Shown here: positions 1 to 64,000 of the stretch, piece by piece
Position numbering within the stretch: position 1 is the first letter of the stretch
Layout: the number at the start of each line of letters is the position of its first letter
Source of the DNA: Saccharospirillum sp.
GTDB lineage: Bacteria > Pseudomonadota > Gammaproteobacteria > Pseudomonadales > Natronospirillaceae
DNA: 64,000 nucleotides
Assembly: GCA_018402545.1 (NCBI GenBank)
Contig: JAGYIL010000001.1
Span: 1,364,001 to 1,428,000 of the forward strand
Direction: 5' to 3'
Notes under the pieces: generated by a model
The model's database searches: none
What the model saw: only the letters and a program-made list of their open reading frames with translations
What the model was told of the DNA's origin: nothing
Translations under genes and position numbers: made by a program

Positions 1-275
1 ATGCTATTCTAGTCACTTGCCTCAACAACGACCCGGCCCGGGCTATGATCCTCGGTGTGAATTCGTCGAGATGGTTTCATCAACCTTGTGATCGAGTTAT
101 CAACGTTTGCCCGTGAGTGTCAGTATCCTTCCTCGCGGTTCAAAGGCAAGTGCACGCACGGGCTATAGATTCTCGCGCTGTGCTTGTTTGCAGTCATTTC
201 AATGAAGCGTTGCAGTTGTAGCAGCGAACTCATTGCAGGTGTAAAGGATAATTGTTGTTGGAAGGGAGCATTACC
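1..275. other. Leader stretch without a recognisable gene
   Basis: No convincing coding frame, RNA gene or repeat was seen before the small gene that starts at 276. It presumably holds that gene's promoter, but no clear -35/-10 pair stands out. Confidence 0.4.
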
Positions 276-512
276 ATGGATTCGATATCATCTATTCCGG
301 TATTGAGAGAACTGGATTTCAGTCAGAAAGTGAGCTTGCAGCGGTTGTATCAAAAGGAGCGGAAGGGTGGGACCCTGAGCATTCAAGAACAGGACTTTCT
401 GGACCAATACCGGGAAGAGCTGATTCGTGAGTTGTACAAAACCCGCTCGGTGTGGCCGACAATAATCTTAATGTCGATTAGTGTTTTGCTGTATCTGGTT
501 TACAGCACTTAG
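276..512 (+). CDS. Small hypothetical protein with a C-terminal membrane segment
   Basis: This is a 78-residue protein of unknown family. The N-terminal two thirds are hydrophilic and charged, with two probable short helices rich in Arg, Glu and Gln. Residues about 59-77 form one hydrophobic segment running to within a residue of the end, so the protein looks tail-anchored in the inner membrane with its body in the cytoplasm. I chose the ATG at 276 because GGAAGGGAG lies 5-13 bases upstream; an in-frame TTG at 252 is less likely. Two strong hairpins follow the stop codon at once, so it is probably a monocistronic unit. No function can be assigned. Confidence 0.55.
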   Translation: MDSISSIPVLRELDFSQKVSLQRLYQKERKGGTLSIQEQDFLDQYREELIRELYKTRSVWPTIILMSISVLLYLVYST

Positions 513-520
513 CGGCCTAG

Positions 521-588
521 TGCCAGCCTGCGCCAAGCGGTGCAGGCTGGCATGAACCTGAGAAAGTTTGATTAGCTTGCTCAGGTTC
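521..588 (+). terminator. Double hairpin after the small membrane protein gene
   Basis: Two perfect stems follow each other. An 11-bp stem pairs TGCCAGCCTGC (521-531) with GCAGGCTGGCA (542-552). A 9-bp stem pairs GAACCTGAG (554-562) with CTCAGGTTC (580-588). A short T-rich stretch follows. It lies between a plus-strand gene and the 3' end of a minus-strand gene, so it may end transcription from both sides. Confidence 0.55.
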
Positions 589-608
589 TTATACGCAGGT
601 CATATGGA

Positions 609-1298
609 TCAACTATTCGGCATGCACACTTGCGAGCCTTTTTCTACGGCAGGTCGCGCGTAGAAGCGTTCGCAGTACTGCATAACGTTGTTATAGGAAG
701 CGGTATCCAGCGCTTCATGCCCTTCGTAAAAGTCGAGCGCCTTTATCCAGGGGGCAATGGCCATATCGGCGATGGTCAGTTCATCACCCAAGATCCACTC
801 CTGGCCCTGTAGGCGTTGGTTGAGCACGCCAAGAAGACGTTTCGATTCGCTGGTGAAGCGTTCCACTCCATAGCTATCGGATGTTTTGTCAGCGGCGAAC
901 TTATAAAAGTGACCGAACTGACCAAACATTGGTCCAACATGCGCCACCTGGAAGAACAGCCATTGCAGGGTTTCCCAGCGTTTTGCTGGGTCTTTGGGCA
1001 GGAACTGTCCGGTTTTTTCCGCCAGGTACACTAGAATGGCGCCGGTTTCCATCATGGCGATGCGTTCACCATTGGGACCATTTGGGTCGATGATGGCGGG
1101 TATCTTGTTGTTCGGGTTGAGTTTCAGGAAGTCTTCATCGAACTGGTCGTTTTTAATGATATTGACCAGGTGCGGCTCATAGGGAAGGCCCGTTTCTTCG
1201 AGCATGATAGACACTTTCTGACCATTCGGGGTGCCCATGGAGTAGAGCTGAAGAACGGTCGGGTCGGCGGCGGGCCAGCGTTTTGGGAAGTTGGACAT
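609..1298 (-). CDS. Glutathione S-transferase, YghU/YfcG type
   Basis: A 229-residue cytosolic GST-superfamily protein. The N-terminal thioredoxin-fold domain (about residues 15-95) carries the TPNGQK motif after the first strand, the cis-Pro segment NNKIPAI, and an E-(S/T)-GAI motif that binds the gamma-glutamyl group. These are hallmarks of the nu-class YghU/YfcG group, whose members have disulfide-bond oxidoreductase activity with glutathione. The C-terminal helical domain includes the usual LTIADMA segment near residue 180. The start at 1298 gives the usual family length; a longer upstream frame has no family match. It is divergent from the SGNH hydrolase gene, 112 bp away. The physiological substrate is unknown. 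Confidence 0.88.
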   Translation of the reverse strand: MSNFPKRWPAADPTVLQLYSMGTPNGQKVSIMLEETGLPYEPHLVNIIKNDQFDEDFLKLNPNNKIPAIIDPNGPNGERIAMMETGAILVYLAEKTGQFLPKDPAKRWETLQWLFFQVAHVGPMFGQFGHFYKFAADKTSDSYGVERFTSESKRLLGVLNQRLQGQEWILGDELTIADMAIAPWIKALDFYEGHEALDTASYNNVMQYCERFYARPAVEKGSQVCMPNS

Positions 1299-1410
1299 CG
1301 TTTGCTCCGGTTTGTTGTAAGGTAACTTTCTAAGAATGGGTCTTTTTTGACGGTAGACAAGCGGGTAATCTGCCAGGCTTCCACAAACACTTTGACCGAG
1401 GACTTCAAAG

Positions 1411-2037
1411 ATGGTGAACAACCGTTCCCGACTGCTGTTTCTGGGCGATTCAGTCACCGATTGCGACCGGGATAGAAGCATTCGTCAACCCAATCGGCCC
1501 GAAGCTCTGGGAACCGGCTGGGTACACCGGGTGGCAACTGAGTGGCTGGCACAGAACCCGGAGGCGCAGGTCTGGAACCGGGGGTATTCCGGTTGTGAAA
1601 CAGGAGAGCTGCTGGATCAGGAAGGCTGGCAGCCGGTCAAGCAGGGCGGATACGACATTATTACCGTAATGATCGGCATCAACGACATCTGGCACCCGTT
1701 TGAAGAGAATCAACCGCACCAAATTGCAACCAACCTGGCCGATTTTCAGGCATTAATGGAGCGCCTGAAACCACTCACCCGCCAATTGATTATGGTCGAA
1801 CCCTTCGGCATAACTGGCAGTGCCGTCACCGAAGCCTGGTGGCCGCTGCTGGCTGAGTTGCAGTTAGGGCAAAGTGAATTGGCGCAGAAAAACGGCGCTC
1901 TGTGGATGCCAGTGCAGGCCGACTTTGAAGCAGGCAGTGCCACTCAGCCTGTTTTATGGGCCTACGATGGCGTTCACCCTGGTGTATTGGGTCACCGATG
2001 GTTGGCGCAGCGCTGGCTGGATACAGTTCAGGGTTAA
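1411..2037 (+). CDS. SGNH/GDSL-family hydrolase
   Basis: A 208-residue single-domain SGNH hydrolase. Block I is GDSVTD with nucleophile Ser14, block III is GIND with Asn91, and block V is DGVHP with the Asp186/His189 pair, so all catalytic elements are present. No signal peptide is visible, which suggests a cytoplasmic esterase, perhaps an acyl- or acetyl-esterase acting on a small substrate. The stop codon shares the TTAA at 2034-2037 with the stop of the convergent hutG gene. The substrate cannot be told from sequence. Confidence 0.85.
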   Translation: MVNNRSRLLFLGDSVTDCDRDRSIRQPNRPEALGTGWVHRVATEWLAQNPEAQVWNRGYSGCETGELLDQEGWQPVKQGGYDIITVMIGINDIWHPFEENQPHQIATNLADFQALMERLKPLTRQLIMVEPFGITGSAVTEAWWPLLAELQLGQSELAQKNGALWMPVQADFEAGSATQPVLWAYDGVHPGVLGHRWLAQRWLDTVQG

Positions 2038-3005
2038 ACGCTGACCCGCCCCGGTGTTTGCAGGGCATCCATTTCCCATACCAGCCTCGCTGCGAGTTTG
2101 GCGGTGCGGTTGTCCTGATCGTAACTCGGGTTCAGCTCTGCGATATCGGCCATTAGCCACTGGCAACTGGCAAACTGGCAACACCGTTGCACTTCCGTCA
2201 GGCAACTCAACAAGAATGTCGGAGAAATGCCAACGGCTGCCGGGGCGCTGACGCCGGGGGCATACCCTGCAGATATCACATCGAGGCACACCGTCACGTA
2301 CAGATAGTCCAGCTCGCCTATAAACCGCCTGATAAAGGGCGTGGCGTGCACATCGGCGCAGTTAAGGTCGCGCAGGTAGTGAACGCCCAGGTCTTCGGCG
2401 GTGTCGAACAGCACCGGGGTGTTGGCCGCTTCACTAATGCCGATGCAGGCGTAATGGAATGGTTGTCCGCGTTGCTCGCAATCCTGCGCGATCTGGTAAA
2501 ACGGCGTGCCCGAGGTGGCGTCCGGCGCGGGTTTGCGCAAATCAAAATGGGCATCGAAATTGAGGATGCCCAGCCGGGCACCGGGGTCGTTCTGGTCTAG
2601 CCACTGTCGCAGCCCGGTATAACTTGCGTAGCCAATTTCATGGCCACCGCCCAGGCCGATGACAAAGTGGCCCTCTTCCAGCCGGGCTGCCACCCGGTCA
2701 CCAAACGCGATCTGGCTTGCTGGCAAATCCTCATCGGCACAGTGCACAGTGCCATCGTCATACAGTGCGCGATCGGAATGGGCCGCCAGGCTGGCCAGTG
2801 CCGAGCGCAGGGCGGCTGGGCCTTTAGCCGCGCCTGGGCGGCCCTGGTTCAACTGCACACCCCGGTCACTGGCGAAGCCGATCAGGCAGGTGCCGGGTAC
2901 CCCGGCTACTGGCTCCGCGATGCGTTGGTGCCAGCGCTGGCTGCGGGACCCCACGTCGGGGTCGATGCGGCCATGCCAGGGTGTTTTGTCAAAGGGTTGC
3001 CACAT
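2034..3005 (-). CDS. hutG: Formimidoylglutamase (arginase family)
   Basis: A 323-residue ureohydrolase-fold enzyme expected to hydrolyse N-formimidoyl-L-glutamate to glutamate and formamide, the last step of one histidine route. Metal-binding motifs are visible: GGGHE with His122, and NFDAHFD with Asp151, His153 and Asp155. The third signature reads T-V-C-L-D-V, with Cys240 where the arginase-family pattern has the first Asp, and Asp242 at the second. The APGVSAPA segment (249-256) is typical of HutG. The gene is divergent from hutC (146 bp) and lies in a locus with every other hut enzyme, so the substrate assignment is firm although the Cys is odd. Confidence 0.92.
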   Translation of the reverse strand: MWQPFDKTPWHGRIDPDVGSRSQRWHQRIAEPVAGVPGTCLIGFASDRGVQLNQGRPGAAKGPAALRSALASLAAHSDRALYDDGTVHCADEDLPASQIAFGDRVAARLEEGHFVIGLGGGHEIGYASYTGLRQWLDQNDPGARLGILNFDAHFDLRKPAPDATSGTPFYQIAQDCEQRGQPFHYACIGISEAANTPVLFDTAEDLGVHYLRDLNCADVHATPFIRRFIGELDYLYVTVCLDVISAGYAPGVSAPAAVGISPTFLLSCLTEVQRCCQFASCQWLMADIAELNPSYDQDNRTAKLAARLVWEMDALQTPGRVSV

Positions 3006-3151
3006 GGGCCTCTCCTGTTAGTTTACGAAGGTACGATCACTCAATGCCATTGATGTTGGTTCGAACTTGACCTGTCTGAAGCGCTGTTTCACCATGCGGT
3101 TATTGCCAGCGACACCCGGTTGTTGGCCTTCACCACCCGAGTACCCCGATT

Positions 3152-3868
3152 GTGAGCTCACGCCAGCCCCGCTATCTGCAAATCAAAGAGTATCTGATGA
3201 CCCGGATTCGCAGCGGTGAATTTGCACCGGACCATCAAATTCCCCCCGAAGAAAAGTTAGCTCAAAGTTTCGGTGTTAGCCGCATGACGGCCAACAAGGC
3301 CATTCGCGACCTGGTTCAGGAAGGCTACCTGGTGCGGCAGGCCGGTCTTGGTACCTTCGTGACCGATCAGAAAGCCGTATCGCCTCTGAACGATGTCAAC
3401 AACATCGCCGACGAAGTGCGCCAGCGCGGCCACAAGTACAGCAACCGGGTGCTGCGCTGTGAAGCTGTTGCCGCCGATGACGAAACCGCACTCAAACTGG
3501 GCGTGCGCATGGGTGCCGAGGTCTTCCACAGCGTGCTGATCCACCTCGATAACGACCGCCCGATTCAACTCGAAGACCGTTTCGTCAACCCGCGCTGGGT
3601 GCCGGATTATCTTGAAGCCGACTTCAGCCTGCACACGCCGAACGAAATTCTCGTCGCTCGCTGCCCGATTACCGATCTGGAACACGTCGTCGAGGCCATG
3701 CTACCGGATGCCCAGACCGCGGACTGGCTGGAAACCGACACCGGGCAACCCTGCCTGTGCATGACCCGACGTACCTGGTCGGGCGAGCACCTGATCAGTT
3801 ACGCCCGGCTGATCTTCCCGGGCGACCGCTATAAATTGCGCAGCACCCAGAAACGTACCCCAAGTTGA
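3152..3868 (+). CDS. hutC: Histidine utilisation repressor, GntR/HutC family
   Basis: A 238-residue regulator with an N-terminal GntR-type winged helix-turn-helix (about residues 8-72, including SFGVSRMTANKAI) and a C-terminal UTRA ligand domain (about 95-235). HutC represses hut genes and is released by urocanate. The start is a GTG at 3152; the ribosome-binding site is weak, but the sequence downstream begins exactly as HutC proteins do. The gene ends 4 bp before the end of the convergent yjiH-type gene. Its likely targets are the two TGTATATACA sites at 5236 and 5373. Confidence 0.93.
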   Translation: MSSRQPRYLQIKEYLMTRIRSGEFAPDHQIPPEEKLAQSFGVSRMTANKAIRDLVQEGYLVRQAGLGTFVTDQKAVSPLNDVNNIADEVRQRGHKYSNRVLRCEAVAADDETALKLGVRMGAEVFHSVLIHLDNDRPIQLEDRFVNPRWVPDYLEADFSLHTPNEILVARCPITDLEHVVEAMLPDAQTADWLETDTGQPCLCMTRRTWSGEHLISYARLIFPGDRYKLRSTQKRTPS

Positions 3869-3872
3869 ATCT

Positions 3873-5192
3873 TCAACCTGCAAGCCATGCTGCCAGATAC
3901 CCGGCGGGTACCGCCAGCAACAAACTCAATGCGACCCGAATAAACCAGACCACAACAATACGGCCTACGGTCAGCGGAATTTTGGTCGACAGAATGCAGG
4001 GAATGGACGCCGAGAAAAACAACACGGCAGACACCGAAACCACCCCAGCGGCGAAGCGTGCCGGTAAGTCAGCATTCACCATCAGCAACGCAGGCAGGAA
4101 CATTTCAGCCAAACCGGCAGCGGCCGCCTTGGCCAGATCCATCGCTTCAGGCAAACCCCAAATCGCGGCAAAGGGGTAAAACAACAGCCCGATCCAATCG
4201 AAAAGCGGCGTGTGATTGGCCAGCAGCAAACCGATTAAACCAACAGACATAATGGACGGCAGAATACTGATCGCCATCACCATTCCTTCGCGAACATTGG
4301 TCGCCACACCTTTCCACACCGGCGGGGCTTCGCCCGCACCGGCCAAACCTGCCTGCCAGGCCGTACTCAGCCGCTTGCCCTTGGCTACTTCGGGTTCCGG
4401 GTAATCACTGTGGTTGTCCATAGCCCGCAGCGGCGGCAAGCGCACTGTAATGGCGGTAACGGCGAAGGTGATCAGCAGGCTCAGCCAGAAATAGAGATTC
4501 CACAGACTCATGAGATCCAGTGTACGGGCGACAATGATCATGAAGGTGGCCGATACCGTTGAAAAGCCAGTCGCAATAATGGCCGCTTCCTTTGCAGAGT
4601 ATTGGCCAGCGGTATACACCCGATTGGTGATCAGCAAACCAATGGAATAGCTGCCCACAAAAGACGCCACCGCATCAATTGCCGAGCGGCCGGGTGTTTT
4701 CCACAAAGGCCGCATCATCGGCTGAAACAACACGCCAACCAACTGCATCAGCCCGTAGCCAATCAGCAACGACAAAAATACAGCACCCACAGGCACAATC
4801 AGGCCAACAGAAATCACCAGTTTATTAAACAGAAACGGCAGCATATCCGATTCATGCAGCAGCGCAGGGCCCCAGCCTGTCACGGCCATTAATGCCGCCG
4901 CGACACCCAGAATTTTAAGCACGGTAAACACGCGCTCGGTTTTATTGCGACGCCACTGACCGGTGACGAGCGGATAGATTGCACCGGCTACAATCATCGC
5001 CAGCGCATACCAGGCAGCACCGGGGCCGAGCAGCGAACGCAACGCATTAACGATGTGATCCAGCGGAATGGTGCGGGTGCCACCCAGCGTAATGGGGGTA
5101 AAAAAGATAAATAGCCCGAGCAGGCTGGGCACAATGAGTTTTAGAGCCAGTTTCCAGGAGGCGCGCTCCTGGCTGAGGGTGGACTGAGTCAT
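3873..5192 (-). CDS. YjiH-family membrane protein (nucleoside-recognition/Gate domain), hut-linked
   Basis: A 439-residue integral membrane protein with about ten hydrophobic segments. The N-terminus (IVPSLLGLFIFFTP) and two Gate-like regions resemble the YjiH family, related to nucleoside-recognition domain proteins. It sits between hutC and hutI and is divergent from hutI, with a HutC-type operator over its own -10 box, so it should be induced with the histidine pathway. By context it is a candidate transporter for histidine, urocanate or a related compound, but no biochemical role is established that I can cite. No canonical HutT/HutXWV transporter lies in the window. Confidence 0.82.
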   Translation of the reverse strand: MTQSTLSQERASWKLALKLIVPSLLGLFIFFTPITLGGTRTIPLDHIVNALRSLLGPGAAWYALAMIVAGAIYPLVTGQWRRNKTERVFTVLKILGVAAALMAVTGWGPALLHESDMLPFLFNKLVISVGLIVPVGAVFLSLLIGYGLMQLVGVLFQPMMRPLWKTPGRSAIDAVASFVGSYSIGLLITNRVYTAGQYSAKEAAIIATGFSTVSATFMIIVARTLDLMSLWNLYFWLSLLITFAVTAITVRLPPLRAMDNHSDYPEPEVAKGKRLSTAWQAGLAGAGEAPPVWKGVATNVREGMVMAISILPSIMSVGLIGLLLANHTPLFDWIGLLFYPFAAIWGLPEAMDLAKAAAAGLAEMFLPALLMVNADLPARFAAGVVSVSAVLFFSASIPCILSTKIPLTVGRIVVVWFIRVALSLLLAVPAGYLAAWLAG

Positions 5193-5235
5193 GGGAGACC
5201 TCGCATCTTGTGATTGTTGTTGGTTAGCCTTTTAA

Positions 5236-5265
5236 TGTATATACAATTGATGGCAAGGCTGTCAA
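5236..5265 (-). promoter_or_regulatory. yjiH-type promoter with overlapping HutC-type operator
   Basis: Read on the minus strand, TTGACA (5265-5260) is followed after 16 bp by TATATA (5243-5238). The perfect palindrome TGTATATACA (5236-5245) covers this -10 box, 44 bp upstream of the gene start. This matches the known TGTAtaTACA-like core of HutC sites, and repressor binding here would block RNA polymerase. Confidence 0.75.
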
Positions 5266-5372
5266 TCCCTATGAACTCCTGAATTTTGTAACCCATCGTT
5301 CTAATCGGCGCTAAGCTGAAATTCACGGTTTTTTACATTTCACCGGTTGACTTCCAAGCCATTTCGATCAAA

Positions 5373-5382
5373 TGTATATACA
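5373..5382 (+). promoter_or_regulatory. HutC-type operator upstream of hutI
   Basis: A second exact TGTATATACA palindrome, 27 bp before the hutI start codon. It contains TATATA, a possible -10 for the hutIUH operon, although the -35 at proper spacing (TTCCAA, 5352-5357) is weak. The two sites are 137 bp apart, so one repressor could control both divergent units. Confidence 0.72.
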
Positions 5383-5408
5383 AATTACAACGACAGGGGC
5401 CTAACCCC

Positions 5409-6635
5409 ATGACCGGGACATCAATCACCCACGGCCAACCTCAACTCTGGGTTGGCGTCACACTGTTCGACGGTGCTCACACCCAAGAAGAACCGATGAC
5501 TCTGGTGGTCGCCGACGGGCGCATCAAGCATCTGGTGCCCGTCCATCAGCAACCCGCCGAGTGGCAGAATCAGTGGCCAGTCGCAGGGCGGGGCGGTGTT
5601 GTCACCCCCGGACTGATTGATTGCCACACCCACCTCGTTTTTGGCGGCAACCGCGCCAGTGAATTCGAACAACGGCTCGAAGGCGTGAGCTACGCCGACA
5701 TCGCCGCTCAGGGCGGCGGTATTCTCAGCACCGTCAACGCCACCCGAGCCGCCAGTGAAGATGAATTGTTCGCCAGCGCCAAACCCCGGCTCGAAGCACT
5801 GATGGCCGATGGTGTAACCACCGTCGAAATCAAATCCGGCTACGGCCTCAGCCTCGAACACGAACGCAAAATGCTGCGTGTTGCACGCCGACTGGGCCAG
5901 GTACTACCCGTCGATGTCGTCACCACCTTTTTGGGCGCACACGCCTTACCGCCCGAATACAAGGGCAGGGCAGATGACTACATCACACTGGTGTGTGACC
6001 AGATGATTCCGGCACTGGCCAAAGAAAACCTGATCGATGCCGTTGACGTGTTCTGCGAAAACATTGCCTTCACCATCGAACAATGCGAACGGGTATTTCA
6101 AACGGCGCACCAGCACGACCTGCCGGTAAAAGGCCACGTAGAGCAGCTATCGAATCAACACGGCAGTGAACTCTGTGCTCGCTACCAGGCTTTATCTGTC
6201 GACCATATTGAATGGCTTGATGACGCTGGCATTCAGGCCATTAAGCATTCAGGCACCGTCGCTACTCTGTTACCCGGCGCGTTTTACACCCTGCGCGATA
6301 CGCAAGTGCCACCCATCGAAAAGCTCCGTAATGCGGGCATTCCCATGGCCGTCGCGACCGACGCCAACCCGGGGTCATCGCCCATCTTCCAGCTCACGTT
6401 AATGCTCAACATGGCCTGCACCCTGTTCCGTCTAACCCCGACTGAAGCCCTGCAAGGCGTTACCAAAAACGCTGCCCAGGCACTCGGCTTAAGCGACAGC
6501 CACGGCACCCTGGCCGAAGGTCGTGCTGCCACGTTTTGCCATTGGCAGATCGATCACCCGGCTGAATTGGCTTATAGCATTCAGCCTAACCGATTGATGC
6601 AACGGGTTTATAACGGGGAGATAACTTCCTTGTGA
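5409..6635 (+). CDS. hutI: Imidazolonepropionase
   Basis: A 408-residue amidohydrolase-superfamily enzyme that opens 4-imidazolone-5-propionate to N-formimidoyl-L-glutamate in the cytoplasm. The metal motif DCHTH (residues 71-75, His73 and His75) starts the TIM barrel. Downstream are the KSGYGL segment, the substrate-site region around KGHVEQLS, and the late Asp in AVATDANPG. Length is normal for HutI. AGGGG lies about 9 bases before the ATG. It is the first gene of hutI-hutU-hutH, separated from hutU by a 234-bp gap holding a long palindromic element. Confidence 0.96.
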
Positions 6636-6711
6636 AGAAAAACGATTTTGGCCTTACCAGCGAACTGATTTTCAGCGTTAAGGCAATAACTAATTCAGCC
6701 TGAATAGGCTA

Positions 6712-6824
6712 GCGCCGGGAGCCGGGTGTGTTTTTGAAGGGCGTCTGTCCACAGGGATGTGGACAGTCGAGCCTACAGGGATGTACTTGCGGCGACCTTT
6801 AAAAATACACCCGGTTTCCGGCGC
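6712..6824 (+). repeat. Long palindromic element with two-hairpin core, inside the hut operon
   Basis: Arms of 33 nt (6712-6744 and 6792-6824) pair with 27 Watson-Crick pairs, five G-U pairs and one mismatch in plus-strand RNA. Inside are two hairpins: CTGTCCACA-GGGA-TGTGGACAG (6745-6766) and TACA-GGGA-TGTA (6774-6785). The hutU coding region begins 46 bp further on. The core is shared in form with the elements at 12381 and 27074. Confidence 0.8.
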
Positions 6825-6869
6825 GGGTTATCCCAACCAGACAAACAAGAACCACTGAGGAATATTGTT

Positions 6870-8558
6870 ATGACAGACAACAGCAGAACTGATACCGGCC
6901 GTGTTATTCGTGCCGCCACTGGCACTAAACTGACCGCCAAGAGCTGGCTCACCGAAGCCCCGTTACGGATGTTGATGAATAACCTTGATCCGGATGTTGC
7001 CGAGAACCCCGAATCGCTGGTGGTGTATGGCGGTATTGGTCGCGCGGCTCGCAACTGGGCCTGTTACGACAAAATCGTCGAAGTTTTGCAGCGGCTCGAA
7101 GACGACGAAACCCTGCTGGTGCAAAGTGGCAAACCAGTCGGTGTGTTTAAAACCCATGCCGACGCACCCCGGGTACTGATCGCCAACTCTAACCTGGTAC
7201 CGCACTGGGCTAACTGGGAGCACTTCAACGAACTCGATAAAAAAGGCCTGATGATGTATGGCCAAATGACGGCCGGCTCCTGGATCTACATTGGCTCTCA
7301 GGGCATCGTTCAGGGTACCTATGAAACCTTCGTCGAGGCTGGTCGCCAGCATTACGATGGCGAACTCAAAGGCCGCTGGATTCTGACCGCCGGTCTCGGC
7401 GGCATGGGCGGCGCTCAGCCACTGGCCGCCAGCATGGCCGGTGCCTGTTCACTGAACATTGAGTGCCAGCAAAGCCGTATCGACTTCCGGCTGCGCACCC
7501 GCTACCTCGATGAACAAGCCACAGATCTCGACGACGCCCTGGCGCGAATCGACCGCTACACCGGCGAAGGCAAAGCCGTCTCCATTGGCCTGTGCGCCAA
7601 CGCCGCCGACATCCTGCCCGAAATGATCAAACGCGGCGTGCGCCCCGATATGGTCACCGACCAGACCAGCGCTCACGACCCACTGCACGGCTACCTGCCC
7701 CAGGGCTGGACCTGGGAGGAATATCAGCGTAAAGCCGAAAGCGAGCCGGACGCCGTGGTGCAAGCCGCCAAACAATCCATGGCCGAACACGTTCGTGCCA
7801 TGCTGGCGTTCAAGGCCCAGGGCATTCCAACCTTCGACTACGGCAACAACATCCGCCAGATGGCGCAGGACATGGGCGTCGATAATGCCTTCGACTTCCC
7901 CGGTTTTGTACCGGCCTACATTCGGCCACTATTCTGCGAAGGCATCGGCCCGTTCCGCTGGGTCGCACTCAGTGGCGACCCGGAAGATATCTACAAGACC
8001 GACGCCAAGGTCAAAGAACTGCTGCCAGACCACAAACACCTGCACAACTGGCTCGACATGGCGCGTGAGCGCATCAGCTTTCAGGGCTTGCCTGCCCGTA
8101 TCTGCTGGGTGGGTCTGAAAGACCGGGCACGGCTCGGCCTGGCGTTCAACGAAATGGTCAAAAACGGCGAACTTAAAGCGCCTGTAGTGATCGGGCGCGA
8201 CCATCTCGATTCAGGCTCAGTCGCCTCACCCAACCGCGAAACCGAAGCCATGCAAGACGGCTCCGATGCGGTATCGGACTGGCCCCTGCTGAATGCCCTG
8301 CTGAACACCGCCGGTGGCGCCACCTGGGTGAGCCTGCACCATGGCGGTGGGGTTGGCATGGGCTTCAGCCAGCATTCGGGCGTCGTGATTGTGTGTGACG
8401 GCACCGATGCCGCCGCCAAGCGCATTGGCCGGGTGCTGCACAACGACCCGGCGACCGGCGTTATGCGGCATGCCGATGCGGGCTATGAGAGTGCGATAGA
8501 CTGTGCCCATGAAAATCACCTCGACCTGCCCATGATTACCAAGGAGCCCCAATCATGA
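6870..8558 (+). CDS. hutU: Urocanate hydratase
   Basis: A 562-residue urocanase, NAD-dependent in an unusual way (NAD+ acts as electrophile), converting urocanate to imidazolonepropionate. Family blocks seen include [10 protein letters not shown] near residue 55, the dinucleotide-binding [12 protein letters not shown] near 175, and the C-terminal [16 protein letters not shown] region. The ATG at 6870 has GAGGAAT upstream and gives the usual length of about 556; the open frame extending upstream is only the palindromic element read through. The stop overlaps the hutH start by 4 bp (ATGA), so the two are translationally coupled. Confidence 0.97.
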
Positions 8559-10072
8559 GTCACACCCTGAATCTGACCCCGGGTACCCTGACCCTGGATG
8601 ACCTGCGCCAGGTCTTCCAGACGCCGGTCACGCTTAAGCTGGACCCGGCTTGCTACGCTGGTATGGAAGCCTCAGCCGCAACCGTCGCCGCCGTGGTCGC
8701 CGAAGGCCGCACCGTCTATGGCATCAACACCGGCTTTGGCCTGCTGGCCAACACCCGCATAGAACCGGCCGAGCTGGAAACCCTGCAACATAGCATCGTG
8801 TTGTCACATGCAGCGGGCATTGGCCAGTTCATGACCGAACGCACGGTGCGGCTGATGATGGTGCTTAAAATCAATTCACTGGCTCGCGGCTTTTCTGGCA
8901 TTCGGCCTGAAGTGGTCGACTTTCTGGTTGAACTGGTTAATCGCGGCGTTAGCCCGGCGATCCCGCAGAAAGGCTCAGTGGGTGCATCGGGTGATCTTGC
9001 GCCTTTGGCCCATATGAGCGCCGTTTTGTTGGGCGAGGGCGAAGCTTTCTGGCAGGGCGAGCGCTGGGCCGCTGGCGACTTGCTGAAAGAGCTGGGTCTG
9101 TCGCCGGTGACTCTGGCTCCGAAGGAGGGGCTGGCGCTGCTAAACGGCACCCAGGCGTCCACCGCCTTTGCACTGGAAGGGCTGTTCAACACTGAGGTTG
9201 CCCTGGCTTCCGCCACCCTGATCGGCTCAATGTCGCTGGAAGCGGCGATGGGCTCGCGCAAGCCATTCGATGAACGCATTCATCTTGCTCGCGGCCACGC
9301 ACCGCAAATCGAAATGGCGCGCCGGTATCGCGAGATTCTGGGCGAATCGGACATCGAACACAGCCACGCAGATTGCGAAAAAGTGCAGGACCCTTATTCA
9401 TTGCGTTGCCAGCCCCAGGTGATGGGTGCCTGCCTGCAGCAATGGCAGTTTGCCGCCCAGGTATTGCTGACCGAAGCCAACGGCGTCTCCGATAACCCAC
9501 TGGTGTTTGACGATGGCGACATTATTTCCGGCGGTAACTTCCATGCCGAACCAGTGGCGATGACGGCCGACATGCTGGCCATCGTGTTGTCGGAAATCGG
9601 CGCCTTGTCGGAACGGCGCATGGCCTTGCTGATCGACTCCACCCTGAGCGGTTTACCGCCATTTCTGGTCGACAACGGCGGCGTGAATTCCGGCTTCATG
9701 ATTGCCCAGGTAACTGCTGCCGCCCTGGCCAGTGAAAATAAAACACTGGCGCACCCGGCCTCGGTGGATTCATTGCCAACATCGGCCAACCAGGAAGACC
9801 ATGTCTCCATGGCGACCTTTGCCGGTCGGCGGTTGGCGGATATATACGAAAACGTCGAAGGCATTCTGGCCATCGAATGGCTGGCCTCAGCCCAGGGGCT
9901 GGATTTCAGGGCACCGCGTCACACCAGTGACACCCTGGAACAGGCCAAAGCGGCCCTGCGCAGCCGAGTGCCGTTCTACGATAAAGATCGTTATTTCGCC
10001 CCGGATATTCAAAACGCCGCCGCTCTGATTCGCGAGCGGGCGCTGGCTGATTTGATTCCCGTTTTTGAATGA
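8555..10072 (+). CDS. hutH: Histidine ammonia-lyase
   Basis: A 505-residue lyase that deaminates L-histidine to trans-urocanate, the committing step. The Ala144-Ser145-Gly146 tripeptide in [11 protein letters not shown] forms the MIO prosthetic group. The YGINTGFG segment (residues 55-62) carries the catalytic Tyr, and [12 protein letters not shown] and the NPLVF segments are also conserved. Length is normal. AAGGAG precedes the ATG and the gene overlaps hutU by 4 bp. A hairpin 25 bp after the stop probably ends the operon. Confidence 0.98.
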
Positions 10073-10096
10073 TCGTACAGGCTAATGAACACCTGG

Positions 10097-10119
10097 GCGG
10101 GGGCCCGGTATGCCCCCGC
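10097..10119 (+). terminator. Hairpin terminator after hutH
   Basis: A perfect 8-bp stem pairs GCGGGGGC (10097-10104) with GCCCCCGC (10112-10119) around a 7-nt loop. It is followed by a short, interrupted T tract, so termination may be partial. Confidence 0.6.
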
Positions 10120-10176
10120 TTCCGGTTAGCCTGCTAGACTGACAGGGCAGTTCATTCTGAATGGCAGGAGGTAATC

Positions 10177-10500
10177 ATGTCGAACCGGCGTTTCAGCGAG
10201 ATGCTCAATCAGTGGGAAGAGCAGCGTCAGCAAAAACAGGAACTTGTGACCGTCCCTGTTTCTGTTGCCAAAAAGGATCTGGAGCGTTTGCAGGCTCTGG
10301 CCGACGTATACGACCAGCCATTGGAATCGATCATGGCCGATCTGATGCATGCGGCCCTGGCCGAGGCGGAATCCAGCATCCCCTATGTGCCGGGTTCCAG
10401 GGTGATTCGCGTCGAAGACGGCGAGCCCTGCTACGAAGATGAGGGTAAAATGCCCGATTATCTGGATGCGCGGCACCGCGCTGCGCATCCAAAGAATTAA
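10177..10500 (+). CDS. Small conserved cytoplasmic protein, function unknown
   Basis: A 107-residue soluble, acidic protein. The N-terminal third is charged and likely helical. Residues about 28-70 (a two-strand VTVPVSV segment, then KKDLERLQALAD and an ESIMADLMHAAL helix) look like a ribbon-helix-helix-type or pilin-assembly-like small domain of the sort found near loci in pseudomonads. I cannot name the family with certainty. A strong ribosome-binding site (GGAGG, 7 bases before ATG) supports expression. It stands alone between hutH and a convergent oxidoreductase gene. Confidence 0.65.
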   Translation: MSNRRFSEMLNQWEEQRQQKQELVTVPVSVAKKDLERLQALADVYDQPLESIMADLMHAALAEAESSIPYVPGSRVIRVEDGEPCYEDEGKMPDYLDARHRAAHPKN

Positions 10501-10509
10501 TCGGCCAAA

Positions 10510-11484
10510 TTAAGGAAGAAGCACCGTAGAACCGGTGGTTTTTCGGGCCTCCAGATCGCGGTGTGCCTGAGCAGTGTCTTTCAGGGCATAGGTCTGGTTC
10601 ACCTGAATTTTTACGATGCCCTTGCTAACCACGTCCAGCAGGCGCTCGGCGCCTTCAACCAGTAAGTCGCGGGTAGCAATGTGCGTCGCCAGTGTCGGCC
10701 GGGTCACATACAGGGAGCCCTTGGGCGCCAGAATACCGGGGCTGAACGGGTCTACCGGGCCGGTCGCGTTGCCATAGGACGCCAGCACACCAAAGGGCCG
10801 CAGTGAATCCAGCGAGGCCATAAAGGTTTCCTTGCCGATGGAGTCATAGGCGACGGCCACACCCTCTCCGTTGGTCAGGTCGCGCACGCGCTGGGCTATG
10901 TCTTCCTTGTTGTAATCGATCACATGGTCGCAGCCGTTATCCAGCGCCATTTTGGCCTTGGCTTCACCGCCAACACAGCCAATAACCGTTGCGCCCAGAT
11001 GCTTGGCCCATTGCGTCAGAATTAAGCCGACACCGCCGACGGCTGCGTAAACCAGCAGAGTATCGCCCGGCTTGACCGGGTAGGTGCGGAACAGCAGGTA
11101 ATGGGCGGTCAGGCCCTTGAGCATCATCGCCGCAGCGGTAGTGTCGTCAATCGAGTCCGGCAGTTTGATCAGCTTATCGGCATCGATCAGGCGGGCCTCG
11201 GCGTAGGCGCCAACGTTCATTGGGTAGGCGACCCGGTCACCCACGGCCAGGTCTGTCACACCCTCACCGACGGCTTCTACCACGCCAGCAGCTTCCATAC
11301 CCAGCACCGCCGGGTAGCTGGGCTGCGGATACAAACCAGTACGCATGTAAACATCGATGTAGTTCAGGCCAACGGCGGTCTGTTTCAGGCGTACCTGGCC
11401 TTTGGCCGGTTCTGGCAGGGTAATCTCATCCCACTGCAGGGCATCGGGCTCGCCCGGGGTGTGAATGCGGATGGCGTGTGTCAT
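10510..11484 (-). CDS. NADPH:quinone oxidoreductase, QorA-like (zinc-independent MDR)
   Basis: A 324-residue medium-chain dehydrogenase/reductase without the structural zinc Cys cluster. The N-terminal GroES-like domain contains LNYIDVYMRTGLYP, typical of quinone oxidoreductase. The Rossmann segment AAVGGVGLILTQWAK (near residue 150) binds NADPH. Expected reaction: one-electron reduction of quinones with NADPH in the cytoplasm. The start at 11484 fits QorA proteins. It stands alone and regulation is not evident. Confidence 0.9.
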   Translation of the reverse strand: MTHAIRIHTPGEPDALQWDEITLPEPAKGQVRLKQTAVGLNYIDVYMRTGLYPQPSYPAVLGMEAAGVVEAVGEGVTDLAVGDRVAYPMNVGAYAEARLIDADKLIKLPDSIDDTTAAAMMLKGLTAHYLLFRTYPVKPGDTLLVYAAVGGVGLILTQWAKHLGATVIGCVGGEAKAKMALDNGCDHVIDYNKEDIAQRVRDLTNGEGVAVAYDSIGKETFMASLDSLRPFGVLASYGNATGPVDPFSPGILAPKGSLYVTRPTLATHIATRDLLVEGAERLLDVVSKGIVKIQVNQTYALKDTAQAHRDLEARKTTGSTVLLP

Positions 11485-11760
11485 TGGTGTCTCCCAATCT
11501 TGTTGAGGTAAATCAATTCGGTTGAACGTTGCGACAATTTATCACGAACGGACGCCCAGTGTGTTCCCTGTAAGGGTCACTGCGTTGCCTGTCGGAGCGA
11601 AGCGTACTGTATTAACCACCTAATACCCCCTATTTGCCGGTTATTGATAATCTGGTTTCAGTCGCCGTACCTTTCTAACGCCCTGTTCTGAAAGGCGCTG
11701 TAAGCGACGACAGACAACACTCCCTACAACACTCTTTACAACAAGAACAGGAGAACCGAC

Positions 11761-12333
11761 ATGTCTAAAAAACGCATTCTGATGATCACCGGTGACTACA
11801 CCGAAGACTACGAAACCATGGTCCCCTTCCAAACGCTGCTGGCCGTTGGCCACCAGGTCGACGCAGTGTGCCCCGAAAAGGCCGCTGGCGACAGCGTTGC
11901 CACCGCGATTCACGATTTTGAAGGCGACCAGACCTATAGTGAAAAACCGGGGCACCGCTTCGCACTGAACGCCAGTTTTGACGAGATAAAAGTCGAGGAC
12001 TACGATGCTCTGGTCGTTCCCGGCGGGCGAGCACCCGAGTACCTGCGCCTGAACAAAGACGTACTGGCCATGGTGAAGCACTTTTTCGACGCCAATAAGC
12101 CGGTCGCCGCCATCTGCCACGGCGCCCAGCTGTTAGCCGCTGCCGGTGTTTTGCGCGGCCGGCACTGTTCGGCATACCCGGCGTGCCGGCCAGAGGTAGA
12201 AGCCAGCGGAGCCGACTATGCGGATATCGACGTAACCGATGCGGTAACCGACGGCAATCTGGTAACAGCCCCGGCCTGGCCGGCACATCCCGCCTGGCTG
12301 ATGCAGTTTATGGCGGTGCTGGATAATAACTGA
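11761..12333 (+). CDS. DJ-1/PfpI-family protein
   Basis: A 190-residue protein of the DJ-1/ThiJ/PfpI superfamily. The nucleophile elbow [10 protein letters not shown] gives Cys119-His120, and Glu15 sits at the position that tunes the cysteine in this family. Members include stress-linked deglycases, proteases and glyoxalases, and the exact activity cannot be told here. A good ribosome-binding site (AGGAG) precedes the ATG. The gene is alone and is followed 47 bp later by a 204-bp palindromic element. Confidence 0.88.
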
Positions 12334-12380
12334 GAATAAGTGCTGCAGAATCAGGCCGGCTCGTTGAACTTTGGTTGTTA

Positions 12381-12584
12381 TAACTCAAGTTTCGGAGTTC
12401 GGGTTGGCTGGGTGGCTTTGGCCCGCACCGGGTACCGGGTGAGCCCTTGTGGGGTCGGGCGGAATGCCGCCCACTCAACCCATCCATGGGGCCTAGACCG
12501 CAACATCCATGTTGCGGACTTCCCCACAAGGGCTCACCCGGCACCCGCCGCTCGGTTCTCTGGCGAACTCCGAAACTTGAGTTA
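12381..12584. repeat. 204-bp nested palindromic element
   Basis: Outer 21-bp arms are perfect inverted repeats (12381-12401 and 12564-12584). A second pair of 26-nt arms (12429-12454 and 12522-12547) matches at 25 positions. Between them are three hairpins: GGGCGG-AATG-CCGCCC (12457-12472), CCCA-TCCA-TGGG (12479-12490) and CCGCAACA-TCCA-TGTTGCGG (12498-12517). Positions 12477-12519 match 27124-27166 in reverse orientation at 40 of 43 bases. Confidence 0.9.
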
Positions 12585-12633
12585 AAGATAATCGGGGTTC
12601 GGCAAGGTTTGATTCAGTACGGAGTGCTAGCCC

Positions 12634-12984
12634 ATGTGTAAATTGTTCATCAAAGCCGACCCCGAACTCTGGGTCAGCACCACCCATTCACTGCGAATAG
12701 ACGGCATGGTGACCAGCGTTCGGCTGGAAAATTATTTCTGGCAGATACTGGAACAGATCGCCCAGCGCGATGAGATGAACCGGGCGCAGATGATTACCCG
12801 TTTGTACCACGAATCCATCGATGCCGGTCACGATTTGGGGAACTTCACTTCTTTTCTGCGCGTATGTGCATTGCGCTATCTGGCACTGCAACTCTCCGGC
12901 GACATACCGGCACGAGACGACGTCGCCATCGCCACTCTGGATGCCGAGACCATCCTCGCACGCGAAGCCAATGGCCTTCACTGA
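12634..12984 (+). CDS. Ribbon-helix-helix domain protein (RHH_4 type)
   Basis: A 116-residue protein. Residues about 23-85 follow the pattern of stand-alone ribbon-helix-helix proteins annotated RHH_4: a strand with RIDGMVTSVRLE, a helix with FWQILEQIAQRDE, then AGHDLGNFTSFLRVCALRYL. Such proteins are predicted DNA-binding or arylsulfotransferase-like regulators, mostly uncharacterised. GGAG lies 9 bases before the ATG. No partner toxin is next to it, so a toxin-antitoxin role is unlikely. It lies just downstream of the 204-bp palindrome. Confidence 0.75.
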   Translation: MCKLFIKADPELWVSTTHSLRIDGMVTSVRLENYFWQILEQIAQRDEMNRAQMITRLYHESIDAGHDLGNFTSFLRVCALRYLALQLSGDIPARDDVAIATLDAETILAREANGLH

Positions 12985-12990
12985 AAACCG

Positions 12991-13563
12991 TTAATCCGAT
13001 TTAAAACTCAAACCCCGCGCCTCCAAAGACGACAGGAGGAGCGGGATGGCGCTCGGCCCGACTCCGTGCAAAGCCAGTAACTCCTTCTGGGAAAACCTCT
13101 CCAGATCTTCGGGAGCCTGAATACCTGCTTGCGCCAGCGCCCGCTGCGCCGGAGCTGATAACTGCGTTAGAAACCCATTGTCGGCAAGCAGGCCTTTCTG
13201 TTGGTAGTGTTCATAACCTGCCTTTGTCAGCAGCGCCAATTCGCGAAAAAGCGCTGGTTCGGTTCGGGTGAAATTGAAACAGGATTTTCCTTGCATCCGT
13301 TGCTTCAACTCGTCACTCATCGTTGCCAGCAGTGTCGGCTCAACATAAACCGGCATCAGGTGAAAGCTGACGTAGTTTTTCTTGATCTGCACCGCCGCGA
13401 AAAACAGGGGCTTTTTGTTTTTCTGGATATACCGGCTGTTCAGGTAGTACTCGGTTTCGGTATCGGTGCTGACGGTCATTGAATTGGCATAGGGGGCCAG
13501 TAAAGCTTTTAGAACCGAGAAAACAGATGTTAATTCTTGTGGCAGAGTCGTGGTTGAGGGCAT
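12991..13563 (-). CDS. DUF1801-like protein with C-terminal helix-hairpin-helix
   Basis: A 190-residue protein. Residues about 1-125 resemble the DUF1801/YdhG-like fold (PLFFAAVQIKKNYVSFHLMPVY). Residues about 135-185 look like an RNA polymerase alpha-CTD-type helix-hairpin-helix (FSQKELLALHGVGPSAIPLL), a nucleic-acid-binding module. The combination suggests a small DNA- or RNA-associated protein, but no function is known to me. It is convergent with the RHH gene, with the two stops 6 bp apart. Confidence 0.7.
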   Translation of the reverse strand: MPSTTTLPQELTSVFSVLKALLAPYANSMTVSTDTETEYYLNSRYIQKNKKPLFFAAVQIKKNYVSFHLMPVYVEPTLLATMSDELKQRMQGKSCFNFTRTEPALFRELALLTKAGYEHYQQKGLLADNGFLTQLSAPAQRALAQAGIQAPEDLERFSQKELLALHGVGPSAIPLLLSSLEARGLSFKSD

Positions 13564-13641
13564 TGTTTATGAACCTCTTTTCGATGTTGTAGCTTTCTAG
13601 TTGTTAGTGAGGTTGTTCGTTAAGGCTTCGGATATTAATAC

Positions 13642-13719
13642 CTCAAATTACGGAGTTCACAATAGGCCACCTGTCGCGGGTTCAAGACGTTGAAATTAAC
13701 CCAAACTCCGAACTTTAAT
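13642..13719. repeat. Decayed inverted-repeat remnant related to the 12381 element arms
   Basis: Positions 13642-13657 match 14 of 16 bases of the 12381 element's outer arm (CTCAAGTTTCGGAGTT). A degenerate inverted copy lies at 13704-13719 and reaches the LysR gene's stop codon. The core of the element is absent, as if deleted. Confidence 0.4.
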
Positions 13720-14618
13720 TAGTACCGCCTGAGCCCTTCGAACATCTCTTTTACGTAACCGGCCAGCGTTTCGCTTGCTGAACCCAGGCTACCCCGCCTC
13801 AGCAACAGAATCTGATAATCCCCGATGGGTGGCAGGCCGGATTCTGCGCCCAGTCGGGTCAGGGGTGGCTTGACCATGCTGGCCGGGAAGGCGGAGACCG
13901 CCAAATCGGCCACCATGGCCGCTTCCTGGCCGGCGCAGTGAATACTGGTGTAGGCGACTCGGTAGCCTATGCCGGCGTTGTCCAGTGTCTCCAGCGCCAT
14001 GGCGCGCCAGCAGCAGCCGGGCGCTGCCAGCGAGACGGGCAAGGGCGCGCGCTGGGCAGCGATGCCGCCTTCACGGCCAGCCCAGACCAGCGGTTCGGTA
14101 TGCACTACCTCACCCCGGGTCGGGTCTTGCCCCTGGTTGCCCGCCGTTACCAGTGTCAGGTCCAGTTCATCGTTGTCTAACTGATCTATCAGGCTGGCAC
14201 TTCGATCGACTACAACATCTACCTGAACGCCCGGATGGGAGCGGGCGAACTGGGCCAGCAGGCCCGGCAGAATGCGGGTGCCGACGTCGTCTGGCGTACC
14301 GAAACGCACCTTGCCTTCCAGAGTGGGCGCCAGGAACTGGGATACCGCCTCCTCGTTCAGCTTCAACAGCCGCCGCCCAAAACTCAACAGCACTTCCCCC
14401 TGGGGCGTCAGCCGAACGTGCCGGGCTTCGCGCACGAAGAGGGTTTGGCCGAGAGTTTCCTCCAAGCGCTTGATCTGCATGCTCAGGGCCGACGGGGTGC
14501 GAAATACCTGCTGCGCGGCTCGGGTGAAACTACCGCTTTCTGCGATGGCCACGAAAGTTCGCAGAACATCGTTATCCAGCAGCGGCAAGGTGGTGGGTGA
14601 CACCGGCTGTTGGCTCAT
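13719..14618 (-). CDS. LysR-family transcriptional regulator
   Basis: A 299-residue LysR regulator with an N-terminal winged helix-turn-helix (about residues 15-75, with SGSFTRAAQQVF and SALSMQIKRLE) and a periplasmic-binding-fold effector domain (about 100-290). The DNA-binding part resembles the LrhA/PecT-like subgroup. No divergent partner lies within easy reach: upstream is only the small DUF1127 gene on the opposite strand, 157 bp away, which could be a target. The ligand is unknown. Confidence 0.9.
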   Translation of the reverse strand: MSQQPVSPTTLPLLDNDVLRTFVAIAESGSFTRAAQQVFRTPSALSMQIKRLEETLGQTLFVREARHVRLTPQGEVLLSFGRRLLKLNEEAVSQFLAPTLEGKVRFGTPDDVGTRILPGLLAQFARSHPGVQVDVVVDRSASLIDQLDNDELDLTLVTAGNQGQDPTRGEVVHTEPLVWAGREGGIAAQRAPLPVSLAAPGCCWRAMALETLDNAGIGYRVAYTSIHCAGQEAAMVADLAVSAFPASMVKPPLTRLGAESGLPPIGDYQILLLRRGSLGSASETLAGYVKEMFEGLRRY

Positions 14619-14778
14619 GGCGGTACCTTTCAGAAAAACTGAATCCAGAGTGTAGTATTTTTAGTTTGAGTTAACCACTGCGCCGACGCATTCTAGTTCC
14701 GAGGTCGCGACTCACACATCAAAGTAATCATTCAATACAGGCGGCTGCCTTCAGGGCAGCACCTGGGGAGAAGGCGTG

Positions 14779-15084
14779 ATGTCTGATATCGACCTGAAAC
14801 TGGAACGTGAAGAATCATCCACTGCCCGCAGGCAGCGGGATGATATGCCGCATTTCTATATGCCAGCCATGCCGCCACTGGGGTTTATTCGGGCGGTGCG
14901 CCAGCGTTTGGATGCCTGGGCTTTTCGCCGCAAGATGAAGCGTTTGCTGGATTACGATGATCACATACTGGACGACATGGGGCATACCCGAGCCGAATTG
15001 ATGATGGCTATTAAGTTGCCGCTGAAAGAAAACGCCCGAAAGGTATTGCGGCAGTGGAGAGACCAGCGGCGTCGGACCGGTTGA
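14779..15084 (+). CDS. DUF1127 (YjiS-like) domain protein
   Basis: A 101-residue basic protein. The DUF1127 motif occupies residues about 50-85: W-x5-R-x4-L, then DYDDHILDDMGHTRAEL. DUF1127 proteins are small Arg-rich proteins, some linked to RNA or phosphate/carbon metabolism, often with no known function. A GTG at 14776 directly precedes the ATG at 14779; GGGGAGAAGG lies just upstream and could serve either. It is divergent from the LysR gene. Confidence 0.82.
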   Translation: MSDIDLKLEREESSTARRQRDDMPHFYMPAMPPLGFIRAVRQRLDAWAFRRKMKRLLDYDDHILDDMGHTRAELMMAIKLPLKENARKVLRQWRDQRRRTG

Positions 15085-15115
15085 GGTGAAACCTCTGGCT
15101 CCCCGTTTGGGCCAA

Positions 15116-15982
15116 TCAGTCTTTAAACACCACTGTCCGGCTCCCATTCAAAAACACGCGCTTTTCAGTGTGATACCGCACCGCATTGGCCAGCGTCTGG
15201 CTTTCGATATCCTGGCCGCGGGCAATCAGGTCTTCCGGGTAGTGGTTGTGGTCTACCGCCTGAACGCCCTGGCTGATGATGGGGCCTTCGTCGAGGTCGT
15301 CGTTAACATAGTGGGCAGTAGCGCCCACCAGTTTGACGCCTTTTTCCCAGGCCTGGTGGTAGGGTTTTGCGCCCTTGAACCCTGGCAAGAGAGAGTGGTG
15401 AATGTTGATCGCCCAGCCGTCGAGTTTCTTCGACATGTCGGACGACAGCACTTGCATGTAGCGGGCGAGCACAACCAGTTCGCACTGGTATTGCTGAATC
15501 AGTTCCCAGATTTGCGCTTCCTGTTCCGGTTTGGTTTCCGGTGTGATGGGCAGATGGTAATAGGGAATCTTGTGCCACTGCGCGAGTGATTCGAGATCCG
15601 GGTGGTTGGAAATAATCACCGGGATTTCGATGGCCAGTTCGCCGGTGCGGTATCGGTAGAGCAGGTCGTTCAGGCAATGATCGTAACGGGACACCAGGAT
15701 GGCGACCCGGGTTTTATGATCTGGCGCGGTCAGTTCCCAGTCCATGTGAAAGTGGTTGGCGCGCTGGTTAAAGAGGTCGCGAAAGCGTTGCAGGGAATCC
15801 TCGTCTTTAAGCGGGCGGAATTCCACGCGAATACTGAACAGACTGGTTTCGCGATCATCGAACGAATTCATCGTGACAATGTAGTTTTCGGTTTCTGCCA
15901 GGCTGCGTGTCACCACATCAACCGTGCCCAGTGTGCTGGGGCACTGGGCAGTGAGTATCCAGCGTTTTTCGGTAACGGCCAT
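15116..15982 (-). CDS. purU: Formyltetrahydrofolate deformylase
   Basis: A 288-residue enzyme that hydrolyses 10-formyl-THF to formate and THF. It has an N-terminal ACT domain (about residues 6-85) and a C-terminal formyltransferase-fold domain holding the N-x-H-x-S-L-L-P block (INIHHSLLPGF) and the late Asp in VNDDLDEGPII. It follows soxG by 2 bp. In that place it clears one-carbon units formed when sarcosine oxidase makes 5,10-methylene-THF, regenerating THF. The same gene order occurs in pseudomonads. Confidence 0.96.
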   Translation of the reverse strand: MAVTEKRWILTAQCPSTLGTVDVVTRSLAETENYIVTMNSFDDRETSLFSIRVEFRPLKDEDSLQRFRDLFNQRANHFHMDWELTAPDHKTRVAILVSRYDHCLNDLLYRYRTGELAIEIPVIISNHPDLESLAQWHKIPYYHLPITPETKPEQEAQIWELIQQYQCELVVLARYMQVLSSDMSKKLDGWAINIHHSLLPGFKGAKPYHQAWEKGVKLVGATAHYVNDDLDEGPIISQGVQAVDHNHYPEDLIARGQDIESQTLANAVRYHTEKRVFLNGSRTVVFKD

Positions 15983-15984
15983 GG

Positions 15985-16650
15985 TCAGTTCTCGTTGTGT
16001 TCGGGTTGGCCCAAATGCAGTCCGTATTCACGGCTGGCATCAGTTAACCAGCGCCAGGCGTAGTCGGCAAAGCTGCGACGTACTGTCAGTTCCCAGTCTG
16101 TACTGTCGATGCGACGCACCGTTGCCTGAGTTTTGGACAACGCCGTGGTAACGACTTTACCGACTGGAAAATGAGCGTCGCTGACGGCATAGGGCATGCT
16201 TTTTTGCAGCACACTTGCGGCAGCAGAACCCGCCAGGCGGATCTGTGTTTGACCGCCGCTGACGTTGATGACGGCATAGTGTCCCGTCAGTGCGTCGCGC
16301 AATCGGGTTTCAATGGCGAAGGCTTGTTCCAGGTCGCACAACAACAGCCACTCATCCGGTGCTATCCAGAGCAGGGCCATGGTTGCGGAAACGCTACTGC
16401 TCAGTTGGCCTGGCAGAGCCAGATCCAGTGCGCTGCTGACGCCCTTGGCAAAGTCGGTATTGCCCGCATCGCCTCGAATAACTAACTGGCCGCGCAAGGC
16501 GTCTTCCCAGAGAAACACCTGGGCCTGACCGGGCCCGAAAACGGGTTGCGTGGCTGCCTGGCTAAAATACAGGGCACTGCGGGCAGTGACGCCGGCTTCA
16601 GGCATCTGATTCATGATAGAAACCCGGGTGTCGGTTTGCAGTTCAGACAT
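15985..16650 (-). CDS. soxG: Sarcosine oxidase, gamma subunit
   Basis: A 221-residue subunit of heterotetrameric sarcosine oxidase. It resembles the folate-binding GcvT-like gamma family (DEWLLLCD near residue 90, VINVSGGQTQIRLAG near 130). It has no cofactor of its own and stabilises the alpha subunit. The start at 16650 overlaps the end of soxA by 8 bp (ATGTCTGA), typical of coupled translation; an internal ATG at 16614 is a less likely alternative. Confidence 0.93.
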   Translation of the reverse strand: MSELQTDTRVSIMNQMPEAGVTARSALYFSQAATQPVFGPGQAQVFLWEDALRGQLVIRGDAGNTDFAKGVSSALDLALPGQLSSSVSATMALLWIAPDEWLLLCDLEQAFAIETRLRDALTGHYAVINVSGGQTQIRLAGSAAASVLQKSMPYAVSDAHFPVGKVVTTALSKTQATVRRIDSTDWELTVRRSFADYAWRWLTDASREYGLHLGQPEHNEN

Positions 16651-19600
16651 TCTGGCGCTCTCCTTTGGGGTCGAGGAAGAGGGTGCTGGTGATTTCCGCT
16701 TCGACCACCCGGCCGTCGGACAATGGATAATAAACGGTTTCGCCGCTGCGCTGATGGCCGCCGCGAATCACGCCCATGGCTATGCTGCGGCCAAGGTTGG
16801 CGCTGTAATAGCTGGAGGTGACATGGCCAAGCATGGTCATCGGAACCGGCTGCTTCGGGTCGTCCACCGCCTGTGCGCCTTCGGGCAACACAATGGACGG
16901 GTCTTTGGTTTTCAGGCCGACCAGTTGTTTGCGATCCTGGCGCAGGCAATCTTCTCGCTTCATGCCGCGCTTGCCGATAAAGCTGTAGGGCTTGTCTTCT
17001 TTCACCGCCCAGTCCAGCCCGAGGTCGTAGGGGTGCATGGAACCATCGGTATCCTGGCCGGCAATGATGAAGCCTTTTTCGGCGCGCAAGATGTGCATGG
17101 TTTCAGTGCCGTAGGGCGTGAGGTTGTAGCGCTCACCTTTTTCAAACAGCGCCTCCCAGACGTCCAGGCCATAGTTGGCCGGCACGTTGATCTCGTACGA
17201 CAGTTCACCGGTAAAGGAGATGCGAAACACCCGCGCCGGTACGTCGGCTACCGTGCCCTGGCGCCAGTCCATAAACTTGAAGCTTTCTTTATCAAGATCA
17301 ATATCGTCGGTCAGTTCAGCCAGCAGTTTGCGGCTGTCTGGGCCGGCGATGGTCATGGTGGCCCAATGGTCGGTGACGGTGTTCATGTACACCTCCAGCT
17401 CCGGCCATTCGGTCTGGTGATAAAGTTCCAGCCATTCCAGTACGTGGGCCGCACCGCCCGTGGTGGTGGTCATCAGGAAATGTTCTTCGCCGAGGCAAGA
17501 AGTTACGCCGTCGTCGAACACCATGCCATCTTCACCGCACATCAATCCGTAGCGGCATTTGCCGACCGCGAGCTTGGCCCAGGCGTTGGTGTATACCCGG
17601 CCGATGAACTCACGCGCATCTTTACCCTGAATGTCGATCTTGCCCAGAGTCGAGGCGTCGAGAATGCCGACACCGTTGCGCGTGGCCAGGCATTCACGGT
17701 CGAGCGATTGCTGCATGGTCTCCCCGGGTTTCGGGTAATACCAGGGGCGCTTCCACTGGCCGACGTTTTCGAAGAGGGCACCGTGGCGCACATGCCAGTC
17801 GTGCATGGCGGTGTGGCGTTCGGGGTCGAACAGGTCGTCGCAGTGGCGACCAGCAATGGCGCCGAATGTGACCGGCGTGTAGTTCGGGCGAAAAATGGTG
17901 GTGCCGGTCTCGGCAATGGTTTTATTCATCGACTTGGCAGCGATGGCCATGCCGTTGATGTTGCCCAGCTTGCCCTGGTCTGTCCCGAAGCCGAGCGCGG
18001 TGTAACGTTTAACGTGTTCGATGGATTCGAAACCCTCGCGGGTGGCCAGCTCAATGGCAGCGGCGGTCACGTCGTTCTGGAAATCGACAAACTGCTTCGG
18101 CGCACGGCTGATGCGCTGTTCATGCGGAATGCAAAACAGAGCCATGGCGTTGCCGGTAGCGGGTTCTTCTACCGTGGGCAGCGACGCGGGTTTTGCTTCA
18201 TAGCCAGCTTGCCTGGCCGCCTCGGCACCCTGCTGCGTACCCTGTTCGAGGCAGCCCGCCAGATCAAAGGTACCGGCAATGGCGCCCGCGATGGATTGGC
18301 GCTGCAAGGACTCGCCGGGTACAAAGCCGATCACCTCGTCATTCCAGACCGGGCGTCCGCCTGTGTGGCAAGACAAATGCACCGCCGGGCTCCAGCCGCC
18401 GGAGCTGGCAATGGTGTCGCACGCCAGCTTCTCGGCCGGGCCGGTCAGGTGCTGGCCGTCTTCCGACAGCGGCGCAACCCGGGCTGCGCTCACGCGGGTG
18501 CTGCCCTTGGCTTCTATCACAGCGTGACCGATCAGCAAGCGAATGCCACGGCGGCGGGCTTCTTCCACGCAATCACCGGTGGGCGCCTGGCGGGTGTCGA
18601 CCAGTGCTACGACGTTGCGGCCAGCATCCTGCCAGTCGAAGGCGGCCTGGTAACCGGCGTCGTTGGTGGTCATCGCCACCAGGCTGTGGCCGGGAATAAC
18701 CGCATAGCGACGAATGTAGGTGGAGACGGCCGAGGCCAGCATGCAGCCAGGCAGATCGTTATTGGCGTACACCAGGGGCCGCTCGTGGGCGCCGGTGGCC
18801 AGTACCACCCAGTCTGCCCGTACGCGGTGCATGCGCTGGCGCGTCTGGTTCTCGGGTGCCCGATCGCCCAGGTGGTCGGTCCGGCGTTCATGAATGGTCA
18901 GAAAGTTGTGATCGTGGTAGCCGTTTACCGTTGCGTTGGGCAGCAGTAATACGTTGTCCATGCCGGCCAGTTCCTGCAGCGTATCCGCCACCCACTGGCT
19001 GGCCTCTGCGCCGTTAATCCGGCTGCGGCTGCTCAGCAGGGAGCCGCCCATTTCAGCCTGTTCGTCGGCCAGAATGACGTGGGCACCGCTGCGGGCAGCC
19101 GTGAGAGCCGCAGAAAGACCGGCAGGGCCCGCACCCACGATCAGCACGTCGGTATGCTGGTTCAGGTGATCGTATTCGTCGACATCGGGTTCTGTTGGTG
19201 AACGCCCCAGGCCCGCTGCCTTGCGGATGTGTTTTTCGTAAAACTTCCAGGCCGCCTGCGGAAACATAAAGGTCTTGTAGTAAAACCCGGGCGGCAGGGC
19301 GCGGCCGAACAACTGGCCACTGAAGCCCAGAAGATCAAACTTTAGGCTCGGCCAGCCGCTGGTGGGCTGACTGACCAGTCCGTCGAACAGGGGTTGCTGC
19401 GTCGCCCTAACATTGGGTACCTGGGTGGCTTCGGTGGCACCCAGCTGGACAATGGCATTGGGCTCGTCGGCACCGGCGGCCACAATGCCACGAGGGCGGC
19501 CGTACTTGAAGCTGCGGCCAATAACATTGACGCCGTTGGCGATCAGCGCAGAAGACAGGGTGTCGCCTTCGTACCCCGAGTACTGGTTTCCGTTGAAGCT

Positions 19601-19663
19601 GAACGTCATTGGCTTTGAGCGATCAATTCGTCCGCCGTCACTCAGTCGATTGGTTTGCCTCAT
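16643..19663 (-). CDS. soxA: Sarcosine oxidase, alpha subunit
   Basis: A 1006-residue subunit. The N-terminus resembles the small 2Fe-2S-like/BFD-linked domain of this family (GYEGDTLSSALIANGV). A dinucleotide-binding domain follows (VGAGPAGLSAA, about residues 176-186), and the C-terminal 400 residues are a GcvT/T-protein-like tetrahydrofolate domain. The complex oxidises sarcosine to glycine, H2O2 and 5,10-methylene-THF. The NAD-binding part is in alpha, FAD and covalent FMN are at the alpha/beta sites. The start overlaps soxD by 4 bp. Long antisense frames opposite this gene are codon-bias shadows. Confidence 0.97.
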   Translation of the reverse strand: MRQTNRLSDGGRIDRSKPMTFSFNGNQYSGYEGDTLSSALIANGVNVIGRSFKYGRPRGIVAAGADEPNAIVQLGATEATQVPNVRATQQPLFDGLVSQPTSGWPSLKFDLLGFSGQLFGRALPPGFYYKTFMFPQAAWKFYEKHIRKAAGLGRSPTEPDVDEYDHLNQHTDVLIVGAGPAGLSAALTAARSGAHVILADEQAEMGGSLLSSRSRINGAEASQWVADTLQELAGMDNVLLLPNATVNGYHDHNFLTIHERRTDHLGDRAPENQTRQRMHRVRADWVVLATGAHERPLVYANNDLPGCMLASAVSTYIRRYAVIPGHSLVAMTTNDAGYQAAFDWQDAGRNVVALVDTRQAPTGDCVEEARRRGIRLLIGHAVIEAKGSTRVSAARVAPLSEDGQHLTGPAEKLACDTIASSGGWSPAVHLSCHTGGRPVWNDEVIGFVPGESLQRQSIAGAIAGTFDLAGCLEQGTQQGAEAARQAGYEAKPASLPTVEEPATGNAMALFCIPHEQRISRAPKQFVDFQNDVTAAAIELATREGFESIEHVKRYTALGFGTDQGKLGNINGMAIAAKSMNKTIAETGTTIFRPNYTPVTFGAIAGRHCDDLFDPERHTAMHDWHVRHGALFENVGQWKRPWYYPKPGETMQQSLDRECLATRNGVGILDASTLGKIDIQGKDAREFIGRVYTNAWAKLAVGKCRYGLMCGEDGMVFDDGVTSCLGEEHFLMTTTTGGAAHVLEWLELYHQTEWPELEVYMNTVTDHWATMTIAGPDSRKLLAELTDDIDLDKESFKFMDWRQGTVADVPARVFRISFTGELSYEINVPANYGLDVWEALFEKGERYNLTPYGTETMHILRAEKGFIIAGQDTDGSMHPYDLGLDWAVKEDKPYSFIGKRGMKREDCLRQDRKQLVGLKTKDPSIVLPEGAQAVDDPKQPVPMTMLGHVTSSYYSANLGRSIAMGVIRGGHQRSGETVYYPLSDGRVVEAEITSTLFLDPKGERQNV

Positions 19664-19959
19664 GCCTGATCCCCCGAAGTGCGCGCCTGGTCGGGTGATT
19701 CACCCAACCGGTAAGAGCCTTTAATCAAATAGGTTTGGGTGTCGCGGGTCACGTTGAAAAACTTGCGACAACCCAGTGCATGTACCCAGAGTTCGTTGTG
19801 CAGGCCGCGGGGGTTATCCCGAAAATACAGGAAGTCGCCCCATTGCTCGTCGGTGCAGTTATCCGGGTCGGCAGGGCGGGCAAGGTGCGCCGGGCCTTTC
19901 GGGTGAAACTCTTCTTCTTCGCGCAGTTCGCCACAATAGGGGCAATAAATCCGAAACAT
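19660..19959 (-). CDS. soxD: Sarcosine oxidase, delta subunit
   Basis: A 99-residue zinc-binding subunit. Likely Zn ligands are Cys6 and Cys9 (CPYCG) with His60 and Cys64 (HALGC), the usual pattern for SoxD. It lies 25 bp after soxB and overlaps soxA by 4 bp, giving the order soxB-soxD-soxA-soxG. Confidence 0.96.
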   Translation of the reverse strand: MFRIYCPYCGELREEEEFHPKGPAHLARPADPDNCTDEQWGDFLYFRDNPRGLHNELWVHALGCRKFFNVTRDTQTYLIKGSYRLGESPDQARTSGDQA

Positions 19960-19984
19960 ACATCAGGCTCCTTACTGTGGCCGG

Positions 19985-21238
19985 TTAGTGTGCAACACCG
20001 GCCGCGCCGTGTTCATCAACAAGGGCACCGGTGTGGAACCGGAACATTGAAAAAGGTTTGGCCAGTTCGCTGGCTTTGCCTTTGGCGAGCGTTTGTGCAA
20101 ATACATGACCGGAGCCGGGTGTTGCCTTAAACCCGCCGGTACCCCAGCCGCAGTTGAAAAACAGGTTTTCAACCGGGGTTTCGGAAATGATCGGGCAGGC
20201 ATCCGGTGTGGTATCGACAATGCCACCCCATTGCCGGTTCATGCGCACCCGGCTGAAAATGGGGAAGAGTTCGACAATGGCTTGCAGGGTATGCTCAATG
20301 GTGCTGTAAGAGCCGCGCTGGCCGTAGCCGTTGTAGCCGTCGATGCCGGCGCCAATCACCAGGTCGCCTTTGTCAGACTGGGAAATATAACCATGTACCT
20401 GGTTCGACATGACCACGGTATCCAGAATGGGCCTAATCGGTTCGGATACGAGCGCTTGTAGCGGGTGCGACTCAATCGGCAACCGAAAGCCGGCCATTTT
20501 TGCCAATACACCGGAGTTACCGGCGACCACACAGCCGATGCGGCCGCCTTTTATGGCGCCGTATTCTTTGGTCATTACGCCGGTGGCTGCTCCATCTTCG
20601 GTCAGAATATCGGTGACTTCGCACTGTTGAATCAGGTCGACACCCAGCGCATCGGCGGCGCGGGCATAACCCCAGGCAACGGCATCGTGCCGGGCGACCC
20701 CGGCGCGTGGTTGCCAGGAGGCACCCAGAATCGGGTAGCGGCGGCTGGTCGTGCAATCCATGATCGGTACGATTTCCTGCACGCCCTGGGTATCGAGCGC
20801 AACGCTGTCGATACCGTTCAGGCGGTTGGCATTCACCCGGCGCTGAATATCGCGCATGTCTTGCAGGGTGTGGCCGAGGTTCAGTACACCGCGCTGGGAG
20901 AACATGACGTTGTAGTTCAAGTCTTGCGACAGGCCTTCCCAGAGTTTCATGGCATGCTCGTACAACAGGGCCGATTCATCCCAGAGATAGTTCGAACGCA
21001 CGATGGTGGTGTTCCGCGCAGTGTTGCCACCGCCCAGATAGCCTTTTTCGATGACCGCGACGTTGGTGATGTTGTGCACTTTGGCCAGGTAGTAGGCCGT
21101 AGCCAAACCATGGCCACCACCACCGACGATGATGACGTCGTAGTGTTTTTTGGGTTTGGGGTTACGCCAAACGCGCTGCCAGTTTTCGTGGTGGCTCATG
21201 GCGTGCCTGAGCAAACCGAATCCGGAATATCGTTGCAT
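19985..21238 (-). CDS. soxB: Sarcosine oxidase, beta subunit
   Basis: A 417-residue flavoprotein subunit and the first gene of soxBDAG-purU. The FAD-binding [10 protein letters not shown] motif lies at residues 39-48, and the C-terminal [16 protein letters not shown] closes the dinucleotide fold. The beta subunit carries the covalent FMN and the sarcosine site. The ATG at 21238 gives the family's start ([13 protein letters not shown]); the frame upstream is not conserved. About 500 bp of repeat-bearing non-coding DNA lies upstream. No glyA is next to it, unlike the usual pseudomonad order. Confidence 0.96.
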
Positions 21239-21501
21239 GCTGGGTGCCTCTTGGGTGCGACCAATGGCCTGAATACCAGGCGAACTGTGAGTTACCTTGC
21301 CGCCACTACGGGCCGGATGCAAGAACCGGCCTGTTCAGGGTAGGTTGGCTTTACAGCATGGTATGGGGTGGCGGGGGCGGTCATGTGCTTGCCGACGACA
21401 CGCCGGTGATAAATCGCGACATTTGTTTTGTGGCTGGAGTTCGTTCTGGCCGGTAGCTGATACTCGTCTTGGGGTAACGTTGGGCCCGGGTCTTTTCATT
21501 T

Positions 21502-21636
21502 GTAGGAAGCCAGTCCCCTGGGTGACGGGGAGAAGGCAGTGCCCCTATCACAAGCGACTGGCTCCAACAGCGAAATTGCCAGGGGTGATTTCAATGGCCG
21601 GGGTGCTCCCTGTCGCCCAGAGGACTGGCCTCCCAC
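21502..21636 (-). repeat. REPIN-like element, reverse orientation to the 33.9-kb array
   Basis: A left arm beginning GTAGGAAGCCAGTCC (21502) and a right arm ending GGACTGGCCTCCCAC (21636) form an inverted pair of REP-like sequences, each headed by GTRG on its own strand. The left arm continues GACGGGGAGAA, which is the reverse complement of the right-arm side in the 33.9-kb units, so this copy is inverted relative to them. Confidence 0.8.
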
Positions 21637-21661
21637 GAGTACGGTGGTAATTGAGTCTTAT

Positions 21662-21703
21662 GTAGGAAGCCAGTCCCCTGGGTGACGGGTAGAAAGCAGT
21701 GCC
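21662..21703 (+). repeat. Single REP half-element
   Basis: GTAGGAAGCCAGTCCCCTGG and about 20 further bases repeat the left arm of the 21502 element almost exactly (differences only near the end). No right arm follows before the end of gbcA. Confidence 0.75.
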
Positions 21704-21743
21704 TCAAAATGAACCTTTTAAATCAGCAGACTACTTACCCTCT

Positions 21744-23045
21744 TCACCCCACCCGAAGCTCAGAAACCCCAGCCTCTTCCAAACCCTCAACTGAATTCGC
21801 TAGCACTTCCGCACTGTACCAATTCACAAAATTGATCACCCCAAACTCATAGGTTTCGGAGTAGGGGCCGGGTTGGTAGGCCAGGGAGTTGACGCCGCGT
21901 TGATTATTCTCGGCCAGGGTTCTGTCCTGGCGGTTGGTGGCGTCCCAGACCTGGCACAACCGATCTTTGTCGTAGTCTTGTCCTTCGACGGCATCTTTGT
22001 GGACCAGCCACTTGGTGATCACCCGTGTTTTCTGCGCGCTGACGGGCAGCACCTGAAAGACAACGGCGTGGTCACTTTGCATGTGGTTCCAGGAGTTGGG
22101 TAAGTGCAGGATGCGCAGTGACCCCAATTCCCGGTTTTGGATCCGTCCCATGTTTATCTGGCTGCCGGCTTTGCCGTCCATGGTCATCACATGGGTGCCC
22201 TCTTTTAGGGGCATGCGCACCAGGCGGTTTTGAAGGCCATGCTCGACGTGCTTGTGGGGAATGCCCTCGGCGTCCCAGGCTTTGGCCTGGCGCTCGCAGA
22301 GTGCTACGAACTCGGGCGTCGCACGCGGGTCATTGGTGTCGTCCCATTCCAGAAGAGAGCGCAAGAGTTCGGGATGGGAGCCGGCACAGTGGTAGCACTC
22401 GCGGTTGTTTTCCATCACCAGTTTCCAGTTGGCGTCTTCATCGAGGTGCGATTCAGCGGCAACCTTGGTGTTTTCCATGTCGTACGGTTCCATGTAGTTC
22501 GCCAGGGTTTCCAGGTAGGGGTCGATATCCGGTGCCTCGCCCTCGGCCAGGCAGATGTAAATGAACCCGCCGGCGGTATTGCAGTGCGCGGGCTTCAGAC
22601 CAAACTCGCTTTTATCGAAGGTGTCGCCCATGGCATCGCCGGTGTAGATAAGGTTGCCTTTCAGATCGTAGGTCCACTGGTGGTAGGGGCAGGTGAGGTT
22701 GGCGACCTTGCCCTTGGCCGAAGTACAGAGGCGCGAGCCGCGGTGTCGGCATACGTTGTGGAAAGCACGCACTTCGCCGTCCCGGTCACGAACCACCAGC
22801 ACCGGGTTCTGGCCGATGTCTACGGTCATGTAGTCGCCTTTGCCGGGCACTTCACAGGTCATGCCGACAAACAGCCACTGTTTCATGAAGATGGTTTCCA
22901 TGTCGAGCTTGAACATCATCGGGTCGTTATAGAATGGCTGTGGCAGCGATTCGGTTCCAGAACGCTGTTGCAGCAAAGAGCGCATCGCCTGTCTGGCCTC
23001 GGGTAGTGAGGAGTAAGTCAGGTTGAGCAGGTCGGTTTCATTCAT
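21744..23045 (-). CDS. gbcA: Glycine betaine monooxygenase, Rieske oxygenase subunit
   Basis: A 433-residue ring-hydroxylating-type oxygenase that demethylates glycine betaine to dimethylglycine plus formaldehyde. The Rieske 2Fe-2S site is C99-R-H101 and C119-x2-H122. The mononuclear iron site includes His219 and His224 in NNRECYHCAGSH. The ATG at 23045 has AGGAG 8 bases upstream and gives the usual length; the frame further upstream is not conserved. It is divergent from gbcB across 265 bp, as in Pseudomonas, and this spacer should hold GbdR-dependent promoters. Confidence 0.94.
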   Translation of the reverse strand: MNETDLLNLTYSSLPEARQAMRSLLQQRSGTESLPQPFYNDPMMFKLDMETIFMKQWLFVGMTCEVPGKGDYMTVDIGQNPVLVVRDRDGEVRAFHNVCRHRGSRLCTSAKGKVANLTCPYHQWTYDLKGNLIYTGDAMGDTFDKSEFGLKPAHCNTAGGFIYICLAEGEAPDIDPYLETLANYMEPYDMENTKVAAESHLDEDANWKLVMENNRECYHCAGSHPELLRSLLEWDDTNDPRATPEFVALCERQAKAWDAEGIPHKHVEHGLQNRLVRMPLKEGTHVMTMDGKAGSQINMGRIQNRELGSLRILHLPNSWNHMQSDHAVVFQVLPVSAQKTRVITKWLVHKDAVEGQDYDKDRLCQVWDATNRQDRTLAENNQRGVNSLAYQPGPYSETYEFGVINFVNWYSAEVLANSVEGLEEAGVSELRVG

Positions 23046-23310
23046 TACGCGGCTCCTGAGGCAGCAGGGTGGGTTCGGCAGGCGAACCGTCGAACTATCA
23101 TTGGTGCGCTCATTCTCGGTACGGCGGCCCCGCCTCATTTGCCCGATTACGACATTTTATGCTGTCAATTCGACGCTGCCGAGCTACTCTGCCGTTTTAC
23201 GGCCGGTGGAGGAGTTGATCAACGGTATGTCGCATTTGGTTAACCGGGCGGGGGGTGTTTTAGTAACAATGGGAGCAATAACAACCGACCCCGATTAAGG
23301 ATGCCTCATC

Positions 23311-24438
23311 ATGACGCAAATTGTTGACGCCAGCGAACCGGCACCGGCGTTTAACCCGCTCAACACCCGGGTTTGGGCCAATGGCCGGCATCAGGTGCGC
23401 TGTGTTCGGGTCATCCAGGAAACCTGGGATGTAAAGACCTTCTGTTTTAATGCTGAACAGTCGATCATGTTTTTCTTCAAGCCGGGGCAGTTCGTGACAC
23501 TTGAACTGGAAATTGAAGGTGAGCAGGTGTTGCGCTCCTATACCATTTCCAGCTCTCCCTCGGTGCCTTACAGCTTTTCGATCACCATCAAGCGGGTGCC
23601 CGGTGGCCGTGTCTCGAACTGGCTGCACGATAACCTGAAGCAGCACGATGAACTGGCCGTGCATGGCCCGGTTGGCAATTTCAACTGCATCGACCACACC
23701 GCCGAAAAAATGCTGTTTCTGTCCGGTGGGGTGGGCATTACCCCGCTGATGTCGATGGCGCGCTGGTATTTCGACACCAATGCCGATGTCGACATGGCCT
23801 TCGTACACAGCGCCCGTACTCCCAGCGACATCATCTTTCACCGGGAGCTGGAGCACATGTGCTCTAGGGTGACCAACTTTAACCTCAGTGTGATTTGCGA
23901 GCGCATCGAGCTGGGCCAGGCCTGGAACGGCTATCGCGGCTATCTGGACAGAGCCAAAATGGACATGGTGGTGCCAGATTTCATGCAGCGCCGCATCTTC
24001 TGCTGTGGCCCGACCCCCTATATGAAAGCCATTCGACACCTGCTGGCAGAGGCAGGCTTCGATATGGACTTTTATCATGAGGAGTCGTTCGGGGCGACAC
24101 CTGCGGACGTGACCCAGGAAGCGCTGGAACAAGCGGAAGTGGCGGTCCGCGAAGCCGAAGACAAAAAAGACGAGGCGACCTTCACCGTCGAATTCACCGG
24201 CTCTGGCATGAGCGTTCAGATGTCGCCGGACGAAACCGTGCACGCCGCCGCCAGCCGGCTGGGGCTGAGCATTCCCAAAGCCTGCGGTGTGGGCATTTGT
24301 GGCACCTGCAAGGTGCTAAAACTGAGTGGCGATGTTGAAATACAGCACAACGGTGGCATCACCGATGAAGACCTGGCCGATGGCTACATTCTCTCCTGCT
24401 GCAGTACGCCCCTGTCAGACTTGACCATAGAAGGGTGA
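23311..24438 (+). CDS. gbcB: Glycine betaine monooxygenase, reductase subunit
   Basis: A 375-residue reductase that passes electrons from NAD(P)H to GbcA. It has an N-terminal FAD domain (LRSYTISSSP near residue 75), an NAD domain (FLSGGVGITPLMSMA near 135), and a C-terminal plant-type 2Fe-2S ferredoxin with Cys325, Cys330, Cys333 and Cys363. Residues about 260-290 are a charged Glu/Ala-rich linker before the ferredoxin. AAGGATG lies upstream of the ATG, and a strong terminator follows. Confidence 0.93.
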   Translation: MTQIVDASEPAPAFNPLNTRVWANGRHQVRCVRVIQETWDVKTFCFNAEQSIMFFFKPGQFVTLELEIEGEQVLRSYTISSSPSVPYSFSITIKRVPGGRVSNWLHDNLKQHDELAVHGPVGNFNCIDHTAEKMLFLSGGVGITPLMSMARWYFDTNADVDMAFVHSARTPSDIIFHRELEHMCSRVTNFNLSVICERIELGQAWNGYRGYLDRAKMDMVVPDFMQRRIFCCGPTPYMKAIRHLLAEAGFDMDFYHEESFGATPADVTQEALEQAEVAVREAEDKKDEATFTVEFTGSGMSVQMSPDETVHAAASRLGLSIPKACGVGICGTCKVLKLSGDVEIQHNGGITDEDLADGYILSCCSTPLSDLTIEG

Positions 24439-24448
24439 TGTACGTCTC

Positions 24449-24477
24449 AAAGCCCCTGACTGCCCGGTCGGGGCTTT
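24449..24477 (+). terminator. Rho-independent terminator after gbcB
   Basis: AAAGCCCC (24449-24456) pairs with GGGGCTTT (24470-24477) across a 13-nt loop, ending in a short T run. It starts 11 bp after the gbcB stop. Confidence 0.8.
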
Positions 24478-24482
24478 TACAG

Positions 24483-24525
24483 AAACGTCGTTTTTGGATA
24501 CGTTACGAGACCGAAAAAGACGTTT
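24483..24525. repeat. Inverted repeat upstream of gbdR
   Basis: AAACGTCGTTTTTGG (24483-24497) and CCGAAAAAGACGTTT (24511-24525) are inverted copies with two mismatches in 15. It lies between the gbcB terminator and the gbdR leader and could be an operator or a second hairpin. Confidence 0.5.
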
Positions 24526-24565
24526 TTAGACTGTTTGTGCCCTCGGTTCGGTCGTATGATGTTTG

Positions 24566-24581
24566 ATCGGTACGTACCGAT
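24566..24581. promoter_or_regulatory. Perfect 16-bp palindrome upstream of gbdR
   Basis: ATCGGTACGTACCGAT is fully self-complementary and lies 131 bp before the gbdR start. It is a likely binding site for a dimeric regulator whose identity is not evident. It does not look like the direct-repeat sites expected for AraC-family GbdR. Confidence 0.5.
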
Positions 24582-24711
24582 GTGATCTACAGACGGCCGC
24601 CCGGCCCTGTGCTATCAATGTTCGACGACTGGCTCGCAGAGGCTGGCGACGGATAGTACCGTCGGGGAGGGGTGTCTTACAGCAAAGCGGGCAAAGGCGG
24701 AGGGCCAGTCC

Positions 24712-25857
24712 ATGTTTGAAACCACCGAGAAATTTACCAGTGGTGAGGCGCCCAAACCTTACCGGGTCGGTTTTTTACTCATCAATAACTTCACCCTTGT
24801 TTCGCTGGCCACCGCTATTGAACCCCTGCGCATGGCCAATCAGCTATCGGGCCACGAACTATACACCTGGCAGCTGGTGTCGCAGGATGGGAACACCGTA
24901 ACGGCCAGCGATGGCATATGCATCGCACCGGACGCCTCGTTTTCTACCGGCCTGACCTTCGACATCGTCATCGTCGTCGGCGGTGTCGACATTACCCGCA
25001 GTTTTACCCAGAAAGAAGTCAGCTGGCTGGTCAGTCAATCTCACAAGAAAGTACTGATTGGCGCTGTTTGTACCGGGGCTTATGTGCTCGCCAGTGCCGG
25101 TCTGCTCGACGGCTACAAATGCAGTGCCCACTGGGAATGCCTGGCCGCCCTGCAAGAGCGTTTTCCGCGCGTCAACGCCACCAACAACCTCTACACCCTC
25201 GATCGAGACCGCTTCACCTGCACCGGTGGCGGAGTTCCGATGGACATGATGATCAGTCTGGTCGGGCGCCAGCATGGCAAGGCGCTGACCAACGCCATTT
25301 GCGACATGTTTCTGTGTGACCGGGTACGGCTCGACAGCGAACAGCAACGTACACCTATGCGTCGCCAGCTAACGACCTCCCAGCCCAAGCTGGCGGAAGT
25401 CACCGAACTGATGGAAGCCAACCTGGAAGAGCCAATTGAACTGGAAGAACTGGCCAGCTTCGTCGGCATTTCCCGGCGTCAACTGGAGCGGCTCTTTCTG
25501 AAACATCTGGATTGCACCCCTTCGCGTTATTACTTGAAGCTACGGCTCGACCGGGCGCGCCAGTTGCTCAAGCAAACTACCTGCTCCATCATCGAAGTCG
25601 CCTCCATGTGCGGCTTTGTTTCTGCACCGCACTTCAGCCGGTGTTACCGCAAGTACATTGGCGTCTCTCCCAAGGAAGAGCGCGCAGCTGTCTGGTCACT
25701 GACCCAGTATGAGGGCCCCACAGGCACCAATCCTGCACCTGTGTTACCCACGACCTCGTTAACGGCATTGCGCAAAGCCCAGTCTGAACCTACCTATGGA
25801 GCCGTTAAGTTTGCGCCTGCGCCTGAGTTGGCTGAGCCGGTGGCTACTAGCGGCTGA
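24712..25857 (+). CDS. gbdR: GbdR-type AraC-family activator with DJ-1-like domain
   Basis: A 381-residue GlxA-type regulator. The N-terminal DJ-1/PfpI-like domain (about residues 18-190, with LIGAVCTGAYVLA) is the probable glycine betaine/dimethylglycine sensor. The C-terminal AraC DNA-binding domain (about 220-320) has two helix-turn-helix motifs (LEELASFVGISRRQLERLF and EVASMCGFVSAPHFSRCYRK). GbdR activates gbc, dgc, sox and related genes in Pseudomonas. The position between gbcB and the dgc cluster matches that role. The last 50 residues are a low-complexity tail. Confidence 0.92.
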   Translation: MFETTEKFTSGEAPKPYRVGFLLINNFTLVSLATAIEPLRMANQLSGHELYTWQLVSQDGNTVTASDGICIAPDASFSTGLTFDIVIVVGGVDITRSFTQKEVSWLVSQSHKKVLIGAVCTGAYVLASAGLLDGYKCSAHWECLAALQERFPRVNATNNLYTLDRDRFTCTGGGVPMDMMISLVGRQHGKALTNAICDMFLCDRVRLDSEQQRTPMRRQLTTSQPKLAEVTELMEANLEEPIELEELASFVGISRRQLERLFLKHLDCTPSRYYLKLRLDRARQLLKQTTCSIIEVASMCGFVSAPHFSRCYRKYIGVSPKEERAAVWSLTQYEGPTGTNPAPVLPTTSLTALRKAQSEPTYGAVKFAPAPELAEPVATSG

Positions 25858-26063
25858 GAGGCATTGGACCGGACCGGCATCCGTTGCTTACACGGTGCCG
25901 ATGCCGAAACCTGCGTTTCCTGAATCCATTCACACTCCTGTTCAGTCGATAAATTAGAGCATGCCGATTTTGAGCTTGCCCGTGTCGCTTCCAGTGACAC
26001 CGGGTAAGGGGCGCCCGGATACACTGAGTTTGTGGCTATTTTACTGACTCCCGGGAGAGCGAC

Positions 26064-27047
26064 ATGAACGCAGCCGACTTGCATCAGGAATCGATCATTA
26101 TCGATGGTCTGATCATCGCCAAATGGAACCGTGAACTCTTCGAAGACATGCGCAAAGGCGGCATCACCACCGCGAACTGCACTGTCTCTGTCTGGGAGAA
26201 CTTTCAGGACACCGTCGACAACATTGTCGCCATGAACCAGCTGATTGAAGCCAATTCAGATCTGGTTACCAAGGTTTACACCACGGCTGATATCTACCGC
26301 GCCAAAGCCGAAGGCCGCACCGGCATTCTGATGGGCTTTCAGAACGCCCATGCCTTTGAAGATAAGCTCGGTTACATCCAGGTCTTCAAAGACCTCGGCG
26401 TCGGTGTGGTGCAGATGTGCTATAACACCCAGAACCTGATCGGTACCGGCTGCTATGAGCGCGATGGTGGCCTGTCTGGCTATGGCCGCGAAGTCGTGGC
26501 CGAGATGAACCGGGTCGGCATCATGTGCGACCTCTCTCATGTGGGCGCCAAAACCTCCGAAGAAGTCATTCTCGCCTCCAACAAGCCGGTTTGCTACTCC
26601 CACTGCCTGCCTTCGGGTCTGAAAGAACACCCACGCAACAAGTCTGACGACGAACTTCGGTTTATTGCGGAACGCGGCGGCTTTGTCGGCGTCACCATGT
26701 TCGCCCCCTTCCTGAAAAACGGCATCGATTCCACCATCGATGACTACGTCGAAGCGATCAGCTACATCGTCGACATCGTCGGTGAAGACCAGGTGGGCAT
26801 CGGCACCGATTTCACCCAGGGCCATGGCCCCGATTTCTTCGACATGCTGACGCACGACAAGGGTTATGCCCGTGAGCTGACCCGGTTTGGCAAGATCATC
26901 AACCCCGAAGGCATTCGTACCGTCGGCGAGTTCCCCAATTTGACCGAAGCGTTGTTGCGACACGGTTATTCGCCTGAACTAGTAAAGAAAATTATGGGTG
27001 AGAACTGGGTACGCGTATTGGCGGATGTTTGGGGCGAGTCAGCCTGA
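26064..27047 (+). CDS. Membrane-dipeptidase-like (M19 family) protein of the dgc cluster
   Basis: A 327-residue TIM-barrel protein of the renal dipeptidase (peptidase M19) family, corresponding by position to the P. aeruginosa gene before DUF5943 and dgcA. Conserved elements include LMGFQNAHAFE, CDLSHVG, CYSHCLPSGLKEHPRNKSD and IGTDFTQGHG. The N-terminal metal motif of classical dipeptidases (DGHxD) is replaced by DGLIIAKWNRE, so the substrate may not be a dipeptide. No signal peptide is seen, hence cytoplasmic. GGGAG precedes the ATG. Its role in betaine catabolism is not established. Confidence 0.85.
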   Translation: MNAADLHQESIIIDGLIIAKWNRELFEDMRKGGITTANCTVSVWENFQDTVDNIVAMNQLIEANSDLVTKVYTTADIYRAKAEGRTGILMGFQNAHAFEDKLGYIQVFKDLGVGVVQMCYNTQNLIGTGCYERDGGLSGYGREVVAEMNRVGIMCDLSHVGAKTSEEVILASNKPVCYSHCLPSGLKEHPRNKSDDELRFIAERGGFVGVTMFAPFLKNGIDSTIDDYVEAISYIVDIVGEDQVGIGTDFTQGHGPDFFDMLTHDKGYARELTRFGKIINPEGIRTVGEFPNLTEALLRHGYSPELVKKIMGENWVRVLADVWGESA

Positions 27048-27073
27048 CAACACCAGTTTAAAAATGCAGTTTC

Positions 27074-27217
27074 GAGGTTTGCACAGCGTGAGCGATGGAT
27101 GCCGGTAATGTTTCTGCGAGGGAGTCCGCAGCATGGATGCTGCGGTCTAGGCCCCATGGACGGGTTCACGCCGACCTCGCCGAAGCATTACCGGTAGCCG
27201 TCGCGGACCACAACCTC
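27074..27217. repeat. Palindromic element between the dipeptidase and DUF5943 genes
   Basis: Outer GAGGTT/AACCTC ends (27074 and 27217) enclose imperfect arms around CCGGTAATG / CATTACCGG. The core at 27124-27166 holds two hairpins, CCGCAGCA-TGGA-TGCTGCGG (27126-27145) and CCCA-TGGA-CGGG (27153-27164). It matches 12477-12519 inverted at 40 of 43 bases. Confidence 0.8.
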
Positions 27218-27256
27218 CAAAGCCTAACCAAATTGACCAGATAACAGGGTTAACCG

Positions 27257-27790
27257 ATGTCCACACACGCACCTGAAATGCCTATTACCGTAGATGATGA
27301 AACCGGCGTCTGGACAACCGATGCGTTGCCGATGCTGTATGTGCCGCGGCACTTTTTTATTAATAACCACCAGGCGATTGAAGACGAGATTGGTGCCGAG
27401 CGTTATGCCGAGATTTTGTATAAGGCAGGCTACAAGTCGGCCTGGTACTGGTGTGAAAAAGAAGCTGAGTTGCACGGCTTGAGCGGTGCGGCGGTATTTG
27501 AACACTACATGCTGCGGCTGTCGCAACGCGGCTGGGGGTTGTTCAGCATCGAATCCCTGGATCTTGAAGCCGGCGAAGCCCGGGTTCGGCTCGACCACTC
27601 TGCCTTTGTGTATCACTACGGCAAAGTAGGGCGAAAGATCGACTACATGTTTACCGGCTGGTTTGCCGGTGCCATCGACCAGATCAATGGTGCGCTGGGA
27701 AATGAGATTAAAACCGTAGCCCGTCAGGTTCAATGCGCCGCTGAAGCGGGCATTGACTACGGTCTGTTTGAAGTGTCACCGCTGACGTAA
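27257..27790 (+). CDS. DUF5943 protein of the dimethylglycine cluster
   Basis: A 177-residue soluble protein matching by position and general look the DUF5943 protein next to dgcA in pseudomonads. The middle (SAWYWCEKEAELHGLSG and YMLRLSQRGWGLFSIE) resembles 4-vinyl-reductase/V4R-type small-ligand domains. The activity is unknown. It may be an accessory or sensor of the demethylase. It lies 61 bp before dgcA. Confidence 0.8.
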   Translation: MSTHAPEMPITVDDETGVWTTDALPMLYVPRHFFINNHQAIEDEIGAERYAEILYKAGYKSAWYWCEKEAELHGLSGAAVFEHYMLRLSQRGWGLFSIESLDLEAGEARVRLDHSAFVYHYGKVGRKIDYMFTGWFAGAIDQINGALGNEIKTVARQVQCAAEAGIDYGLFEVSPLT

Positions 27791-27857
27791 TCGACGTCAG
27801 TGCCGTCATCGTCGCGCAACGGTTCAGCGGAACCATTGCGTCACCGGGAGTTTGACC

Positions 27858-29921
27858 ATGGCCAATTTTGAATCCTTGTTCCGGCCTCTGGCCATTAATA
27901 AGCTGACCATCCGTAACCGCGTGGTCAGCACCGCTCACGCTGAGGTTTACGCGACCGATGGTGGCATGACAACGGACCGCTACGTTCGTTACTACGAAGA
28001 AAAAGCCAGGGGCGGGTGCGGTTTGTGCATTTGCGGTGGCTCCAGTGTGGTCTCGATCGACAGTCCGCAAAGCTGGTGGAAATCGGTAAACCTCGCGACC
28101 GACAAGATTATTCCACATTTCCAGAATCTGGCCGACGCCGTGCATCGCCATGGCGGAAAAATCATGATCCAGATCACCCACATGGGCCGTCGTTCGCGTT
28201 GGGATGGTGAGAACTGGCCTAACCTGATGTCGCCTTCCGGCATTCGCGAGCCGGTACATCGCGCCACCTGTAAAACCATCGAAGAAGAAGAAATCTGGCG
28301 AATCATCGGCGACTTCGCCCGTGCCGCCAAACGGGCGCAGGATGGCGGGCTCGACGGCGTTGAACTCTCGGCCGTGCATCAGCACATGATTGACCAGTTC
28401 TGGTCACCCCGGGTTAACAAGCGAACCGATGAGTGGGGCGGCACCTTTGAAAACCGTATGCGCTTCGGGATGGAAGTGTTGAAGGCGGTACGCGAAGCCG
28501 TGGGCCCCGATTATGCGGTAGGTATGCGCATCTGTGGTGATGAATTCCACCCCGATGGCCTGAATCACGAAGACATGAAAGAAATTGCCGCTTATTACAA
28601 CAAAACCGGGATGGTCGATTTCTTCGGCGTCGTCGGTTCCGGTTGCGATACGCACAACACCCTGGCCAACGTCATTCCCAATATGGCTTACCCGCCAGAG
28701 CCGTTTTTGCATCTGGCCGCTGGCATCAAAACCGTTGTCGATGTGCCGGTGATTCACGCCCAGAACATCAAAGACCCGAACCAGGCCGAACGCATTCTGG
28801 ATGCAGGCTACGTCGACTTCGTCGGCATGACCCGCGCCCACATTGCCGACCCGCACATCATCGCCAAGATCAAGATGAATCAGATCGATCAGATTCGCCA
28901 GTGTGTCGGCGCCAACTATTGCATCGATCGTCAGTATCAGGGGCTGGATGTGCTGTGTATTCAGAACGCCGCCACCTCGCGCGAGTACCAGGGTCTGCCG
29001 CACATCATTGAAAAAACGGAAGGACCGATTCGTTCCGTGCTGGTCATCGGTGGTGGCCCCGGCGGGATGGAAGCAGCCCGGGTAGCCGCTGAACGTGGCC
29101 ACAAAGTAACGTTGGTCGAGCGGGCGGATGCACTGGGTGGGCAAATCACGCTGGCTGCCCAGGCGCCGCAACGGGATCAGATTGCCGGTATTACCCGCTG
29201 GTATGCACTGGAACTGGCCCGTCTGGGTGTGGATGTTCGCCTGGGCACCAGCGCCGATGCGGCGATGATTCGGGATGAGCAGCCCGAGGTCTGTATTCTT
29301 GCCACCGGTGGCCAGCCGTTTATTGAACAGGAACCGGAATGGGGGGCCGCCGAAGGGCTGGTGGTGTCCTCCTGGGATATTCTCAGCGGTGCGGTTGAGC
29401 CGGGAAAAAATGTACTGGTGTTCGACAGCATCTGTGAATTCAGTGGCATGTCGGTAGCCGATTATCTGTCGGCCAAAGGCGCTCTGGTAGAGCTGGTAAC
29501 CGATGATACCAAACCCGGCGTAGGCATCGGCGGTACCACTTTCCCCACTTACTACCGCAGCCTGTATGAGAAGGAAGTCGTCATGACGTCTGATCTTAAT
29601 CTGGTGCAGGTCTATACCGAGGGTGACCAGAAAATCGCGGTTCTGGAGAACGAATATACCGGTCAGCAGGAAGAGCGGGTGGTAGACCAGGTGGTCATCG
29701 AGAATGGTACCCGGCCGAATGAAGCCCTGTATTACGAACTCAAACCGGAGTCCGTCAATAAAGGCCAGATTGATGTTGAAACCCTGTACGCCAATGCCGC
29801 TCAACCGGTGTTGAGCGAACCGCAGAATGGCATGATTCTGTGGCGACTGGGCGATGCGGTATCGCAACGCAATATCCACGCCGCCATCTACGACGCCTTG
29901 CGCTTGTGCAAGGATCTGTAA
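27858..29921 (+). CDS. dgcA: Dimethylglycine demethylase subunit A
   Basis: A 687-residue flavoprotein related to trimethylamine dehydrogenase. It has an old-yellow-enzyme FMN barrel (about residues 5-340), an Fe-S segment (349-367) and a C-terminal pyridine-nucleotide-disulfide-type domain starting at VLVIGGGPGGMEAA (near 395). It oxidatively demethylates dimethylglycine to sarcosine with DgcB. The Fe-S segment has Cys349, Cys355 and Cys367, but Ala352 replaces the cysteine found in TMADH. GGGAG lies 7 bases before the ATG at 27858; a TTG at 27852 is less likely. It heads dgcA-dgcB-etfA-etfB. Confidence 0.93.
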   Translation: MANFESLFRPLAINKLTIRNRVVSTAHAEVYATDGGMTTDRYVRYYEEKARGGCGLCICGGSSVVSIDSPQSWWKSVNLATDKIIPHFQNLADAVHRHGGKIMIQITHMGRRSRWDGENWPNLMSPSGIREPVHRATCKTIEEEEIWRIIGDFARAAKRAQDGGLDGVELSAVHQHMIDQFWSPRVNKRTDEWGGTFENRMRFGMEVLKAVREAVGPDYAVGMRICGDEFHPDGLNHEDMKEIAAYYNKTGMVDFFGVVGSGCDTHNTLANVIPNMAYPPEPFLHLAAGIKTVVDVPVIHAQNIKDPNQAERILDAGYVDFVGMTRAHIADPHIIAKIKMNQIDQIRQCVGANYCIDRQYQGLDVLCIQNAATSREYQGLPHIIEKTEGPIRSVLVIGGGPGGMEAARVAAERGHKVTLVERADALGGQITLAAQAPQRDQIAGITRWYALELARLGVDVRLGTSADAAMIRDEQPEVCILATGGQPFIEQEPEWGAAEGLVVSSWDILSGAVEPGKNVLVFDSICEFSGMSVADYLSAKGALVELVTDDTKPGVGIGGTTFPTYYRSLYEKEVVMTSDLNLVQVYTEGDQKIAVLENEYTGQQEERVVDQVVIENGTRPNEALYYELKPESVNKGQIDVETLYANAAQPVLSEPQNGMILWRLGDAVSQRNIHAAIYDALRLCKDL

Positions 29922-29948
29922 CCGGCAAACGGACGCGAGAGGTGTTGG

Positions 29949-31850
29949 ATGCTGACTGACTGGTTACTGCCCATTTTGCTGTTTGGCGCTCTGGCGCTGA
30001 TGCTGATTGGTGCCACCCGACGAGTGCTGGCCTGGCGTGCGGGCCGCAATGAACCGGTGGCGGTTGTGGCAGGCTTAATGGCCATGCCGCGCCGCTACCT
30101 GGTCGACCTGCATCATGTAGTGCAGCGCGACCGTTTTATAGCCAACACCCATGTGGCAACGGCCGGTGGCTTTGTTGCCGCTTTGGCACTGGCGTTGCTG
30201 GTGCATGGGTTTGGCGTTGACTCATCAATTTTAAACGGCCTGATTTTGCTCAGCGCAGCGGGCATGTTTGTTGGCGCCTGCTGCATCGCCTGGCGTCGGC
30301 GGAATCCGCCCGGCCGTCTGTCGCGCGGGCCCTGGATGCGGCTTCCGAAAAGCCTGCTGGTGTTTTCCACCTCGCTGTTTTTAATCACCCTGATGACGGC
30401 TGATTGGTTTCCCGCCGGGTTGGTCGGCTGGGTGTTCAGTGGCCTGTTACTGATCGGTCTAGCCCTGGGGCTGGCTGAAATGCTGGTCGGCATGGGTTGG
30501 GGCGGGCCAATGAAACATGCCTTTGCCGGCGCCCTGCATCTGGCCTTTCATCGGCGACCACAGCGGTTTGGCGGGGGTCGATCCACCGGGCTGAAACCGC
30601 TGAATCTGACCGACAGCACGCTGGGCGTCGCCAAGCCCACCGATTTTGCCTGGAACCAGTTGCTCGGCTTCGATGCTTGTGTCCAATGCGGCCGCTGCGA
30701 AGCCGTTTGCCCGGCCTTTGCCGCGGGCCAGCCGCTGAATCCGAAGAAACTGATTCAGGATATGGTGGTAGGCCTGAGCGGTGGAACCGATGCGGGTTAT
30801 CACGGCAGCGCCTACCCCGGAAAACCGGTGGGCGAGGCTAAGGGAAACCCTGGCCAGGTCATCGTGGATGGGCTGGTCAGTGCCGAAACGCTCTGGTCCT
30901 GCACTACTTGCCGTGCCTGTGTAGAAGAATGCCCGATGATGATTGAGCACGTAGATGCCATCGTCGATATGCGGCGCTTTTTAACCCAGGAGCGTGGTGA
31001 GACGCCTGGGGCCGGTGTCCAGGTGCTGGATAACCTGATCGCGACTGACAATCCGGGCGGGCTGGACCCGGCACGGCGGTTCGACTGGGCGGCGGATCTC
31101 GAGCTACCGCTGATCGCCGATGTGGGTAAAGCCGACGTTCTGTTCTGGATCAGCGATGGCGCCTTTGACCAGCGCAGCCAGCGTATTCTGCGCGCCTTTG
31201 TTGCCGTGATGCGCGCTGCCAATGTCGACTTCGCGGTGTTGGGCAACGACGAATGTGACTCCGGTGACGTCGCTCGCCGCCTGGGTGACGATGCCACCTT
31301 CCAGCGGCTGGCGCGGCACAATATTGAAGTGCTCGGCCGGTACGAGTTTAACCGCATTGTGACCACCGACCCTCATGCCTTCCATGTGCTGGCCAATGAG
31401 TATGGCGATTTCGGTGGCCACTATCGGGTTCAACACCACAGCATGTTCATCAATGAACTGATGGAGCAGGGCCAGCTGAATTTACAACCCAAAGCACTGG
31501 GACGCGTCACCTATCACGACCCCTGTTACCTGGGCCGGTATAACGGCGAGTACGAATCCCCGCGCTCGGTGCTGAGCACCTTGGGCATAGAAGTGCAGGA
31601 AATGACGCGCTCCGGCTACCGGTCGCGGTGCTGTGGCGGCGGCGGTGGGGCACCGATTACCGACATTCCCGGTGAGTACCGCATTGCCGACATGCGCGTG
31701 GACGATGCGCGGGCCGTTGAGGCCGAGACCATCGCCGTCGCCTGCCAGCAGTGTACCGCCATGCTTGAAGGGGTGGTGGAACCAAGACCGCAGATTAAAG
31801 ACCTGGCCGAACTGGTCAGTGAAGCCCTGGTGACGGAGGCGCGAGCATGA
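29949..31850 (+). CDS. dgcB: Dimethylglycine demethylase subunit B (membrane Fe-S protein)
   Basis: A 633-residue protein with about five hydrophobic segments in the first 190 residues. Two 4Fe-4S clusters follow (Cys244, 247, 250, 254 and Cys318, 321, 324, 328), then a C-terminal CCG-type domain (RCCGGGGGAP; CQQCTAML) as in heterodisulfide-reductase-like proteins. It likely carries electrons from DgcA or the ETF to the quinone pool. It follows dgcA by 27 bp and overlaps etfA by 4 bp. Confidence 0.92.
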   Translation: MLTDWLLPILLFGALALMLIGATRRVLAWRAGRNEPVAVVAGLMAMPRRYLVDLHHVVQRDRFIANTHVATAGGFVAALALALLVHGFGVDSSILNGLILLSAAGMFVGACCIAWRRRNPPGRLSRGPWMRLPKSLLVFSTSLFLITLMTADWFPAGLVGWVFSGLLLIGLALGLAEMLVGMGWGGPMKHAFAGALHLAFHRRPQRFGGGRSTGLKPLNLTDSTLGVAKPTDFAWNQLLGFDACVQCGRCEAVCPAFAAGQPLNPKKLIQDMVVGLSGGTDAGYHGSAYPGKPVGEAKGNPGQVIVDGLVSAETLWSCTTCRACVEECPMMIEHVDAIVDMRRFLTQERGETPGAGVQVLDNLIATDNPGGLDPARRFDWAADLELPLIADVGKADVLFWISDGAFDQRSQRILRAFVAVMRAANVDFAVLGNDECDSGDVARRLGDDATFQRLARHNIEVLGRYEFNRIVTTDPHAFHVLANEYGDFGGHYRVQHHSMFINELMEQGQLNLQPKALGRVTYHDPCYLGRYNGEYESPRSVLSTLGIEVQEMTRSGYRSRCCGGGGGAPITDIPGEYRIADMRVDDARAVEAETIAVACQQCTAMLEGVVEPRPQIKDLAELVSEALVTEARA

Positions 31851-33124
31851 GCCTTCGAATCAGACGCAACCCGCGCCTGGAGCGCATTCGGCGCAACCGT
31901 CTGCACCCGGAGTATGAGTCATTAATGGCGGCAAGGGTTTCGGCGATTGGTCCAACCGGGCTGCGCCGGATCAACCCGCATCAAACCGGCTTTGTGATGG
32001 TTCAGGGACGCAAGCGCCTGAATCGCCTGAACCCGGACGGGGTTGGGTTTGCTGGCGCTGGCCAGCCTGGCAGGGTGCAAGCCAAAGAGAAACCGCTGCA
32101 CCGCGTCGCTGATCCGCTCGGTTATGTAGCCGCTGTGCTGGATCTGCCAGGCGGTCGGCTTAGCAGTCATGACCGGGATGTGCTGGGGCTGGCCCAGCAA
32201 CTGGCACAGGCTAAAGATGAACCCCATGCGGTATTGGCCATTGCGCTTGGCGATGTGCGGGAAACCGACCTGGGCGGTGCCGGTGCCGACCGGGTGATTC
32301 AGTTAAACCAACTGCACAATGAGCCATTAACCGGTTATTGCCCCGAGCTCAAACGGGCGATACTTAACGCCACTGAACAACACTACCAGCCCGCCTTCTG
32401 GCTGTTTCCGGACAGCATCGACGGCGGTGCGGACCTGGGCTCTCGCTGGGCCGTGCAACTGGGCGAACGAGCTGCGGTGCAGGCCTGGCAAGTCAGTAAG
32501 GAAACGACTGTGTGTCGGGGTGGCAGCCAACTAACTGACTGGCATCGCCCGACGCCTCGGGTATTGCTGCTCGCTCCCGAATGCGGCGCCCCGGTTGAAG
32601 AACTTCGCCACGAAGCCTTGCCGTTGGAGCTGACGTTACCCGAGCCGGTGTCAGTGACTATTGAAGACCTTGGCCCGGTCAGTGTCGACCCCAGCCAGAT
32701 CGCCCTGAGTGAAGCCGAATTTATTCTGGCCGCCGGTAATGGCGTTCGCAACTGGGACCAGTTTCATCAGGTGGCGACCGTGTTGGGCGCAACCGAAGGC
32801 GCCAGCCGGGTCGCGGTTGATGATGGCTATATGCCACGCCACCGGCAGGTAGGTGCAAGTGGCACCTGGGTATCGGCGTGGGTCTATTTGGCCGTCGGTA
32901 TTTCCGGTGCCATCCAGCATCTTCAGGGCATTGGCCAGTGCGAAACCGTTATCGCCATTAACCTGGATGCCGGCTGCGACATGGTCCGTCGGGCTGACTT
33001 GACGGTGATTGCCGACAGCGAAGCGGTGTTTGCCGAATTGCTGAACCTGATGAATGAACGTCAGACGGGCATCGCCCCTCAGGGCGTTACAGTACACGAA
33101 GGAGAGGCTCGCCATGTTGCCTGA
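31847..33124 (+). CDS. etfA: Electron transfer flavoprotein alpha subunit, dgc-linked
   Basis: A 425-residue EtfA-like protein, longer than standard EtfA (about 310) because of an Arg-rich N-terminal extension of about 85 residues. The FAD-binding region contains GASRVAVDDGYMPRHRQVGASG. In pseudomonads such long EtfA and EtfB homologues lie beside dgcAB and are thought to serve the demethylase rather than fatty-acid oxidation. The start ATG overlaps the dgcB stop by 4 bp. Confidence 0.9.
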   Translation: MSLRIRRNPRLERIRRNRLHPEYESLMAARVSAIGPTGLRRINPHQTGFVMVQGRKRLNRLNPDGVGFAGAGQPGRVQAKEKPLHRVADPLGYVAAVLDLPGGRLSSHDRDVLGLAQQLAQAKDEPHAVLAIALGDVRETDLGGAGADRVIQLNQLHNEPLTGYCPELKRAILNATEQHYQPAFWLFPDSIDGGADLGSRWAVQLGERAAVQAWQVSKETTVCRGGSQLTDWHRPTPRVLLLAPECGAPVEELRHEALPLELTLPEPVSVTIEDLGPVSVDPSQIALSEAEFILAAGNGVRNWDQFHQVATVLGATEGASRVAVDDGYMPRHRQVGASGTWVSAWVYLAVGISGAIQHLQGIGQCETVIAINLDAGCDMVRRADLTVIADSEAVFAELLNLMNERQTGIAPQGVTVHEGEARHVA

Positions 33125-33920
33125 ATCACGTTCCAAAACTATGGCCAGTCAGGCCATGAAAATCGCCGCCCTGGTCTCTGTTGGCCAGCATCCACTGTCG
33201 CGCCGCGAGCGCCGGGCCGATCAGGATGCCCGTGCCGTGGAGCTGGCGCTCTCGCTCTCACCAGAATTGCCCAGCCTGATCCATGTAGGCTCAGCCCGGA
33301 ATGAGTCACTGCGTGCGTATTTGGGCATGGGGTTGAATAATTTGAAGGTGCTGAATGCAGATCAGGATGTCGATGCCGTCCCCGCGCTGGCAAGCTATCT
33401 GGGTGAACAGGCGTTGGACATCGTATTAACCGGCGTGCGCGCCGAGTGCGGTGAAGGGTCTGGCTTGCTGCCCTATGCGGTGGCGGATCAGTTGGGCTGG
33501 CCCATAGTGCCTCGCATTGTGTCAGTAGTCTCCATTGCAGGCGGTTATGCTGAGGTCTGGCAAGCCTTACCCCGGGGGCAACGACGCGCCTTGCGCGTGC
33601 CACTGCCCTTCGTCGCCAGTGTCGACCCGGCTGCGGAACCGGCCCGCCAATCAGCCTTCGGCCCGGCGCAGCGAGGTAGCATCGATTCCCGCCCTTGTGC
33701 GGCAGAGCCGGACCAGGCCCGTGCCAACTGGCAACAACACCCCGCCAAACCCAGACCTAAACGCCTGGCCGTGGCCAAAGGCGGCACCGCCGCAGAACGC
33801 ATGAAAGCAGCCACTGCCAAACCCCAGGGGCAGGGCGGGCAGGTGATCACCGAAGGGACGGATCGGGAGAAAGCCGAAGCGATACTGGCCCGGTTAGTGG
33901 CTGAGGGTGTGGTGCGGTAA
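33114..33920 (+). CDS. etfB: Electron transfer flavoprotein beta subunit, dgc-linked
   Basis: A 268-residue EtfB-like protein beginning with MKIAALVSVGQHP after about ten extra residues. The middle (LDIVLTGVRAECGEGSGLLPYAVADQLG) is the AMP/FAD-facing part typical of EtfB. The ATG at 33114 has GGAGAGG upstream and overlaps etfA by 11 bp; ATG 33141 is a possible alternative. The C-terminal 60 residues are basic and low in complexity (Lys/Ala/Pro-rich). The stop is 17 bp before the REPIN array. Confidence 0.88.
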   Translation: MLPESRSKTMASQAMKIAALVSVGQHPLSRRERRADQDARAVELALSLSPELPSLIHVGSARNESLRAYLGMGLNNLKVLNADQDVDAVPALASYLGEQALDIVLTGVRAECGEGSGLLPYAVADQLGWPIVPRIVSVVSIAGGYAEVWQALPRGQRRALRVPLPFVASVDPAAEPARQSAFGPAQRGSIDSRPCAAEPDQARANWQQHPAKPRPKRLAVAKGGTAAERMKAATAKPQGQGGQVITEGTDREKAEAILARLVAEGVVR

Positions 33921-33937
33921 CGAGCGTATTCTCATTC

Positions 33938-34783
33938 GTAGGAGGCCAGTCCCCTGGGCGACCGGAAGCATCGGGGCCACAGAATATACCCACAGCCAAA
34001 AAGGCCAATGTCACTGATTGGTTGTTCTCCCCGTCACCCAGAGGACTGGCTTCCCACAAAAAGTTGAAAACACCACCCTACCCGTAGGAGGCCAGTCCCC
34101 TGGGCGACCGGAAGCATCCGGGCCACAGAATATACCCACAGCCAAAAAGGCCAGTATCACCGGTTGGTTGTTCTCCCCGTCACCCAGAGGACTGGCTTCC
34201 CACAACAGATGAAAACACCACCATACCCGTAGGAGGCCAGTCCCCTGGGCGACCGGAAGCACCCGGGCCACAGAATATACCCACGGCCAAAAAGGCCAAT
34301 ATCACCGGTTGGTTGTTCTCCCTGTCACCCAGAGGACTGGCTTCCCACAACAGATGAAAACACCACCATACCCGTAGGAGGCCAGTCCCCTGGGCGACTG
34401 GAAGCATCCGGGCTACAGAATATACCCACAGCCAAAAAGGCCAGTATCACCGGTTGGTTGTTCTCCCCGTCGCCCAGAGGACTGGCTTCCCACAACAGAT
34501 GAAAACACCACCATACCCGTAGGAGGCCAGTCCCCTGGGCGACCGGAAGCACCCGGGCCACAGAATACAGCCATTGCCAAAAAGGCCAGTATCACCGGTT
34601 GGTTGTTCTCCCCGTCACCCAGAGGACTGGCTTCCCACAACAGATGAAAACACCACCATACCCGTAGGAGGCCAGTCCCCTGGGCGACCGGAAGCATCCG
34701 GGCCACAGAATATACCCACGGCCAAAAAGGCCAGTATCACTGGTTGGTTGTTTTCCCCGTCACCCAGAGGACTGGCTTCCTAC
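33938..34783. repeat. Tandem array of six REPIN-like units (145-bp period)
   Basis: Six copies begin with GTAGGAGGCCAGTCC at 33938, 34084, 34229, 34374, 34519 and 34664. Each is a 120-nt unit of two inverted REP-like sequences, followed by a near-constant 25-26-nt spacer. In each unit 25-nt arms pair, and smaller stems (CCGG-N6-CCGG, GCC-AAAAA-GGC) lie between. Heads read GTAG and GTGG on opposite strands, the GTRG signature of REP elements. The array fills the whole gap between two convergent genes, and the GTAG head of the last copy supplies the lacI-type gene's TAG stop. Confidence 0.93.
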
Positions 34784-35778
34784 AAAAGAAGCTGGCTAAC
34801 TGTGTTGCGCTCAACCAGCGTCGGCTCAAACTGACTGGCTTGGCTTTCAGCCTTGTTGTAAATGCCATCCAACGCCATCCGCGCCGACGCCTGTGCCATT
34901 TCAAACATCGGGAAATGCAGGGTGGTGAGCTTGGGGTTAACGTACTGGGCGGTCAGGCTGTTATCGAACCCGATGAGCGACAACTGGTCCGGTACCCGAA
35001 TGCCATGGTGTTCGGCCGATTCCAGCACACCAAAGGCCATTTCATCGTTACCGGCAAACACGGCGGTTCCATCAAACTGGCGTTCGAGCAGGGTTTCCAT
35101 GGCCTGATAGCCACCGGCGAGTTCGAAGTAAGTGTTGACGACCCAGTCATCCGGCACCGCAATGCCGGCCTCCGACATGGCCCGGTGATAGCCCTGAAGT
35201 CGATCGTGGGCATCCGGCTTCCAGGTCTGGCCCATAATGCAGGCAATGCGCCGGTGCCCCTTGTCCAGCAGGTAACGTGTTGCGCGGTAGCCACCGAGTT
35301 CGTTGTCGAGCGATACACAGCGGTGACTGAGCGTTGTGACCGGGTGGTTGATCAGGAACACCGGCACACGCTGGTTTAACTCGACCAGCTCTGCATCTTC
35401 CAGTCGTTCCACCATCAACAGCAAACCATCGACCTGCCGGTTCACCAGAAATTCTATGGCTTCACGCTCAAGGTCGGCATCACCGTGTCCGGCGGCGATG
35501 ATCAGGTGCTTGTGAGCCTGGCGCAGGGTATTTTCGACCCCGGCCATCATCGGCCCGTAAAACGGGCCCTCCAGTTTGGAAACGACCATGCCAATGGCAT
35601 TGGACCGGCTGGAAGCCAGCGACTGAGCCGCCGAATTGGGCCGGTAACCCAGGGCCTGCATCGCCTGGTTTACCCGTATTTTGGTTTTCTCCGTCACCCG
35701 GTCGCTGCCGTTGATCACCCGGGACACAGTCGCCTGGGATACACCCGCCAGGTCGGAGACTTCTTTCATGGTGATCAT
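34780..35778 (-). CDS. LacI-family transcriptional regulator
   Basis: A 332-residue LacI/GalR regulator. The N-terminal helix-turn-helix MKEVSDLAGVSQATVSRVING is at residues 4-24, and a hinge with a sugar-binding periplasmic-protein-like domain (about 60-330) follows. It is next to GH16 and GH3 genes, so it probably senses an oligosaccharide from beta-glucan. An exact LacI-type operator at 40437 may be a target. The start ATG at 35778 follows GAGGG by 8 bases; an internal ATG lies at 35769. The stop codon falls inside the last repeat unit. Confidence 0.93.
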   Translation of the reverse strand: MITMKEVSDLAGVSQATVSRVINGSDRVTEKTKIRVNQAMQALGYRPNSAAQSLASSRSNAIGMVVSKLEGPFYGPMMAGVENTLRQAHKHLIIAAGHGDADLEREAIEFLVNRQVDGLLLMVERLEDAELVELNQRVPVFLINHPVTTLSHRCVSLDNELGGYRATRYLLDKGHRRIACIMGQTWKPDAHDRLQGYHRAMSEAGIAVPDDWVVNTYFELAGGYQAMETLLERQFDGTAVFAGNDEMAFGVLESAEHHGIRVPDQLSLIGFDNSLTAQYVNPKLTTLHFPMFEMAQASARMALDGIYNKAESQASQFEPTLVERNTVSQLLL

Positions 35779-35838
35779 CGGGTGCCCTCACAGTATATGA
35801 CTGCGAGCATTATTCAGCCGGGCCCAGGCGTCAAGTCT

Positions 35839-36978
35839 TCAGGGTTGATAACCCGGCACTGTCTCTGCATCCGGGTTGCGTGTGGCACAACCGGCACCGG
35901 TAACCGCATCGACATCGCACTGGTACACCCGAACGTAATCGACTTTCATCGTTTGCGGAAATACATCGGCATCGATGCCTTTCTCGTTCACATTGGCAGG
36001 CCAGTTACCGCCCACAGCTAGGTTCAAAATCAGATGAAACGGTTTGTTGAACGGAGCGCTGCCACTACCAATAACCAGTTCATCGGTCTCGGGGTCCGTA
36101 TACTGTGAATACCAACCGGCATCGGTCTGCGTAGCATAGTGCTGACCATCGACATACCAGCGAATCTCGCCGGATTGCCATTCAATGGCGTAATGGTGAA
36201 AGCCTTCGGCCGGGCTCTCATTGGGTCCGAAATCATAGGAGATGCCAGAGTAGCGATTATTGGGCCATTCCTGACCATAGTGCAGGGTGCCGTGTACACG
36301 ATGCTCGGGCGTGCCCGGTACCGCGCCGTCCGCGTCGCTCTGCGTTTCCAGATTCACGGCTTCCATAATGTCGATCTCGCCAGAGGCGGCCCAGCCACCA
36401 TAAACCCAGTCGGTCGGCAGCATCCAGATTGCAGGCCAGGTGCCCTGACCGGCAGGCAGTTGCGCCCTAATTTCAAACCTACCATAGCGCCAGTCACCTT
36501 TGTTTAAACTGCGCAGGCGTGCAGATGTATAGGGCAGGGTGCGGGTGTCGTTCGGATCAAAAGCCGGGTCTTCCAGGTTGGCGACAGGGCCGGTGAAATC
36601 CTCTTTTATCGCTTTAATAACCAAAGCACCGTCGTCAATAAACGCATTACTCGCCTGGTCGGTGTAGCACTGCTGTTCATTATTGCCGCCGCCCCAGCAA
36701 TTTTGTTCGTAGCTCCACTTGGCCGGATCGATCGCTGAGCCATCAAACTCATCCGACCACACCAGTCGCCAGTTTTTATCGGCCGGGTGATGCCTTGAAT
36801 GATCAGAACCCGGTGTTGGTTCGGGCGTTGAATCACCGGTGTCTGTGTCCGTTTCTGCGTCAGTTTCTGTGGAGGTGTCCAGGCAACCCGATAACAAAAA
36901 GGCCATCAGCATAGCGGCCGTAATCGCTAACTTTCCCGGTGAATAGTTGCGGTTATTGTTAAATTCAATCTGGTTCAT
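35839..36978 (-). CDS. GH16 family endo-beta-glucanase lipoprotein (laminarinase-like)
   Basis: A 379-residue secreted enzyme. A signal peptide ends in a lipobox with LLSGC (Cys32), followed by a Thr/Asp/Glu linker to about residue 60. The GH16 jelly-roll (about 70-365) carries the ExDxxE catalytic motif: Glu201 (nucleophile), Asp203 and Glu206 (acid/base) in GEIDIMEAVN. The arrangement is typical of endo-1,3-beta-glucanases acting on laminarin. It is probably anchored in the outer membrane. It is divergent from the GH3 gene (203 bp), which would finish the oligosaccharides. Confidence 0.93.
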   Translation of the reverse strand: MNQIEFNNNRNYSPGKLAITAAMLMAFLLSGCLDTSTETDAETDTDTGDSTPEPTPGSDHSRHHPADKNWRLVWSDEFDGSAIDPAKWSYEQNCWGGGNNEQQCYTDQASNAFIDDGALVIKAIKEDFTGPVANLEDPAFDPNDTRTLPYTSARLRSLNKGDWRYGRFEIRAQLPAGQGTWPAIWMLPTDWVYGGWAASGEIDIMEAVNLETQSDADGAVPGTPEHRVHGTLHYGQEWPNNRYSGISYDFGPNESPAEGFHHYAIEWQSGEIRWYVDGQHYATQTDAGWYSQYTDPETDELVIGSGSAPFNKPFHLILNLAVGGNWPANVNEKGIDADVFPQTMKVDYVRVYQCDVDAVTGAGCATRNPDAETVPGYQP

Positions 36979-37181
36979 ACGTCCAGTCCTTTAAGCCTAA
37001 AACCTGAGAAGTCATTGGCATGGTAAAGGGTTAGGGCTTACCCGTTCTGCAGAAATACTGACCAATCCTCCAATCCGCTGTTCCACATGCTTCGCACCGC
37101 CCATGATCTGCGCTGGCTCGACTCTTAGCTTGAATACCAGCTATGAACACCTGAATCCCAACAACAAGAAGCGGGACTACG

Positions 37182-40100
37182 ATGAAACAAATAACCACAG
37201 TACTGACGGTGAGCGCACTGGCGCTGTTGGTGGGCTGCGGCCCTTCCGATAAAGATGATAACGACAATGGCAATAGCGGCGGAAATGGCGGGGGCGGCAG
37301 CGAATCCATCAGTTACAGAACCGACCATAACGACTGGCCTGACATTACCAGCAAAGTAGCGCTCGATCCGGCCATTGAAGCCGAAGTCGATGCACTGCTG
37401 GCGGCCATGACACTGGAAGAAAAAGTCGGCCAGATGGTGCAGCCGGAAATAAAAAGCGCCTCGCCTCAGGATGTGATTGACTACCACCTGGGCTCGGTAT
37501 TGAACGGCGGCGGCTCCTGGCCAAACAACGACAAAACGGCCAGCCTGGCCGACTGGGTAGACCTGGCCGACCAATACTGGTCAGCCTCGATGGACACAAC
37601 CGACGGCAAAGCGGCCATCCCGTTAATTTGGGGTACCGATGCCGTTCACGGTCACAGCAACGTCTATGACACCACCTTGTTCCCGCATAACATCGGCCTG
37701 GGCGCCGCGAACGATGCAGACCTGATCAAGCGCATCGGTGCCGCAACCGCCAAACAGGTTGTGGCAACCGGCATCGACTGGACGTTCGCGCCGACGCTGG
37801 CAGTGGTTCGGGATGATCGCTGGGGCCGCACCTACGAAGGCTATTCGGAAGATGGCGAACTGGTTTTTCAATACGGCGGCGCCATGGTTGAAGGCCTGCA
37901 GGGTGACTTTTCCGAATCTCACGTAGTTGCCACAGCGAAGCACTTCATTGGCGATGGCGGCACCGATCTGGGTGATGACCAGGGCGATAACCTGGCCGAT
38001 GAAAACACGCTGATCAACGTGCATGGCCAGGGTTACTATTCATCGCTGGAAGCGGGCGTACAGACCGTGATGGCCACGTTCAACAGCTGGCAGGGTGAGA
38101 AAATTCACGGCCACGAATACCTGATGAACGATGTGCTGAAAGAAAAAATGAACTTCGATGGCTTCGTCGTCTCCGACTGGAACGGCCACGGCCAGGTGAC
38201 CGGCTGCTCCAATGACGATTGCGTGCAGGCGGTGAACGCCGGCATCGATATGTTCATGGTGCCGGATGACTGGAAAGCCTTCATCGCCAACACCATTCAG
38301 TCGGTCAACGACGGTGATATCAGCATGGCGCGCATCGACGATGCCGTGCGTCGTATCCTGCGGGTAAAACTGCGTGCGGGCCTGTTCGATAAACCCAAGC
38401 CCTCCGAGCGCGATGGTGCCGGTGATTCAGACCTTATGCACGGCGATGCAGTGCAGGCACTGGCGCGTGAAGCGGTGCGTGAATCCCAGGTATTGTTGAA
38501 GAACGAAGGTGGCGTATTGCCACTCGGCAAAGACCTGAACATTCTGGTCGCCGGCAACTCAGCCAACAGCCTGGAGAACCAGACCGGCGGCTGGACGCTG
38601 ACCTGGCAAGGCACCGGCAACGCCAATGCCGACTTCCCCAATGCCGACACGATCTTCGATGGTCTGGTGGAAGTGATGGGCGAGGGCACAGGTTCACTGA
38701 CGTTGAACGAAGACGGCTCTCAGGCTGACGACACCTACGATGTCATCATCGCCGTTATCGGAGAAACACCCTACGCCGAAGGCAACGGAGACATCTCCAA
38801 GTTCGATACCATGGCGTTCGATGAGCACTACGAAGTCGACGCTCAACTGCTTGCAGACCTGCGCGCAAGCGCACCGGGCACACCGATTGTTACTCTGTAT
38901 GTGGGCGGTCGCCCATTGTGGATGAATCCGCAGCTGAATCTGTCGGATGCGTTTGTCGCCTCCTGGCTGCCAGGTACTGAAGGCACGGGTGTCGCCGATG
39001 TTCTGTTTGGTGACCACCCCTTTACCGGCAAGCTTTCCTACAGCTGGCCCGTCAGCGATTGCCAGGTACCGGTTAACCGGAACGATGGCGAAACACCGCT
39101 GTTTGCCTATGGCTATGGACTGACTACGGAAGAAGACGGCAGTGTGCCGGTATTGGCTGAAGAGCGCTCCGACACAGGCTGCGACGCACCCGATGTGTCT
39201 GAAGCCGGCACCACAGAAGAGCCGCTCGATATTTTCACCAATGGCGCCAGCCAGGGTGAATACACGTTGCGAATTGGTGGCCCCTCCAACTGGGGTGGCG
39301 TAGAAGTCAGCGTTGACCCTGCAGCTACAACCACCTTACCGGGCAATGAGCTCACCGTAACCACGCAAGATGGCCTGGTGCAGCACAGCGCCAAGCGAAT
39401 TGACTGGGCAGGCATTGGCCAGTTCTACAGCCAGAACCAGGAAGCGGCCGTGGGTGCCGATCTTTCACCCTATGCCAATTCGAAGACCAACATCGTTTTC
39501 AGAGCCAGGGTCAATGAGGCGCTGACCTCCAACCTCCTGAACCTCAGTGTCCATTGCGTGTACCCCTGCATGGGCGAGATCAACATCGCCGGGCTGATCA
39601 ACGACCTGACGCCGGGCGAGTGGTCTGACGTATCCGTTCCCTTGCAGTGCCTGATCGATGACGGCCTGGATATTACCAACGTGAATACGCCATTCCTGTT
39701 GTACACGGACGACACCTTTGACGTGTCTCTGGAAAACATACGCTGGGAGCCGTTCACCGCTGACGAAAACCCGGATTGCGAAGCCATAGCGCCGACCGAA
39801 CCGAATCCGGCCGTTACTGCAGCGACTGATGTGTATATCGATGGCATTGCTGATACCGACCTGTTCAATGCGCCGTCAGTCTGGGCCGCGAACATCAACG
39901 ACTGGTCTGGTGACCCGAGCTTTGTGACGCTGGACCCTGCCTTTGACGATGGCGATAGCCTGGTCATCGACGCTCAGTACGCCGCCACGGCCGATCGCAA
40001 AGGCGTTGTACAGCTGATGATGAAGGGCGCAACGGATCTGTCTTCCCTGGCGGCCACAGGCCGGGTTCAGTTCGACCTGAAAGCGGTTGATCTGGCCGGT

Positions 40101-40337
40101 GCCACCGGCATGGTGGGCAAGATCGTCTGCAACGCCAATACTGAAACCTGCAGCACTGGCGACGTAGCGCTGACGGTGACCGAGGGGGTCTGGGAAACCA
40201 ACGAACTGGTGTTTGCAGACTACCCGGATCTGGATTTCGTCAACATCACCTCGATTCTGGAAATACTGCCGATCTGGGCAGACGACCATGCCAACGTGCA
40301 TTTCCAGATAGACAATGTTCAGATCCTTACCGACTGA
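37182..40337 (+). CDS. GH3 family exo-beta-glucosidase lipoprotein
   Basis: A 1051-residue lipoprotein with lipobox ALLVGC (Cys19), then an Asp/Asn/Gly-rich linker. The GH3 barrel (about residues 60-400) has the nucleophile Asp332 in GFVVSDWNG, and the GH3 C-terminal alpha/beta domain follows (about 440-660). About 370 residues follow that resemble the C-terminal module of ExoP-type exo-1,3/1,4-beta-glucanases, with beta-sandwich, carbohydrate-binding character. It should release glucose from laminarin- or cellulose-derived oligosaccharides at the cell surface or in the periplasm. Confidence 0.93.
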   Translation: MKQITTVLTVSALALLVGCGPSDKDDNDNGNSGGNGGGGSESISYRTDHNDWPDITSKVALDPAIEAEVDALLAAMTLEEKVGQMVQPEIKSASPQDVIDYHLGSVLNGGGSWPNNDKTASLADWVDLADQYWSASMDTTDGKAAIPLIWGTDAVHGHSNVYDTTLFPHNIGLGAANDADLIKRIGAATAKQVVATGIDWTFAPTLAVVRDDRWGRTYEGYSEDGELVFQYGGAMVEGLQGDFSESHVVATAKHFIGDGGTDLGDDQGDNLADENTLINVHGQGYYSSLEAGVQTVMATFNSWQGEKIHGHEYLMNDVLKEKMNFDGFVVSDWNGHGQVTGCSNDDCVQAVNAGIDMFMVPDDWKAFIANTIQSVNDGDISMARIDDAVRRILRVKLRAGLFDKPKPSERDGAGDSDLMHGDAVQALAREAVRESQVLLKNEGGVLPLGKDLNILVAGNSANSLENQTGGWTLTWQGTGNANADFPNADTIFDGLVEVMGEGTGSLTLNEDGSQADDTYDVIIAVIGETPYAEGNGDISKFDTMAFDEHYEVDAQLLADLRASAPGTPIVTLYVGGRPLWMNPQLNLSDAFVASWLPGTEGTGVADVLFGDHPFTGKLSYSWPVSDCQVPVNRNDGETPLFAYGYGLTTEEDGSVPVLAEERSDTGCDAPDVSEAGTTEEPLDIFTNGASQGEYTLRIGGPSNWGGVEVSVDPAATTTLPGNELTVTTQDGLVQHSAKRIDWAGIGQFYSQNQEAAVGADLSPYANSKTNIVFRARVNEALTSNLLNLSVHCVYPCMGEINIAGLINDLTPGEWSDVSVPLQCLIDDGLDITNVNTPFLLYTDDTFDVSLENIRWEPFTADENPDCEAIAPTEPNPAVTAATDVYIDGIADTDLFNAPSVWAANINDWSGDPSFVTLDPAFDDGDSLVIDAQYAATADRKGVVQLMMKGATDLSSLAATGRVQFDLKAVDLAGATGMVGKIVCNANTETCSTGDVALTVTEGVWETNELVFADYPDLDFVNITSILEILPIWADDHANVHFQIDNVQILTD

Positions 40338-40370
40338 TTACTGTCTTATAACGCTTTCATTGCGTGTTTT

Positions 40371-40395
40371 GCCGGGCCCTGTGCCCGGCTTTTTT
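40371..40395 (+). terminator. Rho-independent terminator after the GH3 gene
   Basis: A perfect 7-bp stem pairs GCCGGGC (40371-40377) with GCCCGGC (40383-40389), with a 5-nt loop and a run of six T. Confidence 0.9.
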
Positions 40396-40436
40396 ATGCG
40401 TATCCATCCGGTTACACAGGTTACACTTTGTTATAA

Positions 40437-40450
40437 TGTAAGCGCTTACA
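40437..40450. promoter_or_regulatory. LacI-family operator TGTAAGCGCTTACA
   Basis: A perfect 14-bp palindrome with the central CG of LacI/GalR operators, 107 bp before the AraC-type gene. The LacI regulator at 34780 is the obvious candidate binder. No copy of similar quality was seen upstream of the GH16 or GH3 gene. Confidence 0.72.
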
Positions 40451-40556
40451 TTTTGCCGGGCAGGGTGTAGTCTCCTTTCAAGGCTGGTTCGTTCGTAAAG
40501 CCACAGAGCCTGAAACACGATGTACAAAAACAACAACACGTGTGAGGAATTTAGGG

Positions 40557-41348
40557 ATGACGCATGTCAATGCCTTGCTGGCGCTAATGCAATTCAAAAC
40601 AGACGGTAAGCACTACCAGTCCCGCATTATTCAGCCCGGTCGTGAAGAAATCGAACTGGTACTGGATGGCCAGGCCGTCTGCCAGGTAGAGGGAGGCTGT
40701 TATACCGTTGGCCCGGGCCATCTGGTCTGGCACCGCAGTGGCGACCGCACCATCTTCAGCAACGCCCGTTCAGACGACTACGAATGCCTGGTACTCGCCT
40801 TCGCCACCGACCCGGTCAACAAGCCGCCGCTGTCGCGTGTATCCTACTGGCACAGCCGCATCAGCCCACGTCAGTTCTGTGACGATGCCCTCGGCTACTA
40901 CGACCAGGCACGCACAGTCCAGGCCATGCCTGGCCAGCAAATCGCCATCGATGCCGAGTTCTGCCAGTACCTATATGGTTGTTGCAAAGTGCACTCACAG
41001 CCCGTTGATACCGGCGCAAACCTGCCAGACCGCTCTCTGCACCGGGCACTCTCCTATATTGCCGACCACTACAGCAAACCCATAACCGTCGATGCCATTG
41101 CCGCCGCAGCGCACGTCAGCGCCTCGCAACTGTACAACCTGTTTCGGGCGCAACTGGGTAAAACACCGCACCAGTCGTTGTTGCAATACCGGATGGAAAA
41201 GGCGGTGCAGCTGCTGATACATCAGCGGCCGCTCAAGCAAGTCGTCAACGCCTGTGGGTTTGAATCGGAGAGTGGGTTTATTAGGGCGTTCAAGAAGCGG
41301 TACGGAATACCGCCAGGTGAGTATGTTCGGGATATGGAGGTTGTGTGA
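40557..41348 (+). CDS. AraC-family regulator with cupin-type sensor domain
   Basis: A 263-residue regulator. The N-terminal AraC-binding cupin (about residues 10-150, with GPGHLVWHRSGD) probably senses a sugar. The C-terminal DNA-binding domain (about 165-260) has ITVDAIAAAAHVSASQLYNLFR and QVVNACGFESESGFIRAFKK. The ATG at 40557 fits a GAGG 11 bases upstream. A LacI operator in its promoter region suggests a cascade in which LacI controls this activator of the glucan locus. Confidence 0.88.
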   Translation: MTHVNALLALMQFKTDGKHYQSRIIQPGREEIELVLDGQAVCQVEGGCYTVGPGHLVWHRSGDRTIFSNARSDDYECLVLAFATDPVNKPPLSRVSYWHSRISPRQFCDDALGYYDQARTVQAMPGQQIAIDAEFCQYLYGCCKVHSQPVDTGANLPDRSLHRALSYIADHYSKPITVDAIAAAAHVSASQLYNLFRAQLGKTPHQSLLQYRMEKAVQLLIHQRPLKQVVNACGFESESGFIRAFKKRYGIPPGEYVRDMEVV

Positions 41349-41451
41349 TCTGGGTTTTAACCAACCCAGGGCCGAACTGCTATGAGCCAAGCTTTGATAG
41401 CCACTTAAAACAGGTGCCTATTGCGCCTCAGTTCGGATTTACTACCCGATA

Positions 41452-41742
41452 TTAGAGTTTACTCATCTCACTAACTGTAATGGAAGCAATAGCGCCTTCA
41501 GTTGCTGTCTTGTTAGCAAGAATGTGAGGGCTTTTAAGATGGTCTTGCCAAAGCTCGCGGTTCTCCCAGATCTCATAAAACATGAATAGAGCCGGGTTGT
41601 CGTTGTCCTGATGCAGGTCATACTGAATGCAGCCTGCTTCTTTCAGGGTTGGTTCAATCAATTTGGAAAGGGCGGTGCGTACCACACTCTCCTGGCCGGC
41701 ACTGGCTTCAATGCTTGCAACAATGACTAGTTTTTCGCTCAT
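41452..41742 (-). CDS. Antibiotic biosynthesis monooxygenase (ABM) domain protein
   Basis: A 96-residue dimeric ferredoxin-like protein of the ABM/YgiN family. Recognisable parts are the VIVASIEASAGQES start, then CIQYDLHQD and FMFYEIWENRELWQDHLKSPH. YgiN-type members are quinol monooxygenases; others are structural homologues of unknown role. It lies 62 bp downstream of the acetyl-CoA hydrolase gene on the same strand, possibly in one unit. Confidence 0.85.
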   Translation of the reverse strand: MSEKLVIVASIEASAGQESVVRTALSKLIEPTLKEAGCIQYDLHQDNDNPALFMFYEIWENRELWQDHLKSPHILANKTATEGAIASITVSEMSKL

Positions 41743-41804
41743 CTCAATTTGCCTCTTTGTTGAGTAACTTTAGCGACCATAGCCTGGTCTATTAGCCCCG
41801 GGAG

Positions 41805-43790
41805 TTAGACTCCCGCTTTTTTTAATCCGAAAACGAGTAAACGGCGATCCAGCCAGTCCTTAAACCCATGAATATTGTCCAGTTTCATGCGTTGTAGCAA
41901 TGGGGCGTAGCATTCTTGCCCTGAACCCATTATCAATGCCTGGCATAGCGTATTCACCTTACCAGAGGGGGTAGAGGTGCGGGCTTTTAGTTGCTTCAGG
42001 GCTTTCCCAATCTTCAATTCATCCTCGCTGAAGTCGCAACCGAAGGGGAATGCCGGAAACAGATCCTCTTGTTGAAAATCGCTGAGTACTTCCTCTATGG
42101 CAGCTGGTGTGTTTCCTTGCCACTCAGCCGGCAGCCTGAAGTTCCGATCTACTTTGCCGGCTTTTTGGGCCTGTTTTAATAACCCGGGCTGGAATCTTGA
42201 GTCGGCAATGCGGATTAACGCCAGATAAACCTGCTCATCGGCCTTGCCGCGCAAGTCGGCGATTCCGTATTCGGTGACAACGATATCACGTAGGTGGCGC
42301 GGAATAGTGCAATGCCCATAGGAAAACACGATGTTGGAGTGTGTTTTTCCTCCTGAGGTACGGGTGCTGCGAATCGTTAATATAGACCGTGCATCGTCAA
42401 GTTCATGGGCCATGGCGACAAAGTTGTATTGTCCGCCAACGCCGCTTAGTACACGACCATCTTCCAATCCATCAGAGACCGCGGCGCCATCCAGTTTGCA
42501 TAGCATCGCGGAGTTTACAAAACGGCTGGATACCCGTTGTGCCACTTTTAGGCGCTGATCGCCAAAACGGTGGTCATTCAGGTCGTTAATGTAGTTGACG
42601 CTGCTCATGCAAATACGCTGGCGCTGTTCGGGCGTCAGCTCTGCAAGCTTTTTATAGAAATCCCTGGGCCCCAGGTAGAACCCGCCATGCATGACCACGC
42701 CTTGTTGCAAACGGGGGTCATCGCTTTGCTCCTGATCCAGAATGCCCTGATTGATCTGCTCCTGTAACCCGGCGTCGGCGTACACTCTTCGGCTCAGAAT
42801 ACCTGCTTCAAGCAAATGGATGAAACCATCTACCATCATCTCGCTGCAGCCATACAAGCCCTTTGCAAAAGGTTCAGTTCCGCCGCACTCTTCAGCAACC
42901 GGAAAGCGCTCTGCCAGGTTAAGGCGGCGGTAAAGCTCTTGCCAGACTGCATTGTTCTGATGCCGTAGGCAGGTACTGTAAATCAATGCCGAGCCCAGTG
43001 ACCCTATGCCGACCTGCAAAGTACCGCCATCTTTTAACAGGCTACTGGCATAAAAGCCAATTATATGGTCCTGGGGGCTGATGGGTTTTTGCGGTGCTGA
43101 AAAAAGCGGGTAGTCAGCCTCTGTATCTTGCAATACAAAGTCAAAGGTAGAGACAGGAACGGCGGCATCCAGGCCGAAGAAGGGCAGGTTGGTGTTGCAT
43201 TCTGCTACCAAGGCGATTGGCTTTTCGTCGGTCTCCGCCGCGCGCAGCTTTATAAATATATCCAGCGATAAATCAGGGTTGCAACTTAGGCTGAACTGGT
43301 GCGGATAGTCGGGGTCTTCATCGGGGGCTACTAACTGGCCAACGACATTAACACCCAGTGCGATCAGATCACGCATGGCGTGGGTGTAGTTGGTGCAGAT
43401 ATACCGGTGTTGCTGCTCAGGGTGATTAAGGAAATTACCGGCCTGGAAGAAGAACTCAGAAACCTTTACATTGTCAGGCAATTGATGATCGAGCACATCT
43501 CTGGCGTACTCCAGCTCAGGTATGTCGCCGTAAAGCCGTTCGACAAATGGGTCCATAAAGCGCTTTTCGAGGCCGGGCGCCGGCTTCGGTGGCACCAGTG
43601 ACAGTGCGGTGACGATATGCAGTTCAATGCCAGGGTCCGCTTTTGCACGCTGATATAAGGCGTTTGCAAAGTGAATGGGTTTCCCCAGGCCGAGCGGCAG
43701 GCCCAGGGTGATCTTCTTGCCCACTCGCTGAATTACCCGGTCAACACATGCGTCACTGTTAGAAACTCTTTGTGGGTGCTCATGGCTCAT
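41805..43790 (-). CDS. Acetyl-CoA hydrolase/transferase family protein
   Basis: A 661-residue protein of the class I CoA-transferase/acetyl-CoA hydrolase family. Typical blocks are LSGVGGQYNF, a C-terminal acetyl-CoA hydrolase domain and VVTEYGIADLRGK. It is longer than the usual 430-540 residues because of an extra C-terminal region of about 130 residues. It probably exchanges or hydrolyses short acyl-CoA esters in the cytoplasm. The exact acyl group is unknown. A perfect CRP-type site lies 168 bp upstream, suggesting carbon control. Confidence 0.85.
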   Translation of the reverse strand: MSHEHPQRVSNSDACVDRVIQRVGKKITLGLPLGLGKPIHFANALYQRAKADPGIELHIVTALSLVPPKPAPGLEKRFMDPFVERLYGDIPELEYARDVLDHQLPDNVKVSEFFFQAGNFLNHPEQQHRYICTNYTHAMRDLIALGVNVVGQLVAPDEDPDYPHQFSLSCNPDLSLDIFIKLRAAETDEKPIALVAECNTNLPFFGLDAAVPVSTFDFVLQDTEADYPLFSAPQKPISPQDHIIGFYASSLLKDGGTLQVGIGSLGSALIYSTCLRHQNNAVWQELYRRLNLAERFPVAEECGGTEPFAKGLYGCSEMMVDGFIHLLEAGILSRRVYADAGLQEQINQGILDQEQSDDPRLQQGVVMHGGFYLGPRDFYKKLAELTPEQRQRICMSSVNYINDLNDHRFGDQRLKVAQRVSSRFVNSAMLCKLDGAAVSDGLEDGRVLSGVGGQYNFVAMAHELDDARSILTIRSTRTSGGKTHSNIVFSYGHCTIPRHLRDIVVTEYGIADLRGKADEQVYLALIRIADSRFQPGLLKQAQKAGKVDRNFRLPAEWQGNTPAAIEEVLSDFQQEDLFPAFPFGCDFSEDELKIGKALKQLKARTSTPSGKVNTLCQALIMGSGQECYAPLLQRMKLDNIHGFKDWLDRRLLVFGLKKAGV

Positions 43791-44267
43791 GAATAGACCC
43801 TTGTTGTTAATGCATCCAGCTTATCTGAGTTTGATATTAATAAAAACTATTATAAACCGAAAGCTAATAGCTAATACTGTGGGTTTGTGTGTTCTGGTTG
43901 CGGCTTGGTCGGGCTGTCGGGCTAGTGCTGTATGGAATATAGTAGGCGTTTTAATTATGTGAACATTGTCACAATCCATGATCGCACGTCCTCGCTTGTC
44001 ACCATGAATACTGGCCTTCTAGCCATTTTAGTAGGACTATGCCTCGGCTGGATTTTATAGGGATGTAAGTTGACCAGAATCAGCGAACCTGACAGCTCGC
44101 ATGAGCGGGCTGACTTTGGTCATGATATGCCACAACCTGTGTGCGTAGCATGTTTCCAAAGGCAGTAATATCCCACCCTGAAAATCCCCAATGGTTGAAG
44201 AACCGATTTTCCTGCTGTTCTGCAACAACCGAAAACATTACAACCGAACGTTAAGAAGGATTTTGGC
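43791..44267. other. Divergent intergenic region with a CRP site, no gene
   Basis: 477 bp between divergent genes. Apart from the CRP-type palindrome at 43958 nothing stands out: no open frame with a ribosome-binding site and no repeat shared with the window's families. Confidence 0.6.
43958..43973. promoter_or_regulatory. Perfect CRP/Vfr-type site
   Basis: TGTGA-ACATTG-TCACA (43958-43973) matches the CRP consensus half-sites exactly with the right 6-bp spacing, in an AT-rich flank. It is 168 bp from the acetyl-CoA hydrolase start and 295 bp from the secreted protein start. Confidence 0.75.
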
Positions 44268-45071
44268 ATGTTGAAGTATTGCTTAAGTGCGTTTGTTTTC
44301 CTGTCGGTCAGTGTGGCGGCCTACGGGCTTGAAGTAGCTGACTACCCGACCTATTTTAACGGCCCACAGCAGATGCGCGTTACTGTGCTCCCGCTGGCCA
44401 ATGAACCCGGTGTGCTGATCCAGATCAAGGGAGTGAATCACCCCATTGATCAGGTCGTTTTCCGTGCAGAAATGCAGGATAGGGGGCAGGGCATTGAGGC
44501 CTACCGCATACAGTACGATGGCGTAATGAGAGCCCTGTTGTTAAAAGGGAATCGATGGGGTAGTGACTATTACCAGGCCTTCTTGCCGGAAAGCGGACGT
44601 GACGATATCTACCTCGAAGCAGCGGAAAATACAGCAGAGTTTCCAGATGCTGCTGCACTCGTAGATCGCTATGAAAGCCAGCAAGCAGACGGGGTTCAGG
44701 ACAGCCTTGCACGGTTCAACCGGGAAAAGAACGAGGGTATAGCGCAGGCGCTAGTCGAAGAGTACGACGCTGAAGCGAATGGTTCCTGTGGCCAGAACGT
44801 AGTTACCTCCATCGACTGGCAGCAAGTGGATGACGAGCAGCTGCAAAGCCTCAATGTCGGTGCCTACTGCGGTCAGGTCGCTGATGAAATGGCCCGTATT
44901 TGCGACCGGATGCCAGAGTTCAGTTCCGACTTTTCAGATGTAACCTCTATTCAATGCCATTTTGGTGATGAACTGAAGTTGCGTAAGCAGGATGGCACTA
45001 TCCGGTTCTATACCACCCGGGATGCACCAAACCAGGCCGAGTTCATCAGCAGCTTTTTGCGTAACTTTTGA
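44268..45071 (+). CDS. Secreted protein of unknown function
   Basis: A 267-residue exported protein with a cleavable signal peptide (about residues 1-20, ending SVAAYG). The mature part is acidic, with four cysteines (one near residue 174, then three between about 200 and 230) that could form disulfides. No family is recognised. AAGAAGG precedes the ATG. A large bipartite hairpin follows the stop. The gene stands alone. Confidence 0.65.
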   Translation: MLKYCLSAFVFLSVSVAAYGLEVADYPTYFNGPQQMRVTVLPLANEPGVLIQIKGVNHPIDQVVFRAEMQDRGQGIEAYRIQYDGVMRALLLKGNRWGSDYYQAFLPESGRDDIYLEAAENTAEFPDAAALVDRYESQQADGVQDSLARFNREKNEGIAQALVEEYDAEANGSCGQNVVTSIDWQQVDDEQLQSLNVGAYCGQVADEMARICDRMPEFSSDFSDVTSIQCHFGDELKLRKQDGTIRFYTTRDAPNQAEFISSFLRNF

Positions 45072-45077
45072 TAGTTA

Positions 45078-45137
45078 GCCCCATAAGCGTGGTATTCCCG
45101 ATTCAGTCTAGTCGGGGCTTATGGGGCAGGCCTTTTT
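45078..45137 (+). terminator. Bipartite hairpin terminator
   Basis: A perfect 11-bp stem pairs GCCCCATAAGC (45078-45088) with GCTTATGGGGC (45117-45127). Inside, CCCGA (45097-45101) pairs with TCGGG (45112-45116). A run of five T (45133-45137) follows. Confidence 0.7.
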
Positions 45138-45210
45138 GTTTCGCCTGGGAAGTTCGAAAAAAGCCAGGCTGAAATAGCTGGCCGGAGTGGGTGTCTCGAT
45201 TATCTATTGA

Positions 45211-45816
45211 TCAGATCAATTGGCCACGTTTGACTGCCAGCACAGAATAGGTGTGCCAATGTTTTATTCTCCCCATCGACGTTGGGCCTTCTTCGTTACG
45301 CTCGTGAAACCGGACGATGTCGAAGTCTTCAAATAGGTCCAACACCCTTTGCTGCGTCAACGATGTCGTGGCGAGCCTAAAACCTTCTGCCCAGCTATCA
45401 TCTACCCCCATAAAGTCCCCGCCAAAAACGCCACCCACAGCCAAGCATTCGGTAAGTGCACGCCAGGCCTTGTTGAAAACGGTTGGCTCAGCGAAAAACA
45501 AACTTGAATTGGCAATAACAACACCTGCAGTTGGGTAACTGAAACCTTCAAACGAAGCCTCTGAAACCTCTATCAATGCGCTTTGGTGGAAACGTTTGTG
45601 GCAGATGGAGATGGCGTCTGGGCTAATATCAAAGCCGTGAACCCTGTAGCCTTGCTCTGCAAGGTAAGCGATGTCACTACCGGTCCCACAGCCACAATCA
45701 ACCGCGACGTTTAATCCTGACGCATTCAATTGGACGGCTCGTTCAGTTCTGGGCGAGTGCTTGCGACTCAGAGCTTTCTGATAGTATTTTCGCCAAATTT
45801 CTGTGTTTTCATCCAA
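45211..45816 (-). CDS. Class I SAM-dependent methyltransferase
   Basis: A 201-residue Rossmann-fold methyltransferase. Motif I is VDCGCGTGSDIAYL (residues about 38-51), the acidic residue after strand 2 is in HGFDISPDAI, and motif IV is near GVVIANSSLFF. Overall it resembles TehB-like enzymes that methylate small molecules. There is no operon partner. The substrate is unknown. Confidence 0.85.
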   Translation of the reverse strand: MDENTEIWRKYYQKALSRKHSPRTERAVQLNASGLNVAVDCGCGTGSDIAYLAEQGYRVHGFDISPDAISICHKRFHQSALIEVSEASFEGFSYPTAGVVIANSSLFFAEPTVFNKAWRALTECLAVGGVFGGDFMGVDDSWAEGFRLATTSLTQQRVLDLFEDFDIVRFHERNEEGPTSMGRIKHWHTYSVLAVKRGQLI

Positions 45817-46016
45817 ACCTTAAACCCTTCTTCCGTTCTACATTGCTTAAACGCGGTAATCGAATGCAGCTTTCGTATTTCATGGCAGCTAGTCGTCAAT
45901 TATAGAACCTACTACTAATATAAGCTTTAATCTAAGGCTATACTATCAGGCAGGACGCTCTTCGATACCAGGCACTGTCTGAGAAAGCCTGAAATAGCAA
46001 CAGGAAGGACGGTACT

Positions 46017-46373
46017 ATGGCCAAACATCGCATCTATACCATGAGCTTCGCCAGCGTCTATCCTCATTATGTCGCCAAGGCGGAGAAAAAGAATCGTACC
46101 CAGGCAGAGGTCGATGAAATCATCCGTTGGCTGACAGGTTATGACCAGCAAGCATTGGCAGATCAACTGGCACAACAGACGGACTTCGAGACCTTTTTTG
46201 CGCAAGCGCCACAAATGAACCCCTCCCGAGCGCTGATCAAAGGAGTAGTGTGCGGTGTGCGCGTAGAGCGCGTCGAAGAGCCCATCATGCGGGAAATTCG
46301 CTACCTGGATAAATTGATTGATGAACTCGCCAAAGGAAAAGCAATGACCAAAATTTTGAGGGGAAGCGACTAG
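46017..46373 (+). CDS. DUF2200 family protein
   Basis: A 118-residue cytoplasmic protein matching DUF2200 throughout: the [25 protein letters not shown] start, [10 protein letters not shown], then ICGVRVE-like and [20 protein letters not shown] segments. The function is unknown. It lies 57 bp before a GNAT acetyltransferase gene on the same strand and may be cotranscribed with it. Confidence 0.88.
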
Positions 46374-46430
46374 CGTAGCCAATGAACTGTATGAGCGGGC
46401 AATTTACGGCGGAAGAGGATGAGAACCAGT

Positions 46431-46988
46431 ATGGACTGGACTGAAATCGATTTAAGTGAGCAACTCTCCTTGCACGAAGAAGCCGCGAGCGTGCTGCTGG
46501 ACGCCTTCCTGGCCAGAGGCATTGCATCGTGGCCGAACCTTGAAAGCGCCCGTAAGGAGGTCGAACACTGCGTCGCTGAGCCAAATCTATGTATTGGCTT
46601 ACTGGTAAACGGTAAACTGACCGGTTGGGTAGGGCTCAGGCCAATGTACGACAAGACCTGGGAACTGCACCCCCTGGTAGTTGCACCTGCCAATCAGGGG
46701 CAGGGAGTAGGCGGGGCACTGGTGCAAGCTCTGGAGCAACGCGCCAGGGAGAGGGGGTTGATCGGCATCGTGCTGGGAACGGATGACGAAAACTTCGAAA
46801 CCAGCCTGTCACAAACGGACATCAATGGCAGTAACGCCCTTGATGAAATGCAACGGCTAACCAACCTGAACCATCACCCTTTCGAGTTTTATCAAAAGTG
46901 CGGTTACAGCGTTGTCGGCATGATCCCTAATGCCAATGGCAAGAACAAACCCGATATCTTTATGTGGAAAGACCTGACGGTAGAGTGA
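46431..46988 (+). CDS. GNAT acetyltransferase, AAC(6')-like
   Basis: A 185-residue GNAT protein. The acetyl-CoA loop is in VVAPANQGQGVGGALV, and the region around INGSNALDEM and HHPFEFYQKCGYSVVGMIPNANG closely follows chromosomal aminoglycoside 6'-N-acetyltransferase-like proteins. Such chromosomal homologues need not confer resistance. Start choice is uncertain: ATG 46431 or ATG 46419, both after GGAAGAGG. Confidence 0.82.
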   Translation: MDWTEIDLSEQLSLHEEAASVLLDAFLARGIASWPNLESARKEVEHCVAEPNLCIGLLVNGKLTGWVGLRPMYDKTWELHPLVVAPANQGQGVGGALVQALEQRARERGLIGIVLGTDDENFETSLSQTDINGSNALDEMQRLTNLNHHPFEFYQKCGYSVVGMIPNANGKNKPDIFMWKDLTVE

Positions 46989-47003
46989 GCCATCGGCGGT
47001 CGA

Positions 47004-48134
47004 TCATAATTCCGGATCGAAGTAGTACTGCGATATAAACCTCGCTAAGGCAACAGGGTCCCGACTGGCATCGTTGCACAGAATCACGATGGAAAATTCA
47101 GACTCAGGGTACCGTTCATAGTATGTCTTTGATCCGGCGTGCCAACCATCATGGGAATAGACGGGTTGTTCATAGCGTTCTGTTACAAACTGGCCATTGG
47201 CGTACAGGTTGTCGTTGTACAATATGGAACTGTTAGGCTGGTTGAACCCTTCAATTAACGACTCCGGATCAGCCCCTAACAGAGGATCATAAAAATGGCG
47301 ATCCCAGGTTAGCATGTCGTCGATTGACGTATATAAGTTGCTATCGCCGACCCAGTGCTGGTTGGTGTCTAATCTGACGTAACGTTCTCTAACCTTGTCG
47401 TAACCAGTGGCGCGATTGTCAACAACAGGGGAGGGGCTATCCAAGAGCACGGTGTCGGACATTCCAAGTGGCTGAAAAATATTCTGGTGAGCATATTCCG
47501 CCAGGGTCTGGCCGGTCACTTCCTCCACCAGCATGGAAAATAGAAAATAAGTAATATTGCTGTAGTGGAATTGCTCGTTTGGTGAATACCTGAGCGGCAC
47601 ATCTTGTAGGTAGCCATACAAATCACTGATTGAAAGGTAATCTCCGTCGTAAAATCGAAACGGGCCACCGACTACAGACGTGAGCTCTAATGCGTCACCA
47701 CCGGGTTGGGAGATCCAGTACTCGTAGTCACTGTAGTTTGCCATACCACTGACATGACCTAGCATGGCATTGATGGTCACCGGCTCGCCGTAATCCATCA
47801 GAGCGGGCAAATAAGTTCTAATGTCTTCGTTGAGATCAATTTTTCCTTCGTCTGCGAGTAAGTGCACCGCCATGGCCGTGAATTGTTTGGAAACCGACGC
47901 CAGGTTGTGAACGTTTTGTGTGGTCATCGGTACCTGAAGTTCCAGACTGGCTAACCCATAGGCGGCCTGGAAAATCCATTCTCCGGATTCGATCACGCCC
48001 ACCGAACAACCAGGCTCGTTATCATCGATAATATACTGGAAAGTGGTGTCTACCCGCTCGGTGAACGAATCTGCTTGAGCATTCAGGCAACCAATAGCCG
48101 ACACAGTCGCTGCCAACAGCCTTTTCTTGAACAT
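47004..48134 (-). CDS. Secreted serine hydrolase, class C beta-lactamase/DD-peptidase fold
   Basis: A 376-residue exported protein with a signal peptide (about 1-21, ending NAQA). The SxxK motif is Ser80-Lys83 (LASVSKQF), the YxN motif is in HYSNITYF, and the third motif appears as HDGWHAGS. Such proteins include esterases, D-aminopeptidases and penicillin-binding-like enzymes; a true AmpC is unlikely given the divergence. AGGAAG precedes the ATG at 48134; the longer upstream frame lacks a signal peptide. Confidence 0.88.
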   Translation of the reverse strand: MFKKRLLAATVSAIGCLNAQADSFTERVDTTFQYIIDDNEPGCSVGVIESGEWIFQAAYGLASLELQVPMTTQNVHNLASVSKQFTAMAVHLLADEGKIDLNEDIRTYLPALMDYGEPVTINAMLGHVSGMANYSDYEYWISQPGGDALELTSVVGGPFRFYDGDYLSISDLYGYLQDVPLRYSPNEQFHYSNITYFLFSMLVEEVTGQTLAEYAHQNIFQPLGMSDTVLLDSPSPVVDNRATGYDKVRERYVRLDTNQHWVGDSNLYTSIDDMLTWDRHFYDPLLGADPESLIEGFNQPNSSILYNDNLYANGQFVTERYEQPVYSHDGWHAGSKTYYERYPESEFSIVILCNDASRDPVALARFISQYYFDPEL

Positions 48135-48270
48135 AGTGCTTCCTTGTAAAGAGCCTCTATCTGAGAATCGGATCCAAGCCCGAAGAACGACTGCAGGGGC
48201 GGTTGTTGTCGTAGTACATATATTGGTCGAGACAAGTAATGACGATGGCGGCAATCGCCTTTCGTTTTGT

Positions 48271-48714
48271 CTACTGGGCTGACGTCACATATTTTAGAAT
48301 CTCAACCACTTGCTCCGGCGTTTGTGCCCACCCCATGGCGGAGGCGTCGACTTCCTTCAGCGGGTGAATGATGTCGTCGTTATGCAGGGTGATATAGGGA
48401 GTGCCCATGGCGGCACAAAACCCGGCATCGAAGGCGGCGTTCCACTGTTTGTATTTGTCACCGAAGCGAATCACCGCCAGGTCACACTGCTCCAGCATCG
48501 TTTTGGTGCGAATGCCATTGATTTTGGATGACTGGTGGTCGCGCCAGAACGCCACCTCCGGTTTGCCCAGCATATCGCCCGCGGCGTCGCTGGCGTCGTG
48601 ATTGGTGACCGGTGCGGTGAACTCTATCGGCAGGCCCGCGGCTTCAGCGCCGTTTAGAATCTGTTCGCGCCAGTCCGTATGAATTTCGCCAGAGAGATAG
48701 ACAGTCCAGATCAT
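48271..48714 (-). CDS. YtoQ family protein
   Basis: A 147-residue protein matching the YtoQ family along its length (VYLSGEIHTDWRE start, TAPVTNHDASD, RTKTMLEQCDLAVIRFG). The fold is like nucleoside 2-deoxyribosyltransferases. The function is unproven. It lies alone, 136 bp upstream of the serine hydrolase gene on the same strand. Confidence 0.87.
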   Translation of the reverse strand: MIWTVYLSGEIHTDWREQILNGAEAAGLPIEFTAPVTNHDASDAAGDMLGKPEVAFWRDHQSSKINGIRTKTMLEQCDLAVIRFGDKYKQWNAAFDAGFCAAMGTPYITLHNDDIIHPLKEVDASAMGWAQTPEQVVEILKYVTSAQ

Positions 48715-49254
48715 TGGGTTCTCCTAAGTTGTCAGCAGATAACGTTGATAGTGGGGTGAATCTGTCAGACCGTACCATAACATGCCGCTTGACGGGTGTC
48801 GGGCACCATAATATGTCCAATTAGTTTCAATTAGTCTAACTGATTGGTTACCTTTATTTTATGAATCATAAAATTACTAACGGTTACAAACTGATGTTAC
48901 CAAAGGCGCAGTAGTTTCCGCCAATCACCCGTTCGACCCCCGAAACGTGTTTTACCTCTCATAAACCGCAACTTACTCATTGGTTCAATTATTGCTGTTA
49001 ACCCGACTCGCGCGAATGCAGGGCGGCGAATCAAAGCGTGAACCAGTTCGCGGTTCTCCTAGCCACCCACCCTCGTGCGAGACCGCGTGATTTCACGCGA
49101 GTGATGGGGTTTCCGAAGGCGCCGTTCGAGGAACCCGGTCGAAGTACTCAACCAACAAGGAAGATACCACTCTCTCCCCTAAGTCGTGTGGTCGGTTGGT
49201 CGTGAATCTGCGGCACACAAACAATAACCAACAAAATTATAGGGATTAATAATT
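48715..49254. other. Long intergenic region upstream of the LVIVD gene
   Basis: 540 bp without a gene. It contains an inverted repeat CCAATTAGTT (48817-48826) / AACTGATTGG (48838-48847) with one mismatch, and a short palindrome GCGTGA-TT-TCACGC (49085-49098). The part around 48810-48890 is much richer in AT than its surroundings and probably holds the promoter. Confidence 0.5.
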
Positions 49255-51378
49255 ATGAACATACGTTCACTAAAAACCATGGCGGCCCTGTGTGCGCTCT
49301 GGTTTTCAGCTCACTCTTATGGCCACAGCGGGATGTTCCCGGATGGCTTCGAATACGATGACACCAACGAAGGCGCGCCAGCCGAATCATTCCAGACACT
49401 GATGTCGGACGATTCCCAAAGCCTGATTTCGAGCGTTGCCTGCGTCGATGGCAGTGCCGCAGGCTACCCCTGCAAAGCGGTCGACCTGATGTCCTTCATG
49501 GCTAAAGGTGATCTGGGTGGTGGTACCGCCAACCTGACCGACATATGGGGCTGGACAGACCCCCAAACCGGCGCGGAAATCGCTATTGTCGCCCGTACCA
49601 ACGGCACATCCTTCGTCGATGTGACCGATGCCGCCAATCCGGTACTACTCGGCTTCCTGCCATCACACAATAACGGCAGCGACTCCTGGCGCGATGTGAA
49701 AACCTACAACAATCACGCCTATATAGTGGGCGATGGCAGCGGTAATAGCACCCACGGTCTGCAGGTGTTCGATCTGACGACCCTGAGCAGCGTGACACCG
49801 GGCTCTACGCTGACTGAAACGGCGCACATGGGTGGCTTCGGCAATGCCCACAACATCGCCATTAACGAAGACACGGGCTATGCCTATGTCGTGGGCAGCA
49901 ACCAGTGCAGTGGCGGGCTGTACATGGTGGATTTATCCAACCCGACCTCGCCGACTTACGCCGGTTGTTTCTCGTCCGATGGTTATACCCACGACGCCCA
50001 GTGCGTGGTCTATAACGGACCGGACACCGACTACAGTGGCAGCGAAATTTGCATCGCCTACAACGAAGACACCATTACCATTGTCGACGTGACGACCAAG
50101 ACCAACCCGATGCAGATCTCCCGGTCGCCCTACCAGGGTTCTCAATACACCCACCAGGGTTGGTTTATGGACGATACTCAATCCACACTGATCATGAACG
50201 ATGAGCTGGATGAGCAAAACAACGGCCATAACACGACCTCCTACATCTGGGACGTCAGTGACCTGGACTACCCACAGGAAATTGGCCGTTACGTTGGTCC
50301 GACCCAAGCCATTGACCACAACCTCTATACTCAAAATGGCTATGTATTCGAATCCAACTACCGTGCCGGTCTGCGTATTCTCGATGGTTCAGACGTTGCC
50401 AACGGTAATCTGACCGAAGTGGCGTACTTCGATACGATTCCGAATTCCAACTCGGCTCAGTTCTCCGGTACCTGGAGTAACTACATTTACTTCGCCAGCG
50501 GCAACATAATCATGAGTGACATCGGCAATGGCCTGTTCACCGTGAAACCCGATTGGGATGCTATTAACAACCCGGATCCGGATCCCATCGCCTATTGCGA
50601 TGCTGCCAGCGAGAATGCCAGCGAAGAGTGGATCAGCCAGGTGCAGATTGGTGACTTCAGCAACAGCTCTGGCAGCAGCACCTACAGTGACTTTACTGCC
50701 CAGACCATCACCTTACCGACCGGCGGCAGCACGGTTAGCCTGACACCCGACTTCGGCGGTTCCAGCTACAGTGAGTACTGGAAGATCTGGATCGACTTGA
50801 ACGGTGACGGCGATTTCACCGACAGCGGCGAAGAAGTGTTCAGCTCCGGCGGAGCGTCGTCTTCCACTGTGAATGGCACGCTGACCATTCCGTCCAGCGC
50901 CAACACCGGGCCAACGCGTTTGCGCATCGCCATGCGTTACAACGCGGCTCCGACTCCGTGCGGCACCTTTAATTACGGCGAAGTCGAGGACTACACGGTC
51001 GATATCGGTGGTGACGACGGCGAGGATCCTCCCGAGCCGCAAAGCTACGAGAGCAACACCAGCTACTCGATTCCAGATAATAACAGCACCGGCATCAGCA
51101 GCCCGATTTCGGTCACCCACACCGGTGACTCCGGCACTGTTAGCGTGACGGTCGAGATCACCCACACCTATGTTGGTGACCTGGTTGTCGACCTGGTGCA
51201 TCCGGATGGCTCTGTGTTCAACCTCCATAACCGCTCCGGCGGCTCGGCCAACGACCTGATGGAGACGTATAGCGTCTCGGTCGGAAGTAGAGACGCGGCC
51301 GGTCAGTGGCAATTGAAGGTCAAAGACCTGGCCGGAAGGGATACTGGCACCTTGAACCGCTGGCAGCTGGATTTTTAA
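49255..51378 (+). CDS. Exported choice-of-anchor B (LVIVD propeller) protein with GEVED and P domains
   Basis: A 707-residue exported protein. Signal peptide residues about 1-23. Residues about 60-435 form an LVIVD-type beta-propeller (ATSFVDVTDAANPVLLGFLP-like repeats, MVDLSNPTSPTYAG, TIVDVTTKTNPMQIS). Residues about 450-585 are a GEVED domain (WIDLNGDGDFTD, FNYGEVEDYTV). Residues about 600-707 are a proprotein-convertase P domain (TYVGDLVVDLVHPDGS, GQWQLKVKD). This choice-of-anchor B type is found on marine bacterial surfaces. It starts a three-gene collinear cluster with a FixH-like protein and a di-haem peroxidase. Function unknown. Confidence 0.88.
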   Translation: MNIRSLKTMAALCALWFSAHSYGHSGMFPDGFEYDDTNEGAPAESFQTLMSDDSQSLISSVACVDGSAAGYPCKAVDLMSFMAKGDLGGGTANLTDIWGWTDPQTGAEIAIVARTNGTSFVDVTDAANPVLLGFLPSHNNGSDSWRDVKTYNNHAYIVGDGSGNSTHGLQVFDLTTLSSVTPGSTLTETAHMGGFGNAHNIAINEDTGYAYVVGSNQCSGGLYMVDLSNPTSPTYAGCFSSDGYTHDAQCVVYNGPDTDYSGSEICIAYNEDTITIVDVTTKTNPMQISRSPYQGSQYTHQGWFMDDTQSTLIMNDELDEQNNGHNTTSYIWDVSDLDYPQEIGRYVGPTQAIDHNLYTQNGYVFESNYRAGLRILDGSDVANGNLTEVAYFDTIPNSNSAQFSGTWSNYIYFASGNIIMSDIGNGLFTVKPDWDAINNPDPDPIAYCDAASENASEEWISQVQIGDFSNSSGSSTYSDFTAQTITLPTGGSTVSLTPDFGGSSYSEYWKIWIDLNGDGDFTDSGEEVFSSGGASSSTVNGTLTIPSSANTGPTRLRIAMRYNAAPTPCGTFNYGEVEDYTVDIGGDDGEDPPEPQSYESNTSYSIPDNNSTGISSPISVTHTGDSGTVSVTVEITHTYVGDLVVDLVHPDGSVFNLHNRSGGSANDLMETYSVSVGSRDAAGQWQLKVKDLAGRDTGTLNRWQLDF

Positions 51379-51558
51379 CCACAACAGCTGAGCAGTAACC
51401 GGCCGCTGGCAAGGGGAGAGAGTTGGCCGGTACACCTATCACTGCTCTGGCGTGAACTTTCCTGAAAAAAGGATTTGGCAGAACTGCGTACCCACGACCT
51501 CAGGGTGCGCGGCTCTATTACCAATGGACAAGGGGAATGCCCCCTGAAGAGAACTTCT

Positions 51559-52494
51559 ATGAAATGCATTCAATCTGTGGTGACCATCACCCTAATAATC
51601 CTACTTGCATCGGCTTCGGCAAACAGCGAAAGCCATTCCCATCTTGCAGGTGAGGATAACCTGATAAAAACAGCGAGCGGTATTTTGCGACAAGCGAAAG
51701 CGCTGGAAAATAACGCCACCCAGGTCCTGCGCGATGCCAACCAATTGCGCCAGACCCTGAATCAACTGCGCGCCAGTCAGCGCCAGGCGAGCAATAGCGA
51801 GCACCAGTCCGATTTCGACCAGTCCCTTTCGTTATTGAGCGACCAACTCAGCCGCTGGCAGACCGAAGGCGGAACCCTGCGTCGGCACAGCGATGAATTG
51901 CAACGGCTGGGCACGACAGTGATGGAAGCCGGCTTTCTGAATACCTGGAGCGATCGCATCAAGCTGACCGGCCCGGTTCCGCTCGAGAAAGGCGACCAGG
52001 TTTCCATGGCTCACAATACGGGTGTACGCAGCGTTCACCCTAGCATGGATGGGCGCATGACGAGCGGAGCGGAAACCGAACAACACCAGGGCATGTCATT
52101 GTCGGTGCCGAGCATGAGTGGCCAGCAAGCTCCGCCAGACCTGGATACAGGAACCTTTCAGGCGAGCCGTCAGCTGCATTATTTTGCCCATATCGAACCG
52201 GCAACACCGGCCGAGCCATTGCCCGGCGTACCGCTTAATAAGATCCACCAGTGGCATTTGCTGATTGCGGACGCGGAAGGTGAGCCTGTCAGCGGGGCGT
52301 CCATCGAGGTGACTGGGCATATGCCCGGCCATGTACACGGGCTGCCGACCCAGCCTCGCGTAACGGATGAAATCGAACCCGGGGTATACCGGGTCGAGGG
52401 CATGAAGTTTCAAATGCCGGGTTGGTGGGTCATGCAGTTCGATGTCGCCGGACAATCCCATAACGACACCCTGATATTCAACCTGGTGCTGTAG
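51559..52494 (+). CDS. Exported protein with coiled coil and FixH/YtkA-like domain
   Basis: A 311-residue exported protein with a signal peptide (about 1-21). A long Gln/Leu-rich coiled coil covers about residues 35-115. The C-terminal domain (about 205-311; ADAEGEPVSGASIEVTGHMP, GVYRVEGMKFQMPGWWVMQFDV) resembles the FixH/YtkA-like beta-sandwich found with metal and haem proteins. His/Met residues (GHMPGHVHG) suggest metal, perhaps copper, binding. It is 8 bp before the peroxidase gene, so an operon is likely. Confidence 0.75.
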   Translation: MKCIQSVVTITLIILLASASANSESHSHLAGEDNLIKTASGILRQAKALENNATQVLRDANQLRQTLNQLRASQRQASNSEHQSDFDQSLSLLSDQLSRWQTEGGTLRRHSDELQRLGTTVMEAGFLNTWSDRIKLTGPVPLEKGDQVSMAHNTGVRSVHPSMDGRMTSGAETEQHQGMSLSVPSMSGQQAPPDLDTGTFQASRQLHYFAHIEPATPAEPLPGVPLNKIHQWHLLIADAEGEPVSGASIEVTGHMPGHVHGLPTQPRVTDEIEPGVYRVEGMKFQMPGWWVMQFDVAGQSHNDTLIFNLVL

Positions 52495-52502
52495 AGGAAT
52501 CT

Positions 52503-53795
52503 ATGTTTAACACTCACCTGAAACCATTCTTGCTGGGAGCTTTGTTGTCGCTCTCCTGGCCGGTACTGGCAGACCCTTACGACTTTACTGAAGCCGATAT
52601 CGCTTTTCTGTCGGGTTTTTCCCTGGAAGCACGGCCGCCTCTACCCGAAGCGAAGAGCAATAGGTTGGCCGACGATACCGGGGCGGCAGAGCTGGGCCAG
52701 AAGCTGTTTTTCGATCCGCGATTGAGTGGTAACGGCCAGGTATCCTGCGCCACTTGCCACCAACCCGCGCAATACTTTACCGATGGCTTGCCTCAATCAC
52801 AGGCCTTGGGCATCACAAGGCGCAATGCGCCTTCCATTCCCAATTCACTGCACGGACCCTGGCAATTCTGGGACGGCCGGGCCGACAGCCTTTGGGCACA
52901 GGCATTGAGTCCGCTCGAAGACCAGGCCGAGCATGGTATCGACCGCACGTCCGCTGCCCGTCTGTTGGTGACCGAATACTCCGAGGCGTACGAACAGGTA
53001 TTTGGTGATACTCAGGAGGCCGGGCAGGTAGCGGCGATCACTGTCAAAGCCAGCCCGCTGACCACCCAGACGGAGCAAGAGAACTGGCAGGCGCTGAGCG
53101 AAGCCGAACAACAGGCGGTGAACCGGGTATTCAGCCAGATGGGTAAGTTGATGATGGCATACGAGCGCAAGCTGGAATTGCGGCCAGCTCGCTTTGACGA
53201 ATTCATCGCCCAGTTGCAATCGGATGCCGACAGAGCCACGTTGACTGACCTGATGAGCGAAGATGAAGTGCGGGGAATGAGGCTATTCATGGGCCCGGCC
53301 GATTGCGCCAGTTGCCACAACGGCCCACTGTTCACCAACTTCGAGTTTCATAACATTGGAGCGCCGGAACCGGATAAAACCCAGGTAGATATGGGTCGCT
53401 ATACCGGTATCGAAAAATTGCAGCAGAACGAATTCAGCTGCGTTTCACAGTGGAGCGATCTAGAACCCGAGCAGTGCCTGGAAATGGCCTTTCTAAAAAC
53501 CCAGGGCCCGGAACTGGTGGGTGCCTTCAAGACCCCAAGCCTGCGCAACGTAGCCGAAACCGCACCCTACATGCAGGCCGGGCAAGTGAAAACGCTCGAG
53601 GAAGTGGTGCGGCACTACAACGAACCGACACCGCCCTTTTATGACCGGGAACAGCACCCAAGCCGTCCGCATTTCGACATTGTTCCGCTGCAACTGACGG
53701 ACACTGAACTGGAGCAGTTGGTGGCCTTTCTGGGCACACTCACTTCCCCGTTGCCGGAAGACGACCCCTGGTGGTGGGCGCCCGGCAACGACTAA
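52503..53795 (+). CDS. Di-haem cytochrome c peroxidase / MauG-like protein
   Basis: A 430-residue periplasmic protein with a signal peptide (1-23, ending VLA). Two haem c sites are Cys82-Cys85-His86 (CATCH) and Cys268-Cys271-His272 (CASCH). The TPSLRNVAETAPYMQAG block provides the usual axial Met of the high-potential haem. Insert and length resemble the MauG/peroxidase group more than the short CcpA. It may oxidise or mature a partner protein; the neighbouring propeller and FixH-like proteins are candidates. Confidence 0.9.
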   Translation: MFNTHLKPFLLGALLSLSWPVLADPYDFTEADIAFLSGFSLEARPPLPEAKSNRLADDTGAAELGQKLFFDPRLSGNGQVSCATCHQPAQYFTDGLPQSQALGITRRNAPSIPNSLHGPWQFWDGRADSLWAQALSPLEDQAEHGIDRTSAARLLVTEYSEAYEQVFGDTQEAGQVAAITVKASPLTTQTEQENWQALSEAEQQAVNRVFSQMGKLMMAYERKLELRPARFDEFIAQLQSDADRATLTDLMSEDEVRGMRLFMGPADCASCHNGPLFTNFEFHNIGAPEPDKTQVDMGRYTGIEKLQQNEFSCVSQWSDLEPEQCLEMAFLKTQGPELVGAFKTPSLRNVAETAPYMQAGQVKTLEEVVRHYNEPTPPFYDREQHPSRPHFDIVPLQLTDTELEQLVAFLGTLTSPLPEDDPWWWAPGND

Positions 53796-53802
53796 ACCTT
53801 CC

Positions 53803-54261
53803 CTACAGGTCTTGTGTATAAAGATGCCAGTGATGTTCTTTAGGCGCCTTAACAGTAAAGTCCTGAAAGCCAAGGGAAGCGTACAGCGACTTGGCAACGG
53901 CGTTGTCGTCTTCAACCTCCAACGTCACCTTGGCGACATTGGAGGTTTTGGCTTCTGCCAGCACCCACTCCAGCAACTTCCGGCCTGCGCCCAGGCCCCG
54001 TGCCGAGCGCGAGACCATCACGTCGTGAAGGTTCCAAACGTATTTAGAGCGGTAGGTTGAGTAGGTTTCATAGCACACACAAAAGGCGATTGGTCTACCG
54101 TCATCGAACGCCATGAACCCTCTGAAGCAGGGGATCTCCGCCAGTTCCTCGGCAACGGTGGGGCTCATGTCGGGCTTCACTTCGGCCGCGTATTCTTTAA
54201 AGAGCGTTGACAGCAGGTTGATGTCGCTCTGCGATGTTCGGTCTAGTTCTCTCAGTTCCAT
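53803..54261 (-). CDS. GNAT-family acetyltransferase
   Basis: A 152-residue single-domain GNAT protein. The acetyl-CoA-binding motif is VSRSARGLGAGRKLLEWVL (residues about 86-104), and motif B is in AVAKSLYASLGF. The substrate is unknown. The gene ends 7 bp after the convergent peroxidase gene's stop. Confidence 0.85.
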   Translation of the reverse strand: MELRELDRTSQSDINLLSTLFKEYAAEVKPDMSPTVAEELAEIPCFRGFMAFDDGRPIAFCVCYETYSTYRSKYVWNLHDVMVSRSARGLGAGRKLLEWVLAEAKTSNVAKVTLEVEDDNAVAKSLYASLGFQDFTVKAPKEHHWHLYTQDL

Positions 54262-54333
54262 GAAATTTCCCAGTACTTGTTCAATACCCTGGCCACGTTA
54301 ACCCAATAACGAATCAAGGCCCATAACAGCCCC

Positions 54334-55476
54334 CTAGAGAGACTCGCGCATAATGGCGTCAATGACCTCAGTCGACAAAACTACCGGGTTGGCTTTCATC
54401 GAGGATGAGCTGGCCGCGGTGCGGGCCGTTGATGTGATGTGTTCCTCTGTGACACCCAGGGCAGATAAGCCGGGTAAGCCGCTGTCCATAATCCACTGGC
54501 GAAAAGCCGGCAATGCCACATCAGGGCTGGTGTCGAACACTTCTGCTATCCAGCCAACCACACGCTCTATACGCGCCTGTGTTTCAGCGTTCTCTGCATG
54601 GCTCCGGTTAGCCGCAATGCCCGCCGGTAACAGCGCACCGCAGATAGCGCCGTGAGGGGCTCCGCACAGCCCACCCAGTGGGCCGGCAATACCGTGAACT
54701 ACGCCTAGCCCGGAGTTGGCCAACGCCAGCCCGCCAAAAAGACTCACCTGGGCCAGGTCGTCACGCGCCTGTTCAGATTCGGCCCTCATCAGGTGCTGAA
54801 GCGCTCGCAGGCCTTTGGGAATGGCTTCCACACAGAGCAGGTCGGTGAACAGGGTGGCGCGCGACGACACATAGGGCTCGATGACCTGGGTTATTGCATC
54901 CAGGCCTGAATGAAGTGTGACGAGGCGAGGGCAGTGGTCGGTGAGTGACGGGTCGACCAGTGCCAGGTCGGGCAGGAGCTGCGCATCTCTTAGGCTGACT
55001 TTGCGTTGCGCGTCCGGCACATCAATCACTGCGTTGCGGGTTACTTCCGCCCCCGTGCCCGAGGTGGTGGGTACCAGAATCAACGGCAAACGCCGTGCGG
55101 ACAGTGGCAGCCCTTGCCCGACTACCTCCAGGTGGCTCATCAGGTCTGTATTGCTCGGCAACATGGCCGCCAACACCTTGGCTGAATCCATCACCGAGCC
55201 ACCACCGATTCCCAGCACCACCTCGACGCCGAGTGATTTTCCTTGGGCGATCGCGTCGATCAGTGTCTCTAAGTCCGGTTCCTTCGCGATGGAGAGCGTC
55301 TGCACGATCTCAAGATCGGATAGTGATGCGAATACAGGTTCAAGCCTGCCCGGGTTTTGGCCATGTACTATGAGGGCACGAGTGCCCAGTTTTTTAGCGC
55401 GCTCGTTAAGCTGAGCTACTTGCCCCCGACCGAACACGATCTCCTGTGGGGTAAGTAAGTTGAATGCGTTTGTCAT
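54334..55476 (-). CDS. Iron-containing alcohol dehydrogenase
   Basis: A 380-residue group III (iron-type) alcohol dehydrogenase. The NAD-binding GGGSVMDSAKVLA is near residue 95-107, TTSGTGAEVTRNAV near 140, and the metal ligands are in the SGLDAITQVIE and HGIAGPLGGLCGAPHG regions. It likely oxidises or reduces a small alcohol/aldehyde. It is the last gene of a four-gene minus-strand unit (NmrA-like, DUF4345, DUF427, ADH), only 9 bp after the DUF427 gene. Confidence 0.92.
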   Translation of the reverse strand: MTNAFNLLTPQEIVFGRGQVAQLNERAKKLGTRALIVHGQNPGRLEPVFASLSDLEIVQTLSIAKEPDLETLIDAIAQGKSLGVEVVLGIGGGSVMDSAKVLAAMLPSNTDLMSHLEVVGQGLPLSARRLPLILVPTTSGTGAEVTRNAVIDVPDAQRKVSLRDAQLLPDLALVDPSLTDHCPRLVTLHSGLDAITQVIEPYVSSRATLFTDLLCVEAIPKGLRALQHLMRAESEQARDDLAQVSLFGGLALANSGLGVVHGIAGPLGGLCGAPHGAICGALLPAGIAANRSHAENAETQARIERVVGWIAEVFDTSPDVALPAFRQWIMDSGLPGLSALGVTEEHITSTARTAASSSSMKANPVVLSTEVIDAIMRESL

Positions 55477-55485
55477 TTGTTGTTC

Positions 55486-55959
55486 CTACCAGTGTCTCGT
55501 ACCCGGGGCACCTTTGATCTGCCCATCCAGGTTCGGGGTTACCCAACCGCCATAGAAGTCCCCCGGCTGAGGGATGACTTTCATATCACCGACCCAGGCT
55601 GCGTCGACCAGCCCGGCGTAGAAGGCGAGGTAACCTGCCAGCGGTGCAAAGCGCTCGGTCGGGTTGTCATAGGCCCAGGCCGCCCGCCTGGCGGTGGTTT
55701 CGCCAACGATAACATCAAAATAGCGCGCCTTGCCTTTCCACTCGCAAAAGCTGGTGCCGGCAGCAGGCTGCAATTCCGCACGGACATCTTCTGGCGGGAG
55801 GTAGTAGGTGGGCGCATGATGGGTTTCCAGAACCCGCAATGCCCGGGTCGACTCGGCGACCAGTTGGCCGCCAAGCATGATACTGATGCGCTGTGGCACC
55901 GGTTCCAGTGCCGGCGGCCGAGGGTAAGACTGCACGTTTTCGCGGGGAGTGTCTGTCAT
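55486..55959 (-). CDS. DUF427 domain protein
   Basis: A 157-residue protein matching DUF427 (RISIMLGGQLVAES, EWKGKARYFDV, AWAYDNPTERFAPLAGYLAFY). The function is unknown; DUF427 proteins are cytosolic and often lie near oxidoreductases. The ATG at 55959 was chosen because the frame upstream is not conserved. It sits immediately before the ADH gene. Confidence 0.88.
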   Translation of the reverse strand: MTDTPRENVQSYPRPPALEPVPQRISIMLGGQLVAESTRALRVLETHHAPTYYLPPEDVRAELQPAAGTSFCEWKGKARYFDVIVGETTARRAAWAYDNPTERFAPLAGYLAFYAGLVDAAWVGDMKVIPQPGDFYGGWVTPNLDGQIKGAPGTRHW

Positions 55960-56092
55960 GATGCGGTACCTCGTTAGCCATGTAAGGGGCTGATCCTGCA
56001 ACCCGGGTGTGATGACTGTACGAGTAAACCGCATTAATCAGACGACAATAACCCCGGGTATATCGGGTTCGATACACCCGGGTGGGGCATGG

Positions 56093-56522
56093 CTAGCGCA
56101 ATGGCGGAGTCGTCGTTCGAGCCCTCGCGGCAATACCAGCGATGACAATCAACAGCAACAGCGCGGCCTCCACCGCCCAGGCGGCCAGAATGCCGGTTGA
56201 GGGCATGCCATCGACAATCAGCCCCAGCATTCGGCCTGCAACCAGGGCCGTGTAGGTCATGCTGGCGATCACCAACGCCGTGGATTGCAGCGACGGTTTT
56301 ACGACTCCGGCCAGCATCACGCCTCCTGCCAGCATGAGTATGGAGCCCAGGGTTTTAAGATCACTTCGAAGGCTCGCAGACTCGGGCACCGTAATCCCGT
56401 AATCCCGTAATCCCGTAAGACGCGTAAAACGCATCGGGCATTAGCAGAATGGCCATGCCGATGACTGCCGTGAGCGCACCCGCAGTAATGAGGGTTAACT
56501 GAACCAGCCGTAGGTTTTTCAT
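56093..56522 (-). pseudogene. DUF4345 membrane protein gene, frameshifted by an octanucleotide repeat
   Basis: The ATG at 56522 follows GGGAG by 7 bases and comes 11 bp after the NmrA-like stop. It encodes a membrane-segment start (LVQLTLITAGALTAVIGMAI) as in DUF4345 proteins. At 56391-56414 the plus-strand unit GTAATCCC occurs three times, and the frame is lost, ending at TGA 56361-56363 after 53 residues. The rest of the protein, with three membrane segments, is open in another frame to 56093. Removing two repeats (16 nt) restores one 137-codon frame with a junction reading YASYGITVPESAS. It is off in this sequence; switching or a sequencing error are both possible. Confidence 0.85.
56391..56414. 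repeat. Octanucleotide tandem repeat (GTAATCCC)x3 inside a gene
   Basis: Three perfect 8-bp units followed by a partial GTAA. The unit length is not a multiple of three, so each gain or loss changes the reading frame of the DUF4345 gene. Confidence 0.95.
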
Positions 56523-56533
56523 TTCAGTGCTCC

Positions 56534-57364
56534 CTAGGCGTTGTTCCAGACACCGCTTTCATGGGTGGCGCTGACGTAGTCTGCGAACCGCCGTGGTCGC
56601 CGACCCAGTGCCTCTTCAATGCCGTGAGTCAGGTAGCTGTTACGTCCGTCCAGCACCTGGGTGAACAGCTCTCGCATCAGCCAGAGTTCACCCTCACTCA
56701 TGCCCAGTTCACCCAGGTAGGCCAAATAAGGCTCCAGCGGCACCGGGTTGTAATTAGTGGAACGGCCCGTCACCTCTGCTATTTTGGCCACGCAGTCGGC
56801 GAAGGTCATCAACTCCGACCCGGTGACTTCAAACAACCGATTGGCCAGTTCCGGCCGGGTTAGCGCGGCGACCGCGACCTCGGCAATGTCATCACAGTCG
56901 ACAAAGGGTTCTTTCACATCATCGACGGGCAGAGATACCTCGCCTTCAATGACCGACCCGGTAAGGAAGCTCTCGCTGAAGTTCTGAAAAAACCAGGAGG
57001 CGCGCACCACGTTCCAGCGCAGGCCGCTTTCTATCAGCGCGTTTTCCGCGCGAATTGTACCGCTTTCACCCCGGCCGGAAAGCAACACCAAATGCTCTAC
57101 GCCATGTGCCTGCGCCGTCTCAATAAAGGCACGCAGCGTCGGCTCTGCCGCGGGTATGGCCAGGTCGGGCTGAAAGGTGATGTACGCCTGCTTCACGTTC
57201 TGCAGGGTGGCAGACCAGGTCTGCGGGCGGTTCCAGTCAAACGCCGGGTCGGTGGAGCGCGAAACCGGCCGGGTAGCGAGGCCGTTCTGGCGCAGCAGCG
57301 CATCGACGCGGGCGCCGGTTTTACCGTTTTTGCCGATGATAAGAATGGGTGTTTGTGTCGTCAT
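56534..57364 (-). CDS. NmrA-like NAD(P)-binding oxidoreductase
   Basis: A 276-residue atypical short-chain dehydrogenase fold. The N-terminal ILIIGKNGKTGARV is a modified GxxGxxG nucleotide-binding loop (residues about 7-20). The body resembles NmrA/QOR2-like proteins (HLVLLSGRGESGTIRAE, WNVVRASWFFQNF). Such proteins are redox sensors or reductases. It is the first gene of the minus-strand unit and is divergent from an AraC regulator that probably controls it. Confidence 0.88.
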   Translation of the reverse strand: MTTQTPILIIGKNGKTGARVDALLRQNGLATRPVSRSTDPAFDWNRPQTWSATLQNVKQAYITFQPDLAIPAAEPTLRAFIETAQAHGVEHLVLLSGRGESGTIRAENALIESGLRWNVVRASWFFQNFSESFLTGSVIEGEVSLPVDDVKEPFVDCDDIAEVAVAALTRPELANRLFEVTGSELMTFADCVAKIAEVTGRSTNYNPVPLEPYLAYLGELGMSEGELWLMRELFTQVLDGRNSYLTHGIEEALGRRPRRFADYVSATHESGVWNNA

Positions 57365-57571
57365 GGGGTATTTCCTCAGTTATGTATGGAGCAGGGCGGT
57401 TGAAACTGAGGGCCATTCTGAGGGAGGGCTGGTAGACGAACCATAATCAAAAAGCTGTAGTATTTGATTGATCGTCTAAAATAGTTGGACTAACGATCAT
57501 GTATCTGTATATTTTTGAAATCGGATGTCCAAACAGGACGGTCGTTCCAATGTTGAGCAGGCAGGTTAACC

Positions 57572-58567
57572 GTGACAGAGCAACGAAGCGTTCCCGAGCA
57601 CTCCGACTACCTGGGCGAGGCACTGCACCTGCTAAAGCTCAGCGGCACTTTTTATTGCCAGTCTGAACTGCGGGCGCCCTGGGGCGTTGACATGCCGCCG
57701 TTCGAAGACTGCCTGATGATGCACATCATCACCGCCGGGCATTGCTGGCTGATGGTCGAGGGCGAGTCACCCATCCATGTACAGCAGGGCAGCCTGTTGA
57801 TGCTGCCTCATGGCCGGGGCCATCGCATTGCCAGCTCACCGGAGCAAGCCACTACGCCACTGTTCGACATACCCGTGCACCACATCAGTGACCGGTACGA
57901 CCTCATGTCATTCGGCGGAGGCGGGGAAGTCTGCCGTGCCACCTGCTGCGTGGCCCGTTTCGACCATGTGGCAGGCCAGCAACTGATTCGGCATTTACCA
58001 GCGGTGATGGTGGTGAATACCTGGGAAGAGGCCGAGGGCAGTTGGCTGCAAAGCACGCTACGCTACATGGCGCACGAAGCTCAAAAACTCAGCCCGGGCG
58101 GCGAGACCGTGATGTCTCACCTGGCCGATATTCTGATCATTCAAGCCATCCGCACCTGGCTGGAAAAAGGCACCCAGGCCGACATCGGCTGGTTGGCTGC
58201 ACTGCGCGACCCGCAAATCGGCCGCACCCTGGCGGCCATGCACCGCAACCCGGAAACCGACTGGACCATTGAACGCCTGGCCGGTGTGGCCAGCATGTCA
58301 CGCTCTGGCTACAGCGCTCGCTTTACCGACCTGATGGGCGAACCGGCCATGCGGTACCTTAAACGCTGGCGTATGCAGATGGCCCGATTGCAACTGAAAA
58401 ACAGTTCCGACTCGATGATAGCGATCGCAGAAAAGCTTGGGTATCAGAGTGAGGCTGCGTTTAGCCGGGCGTTTAAGCGCGTGTTTGGTGTGGCGCCGGG
58501 GAGTGTGAGGAAAGAGGCAAGGGTAGAAGCCTCTGGTGCGGGTGCGATGATCGGTGTCAGCTATTGA
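57572..58567 (+). CDS. AraC-family regulator with cupin_6-type N-terminus
   Basis: A 331-residue regulator. The N-terminal cupin (about residues 15-190; GHCWLMVEGES, GSLLMLPHGRGHR) resembles AraC regulators that sit beside oxidoreductases. The C-terminal DNA-binding domain (about 215-310) holds WTIERLAGVASMSRSGYSARF and IAEKLGYQSEAAFSRAFKRVF. The start is a GTG at 57572. It is divergent from the NmrA-DUF4345-DUF427-ADH unit across 207 bp, its likely target. Confidence 0.9.
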   Translation: MTEQRSVPEHSDYLGEALHLLKLSGTFYCQSELRAPWGVDMPPFEDCLMMHIITAGHCWLMVEGESPIHVQQGSLLMLPHGRGHRIASSPEQATTPLFDIPVHHISDRYDLMSFGGGGEVCRATCCVARFDHVAGQQLIRHLPAVMVVNTWEEAEGSWLQSTLRYMAHEAQKLSPGGETVMSHLADILIIQAIRTWLEKGTQADIGWLAALRDPQIGRTLAAMHRNPETDWTIERLAGVASMSRSGYSARFTDLMGEPAMRYLKRWRMQMARLQLKNSSDSMIAIAEKLGYQSEAAFSRAFKRVFGVAPGSVRKEARVEASGAGAMIGVSY

Positions 58568-58682
58568 AGATTCAGAGCTGATGTTCTAGCAGCTAGTTTT
58601 ATGGTTTTGATAGGGCCTTAGGTACATGTCTCGACAGATGTATATTGAAGCCATCTCAATGGATGGCCGAAGAGCCTTAGAG

Positions 58683-58696
58683 CCACCTTTCGGTGG
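58683..58696. terminator. Hairpin between convergent genes
   Basis: CCACC-TTTC-GGTGG at 58683-58696. A second stem, GCCATC / GATGGC, lies at 58650-58667. Both sit between convergent stops. T runs are short, so termination is only a guess. Confidence 0.4.
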
Positions 58697-58720
58697 AGTG
58701 GCTGACTATCGATTGCAGAG

Positions 58721-59158
58721 TTAAGCTGCCTTGGTGTTAGCCTTGTATGCCCGGTACAGCCTTTCTACAAGGAACATAAGCCCCACCAATACGCCCACGG
58801 CCAAAGACAACAAAAAGCCATCCACAAGAGTTGCAAAGTACGCTTGAAAGAAACCCTTTTCCGGAAAAACGGCACCAACGACGATCATGGCACCTATTCC
58901 CGCCCATATCTCCAACACAGGGGCGAACTGGGTGCAGGCTTTTACCACCGTGGCAATGATTAACCTGAGCACAAAGGCGTTCCAGCCTTTTTGAAGGGCC
59001 CAGCGCTCCAAAGCCACATAGAAACCGATGAAAGTGACCACTCCGGCAACCATGGCGGTAATTTCAGATGGCGTTCTTGATTCTGACAGTGCGAAGGTGA
59101 AGCTGATTACGGCATTCAGGCAGACAAGAATGGTCCATTTGGCGATCAGTTTAGCCAT
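58721..59158 (-). CDS. Small integral membrane protein, unknown family
   Basis: A 145-residue protein with four hydrophobic segments (residues about 5-25, 35-52, 80-100 and 108-132) and a short basic tail. It resembles no family I can name. Neighbours give no clue. Confidence 0.65.
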   Translation of the reverse strand: MAKLIAKWTILVCLNAVISFTFALSESRTPSEITAMVAGVVTFIGFYVALERWALQKGWNAFVLRLIIATVVKACTQFAPVLEIWAGIGAMIVVGAVFPEKGFFQAYFATLVDGFLLSLAVGVLVGLMFLVERLYRAYKANTKAA

Positions 59159-59280
59159 GGTTTATTCCTTTTGGGTGGCCAGTGATAATGCTGCAGTGGG
59201 TGTCATTCTAATTTTAGCAGCAAGCGTTGAGGCCTTAGTCTTTGCCTCAATTGAAAGTGTGGTCGAATGGAGTTGGCTGA

Positions 59281-59607
59281 CTACCCGAATGCGACCTGAT
59301 AGGGGCGGTCAATGGCCTCTCGCAGTTGGCCGATCGAAAATACGCGCCCGAATTCCGCAAATTTCTGGCCATCGAACCAAACCTGAACCAGGGGCAGACT
59401 GAACACGCGTTCCTGTGCACAGATTACTGAACCAGAGTCATGGCAGTCTATGTAGTAGCCATTTAGCTTGGGAAACTCTTCGGTCAGCATTGCTTCAATC
59501 CTGGGCTTCAGCGTTTGGCACACTCCGCAATCCCGCCCACCGAAAAGCAGGAAGGTAGCACCTGCCTTGCTCCTGTTCAGCTCTGCCTGGTCACTAATAA
59601 TCTGCAT
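59281..59607 (-). CDS. Thioredoxin-like protein
   Basis: A 108-residue thioredoxin-fold protein. The active site is Cys27-Gly-Val-Cys30 (GGRDCGVCQTLKP), and a cis-Pro follows in FSLPLVQVWFDG. No signal peptide is seen, so it is cytoplasmic. It resembles small co-chaperone or reductase thioredoxins. The ATG at 59607 follows GAGGGG by 7 bases; an ATG at 59622 is possible. Confidence 0.85.
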   Translation of the reverse strand: MQIISDQAELNRSKAGATFLLFGGRDCGVCQTLKPRIEAMLTEEFPKLNGYYIDCHDSGSVICAQERVFSLPLVQVWFDGQKFAEFGRVFSIGQLREAIDRPYQVAFG

Positions 59608-59784
59608 TGGACCACCCCTCATGTCGTTCCCGGCGCACTGCTAGGTCTCATTCTGATGCTTCATCCTGAATCGTTAATCCGGGATTTTGAATCTAACCGA
59701 AATACCAACACGATGGTTTTAAACCAAAGCTAACGTAGTCAAAATGCTGACCTGTGCTTAAGGCTGGTGCCCCGTTAATCCACG

Positions 59785-60090
59785 TTATCGAGGCATGGCC
59801 AGGCCATTGTTAACGCTCTTTGCGCGGCCAGTGCGTAACCGGGTTCTCACGGTCAGTGTTAAGACACCCCCAGAAAGAATCAGCGTAACCAGGTTTGCCA
59901 GCAGCATTGGCAAGTCACCAATGATGATTGCATAGATCAGCCAAAGTGCAACGCCCAGGGTGAAAATGGCATACATGCCCAGTGAGATGCCTTCAACATT
60001 CTTGGTTTTCAGGATTTGTACCACTTGAGGTACGAAAGCAGCCGTCGTGAGGCACGCGGCAGCCAGGCCGATTAACGTCATTAATTCCAT
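59785..60090 (-). CDS. SemiSWEET-like PQ-loop transporter
   Basis: A 101-residue protein with three membrane segments and a PQ-loop motif (AAFVPQVVQILKTKNVEGIS, residues about 16-35), the size and layout of bacterial SemiSWEETs, which dimerise to move sugars. The substrate is unknown. The start at 60090 is preceded by a C-rich sequence rather than a good ribosome-binding site; the next in-frame ATG is three codons on. Confidence 0.88.
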   Translation of the reverse strand: MELMTLIGLAAACLTTAAFVPQVVQILKTKNVEGISLGMYAIFTLGVALWLIYAIIIGDLPMLLANLVTLILSGGVLTLTVRTRLRTGRAKSVNNGLAMPR

Positions 60091-60461
60091 GGGGGGAGCT
60101 CGATAAATGTTCAGCGTTGTAGGTGCAGATAGGCAATGAGCCTGCTGGCAAGTGTTAACAGAGCCGTTCCGTGATCGACAGACTCTGTCTGTCAAAATGG
60201 TAAATGCGGCGATACGCTTTCGCAATGGATAACACCCAAGGTTAGCCTGATACTTTCTAAGCTGATAGGTTATTAAAAGTAACCTGTGGAGTGATGGCAG
60301 GTGGCACAGCAGGCAGCCCCGTGCCGCCAGTTACCGGCCGCTTCGCCGGGCACGCATCAGCGGTCTTCAATAGCAGAGCACTGACCAGGGTGTCTATAAA
60401 GGTATACTACTGACCAAATGGGCATTTCCAGAAGAACCATAGCCTTGGGAGGGGCCGAAGC

Positions 60462-60839
60462 ATGAGCTACGCCAACCAACCGCAGACCGCTCTCCGATAC
60501 CCCGCCAGCGCGGTGCTGGCCGCCTTACTCATGTTGCTGCTACTGGGTGCCTGCAGCGATACCATGACAGACGTTCCTTTGGCTGCGCTGGTTGAGCAGC
60601 AGGCTGAATACAATGGCCAGACCCTGTCGACCACAGGTACGGTCCGGACCTTTGATGAGCCACGCCATTACTGGATTGAAGACGATGACCTGAATCGGGT
60701 TGCGATAGAACCGGATGAGGCGGTGTCAGACTTTGTGGGCAAGCGAGTCCGGGTAACCGGAGACTACCGGGCCGACCGTGAGACAGGCCGTATACTGGAA
60801 GCTACCGAGGTAACCGTATTGGATGCTGGGCCTGAATAA
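60462..60839 (+). CDS. Lipoprotein with OB-fold-like domain
   Basis: A 125-residue predicted lipoprotein: basic start, hydrophobic segment and lipobox LLGAC (Cys31). The mature part (about 40-122) has a pattern like small OB-fold/tRNA_anti-like domains (TLSTTGTVRTFDEPRHYWIEDDD, GKRVRVTGDYR). These bind nucleic acids or metals in other contexts; here, outside the cytoplasm, the role is unknown. GGAGG precedes the ATG. Confidence 0.75.
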   Translation: MSYANQPQTALRYPASAVLAALLMLLLLGACSDTMTDVPLAALVEQQAEYNGQTLSTTGTVRTFDEPRHYWIEDDDLNRVAIEPDEAVSDFVGKRVRVTGDYRADRETGRILEATEVTVLDAGPE

Positions 60840-60986
60840 GTTTGCTCAGTCACCTCATCAACATTCGGGCATTGCCTATATGGGTGCCCCATCTGCCCCT
60901 CTCTGGATGCAAACCCAATGCATTGCTTCGCTCTGAACATACGTCCAATATGATGAAAGGCTGCCCAAAAGAAGATGTTTTACCGG

Positions 60987-61799
60987 TCATTCAATTTTTA
61001 CGTCGTACTTTCTAAGTAGTTTGTCTTCCATTTCTCCTTTCAGGGAAAGCCGCCCCTCATTCCATATTCGTATCAACTCCTGTCTTTCTGCTTCGGGAAT
61101 TCTCATTGAAAAGATGGGTTTTTCGACCAGATTGTTCTCAAGCCCGGGTTGCACGATACTAAGCTCTTCATTAAGGTTCATTTGGTTCAGAACGTGTTGA
61201 AGAACAAGTTTATTGTCTACATACACATCGACTCTGTTTTCGCTGATCATTTCAAATATTCGGTTAACCACATCATCGTAGCCTGCAATCACCTCTACAG
61301 AATCGACATTCCGAGGATCATCAATATACGCCTGATAACCCGCACTCATTGAACTGTAATCCCAGCCTGGCCCCGTGGCAATTCGTCGGCCCCTTAACGA
61401 TTCAACGCCCTCATAGCGCCAGGTATCTTCCTTGCGGACAACAAACGCCGAGGGGTACGAAAACGTCTCCTGTTGAGCGTACTCGAAAGCCTGCTCGGAC
61501 CGTTCTGAATACAAATACTCCGGCAGCATGTCACATAAACCTTCAGCTACCATATCCAACCCTCTTGCCAGGGGTACTTCATAATACTGAATATCGTAGC
61601 CTTCTTCGGTGTATATATGTTCAAGCATATCAATAACCACACCCCGTTCATTAGAGCCTTCAGACGGAAACATGGTCATTGGCGCCCACTGGTCGTAGCA
61701 CACCTTTAACGTCGCGGCGAAACCGACGTTGAACTGACTGCATACCAACCAGCCAAGGGCTGTCAGCAGTGAGCCATGCAGATACTTATTGTTCAACAC
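60987..61799 (-). CDS. Periplasmic solute-binding protein (SBP_bac_3 type)
   Basis: A protein of about 270 residues resembling amino-acid-type periplasmic binding proteins: signal peptide, then LKVCYDQWAPMTMF, GVVIDMLEHI, LCDMLPEYLY and GRRIATGPGWDYS. I favour a GTG start at 61799, with AAGGG about 8 bases upstream, which overlaps the diguanylate cyclase gene by 14 bp; an ATG at 61826 is also possible. No ABC permease is next to it. Pairing with a membrane GGDEF protein suggests a sensory rather than transport role. Confidence 0.82.
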   Translation of the reverse strand: MLNNKYLHGSLLTALGWLVCSQFNVGFAATLKVCYDQWAPMTMFPSEGSNERGVVIDMLEHIYTEEGYDIQYYEVPLARGLDMVAEGLCDMLPEYLYSERSEQAFEYAQQETFSYPSAFVVRKEDTWRYEGVESLRGRRIATGPGWDYSSMSAGYQAYIDDPRNVDSVEVIAGYDDVVNRIFEMISENRVDVYVDNKLVLQHVLNQMNLNEELSIVQPGLENNLVEKPIFSMRIPEAERQELIRIWNEGRLSLKGEMEDKLLRKYDVKIE

Positions 61800-63066
61800 G
61801 ATCGCGGCCCTTATCTTTTGCGCCATAGAGTTTAACGTCGGCGCGTTTAAACAGCGCATCAACAGACTGATCTTCCACCGTAGAGGATTCGATGCCCAAA
61901 CTGACAGTATAGCTAATGGATACACCGTCGACCTCAAAATGGGATGTACTGATGGCGGTTCGCACCTTCTCGGCGATCTGAAATGCGGCTTCCGCTTCAG
62001 TATCGGGAAGAAACAAGGCAAACTCCTCTCCACCGACTCTACCAATAAGATCAGACTCTCTCAGAAGACCATTGATCGTTCTGACAAAGTGAACGAGTAT
62101 CTGGTCACCCGCAAAATGGCCGTATGTATCGTTAAAATACTTAAAATGATCCAGGTCCATCAGCACAAACGATGCAGTCGATTTTTGTCGCCGGGAAAGT
62201 AGAAGAAGATGCTGGGCGGTCTCGAAAAAACTCCCTCTGTTCAGTGCACCTGTCAGGGAATCCCGGGTAGCGAGTACCTTAAGCTGTTCATTAGCAACTT
62301 GTAACTCTGCAGTGCGTTTCGCTACCGCTTCTTCCAACCAGTTACGCTTTGCCTGTTCATTTTCAAGGAGACGCCGTCGATCGCTTTCCATGGAGGAGAG
62401 CATGCTATTCATATGAGTCTGAAGTTGACTCAGCTCATTGTTCTCAATATTGGACAGATTGATACGTGTGCGGATACTCGGATCGAGCTGAACGTCATTA
62501 ACCTGAACCATTAACTCCTTTAACGGACGGGCCAAATATCGATCAAATGCCCAAATAAATAACCAGAATAGAATGGATAGCTTTATAAAAGCAGTTATGA
62601 CAATAAGTGAAAAGCCGAAAATAACCCGATCTAGAACGACCTCGGATGAGGAGTATAGTATTAGGGACCCGAGAGGAATTCGTTCACCATTCAGAGTCCA
62701 AAACAAGTCGGATTGAAAATCGAAAACAGCCAATGGCTCAGAACCAGAGGAATACGACCGTTTCGAAACAAGGGTAGTGCCATTTTTATCTACAATATCT
62801 ACGCCTGCAATAATGGGCATCTTAATGAGCCCATCGACCAAAACATTAACCTGATTACGGTCATATTGCCACAAGCTAGTCGATATTGGACCCCTCACGG
62901 TACCTTCCAACTCGGTCACTTCATTTAAAATGGAATCCTGAGCTTTCAAATATTCGGTAGCGAACTGCACGCAAGTTATTACAAAGGTTACACCCAGGTA
63001 GATGGTAAAAATAACCCGCATCATCTTTTGTGAAAGATTATTTGGGCGAAGAAAACTCAGTACCAT
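61786..63066 (-). CDS. Membrane diguanylate cyclase (GGDEF)
   Basis: A 426-residue inner-membrane enzyme that makes cyclic di-GMP. It has membrane segments at about 16-35 and 150-173, a periplasmic sensor of about 115 residues between them, a HAMP-like region (about 174-225), a coiled-coil linker and a GGDEF domain (about 262-424). The active site GGEEF is at 345-349, and the inhibitory I-site Arg336-x2-Asp339 is present, so product inhibition is expected. ATG 63066 has AAAGG upstream; a TTG at 63096 is less likely. The binding protein gene overlaps its end. Confidence 0.92.
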   Translation of the reverse strand: MVLSFLRPNNLSQKMMRVIFTIYLGVTFVITCVQFATEYLKAQDSILNEVTELEGTVRGPISTSLWQYDRNQVNVLVDGLIKMPIIAGVDIVDKNGTTLVSKRSYSSGSEPLAVFDFQSDLFWTLNGERIPLGSLILYSSSEVVLDRVIFGFSLIVITAFIKLSILFWLFIWAFDRYLARPLKELMVQVNDVQLDPSIRTRINLSNIENNELSQLQTHMNSMLSSMESDRRRLLENEQAKRNWLEEAVAKRTAELQVANEQLKVLATRDSLTGALNRGSFFETAQHLLLLSRRQKSTASFVLMDLDHFKYFNDTYGHFAGDQILVHFVRTINGLLRESDLIGRVGGEEFALFLPDTEAEAAFQIAEKVRTAISTSHFEVDGVSISYTVSLGIESSTVEDQSVDALFKRADVKLYGAKDKGRDRVEQ

Positions 63067-63096
63067 TTGTGTAGCCTTTAAAAAAGAGTCTTTCAA

Positions 63097-63431
63097 AAGA
63101 GCCGTTCAACTCCTTCAGATACTAGAAGAATCCCCCTCTTAATGGAATATCTATTTAAGGTTGTGCTGATATTTGTTGAAATACACAACAAAGTCCATCG
63201 ACTGAGGGTAAACCGCCAACCTTTAACAGGCCAGCCGACAACGTTGGTAATTTTGATTGTCTCCCAATCCAATGCTTGATTCTGGATTGAGTGTCCAGTG
63301 TTGTATACCAGCCAATCGGGACACCCAGCTCTATATCGATATATCAAAACCATCAAAAGTAAGGTTTTGATAGTCGTCTAATGTGGGTGTCACAATAGTT
63401 AAGCGCGGGAGCGATTTGGCTGAAGCCGGGT
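63097..63431. other. Intergenic stretch without a gene
   Basis: About 335 bp, AT-richer than its surroundings. One hairpin, TATCAAAAC (63342-63350) / GTTTTGATA (63364-63372), lies after the DeoR-family gene but lacks a T run in that direction. Nothing else stands out. Confidence 0.5.
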
Positions 63432-64000
63432 TTAGTGATCGCTTGCGTGAATGTCACATCCAAGATGCCCGAACAGTTTTACGGCTCTGGCATGGGCCTC
63501 CGGGGCTACCACCATGCCATCTATGTCGGCCCAGTTTGCCACCTCGAACGACGATACCGCTCCCAGCTTCTCGGTTGACGCCAGTATGAAGGCCGATCCC
63601 GACCGGGATATGATGGCCCGTTTGATTTCCGCTTCCTCGCCGTTGCCCGTTGTTATTCCCTCGGTCGGATGCAGGCCCGTTGCCCCGATGAAACAGAGGT
63701 CGGGCCGGTATCGGTCCAGCCAGGCCATGGTGGCGGCACCGCAGGTCACGATCGAGTGACGGAACAGGCGACCCCCGACTATGTCGATGTCGATGTTCTC
63801 ATGGGGCATCAGCGCGATGGCGACATTCGGGCTGTGCGTGATGACGGTTATGGCAATGCCGGGTGGCAGGTGATGCACCAGCTGCAGCGCGGTGGTTCCG
63901 CCGTCGATGAAGACGACCTGGCCCGGCTCGATCAGGTTGGCGGCCCGTTTTCCAATAGCCACTTTTTCCGGGCTGGCCATCGCTACCCGGTTTGGAAAAG
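63432..64000 (-). CDS. DeoR-family transcriptional regulator, partial (5' end outside window)
   Basis: The C-terminal 189 residues or so of a DeoR/GlpR-type regulator. The effector domain has EPGQVVFIDGGTTALQL, FIGATGLHPTEGITT and GEEAEIKRAI, the sugar-phosphate-binding fold of the family. The reading frame is open to the window edge without a stop, so the N-terminal helix-turn-helix lies beyond 64000. Its target is unknown. Confidence 0.9.
   Translation of the reverse strand, partial: FPNRVAMASPEKVAIGKRAANLIEPGQVVFIDGGTTALQLVHHLPPGIAITVITHSPNVAIALMPHENIDIDIVGGRLFRHSIVTCGAATMAWLDRYRPDLCFIGATGLHPTEGITTGNGEEAEIKRAIISRSGSAFILASTEKLGAVSSFEVANWADIDGMVVAPEAHARAVKLFGHLGCDIHASDH

Follow-up and report, generated by a model that had tools for sequence, protein, structure and literature searches.

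A six-unit tandem REPIN array at the 3' end of a lacI-type gene in Saccharospirillum: a probable BIME-2-like cluster of a RAYT-linked family

The gap between two convergent genes of Saccharospirillum sp. is filled by six tandem copies of a unit made of two inverted REP sequences. The array is very probably a BIME-2-like cluster of REPINs from a RAYT-linked family, for which sequence comparison suggests insertion of a founder copy at the 3' end of a lacI-type gene and subsequent local amplification. The identity of the unit as a REPIN, the linkage of the family to a RAYT transposase and the tandem amplification are each supported by the comparisons presented below. The array is real but ordinary, a local six-copy pile-up of a type already described in bacteria. 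Here, "the window" means the whole 64,000-nucleotide stretch of DNA that was analysed; positions are those of the window except where contig C1 of the assembly (genome G000) is named.

The array and its flanking genes

The array extends from 33938 to 34783 and consists of six units with a period of 145 bp and a first spacing of 146. This description, taken over from a sequence-only reading, was confirmed by a Tandem Repeats Finder row at 33937-34789 (period 145, 5.9 copies, 94% matches, score 1522) and by the starts of the plus-strand heads at 33938, 34084, 34229, 34374, 34519 and 34664 (spacings 146, 145, 145, 145 and 145). For the rest of the window the program returned just two rows, with scores of 56 and 60. 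Each unit is a 25-nt head A, 70 nt and an inverted 25-nt head B, making 120 nt, and successive units are separated by one spacer of 26 nt and four of 25 nt. The four 25-nt spacers are identical to one another and similar to the spacers of other arrays. The features of the locus, with a second REP cluster of the window, are as follows.

21502-21686, no strand assigned: smaller REP cluster with three heads, of the same family as the array but separate from it
33054-33920, plus strand: electron transfer flavoprotein (ETF) domain gene, left neighbour
33938-34057, plus strand: REPIN unit 1 (head A, 70 nt, inverted head B)
34058-34083, no strand assigned: 26-nt spacer following unit 1
34084-34203, plus strand: REPIN unit 2
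34204-34228, no strand assigned: 25-nt spacer following unit 2
34229-34348, plus strand: REPIN unit 3
34349-34373, no strand assigned: 25-nt spacer following unit 3
34374-34493, plus strand: REPIN unit 4
34494-34518, no strand assigned: 25-nt spacer following unit 4
34519-34638, plus strand: REPIN unit 5
34639-34663, no strand assigned: 25-nt spacer following unit 5
34664-34783, plus strand: REPIN unit 6, with an outer head B that begins GTAG on the minus strand (GTGG in the five inner B heads)
34780-34782, minus strand: TAG stop codon of the lacI-type gene, formed by the last three letters of GTAG in the terminal REP
34780-35778, minus strand: LacI-family regulator gene, right neighbour, convergent to the ETF-domain gene

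Two short tandem repeats also occur in the window, at 56301-56335 and 56389-56418 (18-bp and 8-bp units).

The GTRG rule proposed for both heads holds for all 12, which start with GTAG or GTGG: the plus-strand heads are GTAG in six of six cases, and the minus-strand heads are GTGG in five of six, with the single GTAG at the outer end. The array also occupies the entire space between the convergent genes, as had been claimed, beginning 17 bp past the stop of the ETF-domain gene (33920) and ending inside the lacI stop codon. The lacI-type gene ends ...CAGCTTCTTTTGTAG, and the terminal REP runs on directly from there. The predicted LacI protein has 332 residues; its orthologues have 330 (G002), 331 (G003) and 354 (G005, which runs on). 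A stop codon derived from a REP is of a type already known, because GTAG REPs are reported to supply TAG stops often to flanking ORFs (excerpts of PMC3733652); REPs near stop codons are also described in excerpts of PMC12306157.

The surroundings of the array differ among five related genomes (G001-G005). The lacI orthologue retains a GH16 neighbour in G002, G003 and G005, and the LacI homologue of the sister genome G001 is just 44% identical. The ETF-domain gene lies away from the lacI orthologue in G002 and G003, is present in G004 and had no match in G001 or G005. The two flanking genes are apart in G002 and G003, and G004 and G005 each lack one of the two. Among these five relatives, neither the array-bearing lacI-ETF junction nor an empty site for this locus was found.

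An assembly artefact is an extremely improbable source of the array. The assembly is a draft in 11 contigs, and the count of six units is as assembled, with collapsed or missing copies possible. However, the array has unique flanks on both sides, another species has counterparts to other arrays of the family, and the units (mean column identity 95%) differ from one another in their substitutions, so that they are not one copy printed repeatedly by the assembler.

The REP family and its RAYT gene

The sequence-only reading had called the unit REPIN-like and named two things to look for in the genome, scattered copies of the unit and a RAYT gene; both are there. A REP-head pattern allowing up to 3 mismatches gave 121 matches (56 + 65) in the whole genome; its reversed control gave 0 + 0. 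A search with the 145-bp unit gave 99 matches at E <= 10, and every long match of at least 80% identity falls on contig C1. When heads were paired at a spacing of 55-80 nt in chosen loci of two genomes, 65 units were obtained, and 38 of these are A/B-type units of G000, distributed over 10 loci with 6, 6, 2, 2, 1, 1, 1, 8, 7 and 4 units. One of the 38 has a degenerate A head. Not counted here are a truncated unit at 1853383-1853462 (B head GTAG), an isolated incomplete head at 1865480, two pairs upstream of the RAYT gene that have diverged, and heads paired at spacings other than 55-80 nt, as in the window cluster at 21502. In a second family, whose arrays repeat about every 160 bp (loci L062, L063, L064, L069 and L085), head A is paired with another head type, head C, in which one base pair of the stem is swapped. 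Matches to the REP core numbered 120 in G000 (1 in the control), 33 in G001 and 3 in G003 (1 in the control), and none were found in G002, G004 or G005.

The RAYT gene lies at C1:1871296-1871736 and encodes 147 amino acids. It is the single Y1_Tnp match at E <= 0.001 in an assembly that is 95% complete in 11 contigs. The protein scores 139 bits against NF047646 (REP-associated tyrosine transposase; cut-off 80) and aligns to the TnpA-REP structure 4er8 (E 3e-9), including an HxH stretch and tyrosine 122, the presumed catalytic residues. REPs of the same family lie upstream of the gene, and downstream it adjoins an array of the 145-bp type with four units. With this RAYT-side array left out, eight of the nine other A/B loci are within 88 kb of the gene, a distance picked post hoc with the data already seen; the window array, at about 473 kb, is the one exception. 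Related RAYTs are encoded by 526 stretches of the named genome collection, and Pseudomonas makes up most of the 80 that were kept.

The sister genome G001 differs at the RAYT site. At the orthologous position (L235, contig C4) it has about 108 bp of other sequence, and both the RAYT gene and its array are absent; the sole match to the RAYT in G001 is 30% identical. The 108 bp or so at L235 includes another G+C-rich palindromic repeat. In G003 a 47% identical RAYT (L225, contig C7) is flanked on each side by REP-like heads of its own, whose stem is different and more perfect.

The imperfect palindrome of the REP was apparent from paired changes in a collection of 190 heads (141 from G000, 43 from G001 and 6 from G003; chosen loci), which comprise 45 distinct sequences once the loop is removed. 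Among these 45, positions 7-22 are G-C in 30 and A-T in 12, positions 9-20 are C-G in 32 and G-C in 6, and positions 12-17 are G-C in 32 and C-G in 9; the collection was assembled by similarity to four templates, a choice that favours paired heads. A G-G mismatch occupies positions 8-21 in 35 of the 45. The heads thus carry a GTRG-type tag together with an imperfect palindrome that has paired changes at three positions. A GTAG start is found in 36 of 43 heads of G001, and a GTGG start in 95 of 141 heads of G000. Several clustered matches to a third head class (GGGCAG...CTGCGC stem) were seen in G001 at L236 and L237 (contigs C51 and C53).

The earlier identification as a REPIN is therefore upheld by four features, namely two inverted REPs in each unit, the GTRG tag, the dispersed copies and a RAYT gene flanked by the same REPs. 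The arrangement in the array itself, with alternating REPs and two alternating linkers repeated in tandem, appears BIME-2-like. As to BIME-1, no IHF-like match falls between the paired heads of the array, judged by a consensus pattern that allowed up to 1 mismatch; its one match in the array is at 34057-34069.

Growth and spread of the arrays

In the most likely history of the locus, the RAYT would have placed a founder REPIN at the 3' terminus of the lacI-type gene, which the GTAG of the outer REP now terminates. Unequal recombination or replication slippage between repeats would then have built and homogenised the array. The proposal that one doublet had been copied in tandem is supported by a tree of 42 A/B units, from which N-containing rows and a single G001 pair of another type were omitted: the six window units group together in a single clade (support 100/98). 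Furthermore, unit bodies are more alike within A/B arrays (identity 0.940, 87 pairs) than between them (0.858, 616 pairs). In the same tree L080, L075 and L076a are single clades, and L074, L079a, L079b and the G001 pair L221 are not. The non-clade arrays L074, L079a and L079b point to exchange between arrays, or another history, at those loci. In a tree of 20 second-family units, L063, L064 and L085 are likewise not single clades.

Orthologous REP-bearing loci occur in G001, and three of them are arrays in G000. The locus at C1:147272-148027 has 5 units in G000 against 2 in G001, and that at C1:1803042-1803314 has 2 against 1, in neither case with a run of N; the G001 assembly is a draft in 150 contigs, and its copy numbers may therefore be too low. 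For the third, C1:1784630, with 6 units in G000, the orthologous locus is spoiled by a run of N.

The spacers bear on the form in which the unit travelled. Between arrays their mean identity is 0.739 (106 pairs of distinct spacers), against 0.504 (sd 0.074) after shuffling. Since the spacers are alike between arrays, the spacer probably belonged to the unit before dispersal, and duplication of a bare 120-nt REPIN separately at each site fails to explain this likeness. A founder unit that included its spacer suggests room for a second route, in which the array is a product of the RAYT itself: by cutting at REPs the enzyme would free a unit, and rolling-circle replication of that unit would insert a ready multimer (a model in excerpts of PMC2817692). 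We regard this route as possible, though doubtful. It would account for spacers that move together with the unit, and it is consistent with the location of most A/B loci near the RAYT gene. In 7 of 10 loci, inspection by eye also showed a minus-strand CT 4-5 nt ahead of the terminal B head, and CT is a cleavage site of TnpA-REP enzymes that have been studied, with GTAG acting as guide (excerpts of PMC8266576). The capture of rayt 3' ends in BIMEs has been taken as support for rolling-circle replication (excerpts of PMC2817692).

Plain recombination, however, accounts equally well for the likeness within arrays. The array at C1:1864892-1865943 (L079) has about 36 nt of its unique left flank repeated within it, ahead of a unit identical to the first unit of the array. 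This internal copy shows that the duplication there included non-REP DNA, and its end is not at a REPIN boundary, which speaks against insertion of a RAYT-made multimer. The differences in copy number from a sister without the RAYT at its site are weak evidence either way, for the change may have occurred in the species of G000.

A further proposal holds that arrays are locked at their ends, the terminal B head keeping a GTAG suited to cleavage at CT while inner B heads drifted to GTGG, with the RAYT treating the array and its spacers as one mobile unit. Such an arrangement would be quite unlikely and was not adopted. An A at position 3 is found in the terminal B heads of 9 of 10 loci (one of them ATAG) and in 5 of 28 inner B heads (Fisher p = 1e-4), but inner units within one array are copies of one another. 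Counted by array (at least 2 units), an RTAG end with mainly GTGG inside is found in 4 of 7, the reverse in none and no difference in 3, which is not significant; the lacI stop alone could hold the terminal GTAG of the window array. By eye, the agreement of guide and cleavage site expected from excerpts of PMC8266576 (GTAG with CT, GTGG with CC) gave no clear pattern.

RNA folding and a possible regulatory role

It had been suggested that the minus-strand transcript, reading out of the lacI-type gene, is the folded form. The pairing counts behind this suggestion were reproduced on unit 2, where the arms form 21 Watson-Crick pairs, 3 G-U pairs and 1 mismatch on the minus strand and 21, 1 and 3, respectively, on the plus strand. 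The minus strand of two whole units also folds more stably (-69.1 and -69.5 kcal/mol, against -54.1 and -58.9 for the plus strand), and both strands beat shuffles (z -6.5 and -6.8 for minus, -5.2 and -5.5 for plus). The difference in stability holds, but it does not bear out a function for the minus-strand RNA. Single heads were no more stable than shuffles as RNA (z 0.03 and 0.02) and barely better as DNA (z -1.29 and -1.28). Head positions 7 and 22 covary within each head's own hairpin (compensatory between A and B), and they contribute one G-U and one mismatch to either strand equally; the strand bias of the arm pairing therefore comes down to positions 3 and 16. These two positions would agree by chance half the time, which leaves a weak hint of an RNA strand. 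The asymmetry is explained by the head classes, and the idea was dropped.

It is also unlikely that the array is maintained as a regulatory element of RNA or DNA between the convergent genes, for example as a terminator, an mRNA stabiliser or a gyrase or IHF site. The more stable minus-strand fold is in its favour, although the head classes account for the strand asymmetry. Terminator-like matches numbered 5 against a shuffle mean of 1.4, and four of them are one repeated minus-strand site. In four of the six units, at 34151-34163, 34441-34453, 34586-34598 and 34731-34743, the same weak hairpin precedes a T run on the minus strand. By their flanking ORFs (on either side the longest within 400 nt; for the A/B loci, 17 of the 20 neighbours match Pfam), 5 of the 10 A/B loci are convergent, 3 tandem and 2 divergent, but the addition of six second-family loci changes this to 5 convergent, 7 tandem and 4 divergent (n = 16). 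GTAG REPs are reported to lie mostly between tandem and convergent ORFs (excerpts of PMC3733652). An Rfam search of 33800-34900 gave no match at gathering scores, and the IHF-like pattern, with 37 matches in the window against a mean of 31, is at chance level (18 of 100 shuffles reach as many). A sigma-70 promoter scan of 33850-34860 found none. Effects on the two genes, at the mRNA 3' end or through convergent read-through, would be unproven by-products of the array.

Relation to known REPIN and BIME systems

Tandem REPIN clusters have been published (excerpts of PMC3116915, PMC2817692 and PMC3733652). The initial view that REPINs are usually single doublets agrees with Pseudomonas fluorescens SBW25, in which most REPINs are single (excerpts of PMC3116915), but tandem arrays are not unusual in kind, because SBW25 also has 16 tandem REPIN clusters that include flanking sequences (same excerpts) and the REPs of Xanthomonas campestris lie mostly in large clusters (excerpts of PMC2817692). 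The largest ordered cluster reported for SBW25 has four REPINs, and tandem arrays of 12 REPs occur there too. Clusters lie beside RAYT genes in SBW25 as in Saccharospirillum, whereas the present family reaches eight units and has another REP sequence (compared with excerpts of PMC3116915).

The resemblance to BIMEs, and to BIME-2 in particular, includes evenly spaced alternating REPs, head-to-tail modules, association with a RAYT and the capture of neighbouring DNA in linkers (excerpts of PMC2817692). In contrast to the inter-REP segments of Stenotrophomonas, described in the same excerpts as having no mutual homology, both linkers of the 145-bp family are alike between arrays. The GTAG REP superfamily shares the GTAG tag, stem subfamilies with complementary changes, GTGG variants, tandem reiteration together with flanking DNA and TAG stops for flanking ORFs; the present REP sequence family is not mentioned in the excerpts of the superfamily text (PMC3733652).

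The analysis adds to these systems a REP family that uses two head pairings, in arrays of 145-bp and about 160-bp period and of up to eight units; among the papers searched, none combined Saccharospirillum and REPIN. The two sister genomes, with the RAYT present at its site in one and absent in the other, provide a natural system in which to study whether array turnover depends on the RAYT.
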